A stretch of 52,031 nucleotides of DNA from Roseburia sp. (GTDB lineage Bacteria > Bacillota > Clostridia > Lachnospirales > Lachnospiraceae): positions 1 to 52,031 of the forward strand of contig JAFYVJ010000024.1 of NCBI GenBank assembly GCA_017549185.1. The letters run 5' to 3'. Shown piece after piece: positions 1 through 52,031 of this stretch (the stretch's first letter is position 1; every line of letters starts with the position of its first letter). A program made the position numbers and the translations under genes. The notes below the pieces were generated by a model. The model was not told the DNA's origin, searched no databases, and saw only the letters and a list, made by a program, of their open reading frames with translations.

Positions 1-195
1 ATAAGAGAGAACTTATAACTGATCTGATTGCTACAGTAATAAAAAATAAAATTCAAACTCACTATAAATTTCTAAAATTATCTGACTGCTATCAGTAGTC
101 AACCACCGGAGAATCCGGTATCTGCTTGGACATTTCTGGCATTATCTGTCGCATATATCCAAGTGAAGATTATTTCGAACAAAGGAGATATGCCT

Positions 196-605
196 ATGAC
201 AGAAAGAGTTGCAGGATATGAACAGGCAACAGGAAAAATAGACTATACATTTACAAACAACTATATGTTTCATATTATTTTACAGGAGAATGAACTGGTA
301 CTCAAAGGTCTTATCAGTTCGCTACTACATCTTCCATTTTTGCCGCGAAGACATGGAGGGATATCAAGATGATAGCAAAAAATAACGAAATTCTTACATC
401 CGCTTCAAAATCATTATACGAATACAATTCTGATTGGCTTGTGAGGGAACGATGCCGTGCCAGAGAAGATTTTGAATGCCATGAACGAAGTATGCAGAAG
501 CAACTTGCAGAAAAAGATAATACCATAGCAGAGCAAAGTAAGATTATCGCTGAAAATGAATTGCGAATCCGAGAGCTTGAAGCAATGCTTAAAAAACAAA
601 AATAA
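196..605 (+). pseudogene. Remnant of Rpn-family (PD-(D/E)XK) nuclease/putative transposase gene
   Basis: Two adjoining coding pieces look like the two ends of one Rpn-type protein. The first starts at ATG 196, eight bases after an AAAGGAG site, and encodes a typical N-terminus (motif KIDYTFTNNYMF). It leaves the family pattern near 335-370. The second, about 369-605, encodes the usual charged coiled-coil C-terminus rich in Glu, Lys and Gln (RERCRAREDF, ELRIRELEAMLKK). A third frame carries the linking residues CREDMEGYQDD just before the second piece. The middle of the protein, including the catalytic Asp/Glu residues expected in the family (full length about 300 residues), is missing. I read this as a gene broken by an internal deletion plus frameshift. 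Family assignment is from memory of the motifs; it is probably inactive. Confidence 0.6.
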
Positions 606-646
606 ATTAGGTAAGTCTCAAAATTACCTTAGTAGATAGATTATAT

Positions 647-694
647 AAAGTGGCGGTGGAACAATAAAAATGTTGTTTGACCGCTACTTTGTTA
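647..694 (+). terminator. Probable terminator after the Rpn remnant
   Basis: AAAGTGGCGG (647-656) pairs with CCGCTACTTT (681-690) with one G-T pair, followed by a T-rich stretch. A smaller hairpin GGTAA/TTACC lies just before it (610-628). Confidence 0.5.
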
Positions 695-737
695 TTTGAT
701 ATATTGTAGAGAAGTGTGATGATAGGTGTTGTTTCTG

Positions 738-766
738 TTGACATTTTTGGTATACGAAAATATAAT
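738..766 (+). promoter_or_regulatory. Consensus sigma-A promoter of hisS
   Basis: TTGACA (738-743), a 17-base spacer, then TATAAT (761-766): a perfect match to both boxes at ideal spacing. It leaves a leader of only about 55 bases before hisS, too short for a T-box riboswitch. Confidence 0.85.
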
Positions 767-829
767 AATATCATTTAGAATGAATGATAAGATGACAGAA
801 CAGAAAGTTCGTAAGATGGAGGAAATAAA

Positions 830-2089
830 ATGGCGTTAAGTAAAAAACCGGTGAACGGTATGAAAGATATTTTGCCAGAGGAAATGCAGGTGCGTGACTA
901 TGTACAGTCCGTTATCAAAGATACCTACAGAAGCTTTGGCTTTACCCCAATCGAGACTCCTTGCATGGAAAATATTGCAAATCTTAGCAATAAGCAGGGT
1001 GGAGAGAATGAGAAATTAATTTTTAAAGTGATGAAGCGTGGCGAGAAGTTAAAGGTTGAGGAAGCAAAGGTAGAAGCCGACCTTGTAGATTTTGGTATGC
1101 GTTATGATTTGACTGTACCATTAGTACGTTTTTATTCTAATAATGCGAATGATTTACCATCTCCATTTAAAGCATTACAGATGGGGAATGTTTGGAGAGC
1201 AGACAGACCACAGCGTGGTCGCTATCGTCAGTTCATGCAGTGTGATATTGACATCATTGGTGAGCCAAGCAACTTAGCTGAAATAGAATTAATTCTTGCA
1301 ACAACGACAACAATTGGCAAGTTAGGATTTAAGAATTTTGAGATTCGTATCAACGAGCGTCGTTTATTAAAAGCGATGGCAGCATATAGTGGATTTGCAG
1401 AAGACCAGTACGACACCGTATTTATTATCTTAGACAAGATGGACAAGATTGGTATGGATGGTGTGGCAGGAGAGTTATTAAAAGAAGGTTATCCTCAGGA
1501 AGCAGTAGATAAATACCTTGGATTATTCCAAGGTGTAGAAGAAGCTGGCGGTGGTTTAGAAGGTATCAAATATCTTGCTAAGACTTTAGAAGGTTTCTTA
1601 GAAGCAGACGTGGAACAGAACTTACTTGAGATTATCGACAGCGTAGAGAACGCAAAAACTGCTGATTTTAAATTAGTATTCGACCCGACACTTGTTCGTG
1701 GTATGGGTTACTATACAGGAACTATTTTCGAAATTGCGATGCCGGAACTTGGTGCAGCTTGTGGTGGCGGTGGCCGTTATGATAAGATGGTAGGAAAGTT
1801 CACAGGTCAGGATGTACCGGCGTGTGGTTTCTCAATCGGTTTTGAACGTATCGTATTACTCTTGTTAGAGAGTGGATTTACAGTTCCAAACCAGAGAGAA
1901 AAAGTAGCATTCCTTATTGAAAAAGGTTTTTCAGCAGCAAAACTTGCAGAAGTTATTGCGAAAGCGCAGCAGGAGCGTCAGGCAGGCAAGCAAGTACTTG
2001 TTGTCCGCATGAACAAGAATAAGAAGTTCCAGAAAGAAAAATTGACCACAGAAGGTTATGGTGATATTGTAGAATTTTTCAATAACTAG
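830..2089 (+). CDS. hisS: Histidyl-tRNA synthetase
   Basis: This cytosolic class II synthetase charges tRNA-His. The 419-residue length is normal. Visible signatures are the class II motif 2 region (GNVWRADRPQRGRYRQF), the HisRS-specific segment LVRGMGYYTGTIFEI, the glycine-rich CGGGGRYDKM, and motif 3 GFSIGFERI near the start of the C-terminal third. The C-terminal anticodon-binding domain follows (about 335-419). GGAGG lies eight or nine bases before ATG 830, which fixes the start. It is the first gene after a perfect promoter at 738-766. aspS follows on the same strand after a 169-base gap, a common pairing in Firmicutes. No T-box leader is present, so tRNA-sensing control is not evident. 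Confidence 0.97.
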   Translation: MALSKKPVNGMKDILPEEMQVRDYVQSVIKDTYRSFGFTPIETPCMENIANLSNKQGGENEKLIFKVMKRGEKLKVEEAKVEADLVDFGMRYDLTVPLVRFYSNNANDLPSPFKALQMGNVWRADRPQRGRYRQFMQCDIDIIGEPSNLAEIELILATTTTIGKLGFKNFEIRINERRLLKAMAAYSGFAEDQYDTVFIILDKMDKIGMDGVAGELLKEGYPQEAVDKYLGLFQGVEEAGGGLEGIKYLAKTLEGFLEADVEQNLLEIIDSVENAKTADFKLVFDPTLVRGMGYYTGTIFEIAMPELGAACGGGGRYDKMVGKFTGQDVPACGFSIGFERIVLLLLESGFTVPNQREKVAFLIEKGFSAAKLAEVIAKAQQERQAGKQVLVVRMNKNKKFQKEKLTTEGYGDIVEFFNN

Positions 2090-2258
2090 AAATCGTTTAC
2101 TGTTTGTGAAGGATGTAATAGCTATTTTGCAATATCTGTGCTAAAATATATAAGTTAAAGAAAGCAGGAATGCATATAATTGTAAATTTAGGAACATATA
2201 TAGTTTAGACCGAGTCAAAAGATGTGTTTCTATGAGAGAATAGAAAAGAGGGATAATC

Positions 2259-4058
2259 ATGGCAGAATCAATGCGTGGCTTACACAGAAGCCACAGATGT
2301 ACAGAAGTATCAAGTGCAAATATCGGCGAAACAGTTACCGTTATGGGCTGGGTACAGAAAAGAAGAAATTTAGGAAGTTTAATTTTCATCGACTTAAGAG
2401 ACCGTTCCGGTATCTTACAGTTAGTATTTAACGAAGAGACCGTTGGAGCAGAAGGCTATGCAAAGGCAGAAAGTTTAAGAAGCGAGTTCGTAATTGCTGT
2501 TACAGGTAAAGTTGAGAAACGTTCTGCTGCAGTAAATGAGAACTTAAAGACAGGTGATATCGAAATCATTGCAACAGATATTCGTATTTTGTCTGAATCA
2601 CAGACACCACCATTTGCAATCGAAGAGAACTCACCTACCAAAGAAGATATCCGTTTGAAATATCGTTACTTAGATTTGAGAAGACCGGATATTCAGAATA
2701 AATTAATGCTTAGAAGTAAAGTACTTCGTCTTATGAGAGACTTCATGGCAGACGAAGGATTCTTAGAAATTGAGACACCAATCCTTTGTAAATCTACTCC
2801 GGAAGGTGCAAGAGACTACCTTGTACCAAGCCGTGTACATCAGGGTAATTTCTATGCGTTGCCACAGTCTCCACAGCTTTTTAAACAGTTACTTATGGCA
2901 TCAGGCTACGATCGTTATTTCCAGATCGCAAGATGTTTCCGTGATGAGGACTTACGTGCAGACAGACAGCCTGAATTTACACAGGCAGATATGGAATTAT
3001 CTTTCGTAGATATCGAAGATGTAATTGATGTAAACGAAAGATTATTAAAATACATTTTCAAAGAAGCAATCGGTGTAGATGTACCGGTTCCATTCCCAAG
3101 AATGCCTTATCAGGAAGCAATGGATAGATATGGTTCCGATAAGCCGGATACACGTTTTGGTATGGAACTTGTAGATGTATCAGAAGTTGTAAAAGATACA
3201 GAGTTTGTTGTATTCAAAGGTGCATTAGAAGCAGGAGGAACTGTTCGTGGTATCAATGTAGAAGGGCAGGGTGCTATGCCTCGTAAGAAAATTGATAAGC
3301 TCGTTGAGTTTGCAAAAGGCTACGGAGCAAAAGGTCTTGCTTATGTATGTATTAATGAAGATGGTACTTATAAGTCTTCTTTTGCAAAATTCATGTCAGA
3401 AGAAGAGATGGGGGCTTTAGTAGCTGCTATGAATGGTAAACCAGGTGACTTATTACTTTTCGCAGCAGATAATAAACACCTTGTATGGAGCGTACTTGGT
3501 GCACTTCGTCTTGAAATGGGTAAAGAACTCGGACTTATGGATGAGAACCAGTGGAACTTCTTGTGGGTAACAGAATTCCCACTTTTCGAGTGGTCAGACG
3601 AAGAAGGCAGATTCATGGCAATGCATCATCCATTCACAATGCCGATGGAAGAAGATTTACATTTGCTTGATACAGACCTTGGTGCAGTGCGTTCTAAAGC
3701 TTACGACTGTGTACTTAATGGTACAGAGCTTGGTGGTGGTTCTGTTCGTATCCATCAGAGCGATATTCAGGAGAAGATGTTCGAACTTCTTGGATTTACA
3801 GAGGAAAGAGCACATGAACAGTTTGGATTCTTATTAGATGCATTCTCATATGGTGTTCCACCACACGCAGGACTTGCTTACGGCGTAGACCGTATCATCA
3901 TGCATATGACTCACACAGATAATATCCGTGAAGTAATCGCATTCCCTAAGGTAAAAGATGCTTCTTGTATGATGTCAAAAGCTCCTGGTACAGTAGACGA
4001 AAAACAGTTAGAAGAACTTGGTATTGCAATTGTAGCACCAGTTGCTGAGGAAGAATAG
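2259..4058 (+). CDS. aspS: Aspartyl-tRNA synthetase (bacterial type)
   Basis: This enzyme charges tRNA-Asp, and in organisms using the transamidation route may also charge tRNA-Asn; the sequence alone does not say which. The 599-residue length fits the bacterial form with a GAD insert. Domains in order: N-terminal OB-fold anticodon domain (about 1-105), class II core with RYLDLRRPD, FLEIETPIL and STPEGARDYLVPSR, motif 2 with FQIARCFRDEDLRADRQPEF, the GAD insertion (about 290-405), then GGGSVRIH and motif 3 AYGVDRIIM. The start follows GAGGG with a short spacer. The leader of roughly 100 bases after a weak promoter-like pair (TTGCAA 2127, TATAAG 2149) shows no recognisable riboswitch. Confidence 0.97.
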   Translation: MAESMRGLHRSHRCTEVSSANIGETVTVMGWVQKRRNLGSLIFIDLRDRSGILQLVFNEETVGAEGYAKAESLRSEFVIAVTGKVEKRSAAVNENLKTGDIEIIATDIRILSESQTPPFAIEENSPTKEDIRLKYRYLDLRRPDIQNKLMLRSKVLRLMRDFMADEGFLEIETPILCKSTPEGARDYLVPSRVHQGNFYALPQSPQLFKQLLMASGYDRYFQIARCFRDEDLRADRQPEFTQADMELSFVDIEDVIDVNERLLKYIFKEAIGVDVPVPFPRMPYQEAMDRYGSDKPDTRFGMELVDVSEVVKDTEFVVFKGALEAGGTVRGINVEGQGAMPRKKIDKLVEFAKGYGAKGLAYVCINEDGTYKSSFAKFMSEEEMGALVAAMNGKPGDLLLFAADNKHLVWSVLGALRLEMGKELGLMDENQWNFLWVTEFPLFEWSDEEGRFMAMHHPFTMPMEEDLHLLDTDLGAVRSKAYDCVLNGTELGGGSVRIHQSDIQEKMFELLGFTEERAHEQFGFLLDAFSYGVPPHAGLAYGVDRIIMHMTHTDNIREVIAFPKVKDASCMMSKAPGTVDEKQLEELGIAIVAPVAEEE

Positions 4059-4072
4059 AAAAAATAAGCATG

Positions 4073-4122
4073 AAGGTCTTGTACGGAATTTGCTATATAC
4101 AAGTTCTGGCAAGACCTTTTTC
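4073..4122 (+). terminator. Rho-independent terminator after aspS
   Basis: AAGGTCTTG (4073-4081) pairs with CAAGACCTT (4110-4118), followed directly by T residues. Its T-tract runs into the left arm of an interspersed repeat. Confidence 0.75.
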
Positions 4123-4220
4123 TATAGGAAAGACCTTGTTACGTTAATTTGTGAAAGCCTATGACTTTCCTGTAGAATAAAACCACTACGTGCAAACGAT
4201 GCAGAGTAATAAAAAGCATT
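4120..4220. repeat. Interspersed palindromic repeat, family 1, copy A
   Basis: TTCTATAGGAAAG (4120-4132) is repeated in inverted form as CTTTCCTGTAGAA (4165-4177), with one changed base. The loop holds TTGTTACGTTAATTTGTGAAAG. The right side continues AATAAAACCACTACGTGCAAACGATGC, which recurs near 41300. Related copies are at about 8175, 27491, 41236 and 50103. Confidence 0.7.
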
Positions 4221-4288
4221 AGTGTTCGTTAGGAAATATCGTATAATCATTGTATAAAGATTAATGTTTTGAGGAAAGGATATTTAAA

Positions 4289-4744
4289 ATGACAAGAAGA
4301 GAAAAAGCAGAAGCACTTTTCGTAGAAGGATATAACTGTGCACAGGCAGTAGCGATTGCATTTGAAGATGTACATGGAGTTGACCGTGAGACCATAGCAA
4401 AATTGAGTTCATCTTTTGGCGGTGGTATGGGAAGACTTCGTGAAGTGTGTGGAGGTGTATCTGGTATGTTTATGGTAGCAGGATTGCTATATGGTTATAA
4501 TGATCCGAAAGCGAAAGAGGAAAAAGCAGACCATTATACCAGAATTCAGAAACTAGCAGAAGACTTTAGCAAGGAAAATGGTTCTATCGTGTGTCGTGAA
4601 CTTCTTGGCTTGACAGAGAAGAAGCAGGAGCCAACACCGGAAGCAAGAACAGCAGAATATTATAAAAAACGTCCCTGCAAAGAATTGGTTGGAATGGCAA
4701 CTGAGATAATGGACAATTATATTATGGAATATCCAATTGGATAA
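4289..4744 (+). CDS. C_GCAxxG_C_C family protein
   Basis: This 151-residue soluble protein belongs to the family named for its Cys/Gly pattern. Visible pieces are GYNCAQAV near residue 15, SSFGGGMGR, REVCGGVSGMFMVAG around residues 50-65, and a later Cys pair (VCRELLG and RPCKEL). The conserved cysteines suggest a redox or metal-binding role, but family function is not established to my knowledge. ATG 4289 follows GAGGAAAGG. A TATAAT-like box at 4242-4247 may serve as its promoter with a poor -35. It sits alone between the aspS terminator and a strong bidirectional terminator. Confidence 0.85.
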   Translation: MTRREKAEALFVEGYNCAQAVAIAFEDVHGVDRETIAKLSSSFGGGMGRLREVCGGVSGMFMVAGLLYGYNDPKAKEEKADHYTRIQKLAEDFSKENGSIVCRELLGLTEKKQEPTPEARTAEYYKKRPCKELVGMATEIMDNYIMEYPIG

Positions 4745-4923
4745 GGATTTGGCACCGCAATCAGGTAAAGGTTGAAATTTGGTTCTGTAGGGAATGAATT
4801 TGTTCCCTGAGTTGTTGACTTTGGGTTTGTAATTACGTATAAATAGTAAAACCCTCTTTGTTATAAATGTATTATGATTTAAACATATTTAAGTGTGATT
4901 GTAAAGCAAAAGCTATGATACAA

Positions 4924-4992
4924 AAATCCCCTGTATATCAGATGTTTCTTTTGTGTACTTAGAAGAAAGAAACATCTGATATACAGGGATTT
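4924..4992. terminator. Bidirectional terminator between convergent genes
   Basis: A 26-27-base, almost perfect inverted repeat (4924-4950 and 4967-4992, one bulged C) encloses a 16-base loop. A-tracts and T-tracts flank it on both sides, and it sits between the ends of a plus-strand and a minus-strand gene. Confidence 0.85.
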
Positions 4993-5005
4993 CTTATGTT
5001 AATTC

Positions 5006-5836
5006 TTAGATTTCATATCCGATAATCATTCCGCCTTTTTCAGCATAGAAGCTACAAAGTCCGCCCATAGCACCAAGTTCAACAAGAGCATTAGGGAATT
5101 CTGCTAAAATAAGCTCTTTTAATGAATTGGCTGTCTTGTCGTTTAAGCAGTGGTCAATGAATACAGTACCACCATTGTAGCCTGCTTTTTTCATGTTGGA
5201 GAAGAGGGTGGATAGAGCCTTTTTCTCACCACGGCATTTATCATTTGGATTTAATACTCCGCCAGTAGCGTCGCCTACCATTCGAAGTCCAACTAGACCT
5301 GCGATTTTAGCAACTGCTGGATTTACACGACCGTTGTTAGCGAGATTATGTAAAGACTCTAGACAGAACTGTAAACGAGTGTGGTTTTCTTTATAATCTT
5401 CGATTTCAGAAACAACGTCTTCAAATGCTTTACCTTCCGAAATCAGTGATTTTAATTTATTTAAGTGAAGTTTCAACTCTGCACCGGCACTTAAAGAGTC
5501 TATGATGTGAACTTTTGCATCAGGATGATCTTCTTCATACTGCTGTTTTGCAGTCATAGCTGCGTTATAACTTCCCGATAAGTTACTGGTGATAGTAACA
5601 CAGTAAATTTCGTCATAGCCTTCAAATGCTTCTAAGTAATCACCAACTCCTGGGCAGGCTGTTCCGGAGCGACCATTATAGGCACTTAAATCGCTTACCA
5701 TACCAGGCACGTCTAATTCGGTAGTATCTACATACTCTTTATCATTCGTTACAATTCTAAGTGGAACAGATGTAAAATCCACATCAGTCATGGAGAACAT
5801 GTTTGATGAGGAATCTGAGATAATTTTGACTTTCAT
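5006..5836 (-). CDS. DegV family protein (fatty-acid-binding, FakB-like)
   Basis: DegV proteins bind a long-chain fatty acid; in Firmicutes some (FakB) present it to the kinase FakA for phosphorylation. The 276-residue length is normal. The N-terminus KIISDSSSN is the typical opening of the family, with later SGTACPGVGDY, the ligand-site segment TITSNLSGSYNAA, SLHNLANNGRV and a C-terminal GxxCSFYAEKGGMIIGY. The start is set by AAAGGAAAC a few bases upstream on the minus strand. No fakA is nearby, so it probably works with a kinase encoded elsewhere. It converges on the C_GCAxxG_C_C gene, with which it shares the terminator at 4924-4992. Confidence 0.92.
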   Translation of the reverse strand: MKVKIISDSSSNMFSMTDVDFTSVPLRIVTNDKEYVDTTELDVPGMVSDLSAYNGRSGTACPGVGDYLEAFEGYDEIYCVTITSNLSGSYNAAMTAKQQYEEDHPDAKVHIIDSLSAGAELKLHLNKLKSLISEGKAFEDVVSEIEDYKENHTRLQFCLESLHNLANNGRVNPAVAKIAGLVGLRMVGDATGGVLNPNDKCRGEKKALSTLFSNMKKAGYNGGTVFIDHCLNDKTANSLKELILAEFPNALVELGAMGGLCSFYAEKGGMIIGYEI

Positions 5837-6066
5837 GAGTCGTTTCCTTTCTTTTGAAAATAGTATTCGATAAAATCCAACATGGTTTTAAAAACTACAT
5901 TATATATCAAAGAGTACTATATAAGCGCAAAGGTGTCAAGAAAAATCAGTGAAATATGGAAAAATATAATTTGCTTAAAAGATAGAAACATAGTTTAACA
6001 ACACATTTATAGAACGGCTTGTATGTTAAAATAAACTTGCAAAGTTTGGATTAAGGCGTAAGATAT

Positions 6067-6086
6067 TAGTTATACAGTAATAACTA
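6067..6086. promoter_or_regulatory. Perfect dyad just upstream of the MATE gene, possible operator
   Basis: TAGTTAT (6067-6073) and ATAACTA (6080-6086) form a perfect 7+7 inverted repeat with a 6-base centre, 18 bases before the start codon. Such symmetric sites are typical of MarR or TetR repressors of drug exporters. No regulator gene is adjacent. Confidence 0.4.
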
Positions 6087-6103
6087 TACAGGGAAGGTAC
6101 ATT

Positions 6104-7477
6104 ATGTCAGAAGGAAAGAAAGCAAAAAACTATAGCATGGATTTGTGTGAAGGTTCTATTGTTAAGAAGTTATTTCAATTTGTGCTTCCACTTATTGCAT
6201 CTGGTATCTTGCAGTTGTTTTTTAATGCGGCGGATGTAATTGTAGTTGGAAAGTTTGCGGGAGATCATTCTTTGGCAGCGGTTGGTTCAAATACTTCGAT
6301 TATTAATCTGCTAGTAAACGTATTCATGGGACTATCTGTAGGAGCAAATGTTTTAGTGGCTCGTTTTTTTGCTGGAAAACAGGAAAATGAGTTGCGAAAG
6401 ACAGTACATACAGCAATTACGGTAAGCGTGATAAGTGGTGTTTTTTTAGCGATTATCGGAGTAGTTGCGGCAAGACAGTTGCTTACCTGGATGCAGAGTC
6501 CGGCAGAGGTGATCGATTTGGCTACGCTTTATTTGCGTATTTATTTTCTTGGAATGCCGGTGAATTTAGCATATAACTTTGGAGCAGCGATTCTGCGAGG
6601 TATTGGAGATACAAAGCGTCCGCTTTATTATTTAACGATCGCAGGTGTGATAAATGTTCTTTTAAATATGATTTTTGTCATCGTATTCCATATGGACGTG
6701 GCGGGAGTAGCATTGGCAACGATAGTGTCTCAAGCTGTTTCCGCAGTCTTGGTATTAAAGTGTTTGATGAAGGAAGAAGGCGCCGTTCGCTTAGAAAAGC
6801 AGTATCTTGGAATCGATAAACAGATTTTAGGCAAGATTATACAGATTGGATTGCCAGCGGGGATACAGGGTTCATTATTCTCATTATCGAATGTAGTGAT
6901 TCAGTCTTCTGTAAACAGTTTTGGTGCTACGATTGTTGCAGGAAACTCTGCGGCACAAAATGTAGAAGGTTTTGTATATATCGCAATGAATGCGTTTTCA
7001 CAGGCATCAGTAGCATTTGTTAGTCAGAATATGGGTGCCGGAAAGTATGAACGTATCAACAAGATTGTGATTACCACAATGTTAAGTGTTTTTGTGATAG
7101 GACTTGTATTAGGAAATGCGTTGTATATTTTTGGAGAGCCGGTTCTAGGCTTGTATTCGGATAATGCACAGGTAATTGGAGCTGGTTTAAAACGATTATC
7201 CATCATATGTACGACATATGCGATTTGTGGTTTGATGGATTGTATCGTAGGTGTACTACGTGGACTTGGTTATTTGGTAATGCCGATGCTTGTATCACTT
7301 TTAGGTGCATGTGGGTTTAGAATGGCATGGATTTTTGTACTTTTCCAGATTGAACGTTTTCATACGATTGAGACCGTATATTATGCGTATCCGATTTCGT
7401 GGACATTGACTGTAACGGTGCATATGATATGTTTTTTCGTAGTGCGGAAGCGGTTAAAGAGAAGATGGGGTGTGTAA
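6104..7477 (+). CDS. MATE family efflux transporter
   Basis: This 457-residue polytopic membrane protein exports cationic drugs or metabolites using a sodium or proton gradient. It has about 12 hydrophobic segments in two similar halves. The first half begins with the usual VKKLFQFVLPLIASGILQ and contains FFNAADVIVVGKFAGDHSLAAVG, a hallmark of MATE transporters; the second half contains GLPAGIQGSLFSLSNVVIQ. ATG 6104 follows GGGAAGG. Its last 13 bases overlap the start of the kinase remnant at 7465, so the two were once translationally coupled. Substrate cannot be told from sequence. Confidence 0.95.
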   Translation: MSEGKKAKNYSMDLCEGSIVKKLFQFVLPLIASGILQLFFNAADVIVVGKFAGDHSLAAVGSNTSIINLLVNVFMGLSVGANVLVARFFAGKQENELRKTVHTAITVSVISGVFLAIIGVVAARQLLTWMQSPAEVIDLATLYLRIYFLGMPVNLAYNFGAAILRGIGDTKRPLYYLTIAGVINVLLNMIFVIVFHMDVAGVALATIVSQAVSAVLVLKCLMKEEGAVRLEKQYLGIDKQILGKIIQIGLPAGIQGSLFSLSNVVIQSSVNSFGATIVAGNSAAQNVEGFVYIAMNAFSQASVAFVSQNMGAGKYERINKIVITTMLSVFVIGLVLGNALYIFGEPVLGLYSDNAQVIGAGLKRLSIICTTYAICGLMDCIVGVLRGLGYLVMPMLVSLLGACGFRMAWIFVLFQIERFHTIETVYYAYPISWTLTVTVHMICFFVVRKRLKRRWGV

Positions 7478-8172
7478 ACATTTGCATAGCACTTTTTACA
7501 TTCATTGTACTTTGCAATTTTATTCTGTTTTTTAGTTATGCAAGACAAGGGAATTTAAATGGTAACTATGGAACTCTTTTGCAAGCTAATGAGATGGATA
7601 ATGATACTCGTATCGAATATGGAAAAGCGATTGCAGAACAGACAAGACGCCTATCGGCATTGGTAACCAATATTTTAAAGATGAATAAATTGGAAAATCA
7701 ACAGATTTATCCGAATACGGAGGTTTATGACATCAGTGAGCATTTATGCGAATGTATGTTGGAGCATGAATCTGTATGGGAGGAAAAAGGGATAGAAATC
7801 GAGACAGACATTGAAGAGGAGCTTTATGTAGAGGCAGATAAGGAACTTCTTAGTCTGGTTTGGAACAATCTTTTCTCGAATGCCTTAAAATTCACGGAAG
7901 CGGGCGGAACGGTGTCTTTACGTTCCTATGGAGATGAGAATTATGTTTATGTGGAAGTAATGGATACCGGGTGTGGTATGACTCCTGAAACAGGTGCAAA
8001 TATTTTTAAAAAGTTTTATCAGGGTGATACCTCACATTCTACGAAGGGGAACGGACTTGGACTTGCCTTAGTAAAACGAGTGATTGATATATGTAAGGGT
8101 GAGATTAGTGTGTCAAGCCGGCTTGGAGAAGGAAGTACGTTTATTGTGCGGCTGAGCAGGGTTAAAATATAA
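7465..8172 (+). pseudogene. Internally deleted sensor histidine kinase (no H-box)
   Basis: The 236-residue product begins inside the end of the MATE gene (ATG 7465). It has one membrane segment (about residues 4-25), then jumps at about residue 31-33 into NGNYGTLLQANEMD, which in intact kinases lies just after the phosphoacceptor helix. The rest of the dimerisation domain follows (TRRLSALVTNILKMNKLENQQIYP), then a complete HATPase domain with N-box WNNLFSNALKF, G1 DTGCGM and G2 GNGLGLALVK. The sensor region, second membrane segment and phosphoacceptor His are all gone. It could bind ATP but not autophosphorylate in the normal way. No response regulator is adjacent. A regulatory ATPase remains possible, but a decaying gene is more likely. 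Confidence 0.7.
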
Positions 8173-8174
8173 TA

Positions 8175-8275
8175 GAAGAATGAAAAGATTTTGTTACGTT
8201 AAATTATGAAAGTTTATTTCTTTAGTCTTATAGAATAAAAAACTCCGTGAGCATGCACAAAGCACTATTTTTATG
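8175..8275. repeat. Interspersed palindromic repeat, family 1, copy B (degenerate)
   Basis: TTTTGTTACGTTAAATTATG and CTTATAGAATAAAA match the centre and right arm of copies A and E. The left arm is degraded. The 3' part GCATGCACAAAGCACT resembles the tail hairpin of copies C and D. Confidence 0.55.
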
Positions 8276-8360
8276 TGTCCACATCTATGGGTATATTTTA
8301 TATCAAGAACATCATTAAACTTGCGTTAGAGAAATCCGAATATTTCAGTTTGATGGAGAG

Positions 8361-8413
8361 ATACTATTTCTAAAATGTCCTTTGAAATAAGGAAAAAAGA
8401 GAGGAAATAGTAT
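8361..8413 (+). promoter_or_regulatory. Leader hairpin that pairs with the ldh start codon
   Basis: ATACTATTTC (8361-8370) is perfectly complementary to GAAATAGTAT (8404-8413), which covers the first two bases of the ldh ATG and part of its ribosome site (GAGAGG). The 33-base loop holds a small CCTT/AAGG hairpin. In RNA form this would hide the start of translation. Confidence 0.5.
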
Positions 8414-9374
8414 GAGTGAATCAAATATGTTAGGTGTCAACCAGCGAAAAGCTGCCATGATTGGCTGTGGCTTCGTAGGAGCAGCAACCGCTTTTGCACT
8501 AATGGAAAGCGGTATGTTTACGGAAATGGTATTGATTGATGCAGACAAAGACCGTGCAGAAGGGGAAGCAATGGATATCAGCCATGGTTTGCCTTTTGCC
8601 AGACCGATGAAAATCTACGCTGGTGATTATGATGATATTACAGATGCTGCAATTATCATTATTACGGCAGGGGCGAACCAAAAGCCGGAGGAGACAAGGC
8701 TGGATTTGGTGCATAAAAATGTAGCAATTTTTAAGTCCATTATTCCGGAAATTGCCAAAAGAAGCTGTGAAGGGATTATTCTTGTGGTGTCCAATCCGGT
8801 AGATATTCTCACTTATGTGACTTTAAAGTTATCCGGTTTTACGTCAAACCGTGTTATCGGCTCTGGTACTGTATTAGATACTGCCAGATTAAAATATAAT
8901 CTTGGGCAGCATCTGGAAGTAGACAGCCGGAGTGTACACGCTTTTATCATCGGAGAGCATGGAGACAGTGAATTGGCGGTATGGAGTAGTGCAACGGTGT
9001 CCGGAGTACCGATTGATAAGTTTTGTGAGATGCGGGGACATTATAATCATGATATGACAGAAGCTCGCATTGCTGAGGAAGTAAAAAATAGTGCCTATGA
9101 AATTATTGAAAAGAAAAAGGCGACGTATTTTGGCGTTGCAATGGCAGTACGCAGAATTTGTGAGGCAATCATTCGGGACGAGGAATCAATTTTACCAGTG
9201 TCCAATCTCATGCGGGGCGAATTTGGTATAGAGGAGGTGGCACTCAGTATTCCTGCCGTTGTAGGAGCAAAGGGAGTGGAAGAGATTGTACCGATTTCTC
9301 TGGATGATGATGAGTTGCAAAAACTGCGAAAATCTGCAGAAACACTAAAAGAGATATTACGTGGAATTTTATAG
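8412..9374 (+). CDS. ldh: L-lactate dehydrogenase
   Basis: This cytosolic enzyme reduces pyruvate to L-lactate with NADH during fermentation. The 320-residue length is normal. The N-terminal Rossmann motif is GCGFVG (about residues 18-23). The substrate loop QKPEETR has Gln90 and Arg96; Gln at the first site marks lactate rather than malate dehydrogenase. The catalytic His is H183 in IGEHGDSE, and LDTARL follows the nucleotide site. The start at 8412 has GAGAGGAAA upstream. It is single, ended by a terminator at 9383, and its start lies in the leader hairpin at 8361-8413. No Rex-type operator was recognised. Confidence 0.95.
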   Translation: MSESNMLGVNQRKAAMIGCGFVGAATAFALMESGMFTEMVLIDADKDRAEGEAMDISHGLPFARPMKIYAGDYDDITDAAIIIITAGANQKPEETRLDLVHKNVAIFKSIIPEIAKRSCEGIILVVSNPVDILTYVTLKLSGFTSNRVIGSGTVLDTARLKYNLGQHLEVDSRSVHAFIIGEHGDSELAVWSSATVSGVPIDKFCEMRGHYNHDMTEARIAEEVKNSAYEIIEKKKATYFGVAMAVRRICEAIIRDEESILPVSNLMRGEFGIEEVALSIPAVVGAKGVEEIVPISLDDDELQKLRKSAETLKEILRGIL

Positions 9375-9382
9375 AACAGAGT

Positions 9383-9441
9383 ATGCCATCAGTATCGTTT
9401 CATCACTATTGTAGATTGAGAGATGTGATGGCATTTTTTTG
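9383..9441 (+). terminator. Rho-independent terminator after ldh
   Basis: ATGCCATCA (9383-9391) pairs with TGATGGCAT (9426-9434), followed by seven T residues. The inner part can extend through CATCAC/GTGATG. Confidence 0.85.
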
Positions 9442-9444
9442 TGA

Positions 9445-9809
9445 CACGATAGGAAGAATGGTTATAGATATCCATCAAAAGAGCAGGAGGAGTCCCTTGC
9501 TTCCATGCATGATAACCGAAAGTTTTTCGTAAAGCACTTTTGATTGACAGTTATCAGGTTACGGAAAAGTATTTAGGGTTACAGTATGCACCGCTTAGAA
9601 AAGAATTTCAAAACTGTTATCCGAAGGTGATAAAAGAACAAGTGGAGAATTTGCTGCTTCTTTCGGGAGGTTCTGACAACTATCATATTCTACGTACCTT
9701 GTTAGAAAGTATAGATTTTGAAGAATATCAGCAGCTTTTCTATATTTTGGAGAAATCAATTTTCAAATCAGGATATATTCCAGAATCTACAATATCGTTA
9801 AAGGTATAA
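9445..9809 (+). pseudogene. Frameshifted fragment of an unrecognised gene
   Basis: A reading frame without a start codon is open from 9445 to a TGA at 9541-9543 and gives a protein-like sequence (NGYRYPSKEQEESLASMHD then NRKFFVKHF). A second frame takes over at 9540 and continues just as plausibly (IDSYQVTEKYLGLQYAPLR, then LLLLSGGSDNYHILRTLLES) to 9809. The two join naturally across a frameshift at the T-run near 9538. The 3' end overlaps the end of the minus-strand Uma2 gene, so the last 20 or so residues may not be original. The fragment follows the ldh terminator with no promoter or proper start. I do not recognise the family; the sequence looks soluble and helical. Confidence 0.45.
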
Positions 9810-10276
9810 TCTTTTATGTCACTGTTTTCAAAATTATATACTAAAATTCTGTTTTTTGCTTTATCGACAATCCAATATTCGCGAACGCCCGAGGTGCGGT
9901 ATTTGAAGAGTTTTATCATGTAGTCCATTCGTTTTGTACTCGGTGAAACAATTTCGATAATCCAATCGGGTGCACCAATACAGCCTTTATCATCTAGTTT
10001 ATTAGGGTCACATATGACGGATATATCCGGTTCTACATAATTTTTATCGTCTTCATTTAAGAATACGGCAAATGGTGCAGGATAAATTTTACAACTGCCG
10101 TTATTGGTTTTAATGTATTCGCGGATCATAGCGAATAGTTCACCGGACAGTTCCTGATGAATCCGGCTCGGTGGAGCCATGTCGTAAATAACACCATCAA
10201 TCAGTTCAGCACGTTGTCCTTCCGGGAGAGCATAAATATATTCGGTCGTATAAGAGTCTGATTTTAATAGTGTCAT
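9740..10276 (-). CDS. Uma2 family putative endonuclease (DUF820)
   Basis: The 178-residue product has the PD-(D/E)XK nuclease fold of the Uma2 family: an N-terminal YALPEGQRAELIDGVIYDMA, then PSRIHQ, the acidic residue in VEPDISVIC, and the core DWIIEIVSPST followed by the Lys-bearing YWIVDK. These match the family's proposed catalytic Asp, Glu and Lys. The start is placed at ATG 10276 because AGGAGG lies seven bases before it; an upstream GTG at 10285 overlaps that site. Uma2 genes are often scattered singly in genomes, and their biological role is unclear. Its 3' end overlaps the gene fragment at 9445-9809. Confidence 0.88.
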   Translation of the reverse strand: MTLLKSDSYTTEYIYALPEGQRAELIDGVIYDMAPPSRIHQELSGELFAMIREYIKTNNGSCKIYPAPFAVFLNEDDKNYVEPDISVICDPNKLDDKGCIGAPDWIIEIVSPSTKRMDYMIKLFKYRTSGVREYWIVDKAKNRILVYNFENSDIKDYTFNDIVDSGIYPDLKIDFSKI

Positions 10277-10359
10277 GGAATGCACCTCCTTTTCTTAAAA
10301 ATAGCATAAAGAATGGTTATGGTCAATAAAAATAGAAGTATTTTCAAGTTTATTATTTC

Positions 10360-10388
10360 TTGTAAAATTCAGAGTTTTTTTGTATGCT
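10360..10388 (+). promoter_or_regulatory. Likely promoter of the SNF2 helicase gene
   Basis: TTGTAA (10360-10365), 17 bases, TATGCT (10383-10388). Confidence 0.5.
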
Positions 10389-10468
10389 ATATAAATATAA
10401 GCAGTTATTATTTACAGCGGTAATAAGATTAAAAAGTAGAGAAAGAAACATATGTATTTGGAGGAAAA

Positions 10469-13400
10469 ATGGTAAACTGGAGAAATTATTTTGCTTCATC
10501 TATTTTGGAAAGAGGACGAACCTATCAAAAAAAAGGGATGGTACAGTGTGTTGAAGAAAATAATGGAAAATATACAGCGGAAGTAATTGGAACGGTGCCG
10601 TATCAGGTAAGTGTGTGGAAGAAGCTAAATGGTCAGTTAGGTATGTCATGCACCTGTCCATATGCGAAAGAGGGGAAAAAATGTAAGCATATGGCGGCAT
10701 TGTGCATGGAAATAGGTGAACACCTAAGCGATATAAAAGTACCGTATGAGAATAGGCAGAAGATAAAACCGGTAAATGTCCGCGTGTATCCGTTTTCCCA
10801 AAAGAATAAAACGAAAAATGAGCGATATACCTATTTTGATTTATCCGTGATAACGAAAGATATGGTAATCATGCAGGAACAGTGGGAAAGTGCTAAAAAG
10901 ATGGTGGAGGATGGCGAGGTTACGCTGCAGAATGTAGAAATTGGTTATCGGGAACAGTACCAAGGAAAGCCGGAGCAGGGAGGAACTGTGAATGCCTTTT
11001 ATAATGGAAGCAGCGGATCTGTTCCGGTGACCATTTATTTTTCAAAGGACGCGATATTGTCGGCACAGTGTGCTGTTCCGAAATGTGGAAATTATTATTA
11101 CCAAGGCTATTATTTGTATGCAAAAAAACAATTATGTACACATCAGTTAGCGGCACTTTTGCTTTTGTCAGACTATATTGAAAAATATAATCCGGGAGAT
11201 ACGACGGATTATGAAGCATTACTTCTGATGAAACGCTACAATCAGATGAACCATAGACAGATTGTGGGAACGATGAATGAGATAGCAGAAGATCTGCACT
11301 TAGAACCGAAGCTGGAACATTTTTTTGAGAGTTTAAAGTTATCATTTCGTGCTGGAACGTCAAAATTATATGTTGTTAAGAATTTGACGGATTTTGTGGA
11401 AAATGTGGAAGAGAAACGAGTGCAGAAGTTTGGCTCAAAAACGGAAATTGATTTTGCTGTCCACAGAATGCATGAGGATTCCTGGAAGTATTATTCTTTT
11501 ATACGGAAAATTGTAAGAGAAGAGCAGAGACGTAACTGGATAAATAGACGTTATTCTTATGATGACAGAGAAATTGAAGGCAGTATTCTTTTGTATGGCA
11601 GCAGGCTGGATGAATTTTACGAATTGTTAAAAGAAGAGAATGCTGAAATAAATTATGTGGATAAAACAGTTGATGCAAAAGGAAAGCGGCTGACTGTAGG
11701 GGAAGGAAATCCGAAAGTACAATTAAAAATCAGTGAGAAGTTTGATAAAAATAAAGTTTTTAAGGGCATTGAGGTGAGAGGACATTGTCCTGATATTCTA
11801 AAAGGGGAAAGCAGCATTTATTTTATTGAAAATGAGGTGTTAAAGAGGATAGAGCAGGACGCAGCCCGGATGTTAGAACCACTCTTTGAGATGGCAGAAA
11901 TAGCAGATATTGAATTTGAAGTGGGCAGAAAATCTTTGGCAGATTTTTATTATCATACGATGCCGTTGCTAGGGGAATATGTAGAGTTTGTTGAAAATAA
12001 AGCATCGGTGGTAGAAAAGTATCTGCCGCCAAAAGCAGAATTTTGTTTTTATCTGGATGCAGAAAAAGAGGGAATTACTTGTGATGCGAAAGTTTCCTAT
12101 GGAAAGGATACGTATGCACTGTTTGACAGGCTTTCAAAGCATGTAGAAGCAGATGAAGTTCAGGATATGGAAGCAGAGTCAGATGCGGTTTTTCATGTGA
12201 CTCGTTATTTTAGTGAAGTGGATGTACAGAGGGGATTATTTTATTGCAAGGACGAACCGGAAGCAGTATTTGGGGTATTAGAACATGGAATCAGTGAATT
12301 ATTGACAATTGGAGAGGTATTCTGTACTGATCGTCTGAAAAATATCAATGTACAGAAGAAAACACCATTAAAAGTGGGAGTATCATTAGAGAGCGGTATT
12401 ATGAATTTGGAGATTTCTTCTGAGGAATTTTCAAATCAGGAACTTTTAGAGATTCTGGCAAGTTATCGCAAGAAAAAAAGATATCATCGTCTGAAAAACG
12501 GAGATTTCTTAAATATTGAGGATGAGAATCTGGAGATTCTCAATGGAATGATAGATACCTTACACATTTCTTCAAAGGAATTCCTAAAAGGAAATATAAA
12601 AATTCCGGCATACCGAGCATTATATTTAGATAAACTTTTAGAAAAAAATGATTCACTTTATGTGGATCGTGATAAGCATTTTAAGTCTCTGATAAAGGAA
12701 TTTAAAACGGTTTCTGATTCGGATTTTGAGGTTCCGGCAGCAATGCAAAAGACATTGAGGAATTACCAGATGGAAGGATATCGGTGGCTTAGGACACTGG
12801 ATGCATATGGCTTTGGAGGAATTCTGGCAGACGATATGGGACTTGGAAAAACATTGCAGGTAATTACCGTGTTACAGGCTGCAAAGAATGAAGGAAGAAC
12901 AGGCACATCTTTAGTAGTGTCACCGGCTTCGCTGGTGTATAACTGGCAGGAAGAATTCAGACGTTTTGCACCGGGCATGAAGACTTTAGTTGTAGCGGGC
13001 ATGCAGGGAGAACGTGTGGAGTTGCTAAAAAACTATAAGGAATATGATGTATTGATTACATCGTATGATCTTTTAAAAAGGGACATTGCTGCGTATGAGG
13101 ATCTGCAGTTTGATTTTCAGATTATTGATGAGGCACAGTATATCAAAAATCATACAACTGCGGCAGCGAAAGCGGTGAAGGGGATTAACAGTCAGACCAA
13201 ATATGCATTGACAGGTACGCCGATTGAAAATCGTTTAAGTGAGTTGTGGAGTATTTTTGATTATTTAATGCCCGGATTTTTGTATGGTTACGAGACATTC
13301 CGCAAGGAAATGGAACTTCCGGTAACCAAAAATAAAGATAGTGGTGCAGTAGAACGGTTGAAAAAAATGGTTTCTCCATTTATCATGAGACGTTTAAAGC

Positions 13401-14137
13401 AGGATGTGCTAAAGGATTTGCCGGATAAATTAGAAGAGATACAATATGCACGTTTTGAAGCAAAACAGCAGCAGATTTATGATGGACAGGTTGTACATAT
13501 GAAAGAAATGCTTGCAAAACAGAGCAAGGAAGAGTTCGCACAGAATAAATTACAGGTGTTGGCAGAGTTGACGAAACTGCGTCAGATTTGCTGTGATCCG
13601 ACCCTGTTGTTCGAAAATTATAGTGGTGAATCCGCGAAAAGACAGGCATGTATTGATTTGATGAAAAGTGCAATTGAAGGTGAACATCGGATTCTTCTTT
13701 TTTCACAGTTTACGTCTATGTTGGAATTGTTAGAGGAAAGCCTGAAAAAGGAAGGAATTGATTTTTATAAAATTACAGGTGTCACACCGAAAGAAGAACG
13801 TATTCGCCTTGTAAAGCAGTTTAATGAAGGAACAATTCCGGTATTTTTGATTTCGTTGAAAGCGGGCGGCACGGGACTTAATTTGACAGGTGCAGATGTA
13901 GTGATTCATTATGATCCATGGTGGAATCAGGCGGTGCAGAATCAGGCAACCGACAGAGCACACCGCATCGGACAGAAAAAGGTAGTTACGGTATATAAAT
14001 TGATAATGAAGGATTCAATTGAAGAAAAAATTATGCATTTACAGGATGCGAAAAAGAATCTGGCAGATGAAATCTTAAGTGGAGAAAATGGGGGACTGGC
14101 ACAGATGTCGAAGGAGGATTTGCTGGCATTGCTGTAG
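10469..14137 (+). CDS. SWIM-domain SNF2-family helicase
   Basis: This 1222-residue cytosolic protein is a DNA-dependent ATPase of the Swi2/Snf2 class. A SWIM zinc finger lies near the N-terminus (C61-x-C63 and C72-x-H74). A long middle region (about 130-730) fits the SNF2-associated bacterial domain. The ATPase core begins near 765 with DDMGLGKT (Lys794 in Walker A), then the DEAQ box at 887-890, SSELWS-like and LTGTPIENRLSELW motifs. The second RecA lobe carries LISLKAGGTGLNLTGAD and DRAHRIGQKK. Start ATG 10469 has TTGGAGG upstream. Bacterial members are probably linked to transcription or recombination, but no specific role is established here. It is transcribed alone. Confidence 0.95.
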   Translation: MVNWRNYFASSILERGRTYQKKGMVQCVEENNGKYTAEVIGTVPYQVSVWKKLNGQLGMSCTCPYAKEGKKCKHMAALCMEIGEHLSDIKVPYENRQKIKPVNVRVYPFSQKNKTKNERYTYFDLSVITKDMVIMQEQWESAKKMVEDGEVTLQNVEIGYREQYQGKPEQGGTVNAFYNGSSGSVPVTIYFSKDAILSAQCAVPKCGNYYYQGYYLYAKKQLCTHQLAALLLLSDYIEKYNPGDTTDYEALLLMKRYNQMNHRQIVGTMNEIAEDLHLEPKLEHFFESLKLSFRAGTSKLYVVKNLTDFVENVEEKRVQKFGSKTEIDFAVHRMHEDSWKYYSFIRKIVREEQRRNWINRRYSYDDREIEGSILLYGSRLDEFYELLKEENAEINYVDKTVDAKGKRLTVGEGNPKVQLKISEKFDKNKVFKGIEVRGHCPDILKGESSIYFIENEVLKRIEQDAARMLEPLFEMAEIADIEFEVGRKSLADFYYHTMPLLGEYVEFVENKASVVEKYLPPKAEFCFYLDAEKEGITCDAKVSYGKDTYALFDRLSKHVEADEVQDMEAESDAVFHVTRYFSEVDVQRGLFYCKDEPEAVFGVLEHGISELLTIGEVFCTDRLKNINVQKKTPLKVGVSLESGIMNLEISSEEFSNQELLEILASYRKKKRYHRLKNGDFLNIEDENLEILNGMIDTLHISSKEFLKGNIKIPAYRALYLDKLLEKNDSLYVDRDKHFKSLIKEFKTVSDSDFEVPAAMQKTLRNYQMEGYRWLRTLDAYGFGGILADDMGLGKTLQVITVLQAAKNEGRTGTSLVVSPASLVYNWQEEFRRFAPGMKTLVVAGMQGERVELLKNYKEYDVLITSYDLLKRDIAAYEDLQFDFQIIDEAQYIKNHTTAAAKAVKGINSQTKYALTGTPIENRLSELWSIFDYLMPGFLYGYETFRKEMELPVTKNKDSGAVERLKKMVSPFIMRRLKQDVLKDLPDKLEEIQYARFEAKQQQIYDGQVVHMKEMLAKQSKEEFAQNKLQVLAELTKLRQICCDPTLLFENYSGESAKRQACIDLMKSAIEGEHRILLFSQFTSMLELLEESLKKEGIDFYKITGVTPKEERIRLVKQFNEGTIPVFLISLKAGGTGLNLTGADVVIHYDPWWNQAVQNQATDRAHRIGQKKVVTVYKLIMKDSIEEKIMHLQDAKKNLADEILSGENGGLAQMSKEDLLALL

Positions 14138-14158
14138 AAGAACTTAGCAGGTTTTACT

Positions 14159-14187
14159 TTAAATTACATAGGAAAATATGTTATAAT
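14159..14187 (+). promoter_or_regulatory. Possible promoter of the HD-GYP/hybrid kinase operon
   Basis: A perfect TATAAT box (14182-14187) lies 17 bases after a weak TTAAAT (14159-14164). A weak -35 suggests an activator or a minor promoter. Confidence 0.45.
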
Positions 14188-14231
14188 ATTGAGTAGTTTT
14201 TTGTGAAAGGGTATGTTGGAGGAATAGGACA

Positions 14232-15671
14232 TTGAGATATGTATTTGCAAAAGATTTGCAGCCGGGCATGATATTGGCACAGGAGTTATTAGATTCAAAG
14301 GGACGAGTGATGGTAGAAAAAGAAAGTTCCTTATCAGAATTTATTATAAAAAAAATAAATAAAGATGGATACGATGGTGTATATATTCAGGATGAATTAT
14401 CATCTGATATCTGTATCGAATCTGCATTAGGTATATCATTATGGATAAAGGCCATGGAATGTGTCAGATTACGCAATATAAGCCAGTGCAAGAACGTGGC
14501 GAACGAGATAGTAGAATCATTATATGGAAGAAAAGATATTTCGTTAGATTTAAGTGATTTTAGAACAAATGAGAATTATATTTTTGCCCATTCTGTAAAC
14601 GTAGCAGTTTTAAGCTGTTTGGTAGGTATGGGATTTGGTATGGAAGTAGAAGAACTGTATAATTTGACATTTGCTGCATTGATTCATGATCTTGGCAAAC
14701 TGGATATATCAGAAGAAATTCGGAACAAAGCCGGACGTTTGACAAAAGAAGAATTTCAGATTATGAAAAGTCACGCTGAACTATCCTATGAGTTAATAAA
14801 AGATCGTTCAGATGTTTCTGCACATGTTAAAAAGGCAGTGCGTTCGCATCACGAAAATGTAGACGGCAGTGGTTATCCGGATGGAATTTTAGGCGATGCA
14901 CAATCGATTTTTACGAAAATTCTTCATGTAGTAGATGTATACGATGCATTAGTGTCTAGAAGTCCGTATAAAAGACCATATTCCCCACAAGAGACGATTG
15001 AGTATCTAATGGGTGGATGTGGATTATTGTTTGCGCAGGAAGTAGTGAGCACGTTGATCAAATTTGTTCCGATGTATCCAAAAGGAACAGAAGTTGAGTT
15101 ATCGGATGGACGAAGTGGAATTATTGTAGAAAATACTGGTATTCATAATTTGCGTCCGGTAGTTCGTTTATATGATAGTACAATATTAGATTTAGCAAAA
15201 CCTGAACATTTTAATACAACGATTCAATTAAAAAATTATCGTAGAATTTCTGAAAAGTATGAGTGGGAACGTAAAGAAATGCTTGGAAACGGTAAACGTT
15301 ATCGCATCTTAATCGTAGATGATATGCGCACCAATTTGCAGATGATGCAGGATATGTTAGGTGAGGATTATGACTTGATATTGGCTAAGAGCGGTCAGCA
15401 GGCAATTTCTTATATAGATAAAAAAGATTTACCAGACCTGATTATGTTAGATATTGATATGCCGGAAATGGATGGTATTGAAACAGCATGTCAGATTCGT
15501 ATGCGTACAGAGCACAAATATATACCAATTATGTTTGTAACATCGTTGTGTGATAAAGAAACAGTAATGAAATGCAAGAGTTTAAATCCGGAAAGCTATA
15601 TTGTCAGACCATATAAGCCGGTATATGTTAGAACGGAGATTAAAAGAATCCTTGGAGGATGGGGGCATTAA
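14232..15671 (+). CDS. HD-GYP domain protein with C-terminal receiver domain
   Basis: This soluble 479-residue signalling protein combines a predicted c-di-GMP phosphodiesterase with a response-regulator receiver. The HD-GYP domain (about 110-290) keeps the metal ligands and signature: H152-D153 in LIHDLGK, H206-H207-E208 in SHHENVDGSGYP, and GYP at 214-216. The receiver (about 357-479) has acidic pair IVDD and phosphoacceptor Asp407 in MLDIDMPEMDG. Having the receiver at the C-terminus is the reverse of the common RpfG order. The start is TTG 14232, chosen because GGAGG sits nine bases before it and the product then begins MRYVFAKDLQPGM, as related proteins do. The hybrid kinase begins four bases after its stop, so the pair is one operon. 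Confidence 0.93.
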   Translation: MRYVFAKDLQPGMILAQELLDSKGRVMVEKESSLSEFIIKKINKDGYDGVYIQDELSSDICIESALGISLWIKAMECVRLRNISQCKNVANEIVESLYGRKDISLDLSDFRTNENYIFAHSVNVAVLSCLVGMGFGMEVEELYNLTFAALIHDLGKLDISEEIRNKAGRLTKEEFQIMKSHAELSYELIKDRSDVSAHVKKAVRSHHENVDGSGYPDGILGDAQSIFTKILHVVDVYDALVSRSPYKRPYSPQETIEYLMGGCGLLFAQEVVSTLIKFVPMYPKGTEVELSDGRSGIIVENTGIHNLRPVVRLYDSTILDLAKPEHFNTTIQLKNYRRISEKYEWERKEMLGNGKRYRILIVDDMRTNLQMMQDMLGEDYDLILAKSGQQAISYIDKKDLPDLIMLDIDMPEMDGIETACQIRMRTEHKYIPIMFVTSLCDKETVMKCKSLNPESYIVRPYKPVYVRTEIKRILGGWGH

Positions 15672-15675
15672 ATAA

Positions 15676-18369
15676 ATGCTGGTTTTCTATTTTGTATCAT
15701 TGCTTTTAGCAATTTTTTCTTTAAATTATTATATTGCATCTAGTATAAAAGCAGGAATTCATCGGTTATTACCGATGGTAATTATAGCCATTGCATTACA
15801 TCATATTTGCCAGATGGCATTTTTGATGGTGGGTAAGACAAAGATGTTTGTCTTTTTTGATGACTGGCTGATGTTGGAGATTTTGTATCTTCTCACGCAT
15901 TATATTCGTGAATTCTACTATATATTATTTAGAAAGCGTACGGAGTGGATGCTATCACTGGCCATGTTTGGAATGGTGATTATCGTATTATTACAGTATG
16001 AATATCCGATTCTTTATAATGTGGGATACGGCTTGTTTACTTATATTTATCTGATAGGACTGATAGTCGCAGCTACCGGAATTTTTCAGATTACATATTT
16101 TAGTAAGAATGAACGTAAAGTGGTAAAAATGCTATATGCGGCATTGATGGCATCGTGTCTGGTTTTGTTGTTACGAAAGGTACCGACTGTACCGGGTGGT
16201 TTTTGGACAAGTATCATTTATGATATGGTATGTATAGGGGCTTTTTACCTAATGTATTCTAAAAGTCTGACCGATGATGCGACATTGATGCAGACGAATT
16301 TATTTGATACATCTGATGTGGCGATGGTATTGTTTGATCCGGATTTTTATCTGTTGGAAGCGAATGATGTGGCAAGGAAGAGTTTTCCGGAGGATTTGGG
16401 AAGAAGCAGGCGTGAAGCACAACGGGAGCAGTTTCGAGAATCCATGAAGCATTTTGCAGAGCGTGAGGAGCGAATTGCAGAGGTGGAAGCAGATGGAAAG
16501 TTTTATCGTTGTACGGTAGAAGACTATGAGATTGGTGGAAAGATAAGAGGTTATATATTAACTGTTGTTGATATTACAGAAGAAAAACTGCAAGTGAGAA
16601 AAATGGAGCAGTTAAAGCAGATGGCGGAGGAGCAGAACGTGCTCAAAAGTAAGTTTTTGGCGAATATGAGCCATGACTTAAGGAGTCCGTTGCATGCAGT
16701 AATGGGAGCAAGTGATGTGTTGCTTGCGAAACATAATATGACGGCGGTAAATCGCAGTTATATACAAATGATTAAAAGCAGTAGCAAGGTACTGTTAGAT
16801 TTGGTAAATGAGATTCTGTTATATTCCAAGCTTGAAGCAGGCAAATTGGTATTGTTAAAGAATCCGTATTCTCTGGAAGGTATGTTAAAAGATTTATCAC
16901 AGATGATGATAATGAATCTTTCCGCTAAACCGGTGGAATATCAGCTGAGTTTTGATACGGATTATCCAGCAGAAGTGGTGGGAGACCAGAATCGTGTAAG
17001 ACAAGTGATACAGAACATTTTATCGAATGCAGTGAAATTCACAGAAGAGGGATTGATTTCTTGCAATATCAGTTGCGAGCCGGACGAAGAAAAAAGTAAA
17101 GTTAAGATTACCTGTAGGATTTCGGATACGGGATCCGGAATGAGCAGTACACAATTAGCGGCACTTTTTGATGAATACACCTCCTTTGCCGAGTTACGTA
17201 ATAAAGAAGGAACAGGCTTAGGTATGAGCATTGTACGTCAGCTGACGAAGCTGATGGGCGGGAGTGCTATGGCAGAAAGTGACGGATATTCAGGGAGTAC
17301 AGTTACGATCTCTTTTTATCAGGACTTAGAAAAGAATGATTGGAACCAGCCGGTATGTTACCAGAAAATGGAATTAATGAAACGGAAATCAAAAGCAGAA
17401 CAGGTTGATGTTCCTGATGTAGCATTTATGGATGCAAAAGTACTGGTAGTGGATGATTTGGAAGTAAATCTGCAGGTTTTTAAACAGGTTGCGGCTCGGT
17501 GGGGAGTTGTTCCAGATGTTGCAACGAGTGGTGCAGCTGCAATTAAATTGGCGAGAGAAAAAGAATATCATTTGATTTTCTTAGACTTAATGATGCCGGA
17601 GATGGATGGTATGGAGACGGCTGTAGAGTTGCAAAAGTTCTGCGATACTCCACTTATTTTATTGACAGCGGATGCGTCTGATGAGACGAAAAGCCGGTGT
17701 ACAGAGGTTGGATTTGCAGATTATATGAGTAAGCCGATTGATAATCGTCAATTAGAAAATAATTTTAAAAAATATATTCCAAAAGAATATCGTGTAGCAG
17801 TGAATGCAACTGTAAAGGGAGAGGCTGCGTTGCAGTCGGAAGAAGCGCTATTAGCAAGACGGGCAATTTTAGAAACGGTTGTGGCGGAATTGGAACATTT
17901 ACATCAACACTTGCCAGAGTATTTAAAAAATGATTTGGCACTGTTTCGTATTAAGGTACATGGTATTAAAGGGTTTACAAGGCAGATCAACTATTTTAGC
18001 ATTAGTAGACAAGCAGAAATTATGGAGATGGCTGCAAAGACTGATAATCAGCGTTTTATAGCAGAGAATATGGATGATTTTCTGTGCGAAATAAAAGAGA
18101 CTATTGAAGAACTTGAAGAGGAACTGACGACTCTGCCGAAACGTGAAGTGCAACAAAGCGAGGAAAGCATCGAAAAATTGTTAGAACGATTAAAAAATGC
18201 TTTCGATGATTTCGATTTGATGACAGCAGAATCATGTATAGAGCAACTTTTGACCAGAGAATTATCCGAGAAAGAACAACATCTGGTGCAACAGTGTAAA
18301 CATGCATGTGAAGATATTGAGTACGATATGGGAAGCGGACTGTTAGAAGTATATTTAAATTCCCGGTGA
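15676..18369 (+). CDS. Membrane hybrid sensor histidine kinase with receiver and Hpt domains
   Basis: This 897-residue protein is a phosphorelay on one chain. Residues 1-200 are mostly hydrophobic, with about seven membrane segments and no large extracellular loop. A PAS-like region (about 210-310) leads to the HisKA helix with phosphoacceptor His333 (FLANMSHDLRSPLH), then the HATPase domain with N-box QNILSNAVKF, DTGSGM and GTGLGMSIV. The receiver (about 588-700) has Asp637 in FLDLMMPEMDG. An Hpt domain follows with His762 in KVHGIKGF. Together with the receiver on the HD-GYP protein encoded directly upstream, a His-Asp-His-Asp relay to c-di-GMP breakdown is a reasonable inference. The sensed signal is unknown. 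Translation probably couples to the upstream gene. Confidence 0.93.
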   Translation: MLVFYFVSLLLAIFSLNYYIASSIKAGIHRLLPMVIIAIALHHICQMAFLMVGKTKMFVFFDDWLMLEILYLLTHYIREFYYILFRKRTEWMLSLAMFGMVIIVLLQYEYPILYNVGYGLFTYIYLIGLIVAATGIFQITYFSKNERKVVKMLYAALMASCLVLLLRKVPTVPGGFWTSIIYDMVCIGAFYLMYSKSLTDDATLMQTNLFDTSDVAMVLFDPDFYLLEANDVARKSFPEDLGRSRREAQREQFRESMKHFAEREERIAEVEADGKFYRCTVEDYEIGGKIRGYILTVVDITEEKLQVRKMEQLKQMAEEQNVLKSKFLANMSHDLRSPLHAVMGASDVLLAKHNMTAVNRSYIQMIKSSSKVLLDLVNEILLYSKLEAGKLVLLKNPYSLEGMLKDLSQMMIMNLSAKPVEYQLSFDTDYPAEVVGDQNRVRQVIQNILSNAVKFTEEGLISCNISCEPDEEKSKVKITCRISDTGSGMSSTQLAALFDEYTSFAELRNKEGTGLGMSIVRQLTKLMGGSAMAESDGYSGSTVTISFYQDLEKNDWNQPVCYQKMELMKRKSKAEQVDVPDVAFMDAKVLVVDDLEVNLQVFKQVAARWGVVPDVATSGAAAIKLAREKEYHLIFLDLMMPEMDGMETAVELQKFCDTPLILLTADASDETKSRCTEVGFADYMSKPIDNRQLENNFKKYIPKEYRVAVNATVKGEAALQSEEALLARRAILETVVAELEHLHQHLPEYLKNDLALFRIKVHGIKGFTRQINYFSISRQAEIMEMAAKTDNQRFIAENMDDFLCEIKETIEELEEELTTLPKREVQQSEESIEKLLERLKNAFDDFDLMTAESCIEQLLTRELSEKEQHLVQQCKHACEDIEYDMGSGLLEVYLNSR

Positions 18370-18421
18370 TTTAGTCATAGGATGAGAATCTTTTGACTAG
18401 GAATAAAGGAAGGAAAAGTAT

Positions 18422-20296
18422 ATGGGAGAAAAAGGATTGACATTAAATAGTCGGGTTGGAGATTTGTACCAGACATCGGTAGGACATGATGCATTAGCAA
18501 AGGTGTTGCTACAGTTAGGAATTCCGGAGTGGGCAATTACGAATGGAATCGTATCGGGACTCAAATTAAAGACGGTTGCTGCACTTGCGGGTAAACTTCT
18601 GGGGAAAGATTTTTTTGATGCAATGTTAAAATTGGTCAATACAGAGACGGACGTGCCAGTGGTTTCAAAGGGTACTATTACCCCCAAATGGTGGAAGGAA
18701 GCGGTTTTTTATCAGATTTATCCGAGAAGCTTTTATGATACGAACGGGGATTGTATTGGTGATTTACGTGGTATTATTGAGAAACTGGATTATTTGAAGG
18801 AGTTAGGTGTGGATGCACTTTGGTTGTCTCCGATATATGATTCACCGAATGATGATAATGGTTACGATATTCGTGACTATCACAAAATCATGGAAGAATT
18901 CGGTACGATGGAGGATTTTGATGAGCTTTTAGAGAAAGTTCATGCGAAGGACATGCGTCTGATTATGGACCTGGTAATTAACCATACTTCCGATGAACAT
19001 GAATGGTTTAAGAAAGCATTAGAAGACCCGAATTCGAAATACAGAGACTATTATTATTTTAGAAAAGATGACGGAAGTAAAAAGGAACCAAATAATTGGG
19101 TGTCTTTTTTTTCTGGTCCGGCATGGAATTATTATAAAGAATCGGATTCATGGGCATTGCATTTGTTTTCGAAAAAGCAGATGGATTTAAATTGGGAGAA
19201 CCAGGAGCTTCGTGATGAGCTGGTGAAGATGATTAACTGGTGGTTAGATAAAGGTGTAGATGGATTCCGAATGGATGTTATTAACTATATTTCAAAAGAA
19301 CCGGGATTACCAAATGGTAATGAAGCAATCGGTAATCTGATGGGCTTTCCGGGTATCGAGAAATATTATTATGGACCAAGACTTCATGAATTTTTCCGTG
19401 AAGTGCAGGAGAGAGCATTTGCACCACATGAAGCTTTTTCAGTAGGTGAGACACCAGGACTTGGAATGAAGATGTGTCAGCTTGTAACAGGTGAAGAACG
19501 AAAAGAATTAGACATGGTATTCTCATTTGATCATTTAGAGACACCGGGACATGTTCGTATGGATGATTATGAATATGATTTGAATTATTATCGTGATTAT
19601 ATGATTGATTGGATGGAAAACTATGGTAATAATTGTTGGATGTCTATTTTCTATAATAATCATGACAATCCGCGTATGATTAGTAAAGTTACAAATGATA
19701 AAGTATATCATAGTCAGCTTGCAAAACTTTTAGCGGTTATGCAGTTTACCTTAAAAGGAACACCATTTGTATTTCAGGGAGATGAGATGGGGCTTGCTAA
19801 TTATGATTTTTCCAATATTGACCAGTTGACCGACGTAGAGGCAAAAGGTTATTATGCAGAGCATACGGCAACACGTCCAGCGGACCAGGTGTTTAAAGAA
19901 CTTTTGGCTGGAACAAGAGAACACTGCCGTGTACTTCTTCCGTGGAACGAGAAGCTGCCGGAATACCATGCGGGATTGGTGCAGGAGATTAAGGAAGATG
20001 TAAGGACAGTCTATAAGGAATTGATAGCACTGCGTAAAAATAATGATACACTTATTTATGGTGATTTCCGAGTAATAAATCGGAAAAAGAACCGATTTGT
20101 ATATAGTCGAAAAGCAGGTGAAAGAGAATATATTATAGATTGTAACCTTGGAAAAGATACACAAAGGGCTTATAAGCCGGGAGCAGAATATAAGATGGTG
20201 TATCCATCCATTTTGGCAAGTGAAACGACAAGTTTCCATATGGATACATTAGGGCCTTATGAAGCTAGAATTTGGGAACTTATTGTTGATAAATAA
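18422..20296 (+). CDS. GH13 alpha-glucosidase (oligo-1,6-glucosidase type) with an extra N-terminal helical domain
   Basis: This 624-residue enzyme lacks a signal peptide and should cleave imported alpha-glucosides in the cytosol. The GH13 catalytic domain starts near residue 88 (WWKEAVFYQIYPRSFYDTNG). It has region I DLVINHTSD, nucleophile Asp285 in GFRMDVI, acid/base Glu343 in VGETPG and the NHD motif at 413-415. The Val after the nucleophile (V286) is the residue linked to alpha-1,6 preference in GH13_31 enzymes. The first 80 or so residues are unusual for the family: a compact helical domain beginning TLNSRVGDLYQTSVGHDAL. It reminds me of small helical domains found at the ends of other Lachnospiraceae glycosidases, and may mediate oligomerisation. 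The RBS is GGAAGG before ATG 18422. It heads the glycoside cluster. Confidence 0.9.
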   Translation: MGEKGLTLNSRVGDLYQTSVGHDALAKVLLQLGIPEWAITNGIVSGLKLKTVAALAGKLLGKDFFDAMLKLVNTETDVPVVSKGTITPKWWKEAVFYQIYPRSFYDTNGDCIGDLRGIIEKLDYLKELGVDALWLSPIYDSPNDDNGYDIRDYHKIMEEFGTMEDFDELLEKVHAKDMRLIMDLVINHTSDEHEWFKKALEDPNSKYRDYYYFRKDDGSKKEPNNWVSFFSGPAWNYYKESDSWALHLFSKKQMDLNWENQELRDELVKMINWWLDKGVDGFRMDVINYISKEPGLPNGNEAIGNLMGFPGIEKYYYGPRLHEFFREVQERAFAPHEAFSVGETPGLGMKMCQLVTGEERKELDMVFSFDHLETPGHVRMDDYEYDLNYYRDYMIDWMENYGNNCWMSIFYNNHDNPRMISKVTNDKVYHSQLAKLLAVMQFTLKGTPFVFQGDEMGLANYDFSNIDQLTDVEAKGYYAEHTATRPADQVFKELLAGTREHCRVLLPWNEKLPEYHAGLVQEIKEDVRTVYKELIALRKNNDTLIYGDFRVINRKKNRFVYSRKAGEREYIIDCNLGKDTQRAYKPGAEYKMVYPSILASETTSFHMDTLGPYEARIWELIVDK

Positions 20297-20388
20297 TAAT
20301 ACACTTTATATAATTTTGTTAGTTAATGCTAAAAGCCTATGAGGCTTTTGGTTCCTATTATGGGGCGTATAGGGAGAAAGGAGGAAAA

Positions 20389-22320
20389 ATGAGAAGAGTA
20401 CAGAAAATAATGAATGACTGGATGTTTACCAAACAGGGTAAAAAATGTCCGGTAGATTTACCACATACTTGGAACGCAGTAGATGGACAGGATGGTGGTA
20501 ACGATTATTTTCGTGGAACCTGTGTATATGAGAAGACTTTTAAGAAGCCTGAATATAATGCAGACGAATGTGTATATCTTCAGTTTCAAGGGGTAAACGC
20601 AAGTGCAAAGGTTATATTAAATGGCACAGAAGTATGCACACATGACAATGGTTATGCTACATTCCGTAACGATGTAACGGAGTTATTGAAAGAGGAAAAC
20701 GAACTTCGTGTAGAAGTAGATAACAGTGTGAATGACCGTGTGTATCCACAGATGGCAGACTTTACATTTTATGGCGGTATTTACCGTGATGTAGAGTTGA
20801 TTACCGTGTCATCAGAACATTTTGATCTGGATTATTATGGGGGTCCTGGTATCAAATATGTAACTGAAGTAAATGGAAAAGCAGCAAAAGTAAACGTAGA
20901 TACTTTTACTAATGTAGCAGATTTAAAAGAAGCCGGCTTGGAAGTAGAGGTAATTTTAAAAGATGCAGATGGAAAAATGGTGGCATCAGCAAAGGGAACG
21001 AGCGTATCGTTAGATATTGCCAATGTTCATCTTTGGGATGGTGTGGCTGACCCATATCTTTACCAGTTAACTGCACAGTTAAAACGTGGAGAGGTAGTAG
21101 TAGATGAGATTGGTTGTAACTGTGGTGTGAGAACTTTCTACATTGATCCGGAAAAGGGATTTTTCTTAAATGGACGTTCTTATCCATTGCATGGTGTATC
21201 TCGTCATCAGGACTGGAAAGGAATCGGTAATGCGATTTCTTACGAGCATATGGACATGGATATGGATTTAATCCGTGAAGTGGGTGCCAATACAGTTCGT
21301 TTAGCACATTATCAGCATAATCAGTATTATTACGATTTATGTGATAAATATGGTATGGTAGTATGGGCTGAGATTCCATATATTTCAAGACACCTGCCAA
21401 ATGCAAGGGCGAATACATTCTTCCAGATGCGTGAGTTGATTATCCAGAATTATAATCATCCATGTATCATGATGTGGGGACTTTCTAACGAGATTACAAT
21501 CAAAGTAACACACAAGGCGGATATGTTAGATAACCATCATAAGTTACAGAAACTTGTAAAAGAGTTAGACCCAACCAGACCAACAACAATGGCAAACTAT
21601 GCATGTTGTGGTCCATTTAATAGAGTGACAAAGATTTCAGATATTATTGCATGGAACTTATATTTGGGCTGGTATGTGCCTGGCTTATTCTTAAACGATT
21701 TGTTTATAAAGTTCTATCATTTTGTATATCCAAAACGTGCATTAGGATATTCGGAATATGGTGCAGAGGGTATGCCAAACCTCCATTCAGAACATCCGAG
21801 ACGTGGTGATAATACAGAAGAATATCAGAACATCTATCACGAATATATGTTAGAGTGTTTCAAACGTCATCCATTCATGTGGGGTAATTACGTATGGAAC
21901 ATGTTTGATTTTGCTGCTGATGCAAGAAATCAGGGTGGCGAACCAGGTATGAATCATAAAGGTTTAGTAACGTTCGATCGTAAGACGAAAAAAGATAGTT
22001 TCTACCTTTATAAAGCATATTGGAACAAAGAGGATGCTTTTGTTTACATTGCGGGCAGAAGATTTACTTACCGTAGATCAGCAAAACAGACAATTACAGT
22101 ATATTCAAACCAGAAAGAAGTATCACTTTATCAGGACGGTAAACTTGTAGAAACCAAGAAAGGTGAAAATGTATTCAAGTTTAACGTAACCTTGAAAGAT
22201 GGTGAGAACCAGTTCGAAGCAAAAGCAGGAAAGTTGACAGACAGCACAATGCTTTGCAGAACAAACGAAACTCATCCAGAATACAAGGTTCAGAAAGTGG
22301 ATACCAAGAACTGGATGTAG
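20389..22320 (+). CDS. GH2 family glycosidase, probably beta-galactosidase
   Basis: The start is ATG 20389, four bases after AAAGGAGG; an upstream in-frame ATG at 20326 has no ribosome site. The resulting 643-residue protein has no signal peptide, so it is cytosolic. The GH2 sugar-binding domain (about 1-165) contains LPHTWNAVDGQDGG. An Ig-like domain follows, then the TIM barrel. Acid/base Glu368 is in WGLSNEI and the nucleophile is Glu456 in GYSEYGAEG. The end of the barrel carries GMNHKGLVTFDRKTKKD, close to small GH2 beta-galactosidases. The N-x-K pattern there also occurs in beta-glucuronidases, so that activity is not excluded. It lies between GH13 and GH3 genes on one strand. Confidence 0.88.
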   Translation: MRRVQKIMNDWMFTKQGKKCPVDLPHTWNAVDGQDGGNDYFRGTCVYEKTFKKPEYNADECVYLQFQGVNASAKVILNGTEVCTHDNGYATFRNDVTELLKEENELRVEVDNSVNDRVYPQMADFTFYGGIYRDVELITVSSEHFDLDYYGGPGIKYVTEVNGKAAKVNVDTFTNVADLKEAGLEVEVILKDADGKMVASAKGTSVSLDIANVHLWDGVADPYLYQLTAQLKRGEVVVDEIGCNCGVRTFYIDPEKGFFLNGRSYPLHGVSRHQDWKGIGNAISYEHMDMDMDLIREVGANTVRLAHYQHNQYYYDLCDKYGMVVWAEIPYISRHLPNARANTFFQMRELIIQNYNHPCIMMWGLSNEITIKVTHKADMLDNHHKLQKLVKELDPTRPTTMANYACCGPFNRVTKISDIIAWNLYLGWYVPGLFLNDLFIKFYHFVYPKRALGYSEYGAEGMPNLHSEHPRRGDNTEEYQNIYHEYMLECFKRHPFMWGNYVWNMFDFAADARNQGGEPGMNHKGLVTFDRKTKKDSFYLYKAYWNKEDAFVYIAGRRFTYRRSAKQTITVYSNQKEVSLYQDGKLVETKKGENVFKFNVTLKDGENQFEAKAGKLTDSTMLCRTNETHPEYKVQKVDTKNWM

Positions 22321-22560
22321 TAAAGCTACAAGACGCGCTGGATAGACGGAAAGATTGAACGGGGGAACTTGTTCACACGGGCAATTCTTTTCGGATAGAC
22401 AGGTGGGGCGACAGCCCCCTAGCGAGAATCATAGCAGCGTAAGCTGCGAGGAGAACGAAGTGCGGGATTCGAGCTAGTCCGCGGCTTGCCACAGAGTGAA
22501 TTCGCGGGCGAGGAAAGACTGCGAAGCAGTCGGGCCGAGCTAGTCCGCGGCTTGAAGCTT
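22321..22560. repeat. GC-rich structured spacer with an 18-bp direct repeat
   Basis: This stretch is clearly richer in G+C than its surroundings. GAGCTAGTCCGCGGCTTG occurs twice exactly (22471-22488 and 22537-22554, 66 bases apart). Each copy is preceded by a short perfect hairpin: GCAGC-GTAA-GCTGC (about 22434-22447) and GACTGC-GAA-GCAGTC (22517-22531). A further GGGGC-GACA-GCCCC hairpin is near 22405. No open frame explains it. Confidence 0.75.
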
Positions 22561-22592
22561 ATGCACATATATTAGAATAAGAGGAGAAAACA

Positions 22593-25500
22593 ATGGACAA
22601 GAAAGAATTTAAAGTTCAGAAAAAAGCTTACAAAAAAGCAAAAAGAAAAGCATATGGTTTATGGAAAGCATTGTCAATCATTGCTGCACCACTTGCTATC
22701 ATTTTGACAGCAGCAACAGTGGTTGTATCTATGTTTGACAACACATTTGTATTATTCACAGGTGGCACATTCTGGGAAGTAGAAAACGAAGACCCAAGTG
22801 CACAGTACTATGTAGGTGAGTTTGCTACAGAGGAAGAACGTGTAGCAGCAGGTGCAGAACTTGTAAAACAGGTTGAAGCAGAAGGTGCTGCTCTTTTAAC
22901 AAACATTGACAAAGCATTACCACTTGCAAGTGGTTCAAAAATCAGCTTGTTCTCAACATCATCTGTTAACATCGTATACGGTGGTACAGGTTCAGGTAAC
23001 GTAGATTCTTCTAAATCTGATAACTTAAAAGTTGCATTAGAAAAAGAAGGCTTCGAAGTTAACCAGACATTATGGGATTTCTATGAAACAGGCGCAGCAA
23101 AAGATTACACACGCGGTAACGCAGGTGCAGTTGTTCAGGATTCTGCAACAGCAAGCGGTTATGGTTCAGCTGAAATCGTAGAAGCTCCATGGTCACTTTA
23201 TACAGAAGACGTATTGGCTTCTGTTGAAGAATACGGCGATGCAGCTATCGTTGTTTTATCACGTATCGGTGGTGAAGGTGCAGACAGCTACTTCGATCAT
23301 ACTTTAGGTAATGGCAAGAACTACCTTGCATTAAACGACATTGAAAGAGATATGATGGCTAACATCAAAGCTTTAAAAGATGCAGGCAAGATTGACAGAA
23401 TTATCGTATTAATCAACACATCAAACGCTCTTCAGGTTGACTTCTTAAAGAACAACGAGTACGGCGTAGATGCTACACTTTGGATCGGTGGCGTAGGTCA
23501 GACAGGTCTTAACGCAGTGGCTGGTATCATCAATGGTACAATCAACCCATCCGGTAGTCTTGCAGATACATACTGCTATGACAACTACTCAAGCCCTGTA
23601 ATGCAGAACTTCACACCAATTCAGTATGAAGGTGATTTATCATTAATTCCTGGACATGCAGATACATACATGATTTATCAGGAAGGTATCTATGTAGGTT
23701 ACAAATATTATGAAACACGTTACATGGACTATGTGATGGGTACAGGTAATGCTGGTGATTACCACTATAGTGATGATGTAGCATTCCCATTCGGTTATGG
23801 TTTAAGCTATACAACATTCGAATATAGCGATATGACTATGAACTACGATGCAGCTACACAGACATATACATTTAATGTTAAAGTTACAAACACAGGTGAT
23901 GTAGCAGGTAAAGAAACAGTTCAGATTTACGTTTCAAGCCCATACACAGAGTATGACATTGCAAACAAAGTGGAAAAAGCAGGTGTTCAGTTAGTAGGAT
24001 TCGAAAAGACAAAGCTTCTTGGTGAAGACGAGTCTCAGACATTAACAATCAAAATTGATGGCGATTACGTAGCAAGTTATGATGCTTATGGTGCAGGTAC
24101 CTACATCATGGATGCAGGTGACTACTACTTTACAGCAGCTACAGATTCTCATAACGCAGCAGAGAACGTATTAGCAGCAAAAGGTTATCAGTTTGCTGAT
24201 AATAAAATGGATGGCGTAGGTAATGAAGCATTAGTATGTGTATGGAACAATCCAACATTAGATACTACAACATACGCTACATCTGACGCTGGTGTAGAAG
24301 TTAAAAACCAGTTAAGCGAATCTGACCCTAACTTAAATGACGAAGTAGAAGATATCGTATACTTAACACGTAATGACTGGGAAGGTACAATGCCAAGCTT
24401 AGAGAAGACTGTGAAATTCGTTCTTAACGAGTACTTAATCGCAGGCTTACAGGATGAGAAATACAAAGCAGATCCTAACACAACTGTACCAATGCCAACA
24501 CTTGGTGCTGACAATGGTATGAAACTTTACGATATGATCGGTAAAGATTATGATGATCCTGCATGGGATGCATTATTAGACCAGTTAACATTTGAAGAAA
24601 TGGTAACATTCATTGCGGACGCTTTCCACTGGCATATGCCTGTAGAATCTGTTCAGGCTCCTGGTACACGTGACGAAAACGGTCCTCAGGGATTAACAGT
24701 TACATTGTTCGGTAGCGGACTTGGCGTTCAGACAACAGCTCTTACATCAGAAGACGTACTTGCAGCAACATTTAATAAAGATTTAGCATACGGTATCGGT
24801 AATATCGTAGGTGAAGACTGTTTAGCAGCTAGAGTAACATTCTTATATGGACCTGGTGCAAATACACACCGTTCTCCATATTCAGGACGTAACTTCGAGT
24901 ATTACTCAGAAGATTCATTGCTTTCTTCAGAAATGGCTCACTATGAAGTGGCAGGTATCGAAGAAAACGGTGTATTCGTAGTATACAAACACTTTGCATT
25001 AAATGACTGTGAACAGGATCGTATCGGTCTTGGTGTATGGTTAAATGAACAGGCAGCCCGTGAAATTTACTTAAGAGCATTCCAGGGTGGTTTGGAAGAC
25101 TCTCAGGCAAGCGGTAATGGTGTTATGATGGCTTACACACGTTGGGGTACAACTTGGTCAGGTTCTAATGCAGGACTCTTAAGAGGTATCTTAAATGGTG
25201 AATGGAACTGTAACGGTCTCCAGATTACTGATAACGTACTTAATACAATGGTTAACGCAGTTGACGGTGTATTAGGCGGAACCACTACATTCGACTCAAT
25301 GCTTGCATTCTATGTAACAGACAATGGTTTAGCAAGATTTGAAAATGACCCTGTTGTAGTAACAGCTATGAGAGAAGCGGCTCACCATAACTTATATGCA
25401 ATCGCTAACTCACAGGCTATGAACGGTATCGGTGCTGATACTACAATCAAAGCTGTAGAACCAAGCATTATCGGTACATGTAGAACAGCAGCTATCGTAT

Positions 25501-25619
25501 TGTGGGTAGTATTCGTAGGTTCACTTGCATTGTTTATCATTAAAAAATCTAAATTCAAAAAATCAGATGCATTTGCAGCATACAAAGCAGCAAAAGCAGA
25601 ATATAAAGCGTCTAAATAA
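22593..25619 (+). CDS. Membrane-anchored GH3 beta-glucosidase-type enzyme with permuted domain order
   Basis: This 1008-residue protein starts with a Lys-rich cytoplasmic tail and one membrane segment (about 24-48), so the enzyme lies outside the cell. The GH3 domains are in reversed order: first the C-terminal alpha/beta sandwich (about 85-330, KISLFSTSSVNIVYGG and TGSGNVD), then a fibronectin-III-like domain (about 395-510, FPFGYGLSYTTFEY), then the TIM barrel (about 655-900) with GTRDENGPQGL, KHFALNDCEQDR and probable nucleophile Asp880 in LQITDN. A second membrane segment (about 963-983) and a Lys-rich tail close the protein. This B-A order is known from some rumen Ruminococcus and Butyrivibrio enzymes. 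Anchoring at both ends is notable. RBS is AAGAGGAG before ATG 22593. It probably feeds the symporter encoded next. Confidence 0.9.
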   Translation: MDKKEFKVQKKAYKKAKRKAYGLWKALSIIAAPLAIILTAATVVVSMFDNTFVLFTGGTFWEVENEDPSAQYYVGEFATEEERVAAGAELVKQVEAEGAALLTNIDKALPLASGSKISLFSTSSVNIVYGGTGSGNVDSSKSDNLKVALEKEGFEVNQTLWDFYETGAAKDYTRGNAGAVVQDSATASGYGSAEIVEAPWSLYTEDVLASVEEYGDAAIVVLSRIGGEGADSYFDHTLGNGKNYLALNDIERDMMANIKALKDAGKIDRIIVLINTSNALQVDFLKNNEYGVDATLWIGGVGQTGLNAVAGIINGTINPSGSLADTYCYDNYSSPVMQNFTPIQYEGDLSLIPGHADTYMIYQEGIYVGYKYYETRYMDYVMGTGNAGDYHYSDDVAFPFGYGLSYTTFEYSDMTMNYDAATQTYTFNVKVTNTGDVAGKETVQIYVSSPYTEYDIANKVEKAGVQLVGFEKTKLLGEDESQTLTIKIDGDYVASYDAYGAGTYIMDAGDYYFTAATDSHNAAENVLAAKGYQFADNKMDGVGNEALVCVWNNPTLDTTTYATSDAGVEVKNQLSESDPNLNDEVEDIVYLTRNDWEGTMPSLEKTVKFVLNEYLIAGLQDEKYKADPNTTVPMPTLGADNGMKLYDMIGKDYDDPAWDALLDQLTFEEMVTFIADAFHWHMPVESVQAPGTRDENGPQGLTVTLFGSGLGVQTTALTSEDVLAATFNKDLAYGIGNIVGEDCLAARVTFLYGPGANTHRSPYSGRNFEYYSEDSLLSSEMAHYEVAGIEENGVFVVYKHFALNDCEQDRIGLGVWLNEQAAREIYLRAFQGGLEDSQASGNGVMMAYTRWGTTWSGSNAGLLRGILNGEWNCNGLQITDNVLNTMVNAVDGVLGGTTTFDSMLAFYVTDNGLARFENDPVVVTAMREAAHHNLYAIANSQAMNGIGADTTIKAVEPSIIGTCRTAAIVLWVVFVGSLALFIIKKSKFKKSDAFAAYKAAKAEYKASK

Positions 25620-25627
25620 TTTGAGGA

Positions 25628-25770
25628 CAATTCAAAGCTAAAGTAATTTTCATAAAAAGCAGTTATTGGCATTGTTGAAATAACTGCTTTTTTGAAAATT
25701 TATGATGAAAAGCCAACATGAGCGAAAGGAGCTTCGAAGAAGCGGTTTTGCGGATGTTGTGCTGAATCGT
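25628..25770. repeat. Short interspersed element, family 2, copy 1
   Basis: About 140 bp that matches 48829-48969 over most of its length: CAATTC-AAGC start, GTAAAAAGCAGTT-like core, TTTTTGAAAATT, the exact shared GAAGCCAACATGAGC-type block, GAAGAAGCGGTTTTGCG, and a TGCTGAAT end. Its terminal inverted repeats are more decayed than in copy 2. Confidence 0.7.
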
Positions 25771-25825
25771 TCATAATTGGTATATATGACTGGCTCTAAG
25801 AGGTACAGTCGAAAGGAAGAAAAGT

Positions 25826-27385
25826 ATGAGTCAGGAAAATACAAACAGCTCAGTAAATAGAGCAAAAATGTATCAGTTGGCGTTGTTCCCAATGAACAAC
25901 GGTGCAACAAATGTTTACTTCATTTTAGTATTGTCATACATTGCTACTTTTGGTAACACTGTATTGACAATTGCGACACTTTTTGCAACAACCATGATTA
26001 CAGTTATGCGTGTGTTTGATGCAATTACCGACCCGATTATCGGTGCAATGATGGACAGAACCAATGGTAAGTTTGGTAAATTCCGTCCATACATGGTAAT
26101 TGGTAATGTCATCATGGCATTTTCTGTATTTATGTTATACTGTATCTGTCCGGATATTCCAGAAGACCAAATGTGGCTTCGCTATGCGGCATTTATCGCT
26201 TTGTATGCAATTTGGGTAATCGGTTATACCTTCCAGACATCAGTAACACGTTCTGCGCAGAGTGTACTTACGAATGATCCTAAGCAGAGACCATTATTTA
26301 CTATTTTTAATACGATTGGCTCTATGGCCGGAATGGGACTTATGCAGGTATTAGCACCAATTATTCGTTCGAATGTTGGTGATTATGACACACCGGAATT
26401 TTATCGTTTTTTTGCTCCTATTGGTATCGTGATTTCAATTTTTCTTACAATCCTTGCCATTATCGGTATTTGGGAAAAGGATAATGCGAAATACTTCGGT
26501 ATTGGTGGCGGTGCACAGGAAAAGACAAAAGTTTCTGAGTACGTTGAAATTATTAAAGCGAATAAACCGATGCAGCGTCTTATGATTGCAGGCGGTACCT
26601 GTAAACTGGCATTATCAGTTGCAACCAATATGACAGTACTTTGTATGTTATATGGATGCATGATGGGCAATTATGATGGATTATATCTTCCAATGATGGT
26701 AGTTGGATATGTATTCTCGGTTCCATTTTTCGTATTATCTGTAAGTACATCTCAGAAGAAAGGTCAGAAGGCTTCTTTACAGAGATATGTAGCAGTAGCA
26801 CTTTTATGTTATGTGGTAGTGCTTGCACTTCTTCTGATTTGGAAACCGGGCAATCCGGCAACTACTTTAACCTTCTTGGGTGAAAGTGGACTTTCTATAA
26901 ACCTTTATACGATTGCATTTGTTCTTTTCTTTGGTCTTGGCTATGGTGCATACTATGCGACAGCAGATATGCCGATTCCAATGGTTGCAGACTGTGCGGA
27001 TTATGAGACTTATCGTTCTGGTAAATATATTCCGGGTATTATGGGTACATTGTTCTCATTGGTTGATAAATTAGTATCTTCATTATCAGCTACAATAGTT
27101 GGTATTGCAGTTACTATGATTGGATTAAAGAACCTTCCTGTTGCGGAAACACCATATTCCGAAGGTATGAATACGGTTGTAATCGTATTGTTCTGTATCA
27201 TTCCTATGTGTGCATGGGCACTTACATTATGGGCAATGAGGGGTTACGAATTATCTGGTCCTCGTATGAAAGAGATTCAGGCTATCAATGCAGTTCGTAA
27301 GGATGGCATTGCTAAGGGTATGAGTTTAGAAGAAGTTATGGAAAAATGGAAAACCATCGAGGATGTTCCAAGCGAATTTAAATAA
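25826..27385 (+). CDS. GPH-family (MFS) glycoside/sugar symporter
   Basis: This 519-residue inner-membrane protein has about 12 membrane segments. It resembles the glycoside-pentoside-hexuronide:cation symporters (MelB/LacS-like). Typical features are RVFDAITDPIIGAMMDRTNG near residues 60-80, GKFRPYM directly after it, and the late loop MPIPMVADCADYETYRSGK. It should bring the products of the surface GH3 enzyme, or other oligosaccharides, into the cytosol for the GH2 and GH13 enzymes. ATG 25826 follows GAAAGGAAG. A family 2 repeat separates it from the GH3 gene, and a strong terminator follows. Confidence 0.93.
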   Translation: MSQENTNSSVNRAKMYQLALFPMNNGATNVYFILVLSYIATFGNTVLTIATLFATTMITVMRVFDAITDPIIGAMMDRTNGKFGKFRPYMVIGNVIMAFSVFMLYCICPDIPEDQMWLRYAAFIALYAIWVIGYTFQTSVTRSAQSVLTNDPKQRPLFTIFNTIGSMAGMGLMQVLAPIIRSNVGDYDTPEFYRFFAPIGIVISIFLTILAIIGIWEKDNAKYFGIGGGAQEKTKVSEYVEIIKANKPMQRLMIAGGTCKLALSVATNMTVLCMLYGCMMGNYDGLYLPMMVVGYVFSVPFFVLSVSTSQKKGQKASLQRYVAVALLCYVVVLALLLIWKPGNPATTLTFLGESGLSINLYTIAFVLFFGLGYGAYYATADMPIPMVADCADYETYRSGKYIPGIMGTLFSLVDKLVSSLSATIVGIAVTMIGLKNLPVAETPYSEGMNTVVIVLFCIIPMCAWALTLWAMRGYELSGPRMKEIQAINAVRKDGIAKGMSLEEVMEKWKTIEDVPSEFK

Positions 27386-27448
27386 AGTTAGCTAAAGATG
27401 GATGCTGATAATATGCTGGCATTCATATGTGATTAAAATGAGAAATGA

Positions 27449-27488
27449 GGCTCCAAGTCGGTGAAATGCAACGACTTGGAGTCTTTTT
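27449..27488 (+). terminator. Strong terminator after the symporter gene
   Basis: CTCCAAGTCG (27451-27460) pairs perfectly with CGACTTGGAG (27472-27481), extended by three more pairs, then TCTTTTT. Confidence 0.92.
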
Positions 27489-27490
27489 GA

Positions 27491-27615
27491 ATTCATAGGA
27501 AATTCCTCGTCTATGAATTTAAAACACCCCGTGAGGATACACACAAAAGTAGACGAAGCATGTCGCTAATGCGACGCTTTTGCGGCACGAGAATGTGCAA
27601 AGCACACTTTTGTCC
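27491..27615. repeat. Interspersed palindromic repeat, family 1, copy C (divergent, long form)
   Basis: ATTCATAG (27491-27498) and CTATGAAT (27511-27518) form the left palindrome, shorter than in copies A and E. ACACCCCGTGAGGA follows, then hairpins GTCGC-TAAT-GCGAC and GTGC-AAA-GCAC, with a CACTTTTGT end shared with copy D. Confidence 0.55.
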
Positions 27616-27990
27616 TGAATAAGCAGAGAAATTATAGTAAAATGAGTGTGTGAGCTTGCTTGATAGAGTTTAGTCGGGGTGTTTTGGGGACTGTAAATAT
27701 GTAGTTTATAAGTTGTAGAGGCGGATGTTTGAATACAGAGAAAATGCACAAAAGGTTAAAGAGTATAGAAGAGGAGGAACTTATTATGGTAAAGTTTTTA
27801 TAAATGCTTGTATTTTGGTTTGACAAAATTGAAGCCAAAAAGTACTATAAAGAATAAGCTACTGATAATGATTCAGTAGATATAGCAATTTGTACAGGCG
27901 AAGTTTTTAATCGTCGAATATTCATAGAAGACACGAAATATTGATAACGATTTGTTTTATAGGAGTAGTTTTTATACAAGGAGAGATTGT
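27616..27990 (+). promoter_or_regulatory. Leader and promoter of the GH25 lysozyme gene
   Basis: The stretch 27386-27990 has no convincing gene beyond the terminator and repeat already listed. It holds a promoter TTGACA (27820-27825), 17 bases, TACTAT (27843-27848). A small hairpin CTACTGA/TCAGTAG (27859-27879) lies in the leader. A GGAGG site followed by a five-codon frame (ATG 27786 to TAA) precedes the promoter and may be a scar of a lost gene. Confidence 0.55.
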
Positions 27991-30900
27991 ATGCAAATAA
28001 GAAAACGGTTTCTGGCCTTTGTGTTAGTAATAGCAATGTTAGTTTCATCAGAGAAAATAAGTTTATATGCATCGGAGCCAGAGAATGTTTTGGAGTTTTC
28101 TAATACAGAGGAGTTACTACAGCAGGATACAGAGTTAGAGATAGATGCGGGAACGGTGACAGCTGTGTTAGAAGTGCAAAAGTATGATATTAATGATGCA
28201 AGTATAGTAGCAGGAAAAAAAATAGCAGTACTTTATAATCCGGCAGGGCAAAAACCACTTCCGAAAGTAGTATATGGGGATAACCTTCTAGTAGAAGGAG
28301 AAGATTTTGAAGCGATTTATTATCAGTTAAATGAAGTAGGAGAGCGGGTGGGAGTTCCGTTACATAGCATTACAAATGTAGGAACTTATGAATTGATTCT
28401 CAGTGGAGTGAATGATTTTTCTGGTGAGTTAGTAAGAGCATCTGTGATAACTGTACAAGCCCGTTCTTTTTTGGGAGGAGCAGTAAGAGTTGAAAATGCA
28501 TTGGCTCGATATGATAGCAAAAATGGAACGATAACTTCAAATTGTAAATTGTGGTATCAGGGGATACTTTTAGAAGAAGGTGTGGATTATCGAGTTGTAG
28601 AGAAAGTAAAAAATGAAGATAATAGTGTGGCAACATTTGTTTTTGAAGGAATCGGTAATTATTCCGGAAGAATGATGCAGCAGTTTTTATTGATTTCAGC
28701 CGAAACGATTGTACTCTCCGAAGGACAGTATAAGATAGAAAATATTGAAAAGCAAAGTTATACAGGGAATCGAATAGAGCCACTAATTAGGGTTGTGAAT
28801 GTAGAGAATGCAACGGCTATTTTACAAAAAAATGTCGATTATACAGTTTCATATAAATACAATCTGAATGTAGGAACTGCAACTGTAATAGTGACAGGTA
28901 TGGATAAATGTGTAGGAGAATTACGAAGTGAATTTGAAATTGTTCCTGCCAATATTGGAAATATGATTGAAACAGAAGAACTTTCTGTGATAACTGATTT
29001 AGGAATTAAGGTGGATATCAGTGCAAATGAATTTGTTTACGATGGAAGTATTTTAAAACCAGCAGTCTCTGTTACAATGAAGGAATCAAAGCTTAAAGAG
29101 GGAACAGACTATTTTGTTTCATATCAGGATGAAAATGGAAATCAGGCAGGACAAGATGCAGGTATTTATTATGCTGTGATTACAATGCAGGGGAATTATG
29201 CCGGAACAATTACATTTACTTACGAAATTTTACCGATTTTATTGGAAAATGTGACAGTTAGCATGCCGGATTACATATATACAGGAGAACAAATTGTTCC
29301 GACCATAGATGAGATAGAGATATCTGTTGGCGGAGCTCTATTGTCAGATGATAAAAAGGCAGGATTGACGGTTAAAGCTATAGGGACAAATGTAAGTGCT
29401 ACGTCGGAAGCTACAATTAGTATTGCTGGTGAAGGCAATTTTACAGGAGAAGTTTCAGCTGTTTTTAGGATTGCTCCTAGAGATATCAAGGATGAGTGCT
29501 TAGATATTAGTTTGGGTGGATGTGAAGTTACAAATGCGGATACAGGGTATCAGGTGGAGTGGAATGGAAACGCTCATACGCCGGAAGTGACGATTAAGAA
29601 TTGCGAAAAACCACTAATAGAAGGAGAGGATTATTCTCTTATCTATCGTTACAATACAGCGATTGGCACGGCTCGTGTGATTATTTCCGGACGAGGAAAC
29701 TATCAGGGTACCTATATCTTGTTCTTTGAAATTACCGGTATGAAATTGTCTGAGGAATTAGGGATACAGGTTTTAGTAGAAGAGGGAACCTATTATTATA
29801 CCGGAGAGAAAATAACGCCTTCCATAGTAGTGTCAAAGAATGGAGAGCCATGGGTTGAGGATGTAGATTATTCTGTGACGTATTCAAATAATGTAAATGC
29901 CGGAACGGCAAATGTAATCGTGACGGGTATAGGTGCATATGAAGGCAGTATTACCAAAAGTTTTATGATTTTGCCAAAAACATTAGAACAGGCTAATTCA
30001 GTTAAAGTAGCTAATATCAAAAAGCAAAGATATACAAGAAAAGTGATTGTTCCAGATATTTTTGTAGAAATTGACGGAAGAAAACTAATAAAAGGAAAAG
30101 ATTATACTGTTACCGCCTTGAATGCAGTAGAAGTAGGGGTGGCAACATTACAGGTTACTGGTATCGGAAATTATAAAGGTTTATTAGCAGAACCAAATTT
30201 TGAAATTTATAAAACTACAATTAAGTATGTTTTAAATGGAGGTATTAATTCGCCGAACAATCCGGATTATTATACGGAAACAGATACAATTATATTATCA
30301 GCACCTACGAGAGAGTCTTATATTTTCATGGGGTGGTATTCGGATAAAGGATGTACACAAAAAGTTACAGGAATCAAAGCAGGAACAAACGGTAATAAAA
30401 CATTTTATGCCAAATGGACACCAAAGAAAGTATATGGTATAGATGTATCAAAATGGCAAGGGGTGATAGACTGGGGTAAGGTCAGCAAGACGGATAAGGT
30501 TTTTTCTATGATTCGTCTTAGCCATGGTACGTCATTAGATAAGTTTTTTGAAACAAATTATGCAGGTGCGAGAAATGCGGGGGTAAAAGTGGGTGTTTAC
30601 TGTTACAATGAAGCATCTACAATACAAGGAGCAATAGATGAAGCAAATTATGTGCTGGCAGTGTTAAAAGGCAGGCCGTTAGATTATCCAATTGCGTATG
30701 ATTTGGAAGGCGTTCCCAATATTAATAATACGTTAAGAACGGATATGGTATATGCGTTTAAAAAAGTAGTAGAAGCAGCTGGTTACGAATTTATTTTATA
30801 TGCAAACAAAAACTGGATGGATAATTATTTTGATGACGACAGACTAGAACCTTTAGATTTGTGGATTGCAAGATATTGCGACTATAGTTTGGGGCACAGA

Positions 30901-31014
30901 TATACTGGAAAAGGAAATGTACGTATCTGGCAGTATTCTAGTAAAGGTGCAGTAAATGGTATTTCTGGAAATGTAGATTTGGATGTCTGTTATGAAGATT
31001 ATATAAGAAAATAA
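27991..31014 (+). CDS. Secreted GH25 lysozyme with Ig-like repeats
   Basis: ATG 27991 is preceded by AAGGAGAG; the earlier in-frame TTG has none. The 1007-residue product has a signal peptide (MQIRKRFLAFVLVIAMLV). About eight Ig-like repeats (roughly residues 70-740) follow, each with a pattern like YTGE.I.P then EGxDYxVxY, N.GTA.VIVTG and GNY.G. Next is a Listeria-Bacteroides (InlB-type) repeat with IFMGWYSDKGC and FYAKWTPK. The C-terminal GH25 domain (about 813-1007) starts GIDVSKWQGVIDW and has the acidic catalytic motif AYDLEG. It should cut peptidoglycan glycan strands outside the cell, with the repeats as stalk or binding modules. No LPXTG or other anchor is seen. It has its own promoter. 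Confidence 0.93.
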   Translation: MQIRKRFLAFVLVIAMLVSSEKISLYASEPENVLEFSNTEELLQQDTELEIDAGTVTAVLEVQKYDINDASIVAGKKIAVLYNPAGQKPLPKVVYGDNLLVEGEDFEAIYYQLNEVGERVGVPLHSITNVGTYELILSGVNDFSGELVRASVITVQARSFLGGAVRVENALARYDSKNGTITSNCKLWYQGILLEEGVDYRVVEKVKNEDNSVATFVFEGIGNYSGRMMQQFLLISAETIVLSEGQYKIENIEKQSYTGNRIEPLIRVVNVENATAILQKNVDYTVSYKYNLNVGTATVIVTGMDKCVGELRSEFEIVPANIGNMIETEELSVITDLGIKVDISANEFVYDGSILKPAVSVTMKESKLKEGTDYFVSYQDENGNQAGQDAGIYYAVITMQGNYAGTITFTYEILPILLENVTVSMPDYIYTGEQIVPTIDEIEISVGGALLSDDKKAGLTVKAIGTNVSATSEATISIAGEGNFTGEVSAVFRIAPRDIKDECLDISLGGCEVTNADTGYQVEWNGNAHTPEVTIKNCEKPLIEGEDYSLIYRYNTAIGTARVIISGRGNYQGTYILFFEITGMKLSEELGIQVLVEEGTYYYTGEKITPSIVVSKNGEPWVEDVDYSVTYSNNVNAGTANVIVTGIGAYEGSITKSFMILPKTLEQANSVKVANIKKQRYTRKVIVPDIFVEIDGRKLIKGKDYTVTALNAVEVGVATLQVTGIGNYKGLLAEPNFEIYKTTIKYVLNGGINSPNNPDYYTETDTIILSAPTRESYIFMGWYSDKGCTQKVTGIKAGTNGNKTFYAKWTPKKVYGIDVSKWQGVIDWGKVSKTDKVFSMIRLSHGTSLDKFFETNYAGARNAGVKVGVYCYNEASTIQGAIDEANYVLAVLKGRPLDYPIAYDLEGVPNINNTLRTDMVYAFKKVVEAAGYEFILYANKNWMDNYFDDDRLEPLDLWIARYCDYSLGHRYTGKGNVRIWQYSSKGAVNGISGNVDLDVCYEDYIRK

Positions 31015-31030
31015 TATACCCTATTTCCTA

Positions 31031-31059
31031 TTGACCAAATTCTACAAATGTATTAAAAT
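31031..31059 (+). promoter_or_regulatory. Promoter of the zinc-ribbon gene
   Basis: TTGACC (31031-31036), 17 bases, TAAAAT (31054-31059). A 7-bp hairpin CTATCTG/CAGATAG (31065-31101) lies in the leader. Confidence 0.65.
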
Positions 31060-31119
31060 TACCGCTATCTGATTCGTTGCAGGAGTATGAAGAACAGATA
31101 GAAAAGAGGAATTGGTCCT

Positions 31120-31341
31120 ATGATGAAGGTTTTTATATGTCCTGATTGTGGATGGATGCGTGTTGTTTCCAGAAGAAAACAGGTAGAATGCTTTAAATGT
31201 GGTCAGTGGCAAATGACATTATCAAAAATTGATTTTGTGAAATATACAGAGATGTCAGAGCAGGAACGAAAGGATTATGCAGATGGCTGGCTATATATTC
31301 ATAACAGAAAAAGTAACAGAATCCATATAAATAGAAGTTAA
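31120..31341 (+). CDS. Small zinc-ribbon protein
   Basis: This 73-residue soluble protein has two CxxC pairs, CPDC near residues 7-10 and CFKC near 26-29, spaced as in a zinc ribbon. The rest is charged, with FVKYTEMSEQERKDYADGW. It looks like small Lachnospiraceae proteins often annotated as RNA polymerase subunit M-like, an annotation I would not trust for function. Two ATGs (31120, 31123) follow GAGGAATTGG; either could be used. It has its own promoter and lies between the lysozyme and LCP genes. Role unknown. Confidence 0.8.
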   Translation: MMKVFICPDCGWMRVVSRRKQVECFKCGQWQMTLSKIDFVKYTEMSEQERKDYADGWLYIHNRKSNRIHINRS

Positions 31342-31354
31342 TTAGAAAAACAAG

Positions 31355-31383
31355 TTGTACTTTGTCACATTTTGGTGTATTAT
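31355..31383 (+). promoter_or_regulatory. Possible promoter of the LCP gene
   Basis: TTGTAC (31355-31360), 17 bases, TATTAT (31378-31383). Confidence 0.4.
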
Positions 31384-31435
31384 TAATATGATATTGTACT
31401 AATTTCAAAATAGAAATTAAGAGAAAATCATATTA
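31384..31435 (+). promoter_or_regulatory. Nested hairpin directly before the LCP ribosome site
   Basis: TAATATGAT (31384-31392) pairs perfectly with ATCATATTA (31427-31435). An inner perfect hairpin TAATTTC (31400-31406) / GAAATTA (31413-31419) lies within. The GGAG of the ribosome site starts at the next base. Confidence 0.45.
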
Positions 31436-31447
31436 GGAGACAGGTAA

Positions 31448-32530
31448 ATGAGTGGCAAACAGCAGACGAAGAAAAAAGGTACAAAGAAAAGCAAACAGAG
31501 AAATAAAATAATTCTCATTGTAGTTGAATTAATTGTGCTTGCAGTACTTGCGGTAGCATTATATGGAATTTCCAAATTAGAGAAAATCGAACGACCGGAT
31601 GATTTTGTAAAAGAAGATGTAGAGGTGAATGAAGATATCCAGTCAGAAACAGTAGAGGCTATGAGTAATTTCAAAACAATGGCAGTTTTTGGTTTGGATA
31701 ATCGTTCTAATGGTAAGTTAGCATCCGGTAATAGTGACGTTATTATTATCGTATCAATTGATAACCATACAAAGGAAGTAAAAATGTGTTCTGTATACCG
31801 AGATACCTATTTAGATATCGGTGGAGGTAAATTCAGAAAAGCGAATTCAGCATTTTCATCAGGTGGTGCACAGTCAGCGATTTCAATGTTAAATAAGAAT
31901 CTTGATTTAAATATCACAGAGTATGTAACTGTTGATTTTAACGCAGTAGTAGAGTGTGTCGATGAACTTGGTGGTATTGAACTGACCATTACAGATGAAG
32001 AAGCACATCTTATGACCGGTTACATGGAAGAGATTAATAAATTAACAGGGCATAAGTCAGAAGTTCCTAAGAAGGGTGGCACATATACACTTGATGGTGT
32101 ACAGGCTACAGCATATGCTCGTATTCGTTATACCGCAGGCGATGATTATAAGAGAACACAGCGTCAGCGTGATGTTATTACTGCAATGGCAAACAAAGCG
32201 AAGAAATCAGACTTGGCAACTATCAATAACGTAATTGATAAGTTATTTGACGATATTTCTACAAACTTTACCAATGCAGATTTGATTGCACTTGCAGCAC
32301 AGGTGTTTGATTACGAGATTACTGGCAGTGTAGGATTCCCATTCTTGAAAAATACGATTACATTAGGTTCTAAGGGTAGTGTGGTTGCACCATGTACGTT
32401 AGAGACCAATGTTATTGAATTACACAAGTTCTTATATGGAAATGAAGACTACCAACCATCATCGACAGTTAGAGCAAACAGCATGAAGATTGAAAGTGAT
32501 ACCGGATATGGTCCGGATGATGGATTCTAA
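31448..32530 (+). CDS. LytR-CpsA-Psr (LCP) family protein
   Basis: LCP enzymes move lipid-linked glycopolymers such as teichoic acid or capsule onto peptidoglycan outside the membrane. This 360-residue protein has a Lys/Arg-rich cytoplasmic start, one membrane segment (about 22-42) and an extracellular LCP domain. Family features are AVFGLDNRSNG, the SDVIIIVSIDNHTKEVKMCSVYRD region, conserved Arg/Asp residues, and YARIRYTAGDDYKRTQRQRDV near residues 225-245. Start ATG 31448 follows TAGGAGACAGG. A perfect terminator at 32543 ends it. Confidence 0.95.
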   Translation: MSGKQQTKKKGTKKSKQRNKIILIVVELIVLAVLAVALYGISKLEKIERPDDFVKEDVEVNEDIQSETVEAMSNFKTMAVFGLDNRSNGKLASGNSDVIIIVSIDNHTKEVKMCSVYRDTYLDIGGGKFRKANSAFSSGGAQSAISMLNKNLDLNITEYVTVDFNAVVECVDELGGIELTITDEEAHLMTGYMEEINKLTGHKSEVPKKGGTYTLDGVQATAYARIRYTAGDDYKRTQRQRDVITAMANKAKKSDLATINNVIDKLFDDISTNFTNADLIALAAQVFDYEITGSVGFPFLKNTITLGSKGSVVAPCTLETNVIELHKFLYGNEDYQPSSTVRANSMKIESDTGYGPDDGF

Positions 32531-32542
32531 AAATGAGTAGGT

Positions 32543-32577
32543 AAACCCGTTCCAATGTTAGTTGGAACGGGTTTTTT
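32543..32577 (+). terminator. Strong terminator after the LCP gene
   Basis: AAACCCGTTCCAA (32543-32555) pairs with TTGGAACGGGTTT (from 32562), followed by a run of T. Its end abuts the AGGAG site of the next gene, so that gene must rely on readthrough or on a promoter hidden in the LCP gene. Confidence 0.92.
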
Positions 32578-32589
32578 AGGAGTAAACGA

Positions 32590-34002
32590 ATGATGAAAAG
32601 TTTTTATTATCGAAAGTTACAAGAGAATTTAGGGCTTATAGTATGGAGCCTTGTTATGGCAATTTTTTGTGTGCTAATATCTTATCCAGGAATATTTTAT
32701 TCCGATTCTTATGCGAGGGTAGAGACTGCGGATAAAATAAGAGGAGCAATAAGTTTGTTGCTTGCAGGACAACGCGATGCAATAGAGATTCGTAGTTGGA
32801 TAACAGTGATTCCATCTTGTATGATGGCAGTATGTAAAATGATAACAGGTAACATTGCAAGTTATACTTTTTTACAGGCATTTGCCTTTTTTGTAATATC
32901 ATTTTTGTTTATAAAGAGAATCGGAAATTCTTGTAAAGTATTACAATATATTTTATTTGCAATTAATCCATTGTTTTATAATGAGGCGATTTATTATGAA
33001 GCAGGTGTAGGATGTGTAGTTGGAATGGTAATGATGGTGTTGATCTTGCTGTCAGAGGAAACGGAAAAAACAAAGTTGGATAGAGTAATAGAGATATTAT
33101 TGTTGATAGCAGCATCGTTCGTTACTTTTGGATATCGTGCAAATGCTTTTACTATTCTTCCGGTATTGTTAGTGTATATTTTTATGAAGAACCAGAAGAT
33201 GGTAAAAAAGGTGTGGACTACGGTTGCGATTATGGTAGGCTTTGTATTAGTTCTTGCAACACCGAAAGTGTTAAATATAGATACAATGTCAAGCTCTATG
33301 GCAGGGTTTGTATGGGAAATTCTCACTACCATTGATAATATGGAAGCAGAAAAAAAAGAAGAATATATAGATTATCTGGATGAATTTGGAAAAGAAGGTA
33401 TTACAGAGCGGGCAGTAGAAGCGAACCTTGAGATTATTGTGAGTGGATTTTTAGAGTACAGTGATTTAAATATTTATGCGTTGTCTCAAGAAGGAGGAGC
33501 TGAACTAGCATTAGAAAAATACATAGAATTTTTTATGCGTGAACCGGGAGCACTTATAGAAACGAAGTGGAACAATGCAATGCGAACATTGGGTATTACA
33601 AATGCATTATCATATTTTGAATATGAATATAACTGTGCAGAGCGGATGGGGGCATATGGTTTTAATGATAGTATAGAGCGATTACAATTTTATCGGCAGT
33701 ATTATGCAATGATTAATACGATAGGAAATTATATTTTGCATCCGTGGATTGTATTTTTTGTAAGCATTGTACTTGTTGTAATAGAATGGTTGCGAGATGC
33801 TTTGAATAAGAAGGTATATGTATTTCTATTGCTTTTGTCGGTATTTTATTATGTAGCGTATCTGCTTAATACGCAGTCGTTTGAATTGCGTTATTTCTAT
33901 CCGGTACTTTATATTCTGTGGCTAATGGATTTGGCAATAATAGTAGATATTCTATGTAAATCTATAGATAAGTTTAAATATAAAATAATGAGAAAATTAT
34001 AA
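32590..34002 (+). CDS. Polytopic membrane protein of unknown function (GT-C-like)
   Basis: The 470-residue protein has about 10-11 hydrophobic segments. A first outside loop carries YPGIFYSDSY, with an acidic residue where GT-C glycosyltransferases place their catalytic Asp. A large loop of about 110 residues (roughly 235-375) contains no motif I recognise. The layout fits membrane glycosyltransferase-like proteins of cell-wall polymer synthesis, agreeing with the LCP neighbour, but this is inference. AGGAG lies seven bases before ATG 32590; a second ATG follows at once. Confidence 0.75.
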   Translation: MMKSFYYRKLQENLGLIVWSLVMAIFCVLISYPGIFYSDSYARVETADKIRGAISLLLAGQRDAIEIRSWITVIPSCMMAVCKMITGNIASYTFLQAFAFFVISFLFIKRIGNSCKVLQYILFAINPLFYNEAIYYEAGVGCVVGMVMMVLILLSEETEKTKLDRVIEILLLIAASFVTFGYRANAFTILPVLLVYIFMKNQKMVKKVWTTVAIMVGFVLVLATPKVLNIDTMSSSMAGFVWEILTTIDNMEAEKKEEYIDYLDEFGKEGITERAVEANLEIIVSGFLEYSDLNIYALSQEGGAELALEKYIEFFMREPGALIETKWNNAMRTLGITNALSYFEYEYNCAERMGAYGFNDSIERLQFYRQYYAMINTIGNYILHPWIVFFVSIVLVVIEWLRDALNKKVYVFLLLLSVFYYVAYLLNTQSFELRYFYPVLYILWLMDLAIIVDILCKSIDKFKYKIMRKL

Positions 34003-34084
34003 AAAATTGATAATTTCATCACAGAATGAACACAATTTATAGATATACTCTGTTTACAAAGATAAGATGGAGGATAAAAGAGCG

Positions 34085-35674
34085 ATGGATAATCAGAATT
34101 GGAGTAATAATAATTTAAATGATACAGATGAGCAGTTTTCAAATCAAGAAGCGAATCAGGAAGAAGTTCAGGTGAATCGTTATGCTCAACCGAATTTTAC
34201 ATTCTATAATGGAAGTAGTTATCAGAGGAATGGCGAAAATTCAAATCATAACAATGATTCTGTGTATCATAATTATCAGAGTAATCCGTATCAGAATACA
34301 AGTTATCAGCAAACAACCGGTTATCAGCAAACAACCGGTTATCAAGGAACAACCGGTTATCAGGGAACAACCGATTATCAAGGAGCAACAGGTTATCAGG
34401 GAACAACAGGCTATCAGGAGTATACTCCGTATGAGGAGAGTAAAAAGAAAAAGCGTGAGAAGAAGGAACGTAAACCGGGGAGCTTTGGTAGTAATTTAAT
34501 GAAATGTGCAGCACTTGCTGTAGTATTTGGTTTGGTAGCTGGTGGTGTGATGGTAGGATTACAATATGCAGCAAAACCATTACTTGAAACAAAAAATAAT
34601 ACCAATTCCACATTACAGTCAGGTGGATTGGATATATCGGATAAAAAAATGGAATCAACAGCAGTATCGAACACATATGTAGCTGTGGATGTATCAGATA
34701 TTGTAGATGAAGTTATGCCATCTATTGTAGCGATTACTAATATTAGCGAAACGGAATATCGTAGTTTTTGGGGCTCTCAGACATTTGAGAGCACGAGTGC
34801 AGGTTCTGGTATTATTGTGAGCCGTGATGAGAGTTATTTGTATATTGCAACGAATAATCATGTGATTGATGGGGCAAAGACACTGACGGTAACTTTTGCG
34901 AATGATGCAACAGTTAGTGCAGAGGTGAAAGGTGCAGATCCTTCTATCGATCTTGCAGTCGTAAAGGTTGCATTAAACAGTATCGAAAGCGATACTATGG
35001 ATGTGATTAAAATGGCTACTTTAGGGGATTCAGAATCTCTTCGCGTGGGAGAAGCAAGCATTGCAATAGGAAATGCTTTGGGATATGGTCAATCTGTAAC
35101 GATGGGAGTTATCAGTGCACTTGATCGTATGGTGACAGTTGCTGATTCAAGCAGTAGTATCAGTTATACAGCAGAACTGATTCAGACAGATGCGGCTATT
35201 AATCCGGGTAATAGTGGCGGAGCCTTATTAAACTCAAGGGGAGAAGTAATAGGAATTAACTCGGTAAAATATGCCGATACAGACGTAGAAGGAATTGGTT
35301 ATGCTATTCCAATGAGCACTGCTGCACCGATTATTCAGGAGTTAATTACAAAAGAAAAAGTTGATGCTTCTAACAGTTCTTATTTAGGTATTGGAGGCGT
35401 AGATGTAACAAATGATGTGGCTTCCACATATAACATGCCGACCGGAGTATATGTTGCACAGGTTTTTGAAAATACAGCGGCAGAAAAATATGGTATTATT
35501 CCGGGAGATATTATCGTAAAATTCGATGGAAAAGAAGTAACCTCTATGGAATCATTGACTTCTACTTTGCAGTATTATGCGGCTGGAAGTACAGTGGAGA
35601 TTACCGTGATGCGTGCACATAACGGTCAATATCAAGAACAGGTTATTGAAGTTGTATTAGGAAAGAAAAATTAA
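34085..35674 (+). CDS. HtrA/DegP-like membrane serine protease (S1C) with Tyr/Gln repeats
   Basis: This envelope quality-control protease is anchored by one membrane segment (about residues 134-155), with the catalytic part outside. ATG 34085 is preferred over 34067 because GGAGG lies ten bases before it; the length is then 529 residues. The cytoplasmic N-terminus is rich in Asn, Gln and Tyr and includes seven tandem six-residue repeats of YQGTTG type (about 74-115), then a basic block. The trypsin-like domain has His259 (NNHVIDGA), Asp289 (SIDLAVVKV) and Ser377 (NPGNSGGALLN). A single PDZ domain forms the C-terminus (about 430-528). The Tyr/Gln repeat region is atypical for HtrA proteins. 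Confidence 0.94.
   Translation: MDNQNWSNNNLNDTDEQFSNQEANQEEVQVNRYAQPNFTFYNGSSYQRNGENSNHNNDSVYHNYQSNPYQNTSYQQTTGYQQTTGYQGTTGYQGTTDYQGATGYQGTTGYQEYTPYEESKKKKREKKERKPGSFGSNLMKCAALAVVFGLVAGGVMVGLQYAAKPLLETKNNTNSTLQSGGLDISDKKMESTAVSNTYVAVDVSDIVDEVMPSIVAITNISETEYRSFWGSQTFESTSAGSGIIVSRDESYLYIATNNHVIDGAKTLTVTFANDATVSAEVKGADPSIDLAVVKVALNSIESDTMDVIKMATLGDSESLRVGEASIAIGNALGYGQSVTMGVISALDRMVTVADSSSSISYTAELIQTDAAINPGNSGGALLNSRGEVIGINSVKYADTDVEGIGYAIPMSTAAPIIQELITKEKVDASNSSYLGIGGVDVTNDVASTYNMPTGVYVAQVFENTAAEKYGIIPGDIIVKFDGKEVTSMESLTSTLQYYAAGSTVEITVMRAHNGQYQEQVIEVVLGKKN
34304..34429 (+). repeat. In-frame 18-bp tandem repeats in the htrA-like gene
   Basis: Seven units of about 18 bases (such as GGTTATCAGGGAACAACC) encode YQQTTG, YQGTTG and variants. 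Neighbouring units are nearly identical in DNA, which suggests recent expansion by slippage. Confidence 0.9.
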
Positions 35675-35825
35675 CGAGATGATGTTGCAAAATTAATGGT
35701 TTGCTACAATAACTTTCGTATAGCGAATTAAATCGAATACAATACGCACCGACCGCAGGATTATCTTGTTCGAAAAACTATAAAAAGTACGAATATTTTT
35801 AAACAGTAAATTTAGGTTGTGGTTT

Positions 35826-35873
35826 CAAAAAGAATTCCTATCCATTTATGAAAAATGGTTGGAATTCTTTTTT
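35826..35873 (+). terminator. Terminator after the htrA-like gene
   Basis: AAGAATTCC (35830-35838) pairs with GGAATTCTT (35861-35869), with inner CCATTT/AAATGG pairing and a T-run. Confidence 0.85.
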
Positions 35874-35883
35874 ATATAAATAT

Positions 35884-36146
35884 TCTGACAAGATGGGGTT
35901 TGCGGAGCAGTTCTATGCTTTAGATAACGAAATTCTCGACTAATTTGAAAAAGCAATCATTTAGTCGGTGTGAAAAAATCTTAGTATCCCGACTAGAACA
36001 AGAAAAAGTAGATGCAAGTAAATTGTCATTTTAGTAGGGAAGATGGTATTGAAATATCCCGACAAATGGCAGAAAAATACGGTATTTGGTGGGGAGGCGA
36101 TAATATTGTATTATTTAAAGTTGTAGAAAGGGAAAAAAAGTGGTAA
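35884..36146 (+). pseudogene. Decayed coding fragments, unrecognised
   Basis: The gap 35675-36184 holds no intact gene. Protein-like pieces appear in more than one frame: DKMGFAEQFYALDNEILD ending at a stop near 35941, EQEKVDASKLSF ending near 36033, and a 44-codon frame from ATG 36012 to 36146 containing SREDGIEISRQMAEKYG and WWGGDNIVLFKV. None has a clear ribosome site. They look like the 3' part of one gene broken by frameshifts. I do not recognise the family. Confidence 0.35.
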
Positions 36147-36184
36147 AATTTTTTTGAAAGTGAATACGGGAGCGTTTGTATATC

Positions 36185-37774
36185 ATGAAGAAAAATATTT
36201 CCAGAATATATTTTTTGCTTTTTAGTATAGCAACGGTCATACTTTTAGTAGGACTGGTTTGGGGAAAAACGAATGTACTTAGTCGAATAGAGTCGTTAGA
36301 GAAGAGACAGATATACCCAGTTAAGGAAGTTCAACTGACAGAGGATTTGAAGGAATATTATTTGGAAGTTGAGAGTCCGGATGGAGTCAGTCTGGCACTA
36401 GAGATTTATAGTGGGCATCAGGCTGTGAGAGTATATGCGGGAGAGGAATTAATATATGCATTAGAAGGTGCAGATAGTTTGTGGGGAAGTACCAGTGGTG
36501 CAAAGTACAATTTTATTGAGATTCCAGTGGCGACTCGGGATGTTAAAGTAGAAGTAGAAGCTATTTACGAGGAAGATAGAGCTCGAGAATTAGAGTTTTT
36601 TGTCGGAGATGCGATAAGCATGTTTCGCGGTTATGTGCGTGGTGCGATTCCAAATGCAATTATGAGTTTTTTGAGTATTACGATGGGTGTCTTTTTGATA
36701 GGCTATTGGCTGATTGCCAACAGAAGGATAAAAATTAAGCGGGGCTCGCTCTATTTTGGAGTGTTCTCGATGGTTCTGGGTGGCTGGACGTTGCATGAGA
36801 CTGATTTTTCTACTGTATTGGTAGGAAATCGAACAGCGGCATCGTTTTGTGGATACTTGTTGTTAATGTTAGCAATTGTTCCGTTTGTATTATTTGTTAA
36901 GGAATTTATGGAAGTAGATGATAGGGGTATTTACGCTATTGTCTGCGTAGGTGCATTGATAAATCTTGTTGTTAATGTGTTTGGTCATATGGCTGGGATC
37001 TGGTATTTTAAAAAGACAGTTATTACCATTCATATATCAATTGCGGCGGGATTGTTATATATGATATATGCGGTGTTTTGGAGAAAACGGAAATATGGAA
37101 TAGACCGGAAAGTTCAGGCGAATATCATTGGTGCATTTGTCCTGATTGTGACAGTGATAACAGATATTAGTGCTTATTATATGAAGTTGAAGCAGACAGA
37201 TGTAATTGGAAGAATTGGTTTGCTTATCTATATTTTCCTTTTGGGAAAAGAGACGGTTGTGGAATTCTTTAAGCAGATAGATGAAGGTCGTAAGGCTGAG
37301 ATTTATAAGGAACTTGCAGAAAAAGATGTGATGACCGGCTTGTATAACCGTAATGCTTTTGACGAGTGGGAATATAACTACAAGGATGTGGCTAATACAA
37401 TGGTGGTTACATTTGACTTGAATAATTTAAAGCAGTGTAATGATATGATGGGGCATGATGTAGGAGATCGTTATATCATTGATGCGGCTGGTTTGATTAG
37501 CAAAGTCTTTGGTAAATTTGGAAAGTGTTACCGTATTGGTGGTGATGAGTTCTGTGCAGTAATTTTAAATGCAGATAGAATTAACATAGAAACACAACTT
37601 ATACATCTAAGAAAATTGCAGGATTATTATAATAGGAAGTCGAAAGAGGTAAAAATGCAGATTGCATGTGGATATGCAGCTTTCGAGGAAGTGGATCTGA
37701 ATATGAAAGGAACCAGAAGTCGTGCAGACGCAAGGATGTATGCAAATAAGAAAGAGATAAAAGTAGAAAAATAA
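36185..37774 (+). CDS. Membrane diguanylate cyclase (GGDEF domain)
   Basis: The product (about 529 residues from ATG 36185; a TTG at 36176 lies too close to GGGAG) should make c-di-GMP. It has an N-terminal membrane segment, an outside beta-rich domain (about 40-150), then about seven membrane segments (about 155-365), a layout like 7TMR-DISM receptors. A GGDEF domain fills the C-terminal 165 residues, with DVMTGLYNRNAF and an intact GGDEF in YRIGGDEF. The RxxD inhibitory site before GGDEF is absent. It may act against the HD-GYP protein encoded at 14232. The signal sensed is unknown. Confidence 0.92.
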   Translation: MKKNISRIYFLLFSIATVILLVGLVWGKTNVLSRIESLEKRQIYPVKEVQLTEDLKEYYLEVESPDGVSLALEIYSGHQAVRVYAGEELIYALEGADSLWGSTSGAKYNFIEIPVATRDVKVEVEAIYEEDRARELEFFVGDAISMFRGYVRGAIPNAIMSFLSITMGVFLIGYWLIANRRIKIKRGSLYFGVFSMVLGGWTLHETDFSTVLVGNRTAASFCGYLLLMLAIVPFVLFVKEFMEVDDRGIYAIVCVGALINLVVNVFGHMAGIWYFKKTVITIHISIAAGLLYMIYAVFWRKRKYGIDRKVQANIIGAFVLIVTVITDISAYYMKLKQTDVIGRIGLLIYIFLLGKETVVEFFKQIDEGRKAEIYKELAEKDVMTGLYNRNAFDEWEYNYKDVANTMVVTFDLNNLKQCNDMMGHDVGDRYIIDAAGLISKVFGKFGKCYRIGGDEFCAVILNADRINIETQLIHLRKLQDYYNRKSKEVKMQIACGYAAFEEVDLNMKGTRSRADARMYANKKEIKVEK

Positions 37775-37784
37775 AAATTTAACG

Positions 37785-37850
37785 AAAAGGCGGTCACAAG
37801 ATAAATGCTTCTAAATTGGTAGAAGTATTTATCTTGTGACCGTCCTTTTT
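37785..37850. terminator. Long bidirectional terminator
   Basis: About 28 bases (37785-37812) pair almost perfectly with 37821-37849, one base bulged, flanked by A- and T-tracts. It separates convergent genes and reaches the stop codon of the minus-strand lipoprotein gene. Confidence 0.9.
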
Positions 37851-38355
37851 ATTTTATATCTGTGCTTTTTAAAAGATAAGAAATTTGAACGGCATGCTCA
37901 CCATTCTGAGAAAAAGAAACAAGAAGAACATTGCTGTCATCGGTTTCCCATTTGTTACCGCTGTAGATGTTGCTGTTGTCAAGAGATTCCTGACTACCTA
38001 GGTTAGTGGTAGTGTCTTTTTGTATGGCAGTGTAGATTTCGCTTGCAGTTTTCTCATCGTTTCCTATGTAAAACCATGATACGCCAGCAAGTGTACCTGT
38101 ATCGTCAATGTTGTATTGTACATAGCCGTCACAGCCTAAGTACTGTTTTGGAAAAATATAGTTGTATCCGCCGGACATGGATAAGGAACTTTCGTATTCA
38201 TTGCCCTCGGATTCGCAAATAGATTCCAATGAGCTTTCCCATGTGGCATTGGTAAAAGGTGCTATGGATGCTGATGAAGTATTTGGGGTGCAGGCGGTAA
38301 AAAGTGCTAGCATAAAAGTGAATAAAGTTATAAGGAGTAGTAATTTTTTCTTCAT
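37849..38355 (-). CDS. Small lipoprotein of unknown function
   Basis: This 168-residue protein has a lipoprotein signal: basic start MKKKLLLL, hydrophobic core, and lipobox FTAC with Cys22 as the likely lipid-modified residue. The mature part is short, acidic and Ser/Asn-rich, with Cys at about 47 and 75, and no family I recognise. AGAGGT precedes the start. It lies 28 bases after the AraC-type regulator gene on the same strand, so the two are probably co-transcribed. That places it near the fucose genes, but a link to fucose is only inferred. Confidence 0.8.
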   Translation of the reverse strand: MKKKLLLLITLFTFMLALFTACTPNTSSASIAPFTNATWESSLESICESEGNEYESSLSMSGGYNYIFPKQYLGCDGYVQYNIDDTGTLAGVSWFYIGNDEKTASEIYTAIQKDTTTNLGSQESLDNSNIYSGNKWETDDSNVLLVSFSQNGEHAVQISYLLKSTDIK

Positions 38356-38383
38356 AGTAAAAACCTCTAAAAGTAATAAAATA

Positions 38384-39238
38384 TTAAATGAAACGTGAGT
38401 CTGTAAACTGCTTTGGTGTAGTGCCTTTGTATTTGTGGAATGTTTTTATGAAATAGCTTTCGTCGTTAAAACCACAGGAAATAGCGACTTCTTTAATGGA
38501 AATATCTTTTGTAGAAAGCATTTCGCAGGCACATTCAATTCGATAATAGTTTAGGTAGTCGATAGGTGTTCGGCTTGTTATGTTGCGGAAATACCGACAG
38601 AAATATTTTGGATTCATTCCGGCTATTTTAGACAGAGTATCTAAGCTGATGCTGTTCTGATAATTTTCTGAAATATATGACAATACATTTTTGATAGAAG
38701 TAATACGTTCAGCAGATGTACGGTCTATTTCTTCTTTTTCATAAAGCTCTCGGTTAATGATGATTCCGAGAAGGTGATACAGATAACCCTGAACCATAAA
38801 TTCGTATCCCGGCTCTTTACTAGCGAGAGAATCACATAGTTTTGTCACTAATGGGAGAATATCGTCACATTTTTCCGAAAGGTGAGTAGGAATCCACATC
38901 TTGTGCGTCATGATGTCACGTATGATTTTGGTGCAGGCATGATTGTCCTTCATAAGAATTTGTAAATCGAATACAATGCAGTCATAGATGCAGTCGTGAG
39001 GCGTGCCACCGTGGAGTGAGCCACCGGGAATAAATAATACGTCTCCGGCGTGATAAATCTGGCTTTCTTTTTCAAGATGTAATTGGAAAGAGCCGGATAT
39101 AATGTGAATTAATTCGTAGTGTGTATGCCAGTGATACTGCATGAGGTATCTGGGGCTAAGGGGAGTCTGGTGATAAAAAGCGATTGGAAAATTAAAGGCT
39201 CCCTGTTCTGTACGTTCGATATAATCAATGTATTTCAT
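38384..39238 (-). CDS. AraC-family transcriptional regulator
   Basis: This 284-residue regulator has a cupin-like sensor domain (about 15-100, with YHWHTHYELIHIISG and GDVLFIPGG) and a C-terminal AraC helix-turn-helix pair (about 185-280). The latter ends with the typical EVAISCGFNDESYFIKTFHKYKGTTP. TAGGAG precedes the start. It is transcribed away from fucI across a 142-base gap, the usual layout for a local regulator, so it probably controls the fucose genes in response to fucose or an intermediate. Confidence 0.93.
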   Translation of the reverse strand: MKYIDYIERTEQGAFNFPIAFYHQTPLSPRYLMQYHWHTHYELIHIISGSFQLHLEKESQIYHAGDVLFIPGGSLHGGTPHDCIYDCIVFDLQILMKDNHACTKIIRDIMTHKMWIPTHLSEKCDDILPLVTKLCDSLASKEPGYEFMVQGYLYHLLGIIINRELYEKEEIDRTSAERITSIKNVLSYISENYQNSISLDTLSKIAGMNPKYFCRYFRNITSRTPIDYLNYYRIECACEMLSTKDISIKEVAISCGFNDESYFIKTFHKYKGTTPKQFTDSRFI

Positions 39239-39284
39239 AAAAAACTCCTAAAATTAAAAAGTGAATATTGTACAGTTTTTTTTT

Positions 39285-39354
39285 ATTATAACACTTTTGT
39301 TTTTTATTTCTAGTGGTATAATATAAAAAGACAGAAATATCTGTGACGGAAATA
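39285..39354. promoter_or_regulatory. Divergent regulatory region between the AraC gene and fucI
   Basis: A TATAAT box faces fucI (39317-39322) with a poor -35, as expected when an activator is needed; another TATAAT faces the regulator gene (complement of 39285-39290). GACAGAAATA (39330-39339) and GACGGAAATA (39345-39354) form a direct repeat 15 bases apart. TGACGGAAAT recurs at the transporter promoter (41518-41527). Confidence 0.5.
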
Positions 39355-39380
39355 ATTATATTTTTAAGGAGGAGATTATC

Positions 39381-41180
39381 ATGGCGGAAAGCAGATTAAT
39401 CGGAGGATATCCTGTAATTGGTATCAGACCAACTATTGATGGACGTAGAGGACCTTTAAAGGTACGTGAAGGCCTTGAAGACCAGACAATGGGTATGGCA
39501 CTCCGTGCAAAAAAACTCATCGAAGAAAACGTAAAATATTCTAATGGCGAGCCTGTAAAAGTTGTTATTGCAGATACAACTATCGGACGTGTTGCAGAAG
39601 CTGCAGCATGTGAAGAGAAATTTAGAAAAGAAGGAGTAGCAGCTACTCTTACTGTTACACCATGCTGGTGCTACGGTTCTGAAACAATGGATATGGATCC
39701 AACAACAATCAAAGCTGTTTGGGGATTTAATGGAACAGAAAGACCAGGTGCTGTTTACTTAGCATCAGTTCTTGCAACACATGCACAGAAAGGTCTTCCA
39801 GCATTCGGTATCTATGGACATGAAGTTCAGGATTTAGATGACACAACAATTCCAGCAGACGTAGAAGAAAAAATCTTAAGATTCGCACGTGCATCTGTTG
39901 CAGTTGCTACTATGAGAGGTAAATCATACTTACAGATTGGTTCTATCTGTATGGGTATCGGTGGATCTATTATTGATTCTGATTTTATGGAAAGCTATTT
40001 TGGCTTAAGAGTAGAATCTGTTGATGAAGTAGAAATTATTCGTCGTATGACAGAAGGCATCTATGATGAGGCTGAATATCAGAAAGCTCTTGCTTGGGCA
40101 AAAGAAAAATGTGTTATCGGTTTCGATAAGAACCCTGATTTCGTTAAGAATAGCCCTGAAAAAGCAGAAGAACAGTTTGAGTTCGTAGTTAAGATGGCAG
40201 TTATCATTCAGGAAATGATGAATGGTTGCAAGACACTTCCAGAAGGATGTGAAGAAGAAGCTGTTGGACACAATGCAATCGCAGCTGGTTTCCAGGGACA
40301 GAGACAGTGGACAGACTTCTATCCTAACTGTGACTTCCCAGAAGCAATCTTAAATACTTCTTTCGACTGGAATGGCGCAAGAGAACCTTATATCCTTGCA
40401 ACAGAAAACGACGTACTGAATGGTATGACAATGTTATTTGGTAAACTCTTAACAAATACAGCTCAGATGTTCGCAGATGTTCGTACATATTGGAGCGGAG
40501 ATGCTATTAAGAGAGTAACTGGTTATGATATTGAAGGCGTTGCAAAAGAATCTGATGGTGTTATCCACTTAATTAACTCTGGTGCTTGCTGTCTTGATGC
40601 AAATGCAGAGGCAAAAGATGCTGATGGCAATGCAGTTATGAAACCTTGGTATGAAGTAACACAGGAAGATCAGGATGCTATCATGGCAGCTACAACATGG
40701 AATGCAGCTGATAACGGATACTTCCGTGGCGGCGGATATTCTTCAAGATTTGAAACAACAGCTACAATGCCAGCAACTATGATCCGTATGAACCTTGTAA
40801 AAGGTATCGGACCTGTAATCCAGATTGCTGAAGGATGGACAGTAGGTCTTCCAACAGATGTATCTGATACATTATGGAAACGTACAGACTACACATGGCC
40901 ATGTACATGGTTTGCTCCAAGATGTGATGGAAAAGATGGTTCTGCATTCAAGAGTGCATACGAAGTTATGAACAACTGGGGTGCTAACCATGGTTCTATC
41001 TCTTATGGACATATCGGTGCCGATCTTATCACAATGTGCTCTATGATGAGAATTCCTGTAGCTATGCACAATGTTCCTGAAGAAAAGATCTTCAGACCAA
41101 AGGCATGGGATGCATTTGGAATGAACAAAGAAGGCGCTGACTACAGAGCATGTGCTACATATGGTCCAATGTACAAATAA
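39381..41180 (+). CDS. fucI: L-fucose isomerase
   Basis: This Mn-dependent cytosolic enzyme turns L-fucose into L-fuculose, the first step of fucose breakdown. The 599-residue length is that of FucI. The sequence runs through [19 protein letters not shown] at the start, [28 protein letters not shown], then [16 protein letters not shown] and [14 protein letters not shown], typical of the family. It can also act on D-arabinose. ATG 39381 follows AAGGAGGAG. A terminator at 41214 separates it from the transporter operon, so it may be expressed alone or with partial readthrough. Confidence 0.97.
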
Positions 41181-41213
41181 AATGTGATATTGAACAATAA
41201 TATTAGAGGCTGC

Positions 41214-41240
41214 CTAATTAGAGGCGGCCTCTATTTTCTT
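41214..41240 (+). terminator. Terminator after fucI
   Basis: TAGAGGC (41214-41220) pairs with GCCTCTA (41227-41233), then TTTTCTTCT. The loop can form an alternative pairing. Confidence 0.65.
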
Positions 41241-41400
41241 CTACAAGGAAAACTTTTTTGTTGATTTGTGAAAGTATATGATTTGCCTATAAAATAAAAG
41301 CACTACGTGCAAACGATGCGCAGCTACGCACGAGGAACAAAAGTTGTGTTGGAAAGAAATGAAATTGCGAGAGTGTGCTCAGTACACTTTTGTTATTATG
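41236..41400. repeat. Interspersed palindromic repeat, family 1, copy D (long form)
   Basis: TTCTACAAGGAAAAC, then TTGTTGATTTGTGAAAGTAT, then TTGCCTATAAAATAAAAGC and CACTACGTGCAAACGATGC, the last block identical to copy A. The tail GTGTGCTCAGTACACTTTTG is a hairpin shared with copy C. The gap 41181-41626 otherwise holds only the fucI terminator and the transporter promoter. Confidence 0.7.
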
Positions 41401-41516
41401 ACCAATATATGAAATTTATAAAAATAGCACTATTTTTATATAAATTAGTACTAAAATGACATATGCGAAGTGAATATTGTTATATTTCTTTTCGTTAAAG
41501 GTGCATAGTAAAATGG

Positions 41517-41545
41517 TTGACGGAAATGGAGAAGTATGGCATAAT
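41517..41545 (+). promoter_or_regulatory. Promoter of the fucose transport operon
   Basis: TTGACG (41517-41522), 17 bases, CATAAT (41540-41545). The -35 box is part of TGACGGAAAT, a ten-base word also found in the fucI promoter region. Confidence 0.65.
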
Positions 41546-41626
41546 TACCTTATCTAGGAAATGTGCAGTGCGGTAAAAGGGCATGTTTCTATAGGAAAAA
41601 TATTTTATAATATGGAGGGCATAGAT

Positions 41627-42628
41627 TTGGAAAAATTTAAGCAAAATCCAATTGTTAAGAAAATAGGTTTCAATCGCCTTATTTTAATCGGTGTACTGAT
41701 TTTGATGTATTTGGCGTTTGGTCTGTTTTGTTCGCTGATGGGCAGAGCAACATTCTTTAATATTTCTCGTCTATACAGTGCATTTAACTATACGTATTTT
41801 CTTGGCTTCCTTGCGTTGGGTGTTACTTTTGTAATTGGTACGGGCGGAATCGATTTCTCGATGGGACCTGTAATGTTTTGTTCGGCATTAATCTCCGGAT
41901 ACATGCTTACAAAGATGAACATTCCTGTTGTTTTGGCTATTTTGGTGTCAGCATTAGTAGGAACATTATTCGGATTGTTTAACGGTTATCTTGTAGCATA
42001 TTGGAAAATGCCATCATTCATTACATCTATGGCTAGTATGATGCTTGCAAAAGGTATTGGTTCAGTATTTACTAAGACACAGTCAGTAAGCTGGCCATCA
42101 TCAATGGAAGCAAACGGTTGGTATCGTAACCTTGTTAAAATTCCTTTAGGTGGCGGTTTGTACATTCCTACCGGATTGGTTATTCTTGCAATTGCAGCAG
42201 TTATTTGTGCAACTGTATTGAATAATACAAAAGCAGGACGTTACATTTTATGTTTGGGTAGTAACAAAGAAGCAGTTAGACTTTCAGGTGTTGACGTAAA
42301 AGTATGGGAGACACTTGCATATGTAATCTGTGGTATGATGGCAGGTATCGCTGCAATCTTCTATGTAGGTGCATATACAACAGTTCAGCCTGGTTTAGGA
42401 GATCAGTTCAACAACGAAGCGATTGCAAGTTGCGTAATGGGTGGAACTTCAATGGCTGGTGGTGTTGCTTCAATCGGAGGAACATTTATTGGCGTTCTGA
42501 TTATCTCTGTTCTTCAGGAAGGTATCCTTGCAATGGGATTCCAGAAGGATTATCAGTATGTAATTACTGGTATTATCGTATTAGTAGCAGTATATGCTGA
42601 TATTCGAAGCAGAAAGAGAAGAAACTAA
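41627..42628 (+). CDS. Sugar ABC transporter permease 1 (RbsC-like)
   Basis: I place the start at TTG 41627, because GGAGGG ends eight bases before it and no site precedes the in-frame ATGs at 41561 and 41612. The 333-residue protein has about 9-10 membrane segments and the CUT2-family patterns GTGGIDFSMGPVMF, GLFNGYLVAYWKMPSFITSMASM and GSNKEAVRLSGVDVK. It should form half of the membrane channel. It is the first gene of the operon and pairs with the second permease encoded at 44171. L-fucose as substrate is inferred from the surrounding genes. Confidence 0.93.
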   Translation: MEKFKQNPIVKKIGFNRLILIGVLILMYLAFGLFCSLMGRATFFNISRLYSAFNYTYFLGFLALGVTFVIGTGGIDFSMGPVMFCSALISGYMLTKMNIPVVLAILVSALVGTLFGLFNGYLVAYWKMPSFITSMASMMLAKGIGSVFTKTQSVSWPSSMEANGWYRNLVKIPLGGGLYIPTGLVILAIAAVICATVLNNTKAGRYILCLGSNKEAVRLSGVDVKVWETLAYVICGMMAGIAAIFYVGAYTTVQPGLGDQFNNEAIASCVMGGTSMAGGVASIGGTFIGVLIISVLQEGILAMGFQKDYQYVITGIIVLVAVYADIRSRKRRN

Positions 42629-42664
42629 TTAGAGAATAATTCAGAAAGGTCTAGAGGTGTTAGC

Positions 42665-44158
42665 ATGGGTGAAGTGATTTTAACTATGAAGGGTATAGAT
42701 AAATCCTTCCCAGGTGTGCATGCATTGGATCATGTAGACTTGGAAATTCGCAAAGGTGAAGTTTTAGCTCTGATGGGAGAAAACGGAGCAGGTAAATCTA
42801 CACTGATGAAGGTTCTTACCGGTATTTATAAAAAAGACGAAGGCACCATCACATATGAGGGTAAAGAAGTAGAATTCGAAAATCCTAGTGCTGCGCAGGA
42901 TGCCGGCGTTGTAATTGTGCATCAGGAGTTAAATATGTTAAGCCATTTAACTGTTGCACAGAACATTTTTATTGGACGTGAAATTATGAAAGGCAAACTC
43001 ATTGATGATGAGAAAATGAATGAGGAAGCCAAAAAATTATTTGATAAATTAAATATTGAAATTGACCCAAAAGAGATAATGGGTAACCTTACAGTAGGTA
43101 AACAGCAGATGTGTGAAATTGCAAAAGCTATTTCTCATGATGCAAAAGTAATTATCTTTGATGAACCTTCAGCAGCTTTAACAGAAGCAGAAATCGAAGA
43201 ATTATTTAAAATTATCCGTGACTTAAGAGATAAACAGATTGGTATGGTATATATCTCTCATCGTATGGATGAAATCAAAGCGATTACAGACAGAGTAACT
43301 GTAATGCGTGATGGTACATATGTAGGTACATTGATTACAAAAGATAGTACCAAAGATGATATTATTAACATGATGGTTGGTCGTGTTATTTACGAAGATC
43401 CTAAGACAGAAAGTGCTGTACCGAAGGATGCTCCTGTTGTTCTTAAAGTAGAAAACTTGAACGCAGGTAAGATGGTGCGTAATGTGAGTTTTGAACTTCG
43501 TAAAGGTGAGATTCTTGGTTTCTCCGGACTTATGGGTGCCGGTAGAACAGAAACAATGAGAGCTCTTTTTGGCGCTGATGAAAAAGATAGCGGTGACGTT
43601 TACATTAACGGCAAAAAAGTGGATATCAAGTGTCCTCAGGATGCAGTTAAAGAAGGTATCGGATACTTGTCAGAAGATAGAAAGCGTTATGGTATTGTTG
43701 TTGCTAAGAGTGTTGCAGAAAACACTAGTATGGCAACAATGGAAAACTTCATGAATGGCTTGTTTATCAACAAGAAAAAAGAAGAAGAAGTGTCATGGCA
43801 GCATGTTAAAGCATTAAAGACAAAGACACCAACTGTTGAGACAGAGGTTGTTAATTTGTCTGGTGGTAACCAGCAGAAAGTTGTTATTGCTAAATGGTTG
43901 ACTCGTGATTGTGATATTCTAATCTTTGATGAACCTACTAGAGGTATCGACGTAGGTGCGAAGAGTGAAATCTATACATTGATGAACGAATTGGTAGCAC
44001 AGGGTAAATCCATTATCATGGTTTCTTCAGAAATGACAGAAGTCTTGAGAATGAGTGATAGAGTAATCGTAATGTGCGAAGGTAGAAAGACGGGAGAATT
44101 AGATATCTCTGAAGCTACTCAGGAAAGCATTATGCACCTGGCTACACAGAGAGATTAG
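42665..44158 (+). CDS. Sugar ABC transporter ATPase (RbsA/MglA-like)
   Basis: This 497-residue protein contains two fused ATPase domains, as in CUT2 sugar importers. The first has Walker A GENGAGKST (about residues 39-47), signature LTVGKQQM and Walker B VIIFDEPSAAL. The second has a degenerate Walker A (GLMGAGRTE), signature LSGGNQQK and LIFDEPTRGID. The weak second site is normal for the family. AGAGGTG precedes ATG 42665. The next permease gene starts 12 bases after its stop. Confidence 0.95.
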   Translation: MGEVILTMKGIDKSFPGVHALDHVDLEIRKGEVLALMGENGAGKSTLMKVLTGIYKKDEGTITYEGKEVEFENPSAAQDAGVVIVHQELNMLSHLTVAQNIFIGREIMKGKLIDDEKMNEEAKKLFDKLNIEIDPKEIMGNLTVGKQQMCEIAKAISHDAKVIIFDEPSAALTEAEIEELFKIIRDLRDKQIGMVYISHRMDEIKAITDRVTVMRDGTYVGTLITKDSTKDDIINMMVGRVIYEDPKTESAVPKDAPVVLKVENLNAGKMVRNVSFELRKGEILGFSGLMGAGRTETMRALFGADEKDSGDVYINGKKVDIKCPQDAVKEGIGYLSEDRKRYGIVVAKSVAENTSMATMENFMNGLFINKKKEEEVSWQHVKALKTKTPTVETEVVNLSGGNQQKVVIAKWLTRDCDILIFDEPTRGIDVGAKSEIYTLMNELVAQGKSIIMVSSEMTEVLRMSDRVIVMCEGRKTGELDISEATQESIMHLATQRD

Positions 44159-44170
44159 GAGGAAAGCAAG

Positions 44171-45175
44171 ATGGCAGATAACAAGAAAAAATCTAACGCA
44201 CTTACAAATAATGCGCTGGTTAAGAAAATTGGCGGACAGCAGCTTGTTGTTATACTTGTAATGATCGCGCTTTTTATATTCTTCTGTGTTGCAAGTGAGT
44301 CATTTGGACAGTATTCAACGATTGTAAGTATTATGGACTTCTCATATTATGTTACATTTATTGCAATCGGTGTTACGTTTGCTTTGATGACCGGTGGTAA
44401 CGATTTGTCAATCGGTACTGGTATGGTATGTTATAGCTTGATTGGTGGATTCTTAATTTCAAAACTTGGATTGCCGGTTGGCGTTGGTATGATTGTAACA
44501 ATCCTTTGCGGTATGTTAATGGGAACTTTAAATGGATTCCTTGTAGCAGTTTTAGAATTACCACCATTTATCGCTACACTTTGTACAATGATGATTGTTC
44601 GTGGTTTAGGTTCTATTATTACAGGCGGTGTCAGCTTAAGCTGGCCAGCAGCAGATGCAGCAAACGGTTGGTTCAGAAGCTTTTTCAAAATGACAGTTGG
44701 AAATACAAAAGTTCCAGTCGGAGTTGTTTGGATTATTTTAGCGGTGATTATTATGTCAATTATTTTGACAAAAACAAAACCGGGACGTTATATTATTGCA
44801 ATTGGAAGTAATAAAGAAGCTGCAAGGCTTTCAGGTGTAAACGTAATTAAATGGCATATGTTAGCGTATATCATCTGTGGTTTCTTTACAGGACTTGCAG
44901 GTATTGCATATGCTGGAACATTCCAGACACTGACACCAGGTACAGGTGCAGGTCTTGAATTAGATGCAATTTGTGCAGCAATTATTGGTGGTACATCTAT
45001 GTATGGTGGACAAGGTACTATCGTAGGAACACTTATTGGTGTATTCCTTATGTGTATTTTAAAGACAGGTCTTCCATATATCGGATTACAGGCAAACTGG
45101 CAGCAGATTATCATCGGTATGGTATTAATCTTAGCTGTTCTTATGGATGTACTTAGAACAAAAAAACGTGCTTAA
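44171..45175 (+). CDS. Sugar ABC transporter permease 2 (RbsC-like)
   Basis: This 334-residue membrane protein of the same family as the permease at 41627 shares patterns such as TGGNDLSIGTGMVC, GTLNGFLVAVLELPPFIATL and GSNKEAARLSGVN. The two are clearly different in sequence, so the channel is probably a heterodimer. AGGAGGAAAG precedes ATG 44171. Confidence 0.93.
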   Translation: MADNKKKSNALTNNALVKKIGGQQLVVILVMIALFIFFCVASESFGQYSTIVSIMDFSYYVTFIAIGVTFALMTGGNDLSIGTGMVCYSLIGGFLISKLGLPVGVGMIVTILCGMLMGTLNGFLVAVLELPPFIATLCTMMIVRGLGSIITGGVSLSWPAADAANGWFRSFFKMTVGNTKVPVGVVWIILAVIIMSIILTKTKPGRYIIAIGSNKEAARLSGVNVIKWHMLAYIICGFFTGLAGIAYAGTFQTLTPGTGAGLELDAICAAIIGGTSMYGGQGTIVGTLIGVFLMCILKTGLPYIGLQANWQQIIIGMVLILAVLMDVLRTKKRA

Positions 45176-45231
45176 TTATGATATGATAACCAAAAAGGTT
45201 TCATATAAAAGAAAAAAGGAGGATTTTTAAA

Positions 45232-46356
45232 ATGAAAAAGAAACTTTTAAGCGTACTTTTATGTATGGCTATGACAGCAACCTTATTTGCAGGTTGTGGT
45301 CAGAACGGTGGAGCAGATGCTAATGCAGATGCTAACGTTAGTGCAGACGCAAACACAAACGAAGATGCAGCAGGTGGAAACGAAACAACAGGATACAAAT
45401 TTGAAATCGTATCTAAAGGTTTCCAGCATCAGTACTGGCAGGCAGTATTAAAGGGTTCTCAGAACAAAGCAGCTGAATTAGGTGCAAAAATCAACTTTGT
45501 TGGTCCTGATAGTGAATCAGATATCGCTGGTCAGGTTCAGATGTTACAGAGTGCTATCAATGCACAGCCAGATGCTATCGGTTTAGCAGCTCTTGATACA
45601 AAAGCTTGCTTAGACGCTATCGTTACAGCACAGGAAGCTGGTATTCCAATCGTTGGATTTGACTCAGGTGTTCCTGGTGCTCCAGAAGGAGCTATCGTAG
45701 CTAACGCAGCTACAGATAACTATGCAGCAGGTGTTCTTGCAGCAGAAGAAACATACAAATTAATCGAAGCTAAACTTGCAGCTGGCGTACGTATCGGTGT
45801 TATGGGACAGGATGCTACAGCTGAATCTATCATCAACCGTGGTTTAGGTTTCATCGACAAAATGGCTGAATTAGTAACAGCTAAAGGCTTAACAGTTACA
45901 GTTGAAGGTAACGACAAATACGTTGCTGACTGTGCAGTAACACCAGTTGATGGAGCAGATGTTGTTATCGAAGTATTAGTTCCTTCAGAAGTTAAGAACG
46001 AATTATCTATTACAGATGGTTCAACATTATTAAACAAAGCTGATACAATTTGTATCTATGGTTCTAACCAGTTCTCAGCAGAAAACTTAGTATCTGCAGA
46101 TGAAAACATTGGTAGATTAGGCGTTGACGTAGTTGGTGTTGGTTTCGACTCAGGTGCAACTCTTAAAGCAGCAGTTGCTTCTGGTAAATTAGCAGGTGCT
46201 ATTACACAGGCTCCAGTAGCTATGGGTGAAAAACTTGTTGAATTACTTTACACAGCAACAACAGGCGGTTCAGTAGCAGACGTTGATACAGGATGTCAGT
46301 GGTATACAGCTGATAACATGAACAACGAAGAAATCGCTCAGAACTTATATGACTAA
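45232..46356 (+). CDS. Sugar-binding lipoprotein of the ABC transporter (RbsB-like)
   Basis: This 374-residue surface lipoprotein captures the sugar for import. It has signal peptide MKKKLLSVLLCMAMTATL, lipobox FAGC and a low-complexity Ala/Asp/Asn linker with ADAN-like repeats (about 25-48). The periplasmic-binding type 1 fold follows, with VSKGFQHQYWQAVLKGSQ, IPIVGFDSGVPG and VVGVGFDSGATLK. AAGGAGG precedes ATG 45232, a very strong site that fits the need for excess binding protein. A hairpin follows the stop. Confidence 0.94.
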   Translation: MKKKLLSVLLCMAMTATLFAGCGQNGGADANADANVSADANTNEDAAGGNETTGYKFEIVSKGFQHQYWQAVLKGSQNKAAELGAKINFVGPDSESDIAGQVQMLQSAINAQPDAIGLAALDTKACLDAIVTAQEAGIPIVGFDSGVPGAPEGAIVANAATDNYAAGVLAAEETYKLIEAKLAAGVRIGVMGQDATAESIINRGLGFIDKMAELVTAKGLTVTVEGNDKYVADCAVTPVDGADVVIEVLVPSEVKNELSITDGSTLLNKADTICIYGSNQFSAENLVSADENIGRLGVDVVGVGFDSGATLKAAVASGKLAGAITQAPVAMGEKLVELLYTATTGGSVADVDTGCQWYTADNMNNEEIAQNLYD

Positions 46357-46397
46357 TTCGTAAAGAGTTTGATGTACGTCTAGTAGGAAACTATTAT

Positions 46398-46424
46398 AGA
46401 AGTGCCCTATTTTAGGGCACTTCT
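46398..46424 (+). terminator. Hairpin after the binding-protein gene, possible partial terminator
   Basis: AGAAGTGCCCT (46398-46408) pairs perfectly with AGGGCACTTCT (46414-46424). The sequence after it is TATAAATT rather than a T-run, so it may stabilise the upstream mRNA or end only some transcripts. Confidence 0.6.
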
Positions 46425-46507
46425 TATAAATTACAGAACTTTTTATTTAAAAATCCAACAAAAATAAATTGAATTAAAATAACTATATATTTTTAGGAGG
46501 ACAAAAA

Positions 46508-46948
46508 ATGTTAAAGGGGATTCCAAAAATTCTTTCACCTGAATTATTAAAAGTATTGGCAGAGATGGGACATAGTGACAGACTTGTTATTTCTGATGGA
46601 AATTTTCCGGCAGAATCAATGGGTAAAAATGCAATTGTAATCAGAATGGATGGACATGGGGTACCAGAAATTTTAGATGCAATTTTACAGGTGTTCCCAT
46701 TGGATACATATGTTGAAAAACCAGTAAATCTTATGGAAGTAATGGCTGGTGATACAGTAGAAACACCAATTTGGGATACATACAAAGAAATTATTGCAAA
46801 ACACGATGCAAGAGGTGCAGAAACAGTTGGTAATATTGAACGTTTCCGTTTCTATGATGAAGCAAAAACAGCATATTGTATTATCGCAACAGGTGAATCA
46901 GCATTATATGCAAATGTAATGTTACAGAAGGGTGTTGTAGTAGACTAG
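46508..46948 (+). CDS. fucU: RbsD/FucU family protein, L-fucose mutarotase
   Basis: FucU interconverts the alpha and beta forms of L-fucose, giving the isomerase its preferred anomer. The 146-residue length matches. The N-terminus MLKGIPKILSPELLKVLAEMG and the motif GHSDRLVISDGNFP contain the conserved His and Asp of the family; the C-terminal part has ERFRFYDEAKTAYCIIATGE with the conserved Tyr and the ALYAN end. TTAGGAGG precedes ATG 46508. It lies between the transporter and kinase genes. Confidence 0.94.
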   Translation: MLKGIPKILSPELLKVLAEMGHSDRLVISDGNFPAESMGKNAIVIRMDGHGVPEILDAILQVFPLDTYVEKPVNLMEVMAGDTVETPIWDTYKEIIAKHDARGAETVGNIERFRFYDEAKTAYCIIATGESALYANVMLQKGVVVD

Positions 46949-46972
46949 TTTTTGCGTAGTTGGAGGAATGAT

Positions 46973-47413
46973 ATGTTAGAACAGGTAGTGACGATATTTG
47001 ACGGTTTAACTAAAAAGGTTAAAAAGTTAAAAAAAGCTTCTTATGAAGAAAATATGAAAGCTTTTAGAAAAGAGCATGGTCATTATATAGATGAAATGTT
47101 GCAGCATGTGGAAGGAAAAGAAGATAAGAAAGCGGCGGCACGAGAAGTGTCTCTTGATTTGATAAATCAGATAAAAGAACATTTTTCTGTAAGAGGTAAA
47201 ATCCGGGGTGTTGTACAAATGGATTTGAATTTGTTTATGATTTATTATGTTTTTCCATCCATCCTTTTAACATATCATGATGATGCGAAGTTGTTGGCAG
47301 ATACACTTTGTGAAGTGTGGAACGAGCAATTTCCGAAAGAAAAAATTGGATATACAGATTATAATACATTGTATAAATCTTTCAATGAAAAGATTCTAGG
47401 TATTTTCGGATAG
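46973..47413 (+). CDS. Unrecognised 146-residue protein in the fucose operon
   Basis: ATG 46973 has GGAGGAATG upstream; an earlier in-frame TTG at 46952 does not. The product is soluble and charged, with a Lys-rich N-terminal helix (TKKVKKLKKAS), then KEHGHYIDEMLQHVEG, a central hydrophobic stretch (MDLNLFMIYYVFPSILL) and an aromatic C-terminal part (YTDYNTLYKSFNEKIL). No signal peptide or catalytic motif stands out. It begins 24 bases after fucU and ends nine bases before the kinase gene, so it is certainly co-expressed with fucose catabolism. I know no function for it. Confidence 0.85.
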   Translation: MLEQVVTIFDGLTKKVKKLKKASYEENMKAFRKEHGHYIDEMLQHVEGKEDKKAAAREVSLDLINQIKEHFSVRGKIRGVVQMDLNLFMIYYVFPSILLTYHDDAKLLADTLCEVWNEQFPKEKIGYTDYNTLYKSFNEKILGIFG

Positions 47414-47422
47414 GAGTAGCAT

Positions 47423-48820
47423 ATGGGTAAATATTTTTTAGCAATTGATATTGGTGCTTCCAGCGGTAGACATATTTTGGGTAGTCTCGAAAATGGGAAA
47501 ATTACATTAGAAGAAGTTCATCGTTTTTGGAATGGCATGGATAATGTAGATGGTACACTTTGCTGGGATGTAGAACGACTTTTTAATGAAGTTGTTGCAG
47601 GTATGAAAAAGTGTAAAGAAATCGGTAAGATTCCAGAAAGCGTAGGTATCGACACTTGGGGCGTAGACTATGTGCTTTTAGATAAAGAAGATAAAATTGT
47701 AGGAAAAACAGTTGGTTACCGTGATCATAGAACAGAGGGTATGGATGAAGAAGTGTATAAGATTATTTCGGAAGATGATCTTTATGCTCGTACCGGTATT
47801 CAGAAAGCTATTTACAATACAATTTATCAGTTGATGGCAGTAAAGAAGCAGTATCCGGAACATATGGAAAATGCGGCAAGTATGTTAATGATTCCGGACT
47901 ATTTGCATTACAGATTAAGTGGGAAAAAGGTTCAGGAATACTCCGAGGCAACAACAAGTCAGTTAATTAATCCAAATACAAAGGATTGGGATTATGAATT
48001 GATTGAAATGTTAGGCTTTAATAAAGAAATGTTCCAAAAAATTTATATGCCAGGAACAGATATTGGTGGCTTAACGGAAGAAGTAAAAGAATTGGTAGGA
48101 TATGATTGTAGAGTAGTGCTTCCGCCAACTCATGATACAGCATCAGCTGTTATGGCGATTCCGACTAATGAGGAAGATACTTGTTATATCAGTTCGGGAA
48201 CATGGTCATTGATGGGTGTGGAGAGAGAAGATGCTGACTGCTCACCAAAGAGCAAAGAGGCTAACTTTACAAATGAAGGCGGATATGGTGGAAAGATTAC
48301 ATATCTTGCAAATATTATGGGCCTTTGGATGATTCAGTCTGTTCGTAATCAGTTAGCACCAGAGATGTCATATGGTGAATTGTGTGATTTGGCATCTCGT
48401 GAAACGATTGCCACAGTTGTTGATTGTCAGGATGCAAGTTTCCTTTCTCCTGATGACATGGTTGAAGCGGTAAAAGAATACTGTAGAAAAACAGAACAGG
48501 AAGTGCCAGAGACACTTCCGGCATTGGCTAGTGTTATTTATAATTCATTGGCAAAATGTTATGCAGAAAAATTAGAAGAGATTCAGAAAATAACTGGTAA
48601 GAAATATGAGAGAATCAATGTTATCGGTGGCGGTTCCAATGCGGTATATTTAAACGAGTTAACAGCAAAATATACGGGTGTTGCAGTTCATGCGGGTCCG
48701 GGTGAAGCTACTGCAATTGGTAATATTTTGACACAGATGATAGGATGTGGCGAGTTCAAAGATTTAAAAGAAGCAAGAACTTGTGTAGCAGATTCTTTTG
48801 AAATTCGTATATATGAATAA
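47423..48820 (+). CDS. FGGY-family sugar kinase, rhamnulokinase type, probable L-fuculokinase
   Basis: This 465-residue cytosolic kinase should phosphorylate L-fuculose to fuculose-1-phosphate. It shows the FGGY fold: N-terminal phosphate motif AIDIGASSGRHI, SVGIDTWGVDYVLLD, GYRDHRTEGM, the catalytic Asp region PPTHDTASAV, and the C-terminal adenosine motif VIGGGSNAVYLN. These features are closest to RhaB (rhamnulokinase) rather than FucK. With fucI and fucU in the operon, use on fuculose is the simplest reading, though dual use on rhamnulose is possible. TAGGAG precedes ATG 47423. It is the last gene of the operon. Confidence 0.92.
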   Translation: MGKYFLAIDIGASSGRHILGSLENGKITLEEVHRFWNGMDNVDGTLCWDVERLFNEVVAGMKKCKEIGKIPESVGIDTWGVDYVLLDKEDKIVGKTVGYRDHRTEGMDEEVYKIISEDDLYARTGIQKAIYNTIYQLMAVKKQYPEHMENAASMLMIPDYLHYRLSGKKVQEYSEATTSQLINPNTKDWDYELIEMLGFNKEMFQKIYMPGTDIGGLTEEVKELVGYDCRVVLPPTHDTASAVMAIPTNEEDTCYISSGTWSLMGVEREDADCSPKSKEANFTNEGGYGGKITYLANIMGLWMIQSVRNQLAPEMSYGELCDLASRETIATVVDCQDASFLSPDDMVEAVKEYCRKTEQEVPETLPALASVIYNSLAKCYAEKLEEIQKITGKKYERINVIGGGSNAVYLNELTAKYTGVAVHAGPGEATAIGNILTQMIGCGEFKDLKEARTCVADSFEIRIYE

Positions 48821-48828
48821 TTGTAACA

Positions 48829-48969
48829 ATTCAGAGCCAAGGCAATTTTCGTAAAAAGCAGTTGTTCTGCTTGCTGAAACAAATGCTTTTTCGAAAATTT
48901 CTTTGGCGAGAAGCCAACATGAGCAAAAGGAAAGCTTTGAAGAAGCGATTTTGCGAAGGGGCTCTGAAT
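48829..48969. repeat. Short interspersed element, family 2, copy 2 (MITE-like)
   Basis: Perfect 10-bp terminal inverted repeats ATTCAGAGCC (48829-48838) and GGCTCTGAAT (48960-48969), partly extendable outward, bound a 141-bp element with no coding capacity. Inside are inner inverted segments (AATTTTCG / CGAAAATT) and blocks shared with 25628-25770. Confidence 0.8.
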
Positions 48970-49016
48970 GGTTATGAATATTTAAATAAATAGTAAGCAG
49001 GAAGGCATCGATATAA

Positions 49017-49811
49017 ATGAGCGATCGCAAAACGAAAACAATATGTTTTACAAATAACAAAGGCGGAAGTGGTAAATCTACTTCTTGTGCAAATTTGGGA
49101 TATGAATTAGCAAAAGCAGGAAAAAAAGTGCTTTTGATAGATGGCGATATGCAGTTGAATCTTTCTCTTTCGTTTTTTGATGAGGAAAAGGTTTTAGAAA
49201 TGGCAGAGTGTGAAGCGAATCTTTATTATGCAATACGTGCAAAAAAAGATTTGTTGGACTATGTTGTGTCTACACCATATGAAAATTTGGATTTGATACC
49301 ATCCTCTACGCTTATGAGTCAAATCGAGTATGAGTTGTTTACTATGATTCAGAGGGAGTATGTACTTAAAAAGTGTCTCAAATCGATATATGAATCAGAG
49401 AAATATGACTATGTACTTATCGATGCACCGCCTACATTAGGGACTTGGGTGATAAATATTCTTTGTACTGCTGATTATGTTATTGTTCCAGTAGAAGCAT
49501 CTCCATGGGGATTGTTTGGTCTTGCGAATATGTTTGATTTCCTAAATGGCATGGAAGAGATGACGGAAGCTCAGATTATGGGTGTTTTGATCACAAAAGT
49601 GGACGAAAGAAAGAATTACTATAAGCAGACGAGAGAGATTCTAGATGCGTATGAAGATATTTATGTCTTTGATACATTTATTCATGTAGATTCTTCGATA
49701 GAATGGGCACAAGATAACTCTGTTCCGGTTGCGGTTTATAAGAAGAGCACAAGAAGTACAAAAGAGTACTGTGAACTTGCGAAGGAGGTAATGAATTATG
49801 GCAGTAGGTAA
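49017..49811 (+). CDS. ParA/MinD-type ATPase
   Basis: This 264-residue protein has the deviant Walker A motif KGGSGKST (about residues 15-22) with its signature lysine, Walker A' LLIDGDMQLNLS, Walker B VLIDAPPTLG, and no membrane-targeting helix at the end. ParA ATPases bind DNA as ATP dimers and move or space plasmids, chromosomes, or protein assemblies along the nucleoid. AGGAAGG precedes ATG 49017. Its last 14 bases overlap the start of a small gene, showing tight coupling. No ParB-like gene or parS-like cluster is nearby. Its place between the fucose operon and BMC genes suggests positioning of microcompartments (inference). Chromosome or other cargo cannot be excluded. Confidence 0.93.
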   Translation: MSDRKTKTICFTNNKGGSGKSTSCANLGYELAKAGKKVLLIDGDMQLNLSLSFFDEEKVLEMAECEANLYYAIRAKKDLLDYVVSTPYENLDLIPSSTLMSQIEYELFTMIQREYVLKKCLKSIYESEKYDYVLIDAPPTLGTWVINILCTADYVIVPVEASPWGLFGLANMFDFLNGMEEMTEAQIMGVLITKVDERKNYYKQTREILDAYEDIYVFDTFIHVDSSIEWAQDNSVPVAVYKKSTRSTKEYCELAKEVMNYGSR

Positions 49812-50037
49812 GGGTAGTATGGCAAGAGCCTCAAAAGCCGTAAAAAAAGCAGCTGAACCAGTTGAAGAAGTGAAACAGGTGGTTGTTGAAGAAGTACCAG
49901 AAATAAAAGAAGAAAAGAAGCCGACTGTAAAAAAACGTGCAGTAAAGAAAAATGAAAAGGCTGAAGATATTCAAAAAGATGAGACTTTAAATGAAATGAT
50001 AGCTATTGGCGAGGAAATGCCAGTTTATTATTTATAA
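49798..50037 (+). CDS. Small Lys/Glu/Val-rich partner of the ParA protein
   Basis: This 79-residue protein starts inside the parA-like gene (14-base overlap), with AAGGAGG upstream of ATG 49798. It has a basic, Ser/Ala-containing start (MAVGKGSMARASKAVKKAA), a long stretch alternating Glu, Val and Lys that should be disordered or weakly helical, and a short uncharged end (EEMPVYYL). The basic first residues resemble the N-terminal ParA-stimulating segment of known partner proteins. It matches no family I can name. In size, composition and gene order it resembles McdB-like adaptors. A terminator follows at once. Confidence 0.8.
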   Translation: MAVGKGSMARASKAVKKAAEPVEEVKQVVVEEVPEIKEEKKPTVKKRAVKKNEKAEDIQKDETLNEMIAIGEEMPVYYL

Positions 50038-50048
50038 TTTAGAGGTTG

Positions 50049-50096
50049 AAAAGGCGATACGTACCAAAGCTATGCTGTAGGTGCGTATCGCCTTTT
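50049..50096 (+). terminator. Terminator after the ParA gene pair
   Basis: AAAAGGCGATACG (50049-50061) pairs perfectly with CGTATCGCCTTTT (50084-50096), with inner TACC/GGTG partial pairing. Confidence 0.9.
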
Positions 50097-50102
50097 GAAT
50101 TC

Positions 50103-50190
50103 TTCTATAGGAAAGATCTTAATGCGTTAAATTGTGTAAGTCTATGACTTTCCTATAGAATAAAAGCACTCCATGAATGAATTAGAATAA
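50103..50190. repeat. Interspersed palindromic repeat, family 1, copy E (best preserved)
   Basis: TTCTATAGGAAAG (50103-50115) and CTTTCCTATAGAA (50148-50160) are a perfect 13-bp inverted repeat around a 32-base loop containing ATGCGTTAAATTGTG. It continues TAAAAGCACTCC as in the other copies. Confidence 0.8.
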
Positions 50191-50195
50191 TTGTT

Positions 50196-50906
50196 TTATA
50201 ACTGGTTTAAAAAATCTTCGCGATAGTTAAGAATAAGATGTTCTGGGAAATCAGTAGTTTTTAAAAGTGGCAATATATATTGGACATTGCCAATCTGTGA
50301 TTTTCCATGGCTATCGCTTGAGAGAAGAACCGGAAGTTCAAGTTTTTTACAAATAGTAAGAATTTTGAGGCTATTTTCGTAACCATTTGTACGATATGCA
50401 TCAGGGGCAAGGGAGGCATTATTGATTTCAGGAAAAATATATTTGCATTTTGCGACTTCTAAAACATGCTCATAATCAATCGGATAACGCCCATCGTCCA
50501 TGTGGCCGATAAAACGGACATTTTTATGGGACATGGCGTTGATGTAGCCGAGTGTATTATCTTCAAGTGACATTGGTTTGCACGTCGGCAGATGGAAACT
50601 GATGATGGCATAGTCTAGTTCGGATAAAAGATCTGGTGATAAATCCACATTTCCATATTTGTCTAGAATATTTAATTCAACACCGTATAGCAAGCGTACA
50701 TCAAAACGACTACGACAGGCAAGAGAGAGGTTTCTAAAATAGGAAACAGTGGCAGAACAAGGGGTAGCAGGTCCATGTTCGGAAATGCCAAGGGCCTTTA
50801 AACCAATGGAAGAAGCGACTTTTACCATATCGGTAATAGTGTCGTTAGAACCATGTCCACTGCTGATGCTGTGTGTATGTAAATCGAATAAAATAGTTGA
50901 TTTCAT
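50196..50906 (-). CDS. PHP-domain phosphoesterase (YcdX-like)
   Basis: This 236-residue cytosolic protein belongs to the PHP metal-dependent phosphoesterases. Metal-binding motifs are visible in order: DLHTHSISSGHG near the start, ISEHGP, GVELNI, FHLP, GHMDDGRYP and SSDSHGK. The length fits the YcdX/histidinol-phosphatase-like branch with no extra domains. GGAAGG precedes the start on the minus strand. It is transcribed against its neighbours and divides the ParA pair from the BMC genes. Its substrate is unknown; a link to the BMC is not evident. Confidence 0.92.
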   Translation of the reverse strand: MKSTILFDLHTHSISSGHGSNDTITDMVKVASSIGLKALGISEHGPATPCSATVSYFRNLSLACRSRFDVRLLYGVELNILDKYGNVDLSPDLLSELDYAIISFHLPTCKPMSLEDNTLGYINAMSHKNVRFIGHMDDGRYPIDYEHVLEVAKCKYIFPEINNASLAPDAYRTNGYENSLKILTICKKLELPVLLSSDSHGKSQIGNVQYILPLLKTTDFPEHLILNYREDFLNQL

Positions 50907-51094
50907 AGGTAATCCTTCCAGATAAAATTTGCACTTTTTTTTATTATAACGTAAATGATTTGGGATTCCAACTATAAATTATAATATAGTTCGCGAAAAC
51001 CAATAAAAACCATAAAAAAAACCACAAAACAACAGATGATATAATAAAGAGAGCCAAAAAACGTAAAAAACACAAAAAAAATTGTTGTTTTTTG

Positions 51095-51123
51095 TTGACT
51101 TGTACTTGTATACATTATATACT
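51095..51123 (+). promoter_or_regulatory. Promoter with overlapping dyad upstream of the BMC genes
   Basis: TTGACT (51095-51100), 17 bases, TATACT (51118-51123). GTATA (51108-51112) and TATAC (51118-51122) form an inverted repeat across the -10 box, a usual place for a repressor such as a GntR-type protein. The upstream region (50907-51090) is very A-rich and holds no gene. Confidence 0.65.
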
Positions 51124-51175
51124 AGAGTATAGGAAGGTCAAAAAATGCGTTTTACAATGTAGTGAGGTTAGCAGC

Positions 51176-51529
51176 ATGGAAAATAAGCAGCGAATTATTC
51201 AGGAGTTAGTTCCTGGCAGACAGATAACTTTAGCGCACATTATTGCCAATCCTGACCCGGTGTTGTATGAGAAACTAGGGTTGAATCCAGTGGTGGCATA
51301 TTCAAAGTCTGCGATAGGTGTTCTGACGGTAAGTCCGGCAGAGACTGCTATAATAATGGCAGATATCGCAATTAAATCCGCAGGTGTGGAACTTGGGTTT
51401 GTGGACCGTTTTTCCGGTTCGGTTATTATTACTGGAACGGTATCTGAGGTTGAAGCATCTGTGCAGGCGATTTTGGATTACACTGAGAGGACATTAGGAT
51501 ACGCTGTTTCGCCAATTACACGGACATAA
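51176..51529 (+). CDS. BMC shell protein, EutS/PduU type
   Basis: This 117-residue protein is a circularly permuted BMC-domain hexamer subunit of a microcompartment shell. Signs are KQRIIQELVPGRQITLAHII at the start (the beta-strand region that forms the barrel of EutS/PduU), then AIGVLTVSPAETAIIMADIA, SAGVELGFVDRFSGSVIITG, and the C-terminal helix. ATG 51176 follows GTGAGGT; the longer in-frame extension upstream overlaps the promoter and is not used. EutS and PduU cannot be told apart by eye. Given the fucose genes, a propanediol-type compartment is more likely than ethanolamine. Confidence 0.92.
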   Translation: MENKQRIIQELVPGRQITLAHIIANPDPVLYEKLGLNPVVAYSKSAIGVLTVSPAETAIIMADIAIKSAGVELGFVDRFSGSVIITGTVSEVEASVQAILDYTERTLGYAVSPITRT

Positions 51530-51533
51530 TACA

Positions 51534-51998
51534 ATGAAGAAGATTATATTAATTGGTCGTAGTGAAGCTGGGAAGACAACTCTGACGCAGGCACTAAAAG
51601 GCGAGACGATTACATATAAAAAGACACAGTATATCAATTACTTTGATGTGATTATTGATACACCGGGAGAGTATCTTCAGACTGCGAGACTAGGAAGTGC
51701 ATTAGCCTTATATTCCTATGAGGCGGATGTGGTAGGATTGTTGGCATCGTCCACAGAACCGTATTCTTTATACCCGCCTAATATTACCTGTATGGTAAAT
51801 CGGGATGTGATTGGAATTGTGACAAAGATTGATGATGAAAAGGGTAATGTGAAGCAGGCTGCAAAATGGTTAGAACTAGCAGGATGTAAAACGATTTTTT
51901 ACGTGAATTCCAAAACCGGTGAAGGTGTGGCAGACATACTTGAGTATTTACGGGAACCGGGAGATGTAATGCCTTGGGAAAAAGAGGCACCTAATTAA
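51534..51998 (+). CDS. EutP/PduV-type GTPase-like protein
   Basis: This 154-residue protein has a P-loop GRSEAGKTT (residues 8-16), a G3-like DTPGEYL, and G4-like TKIDD, so it belongs to the small GTPase-like EutP/PduV family found in microcompartment operons. In PduV a role in compartment movement or association has been proposed; EutP has been linked to acetate kinase activity. It starts four bases after the shell gene stop, with no clear ribosome site of its own, so translation is likely coupled. The operon evidently continues past the window end. Confidence 0.92.
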   Translation: MKKIILIGRSEAGKTTLTQALKGETITYKKTQYINYFDVIIDTPGEYLQTARLGSALALYSYEADVVGLLASSTEPYSLYPPNITCMVNRDVIGIVTKIDDEKGNVKQAAKWLELAGCKTIFYVNSKTGEGVADILEYLREPGDVMPWEKEAPN

Positions 51999-52031
51999 GC
52001 ACCTTATTTTATATAAAAATAAAATAAAAAT

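Follow-up and report, generated by a model that had tools for sequence, protein, structure and literature searches.

What would a ParA-type ATPase and a small charged protein do between deoxysugar genes and a bacterial microcompartment (BMC) locus? The question is raised by the DNA analysed here (the window), a Roseburia contig of 52,031 bases (G000:C18) from a genome bin that is 70% complete. The initial annotation had described an ATPase gene overlapping that of a 79-residue protein by 14 bases, with BMC genes some 1.1 kb further on, and both points hold: the two ORFs are present and share 14 nt when the sequence is read directly, and EutS and EutP genes follow at that distance (Table 1). 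The placement of the pair between fucose import/catabolism and the first shell genes also stood, with the correction that a PHP-domain gene, absent from that annotation, intervenes. As had been noted, no ParB was found among the named neighbour genes in the window.

Table 1. Features of the window around the ATPase-partner pair.
Feature	Coordinates	Strand	Basis
FucU-type mutarotase	46508..46948	+	Pfam/NCBIfam
Uncharacterised 153-aa ORF between FucU and kinase	46952-47413	+	ORF list
FGGY kinase (NCBIfam rhamnulokinase; rhamnulokinase/fuculokinase)	47423..48820	+	Pfam/NCBIfam
ParA/MinD-family ATPase gene, McdA-like, 264 aa, ATG start	49017..49811	+	ORF, Pfam, alignment, fold
Partner gene, McdB-like, 79 aa, ATG start	49798..50037	+	ORF, alignment, structure model
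Inverted repeat directly 3' of partner, 20-nt arms, 90% complementary, probable terminator	50046..50099	+	Repeat search
PHP-domain protein gene, divergent, between pair and EutS	50196..50906	-	Pfam/NCBIfam
EutS/PduU-like BMC shell protein, opens GRM5-type locus, ATG 51176	51176..51529	+	Pfam/NCBIfam
EutP/PduV-like GTPase	51534..51998	+	Pfam/NCBIfam

Sugar ABC transporter genes, identified by Pfam/NCBIfam, lie upstream of FucU, the kinase and the pair, and the kinase belongs to the deoxysugar pathway, the presumed supplier of substrate to the compartment. The ORF between FucU and the kinase, scanned as a 148-aa form from 46967, matched nothing in Pfam or NCBIfam. Because the contig stops at 52031, EutS and EutP are the sole BMC-locus genes in the window, which holds only these two of the GRM5 gene set (glycyl radical dehydratase, aldolase, PduS/PduT, DeoR and shell genes). 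In R. inulinivorans (L034/L051) the gene order is as in the window and is followed by the remaining GRM5 set. Contig G000:C23 was ruled out as the continuation of the window, since the overlap at the EutS/EutP end reached only 75% DNA identity over 595 nt. On that contig the bin has a further GRM5-type locus (L043, G000:C23:15364-24154), which at 75% DNA identity to the window represents another copy, or another strain or species in the MAG. On contig G000:C4 (L044:4122-5476) a tandem pair of EutS-like shell genes precedes a gene resembling EutP, and the three may form a satellite locus.

A long imperfect inverted repeat at 48810-48988, with 29-nt arms at 79%, bridges the gap between the kinase and ParA. 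No Rfam family matched the window at gathering score, and the promoter scan returned 8 sites against a shuffle mean of 9.7, so no promoter is claimed for the pair. A PHP-domain phosphoesterase recurs by GRM5 loci or by the pair, and also at the GRM5 loci of Blautia genomes in which the pair lies elsewhere; it is possibly an unrecognised ancillary gene.

The ATPase matches Pfam AAA_31 at 2.3e-52. Among the best 25 of its 32 NCBIfam matches no cut-off was reached, and MinD, BcsQ and the other named subfamilies were rejected as its identity on these cut-offs. It carries a deviant Walker A motif, NNKGGSGKST (K15, K20), together with D44; K15 and K20 of NNKGGSGK and D44 are invariant among 22 aligned clade members. 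The same alignment, comprising the window's ATPase and 21 sequences from the 80 named loci described below, was used for a structure model, in which the predicted fold is that of Soj/McdA. Both the sequence and the fold of the ATPase lie closer to Soj than to the solved McdA. Its best solved relatives are Soj/ParA structures (8ray, 6iub, 2bek), and structure comparison also placed the BcsQ and nitrogenase Fe protein families among the related ATPases.

Kinship to solved Soj/ParA would suit an ordinary chromosome or plasmid partition ATPase with an unusual small ParB-like partner. Such a role is highly improbable, being contradicted by the tree, by low identities and by absence from the BMC-less genomes of the family draw. 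In a tree of 117 ParAs, from which three more rows were left out and for which the program flags long branches that meet, a single 100/100 branch splits the clade of the window's ATPase from 19 Soj-type rows. Within the genus, clade members of at least 62% identity were found in 7 of 62 genomes including the window's, and some match at E <= 1e-30 in 46 of 62, the non-clade matches being only 29-36% identical; three more ParA-like matches in the window's own genome reach 27-31%. Identity to mobile elements is likewise low: at best 41.5% over the 5000 records that the search of the plasmid collection covered, 35.7% in the phage collection, and 24% for the one relative on viral contigs. The partner, for its part, gave no Pfam or NCBIfam hit at E <= 0.01 and hence is no recognised ParB; unlike Soj/ParA, the pair joins an ATPase of a separate clade to a protein of no known family.

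Profile searches gave the clade clear edges. In the family draw every match at E <= 1e-60 scored 2.3e-97 or better; in the order draw the clade extended down to 1.8e-126, followed by a gap to 4e-53 and 6e-51, and in the class draw it extended to 2e-123, followed by 8e-55. By sequence, the ATPase belongs to a clade that has sharp limits and is separate from Soj.

The distribution of this clade follows that of microcompartments. In the family draw (299 genomes from 298 genera, the clade and BMC lists being compared by eye) the clade occurred in 34 genomes, all of them among the 92 that are BMC-positive and none among the 207 that are BMC-negative (one-sided Fisher 2.5e-20, with kinship handled only by drawing roughly one genome from each genus). 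In the genus, the BMC domain PF00936 was present in 11 of 62 genomes and all 7 clade genomes were among those 11 (one-sided Fisher 6.7e-7, with kinship unaccounted for). The pair recurs in many genera and is therefore not a chance arrangement.

Beyond the family, the order draw (other Lachnospirales) placed the clade in 10 of 246 genomes; all 8 given to the BMC search were positive, and the remaining two, G000 and G324, were BMC-positive in the family draw. In the class draw the clade occurred in 3 of 391 genomes, both further clade genomes being BMC-positive, and in the phylum draw of 244 genomes it was found in the window's genome only. Thus the BMC search was positive for every clade genome submitted, across the genus, family, order, class and unlinked sets. 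Among Soj-type controls, taken from the best non-clade ParA matches of the class draw, 10 of 28 genomes were BMC-positive. Two weak non-clade ParA matches in the order draw had a ParB-like neighbour, judged by eye, and their genomes were BMC-negative; no ParB-like gene was seen beside clade members in the loci whose ORFs were read.

The association is closest with one compartment type. A strong match to the GRM5-type BMC-T profile (E <= 1e-70; other genomes 1e-33 to 1e-56) was found in 59 of the 299 family genomes, and 32 of the 34 clade genomes fall in these 59, with 2 in the other 33 BMC-positive genomes (one-sided Fisher among BMC genomes 1.5e-6, kinship again handled only by sampling about one genome per genus). 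Those two are G103, an assembly of 270 contigs with one BMC match, and G141, whose pair and eut operon are divergent. The clade is absent from 27 of the 59 GRM5-positive genomes, some assemblies being incomplete, so that GRM5 compartments can probably do without the pair.

Gene neighbourhoods were read in a scan of named genomes, in which the best 80 of at least 382 relatives were examined with flanks of up to 10 kb per locus, some ending at contig ends. BMC or EutP genes adjoin the pair in 22 of these 80 named loci, in two layouts. In the first (15/80) ParA and partner are followed by the EutS/EutP/aldolase or shell operon, with a PHP gene between them in 12, and the pair lies mostly 3' of FucU/kinase genes. 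In the second (7/80, and five of the seven genus loci) the pair ends the shell operon at its 3' side, in the order shell operon, BMC-T, DeoR, ParA, partner. A further 11 of the 80 carry sugar-pathway or PHP markers in a fetched flank free of BMC genes, and 47 have neither kind of marker, a few of these with PduP, RnfC or a glycyl radical enzyme. In five of six neighbourhoods listed (two Blautia, Robinsoniella, Galacturonibacter and Massilioclostridium) the pair sits amid unrelated genes; the sixth is L108, with the glycyl radical enzyme setting described below.

The FucU/kinase neighbours of the first layout, and the 11 loci with sugar or PHP markers alone, would agree with a pair that serves fucose/rhamnose uptake or catabolism, for example through polar localisation of a transporter, and whose link to BMCs is indirect. 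This explanation is unlikely in view of the second layout and of pairs in other settings. In two members (L108:6678-11099 and L118, with L198/L207) the pair lies directly 3' of glycyl radical enzyme and activase genes, and the fetched BMC locus lacks the aldolase. At L240:9275-18583, in G141, the operon from which the pair diverges comprises eutA/eutB/eutC/eutL-like genes with EutS and EutP, named by eye.

Where the pair lies apart from BMC genes, a compartment locus is found elsewhere in the genome. When 50 of the 58 unlinked loci were submitted to the BMC search, all 50 genomes were positive, and of 48 such genomes for which BMC regions were fetched (G403 and G408 are outside this set) 47 had a GRM5-like locus, that is, at least two of a fuculose-type aldolase, a GRM5-type BMC-T and DeoR in a single locus. 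The exception is G369, for which just one of the BMC regions was fetched. G394 and G404 lack the aldolase at its usual position, and in several others the fetched stretch stops before its site. Physical linkage to the BMC locus is unnecessary for co-occurrence. The suggestion of the initial annotation that the pair would accompany BMC loci rather than partition genes was borne out by the 34 of 34 clade genomes of the family draw, and two findings that would have spoken against it did not appear: the same pair in many BMC-less genomes (0 of 207, with all 50 unlinked-pair genomes BMC-positive), or a pair always beside plasmid or partition genes (22 of 80 named loci adjoin BMC genes).

The partner is recognisable mainly by its two ends. 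In the window it consists of a head, MAVGKGSMARASKA, a middle rich in Lys, Glu, Val and Ala, and the tail EEMPVYYL; a search of its profile against solved structures gave no meaningful match. A partner follows ParA in 77 of the 80 named loci; the search pattern recognised 76 of these partners, and L087 was accepted by eye. The 14-nt overlap is identical to the window's in 52 of the 76 pattern-positive loci, and the partner is 57-224 aa long in the 74 of these with a complete C-terminus. No partner adjoins ParA at L101, L113, L127 or L247, nor was one found elsewhere in the fetched stretch. The head consensus is M-x-[VI]-G-[KR]-x-S-[IM]-x-R-A, with Arg in 76 of 76; the G and S were built into the search pattern, so that only this Arg, the tail Pro and the residue at -3 are independent observations. 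The pattern missed L087 and variant heads outside Lachnospiraceae (MSISKKS...): several members from other Lachnospirales families have such heads (MSISKKS..R) with the tail P-x-[YH]-LL.

The tail follows P-x-Y-[LYF]-[LFMY], with Pro at -5 in all 74 complete C-termini. The residue at -3 is Tyr in 64, His in 5, Trp in 3 and Phe in 2, and is usually followed by Leu-Leu, Tyr-Phe or similar. An aromatic residue occurs within the last five positions of 69 of the 74 partners, the other 5 having His at -3. Four of the 74 partners have a Trp among their last 15 residues; as the C-terminal Trp of carboxysome McdB is absent from most partners, they are not classed as carboxysome McdB. The middle is unconserved, with a mean column identity of 37% among 7 genus partners. 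K, A, E, T, S, P and V make up a median 73% of the whole partner (n = 74), the median GRAVY is -0.58 (74 partners), and the first 20 residues have a median net charge of +3. A structure model of the window's partner, built from 23 sequences (its own and 22 of the 76 pattern-positive partners), predicted a single helix at 5-18 with the rest at low confidence (mean pLDDT 62.8). By alignment, composition and model, the basic head, disordered-looking middle and distinct tail first remarked in the window's protein are conserved across partners.

Loci that lack the ATPase suggest what the two ends do. Of the GRM5 loci without a clade ParA, 29 were read, 27 taken from the family draw and 2 from the genus, and contig ends truncate several of them; two carry an orphan partner. 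One, L042:13810-14145 (G061, 83% complete), comes directly after BMC-T and DeoR and ends in EDLPVHLL; the other, L280:17699-18004 (G140, 99% complete), is upstream of the aldolase and ends in DDMPIYYL. Both lack the VG-x-x-S-x-x-R head. These two cases were found via the tail pattern and are supported by operon position and low-complexity make-up. Orphans of alpha-carboxysome McdB in the cso operon have also been described as lacking the charged N-terminus, in the available part of PMC8262871. As the orphans have no ATPase, keep the tail and lose the head, their sequences suggest that the tail is the compartment contact and the head the ATPase contact.

This arrangement resembles that of alpha-McdAB, which acts on carboxysomes in Halothiobacillus neapolitanus and likewise comprises, in the portions of PMC12204374, PMC11321042 and PMC8262871 consulted, a ParA-type ATPase with a small, low-complexity and mostly unstructured partner encoded just downstream. 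The likeness extends, by those published descriptions, to an N-terminal helix of about 20 residues with a key basic residue and to a C-terminal aromatic residue, which is cargo-binding in alpha-McdAB, as well as to the headless orphans. According to a preprint (PMC12204374, seen in part), the first 20 residues of H. neapolitanus McdB are necessary and sufficient for McdA binding, one Lys being critical; its C-terminal Trp mediates carboxysome association and can largely be substituted by Tyr (PMC11321042, in excerpt). The present partners differ from alpha-McdB, in which the Trp is invariant, in having Tyr (64/74), His, Trp or Phe at -3, and the cargo would differ too, GRM5 metabolosomes being the probable one here.

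From this likeness and the co-occurrence, the pair is probably an McdAB-like positioning and partition system dedicated to fucose/rhamnose (GRM5-type) metabolosomes. Given the two-ended architecture shared with H. neapolitanus McdB and the mostly Tyr tail, positioning by a Brownian ratchet is inferred. By analogy with McdAB, the ATP-bound dimer of the ATPase would attach non-specifically to the nucleoid, and the C-terminal tail, P-x-Y-[LYF]-[LFMY], would anchor the partner to the metabolosome shell. The N-terminal helix of the partner, with the invariant Arg, would touch the ATPase dimer, and this contact would trigger ATP hydrolysis and local release. Compartments would in this way spread along the nucleoid and be shared between daughters. 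In the available part of a study of Salmonella, Pdu BMC positioning was unaltered by added McdAB or by loss of ParA or MinD (PMC12866334); taken with the 27 of 59 GRM5-type genomes without the pair, this indicates that such active positioning is optional for metabolosomes. The further proposal, that the tail is a portable shell-address peptide acting in trans on several BMC types (GRM5, aldolase-less glycyl-radical and EUT) and that orphan tail-only adaptors act without the ATPase, is judged to have about an even chance of being correct.

BcsQ and nitrogenase Fe protein have roles other than positioning. With such relatives, and with comparative data that link the pair to BMCs and to no particular act, a pair dedicated to BMCs could serve the assembly, loading, turnover or size control of metabolosomes instead. 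That is considerably less probable than positioning, because McdAB, a BMC system whose function is known, has an adaptor built likewise of head, disordered-looking middle and aromatic tail (PMC12204374, PMC11321042, both in part), and because it is the head alone that the two orphans lack.

The preferred reading of the pair as a positioning system has precedents in part. Putative McdAB-like pairs near PDU, GRM and EUT operons have already been reported (available text of PMC8262871 and PMC13052382), and those of the Vecchiarelli group, near PDU and GRM operons, similarly include McdB-like proteins whose last five residues contain Tyr or Phe (PMC11321042, in part). Unlike the present account, these descriptions, in the parts available, name no Lachnospiraceae GRM5, N-terminal motif, unlinked pairs or co-occurrence counts. 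ParA is included among ancillary genes of BMC loci generally, and the GRM5 ancillary list is without it, in the excerpt of PMC4207490; no mention of a ParA protein was found in the accessible portions of the C. phytofermentans paper, the GRM review and the BMC catalog (PMC3557285, PMC6325248, PMC8217296). PduV/EutP GTPase and PduK are also BMC-locus proteins that have been tied to positioning (PMC8262871, PMC13052382, in part) but, unlike the ATPase of the pair, are not ParA-type; as a EutP gene is present here as well, EutP and the pair could both act. Among the literature matches listed, none described experiments on a pair of this kind in a metabolosome. McdAB-like pairs by metabolosome loci had been predicted before, and the present one adds a sharp clade, sequence motifs and strong BMC co-occurrence; co-occurrence despite non-linkage was not found in print in the portions of the literature available.

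Whether McdAB-like action extends beyond carboxysomes is described as an open question in the available text of PMC8262871 and PMC13052382. The pair provides defined candidates in the gut bacteria Roseburia inulinivorans, Blautia species and Robinsoniella, and within the family draw its presence in 32 of the 59 genomes of GRM5 type constitutes a natural plus/minus series. In the two orphans the tail, predicted to bind the compartment, occurs without the head that is predicted to bind the ATPase; if the tail suffices for targeting, it would be a small tag for shell engineering. Should the portable-tail reading be true, this would be the first proven McdAB-like active positioning of a catabolic microcompartment.
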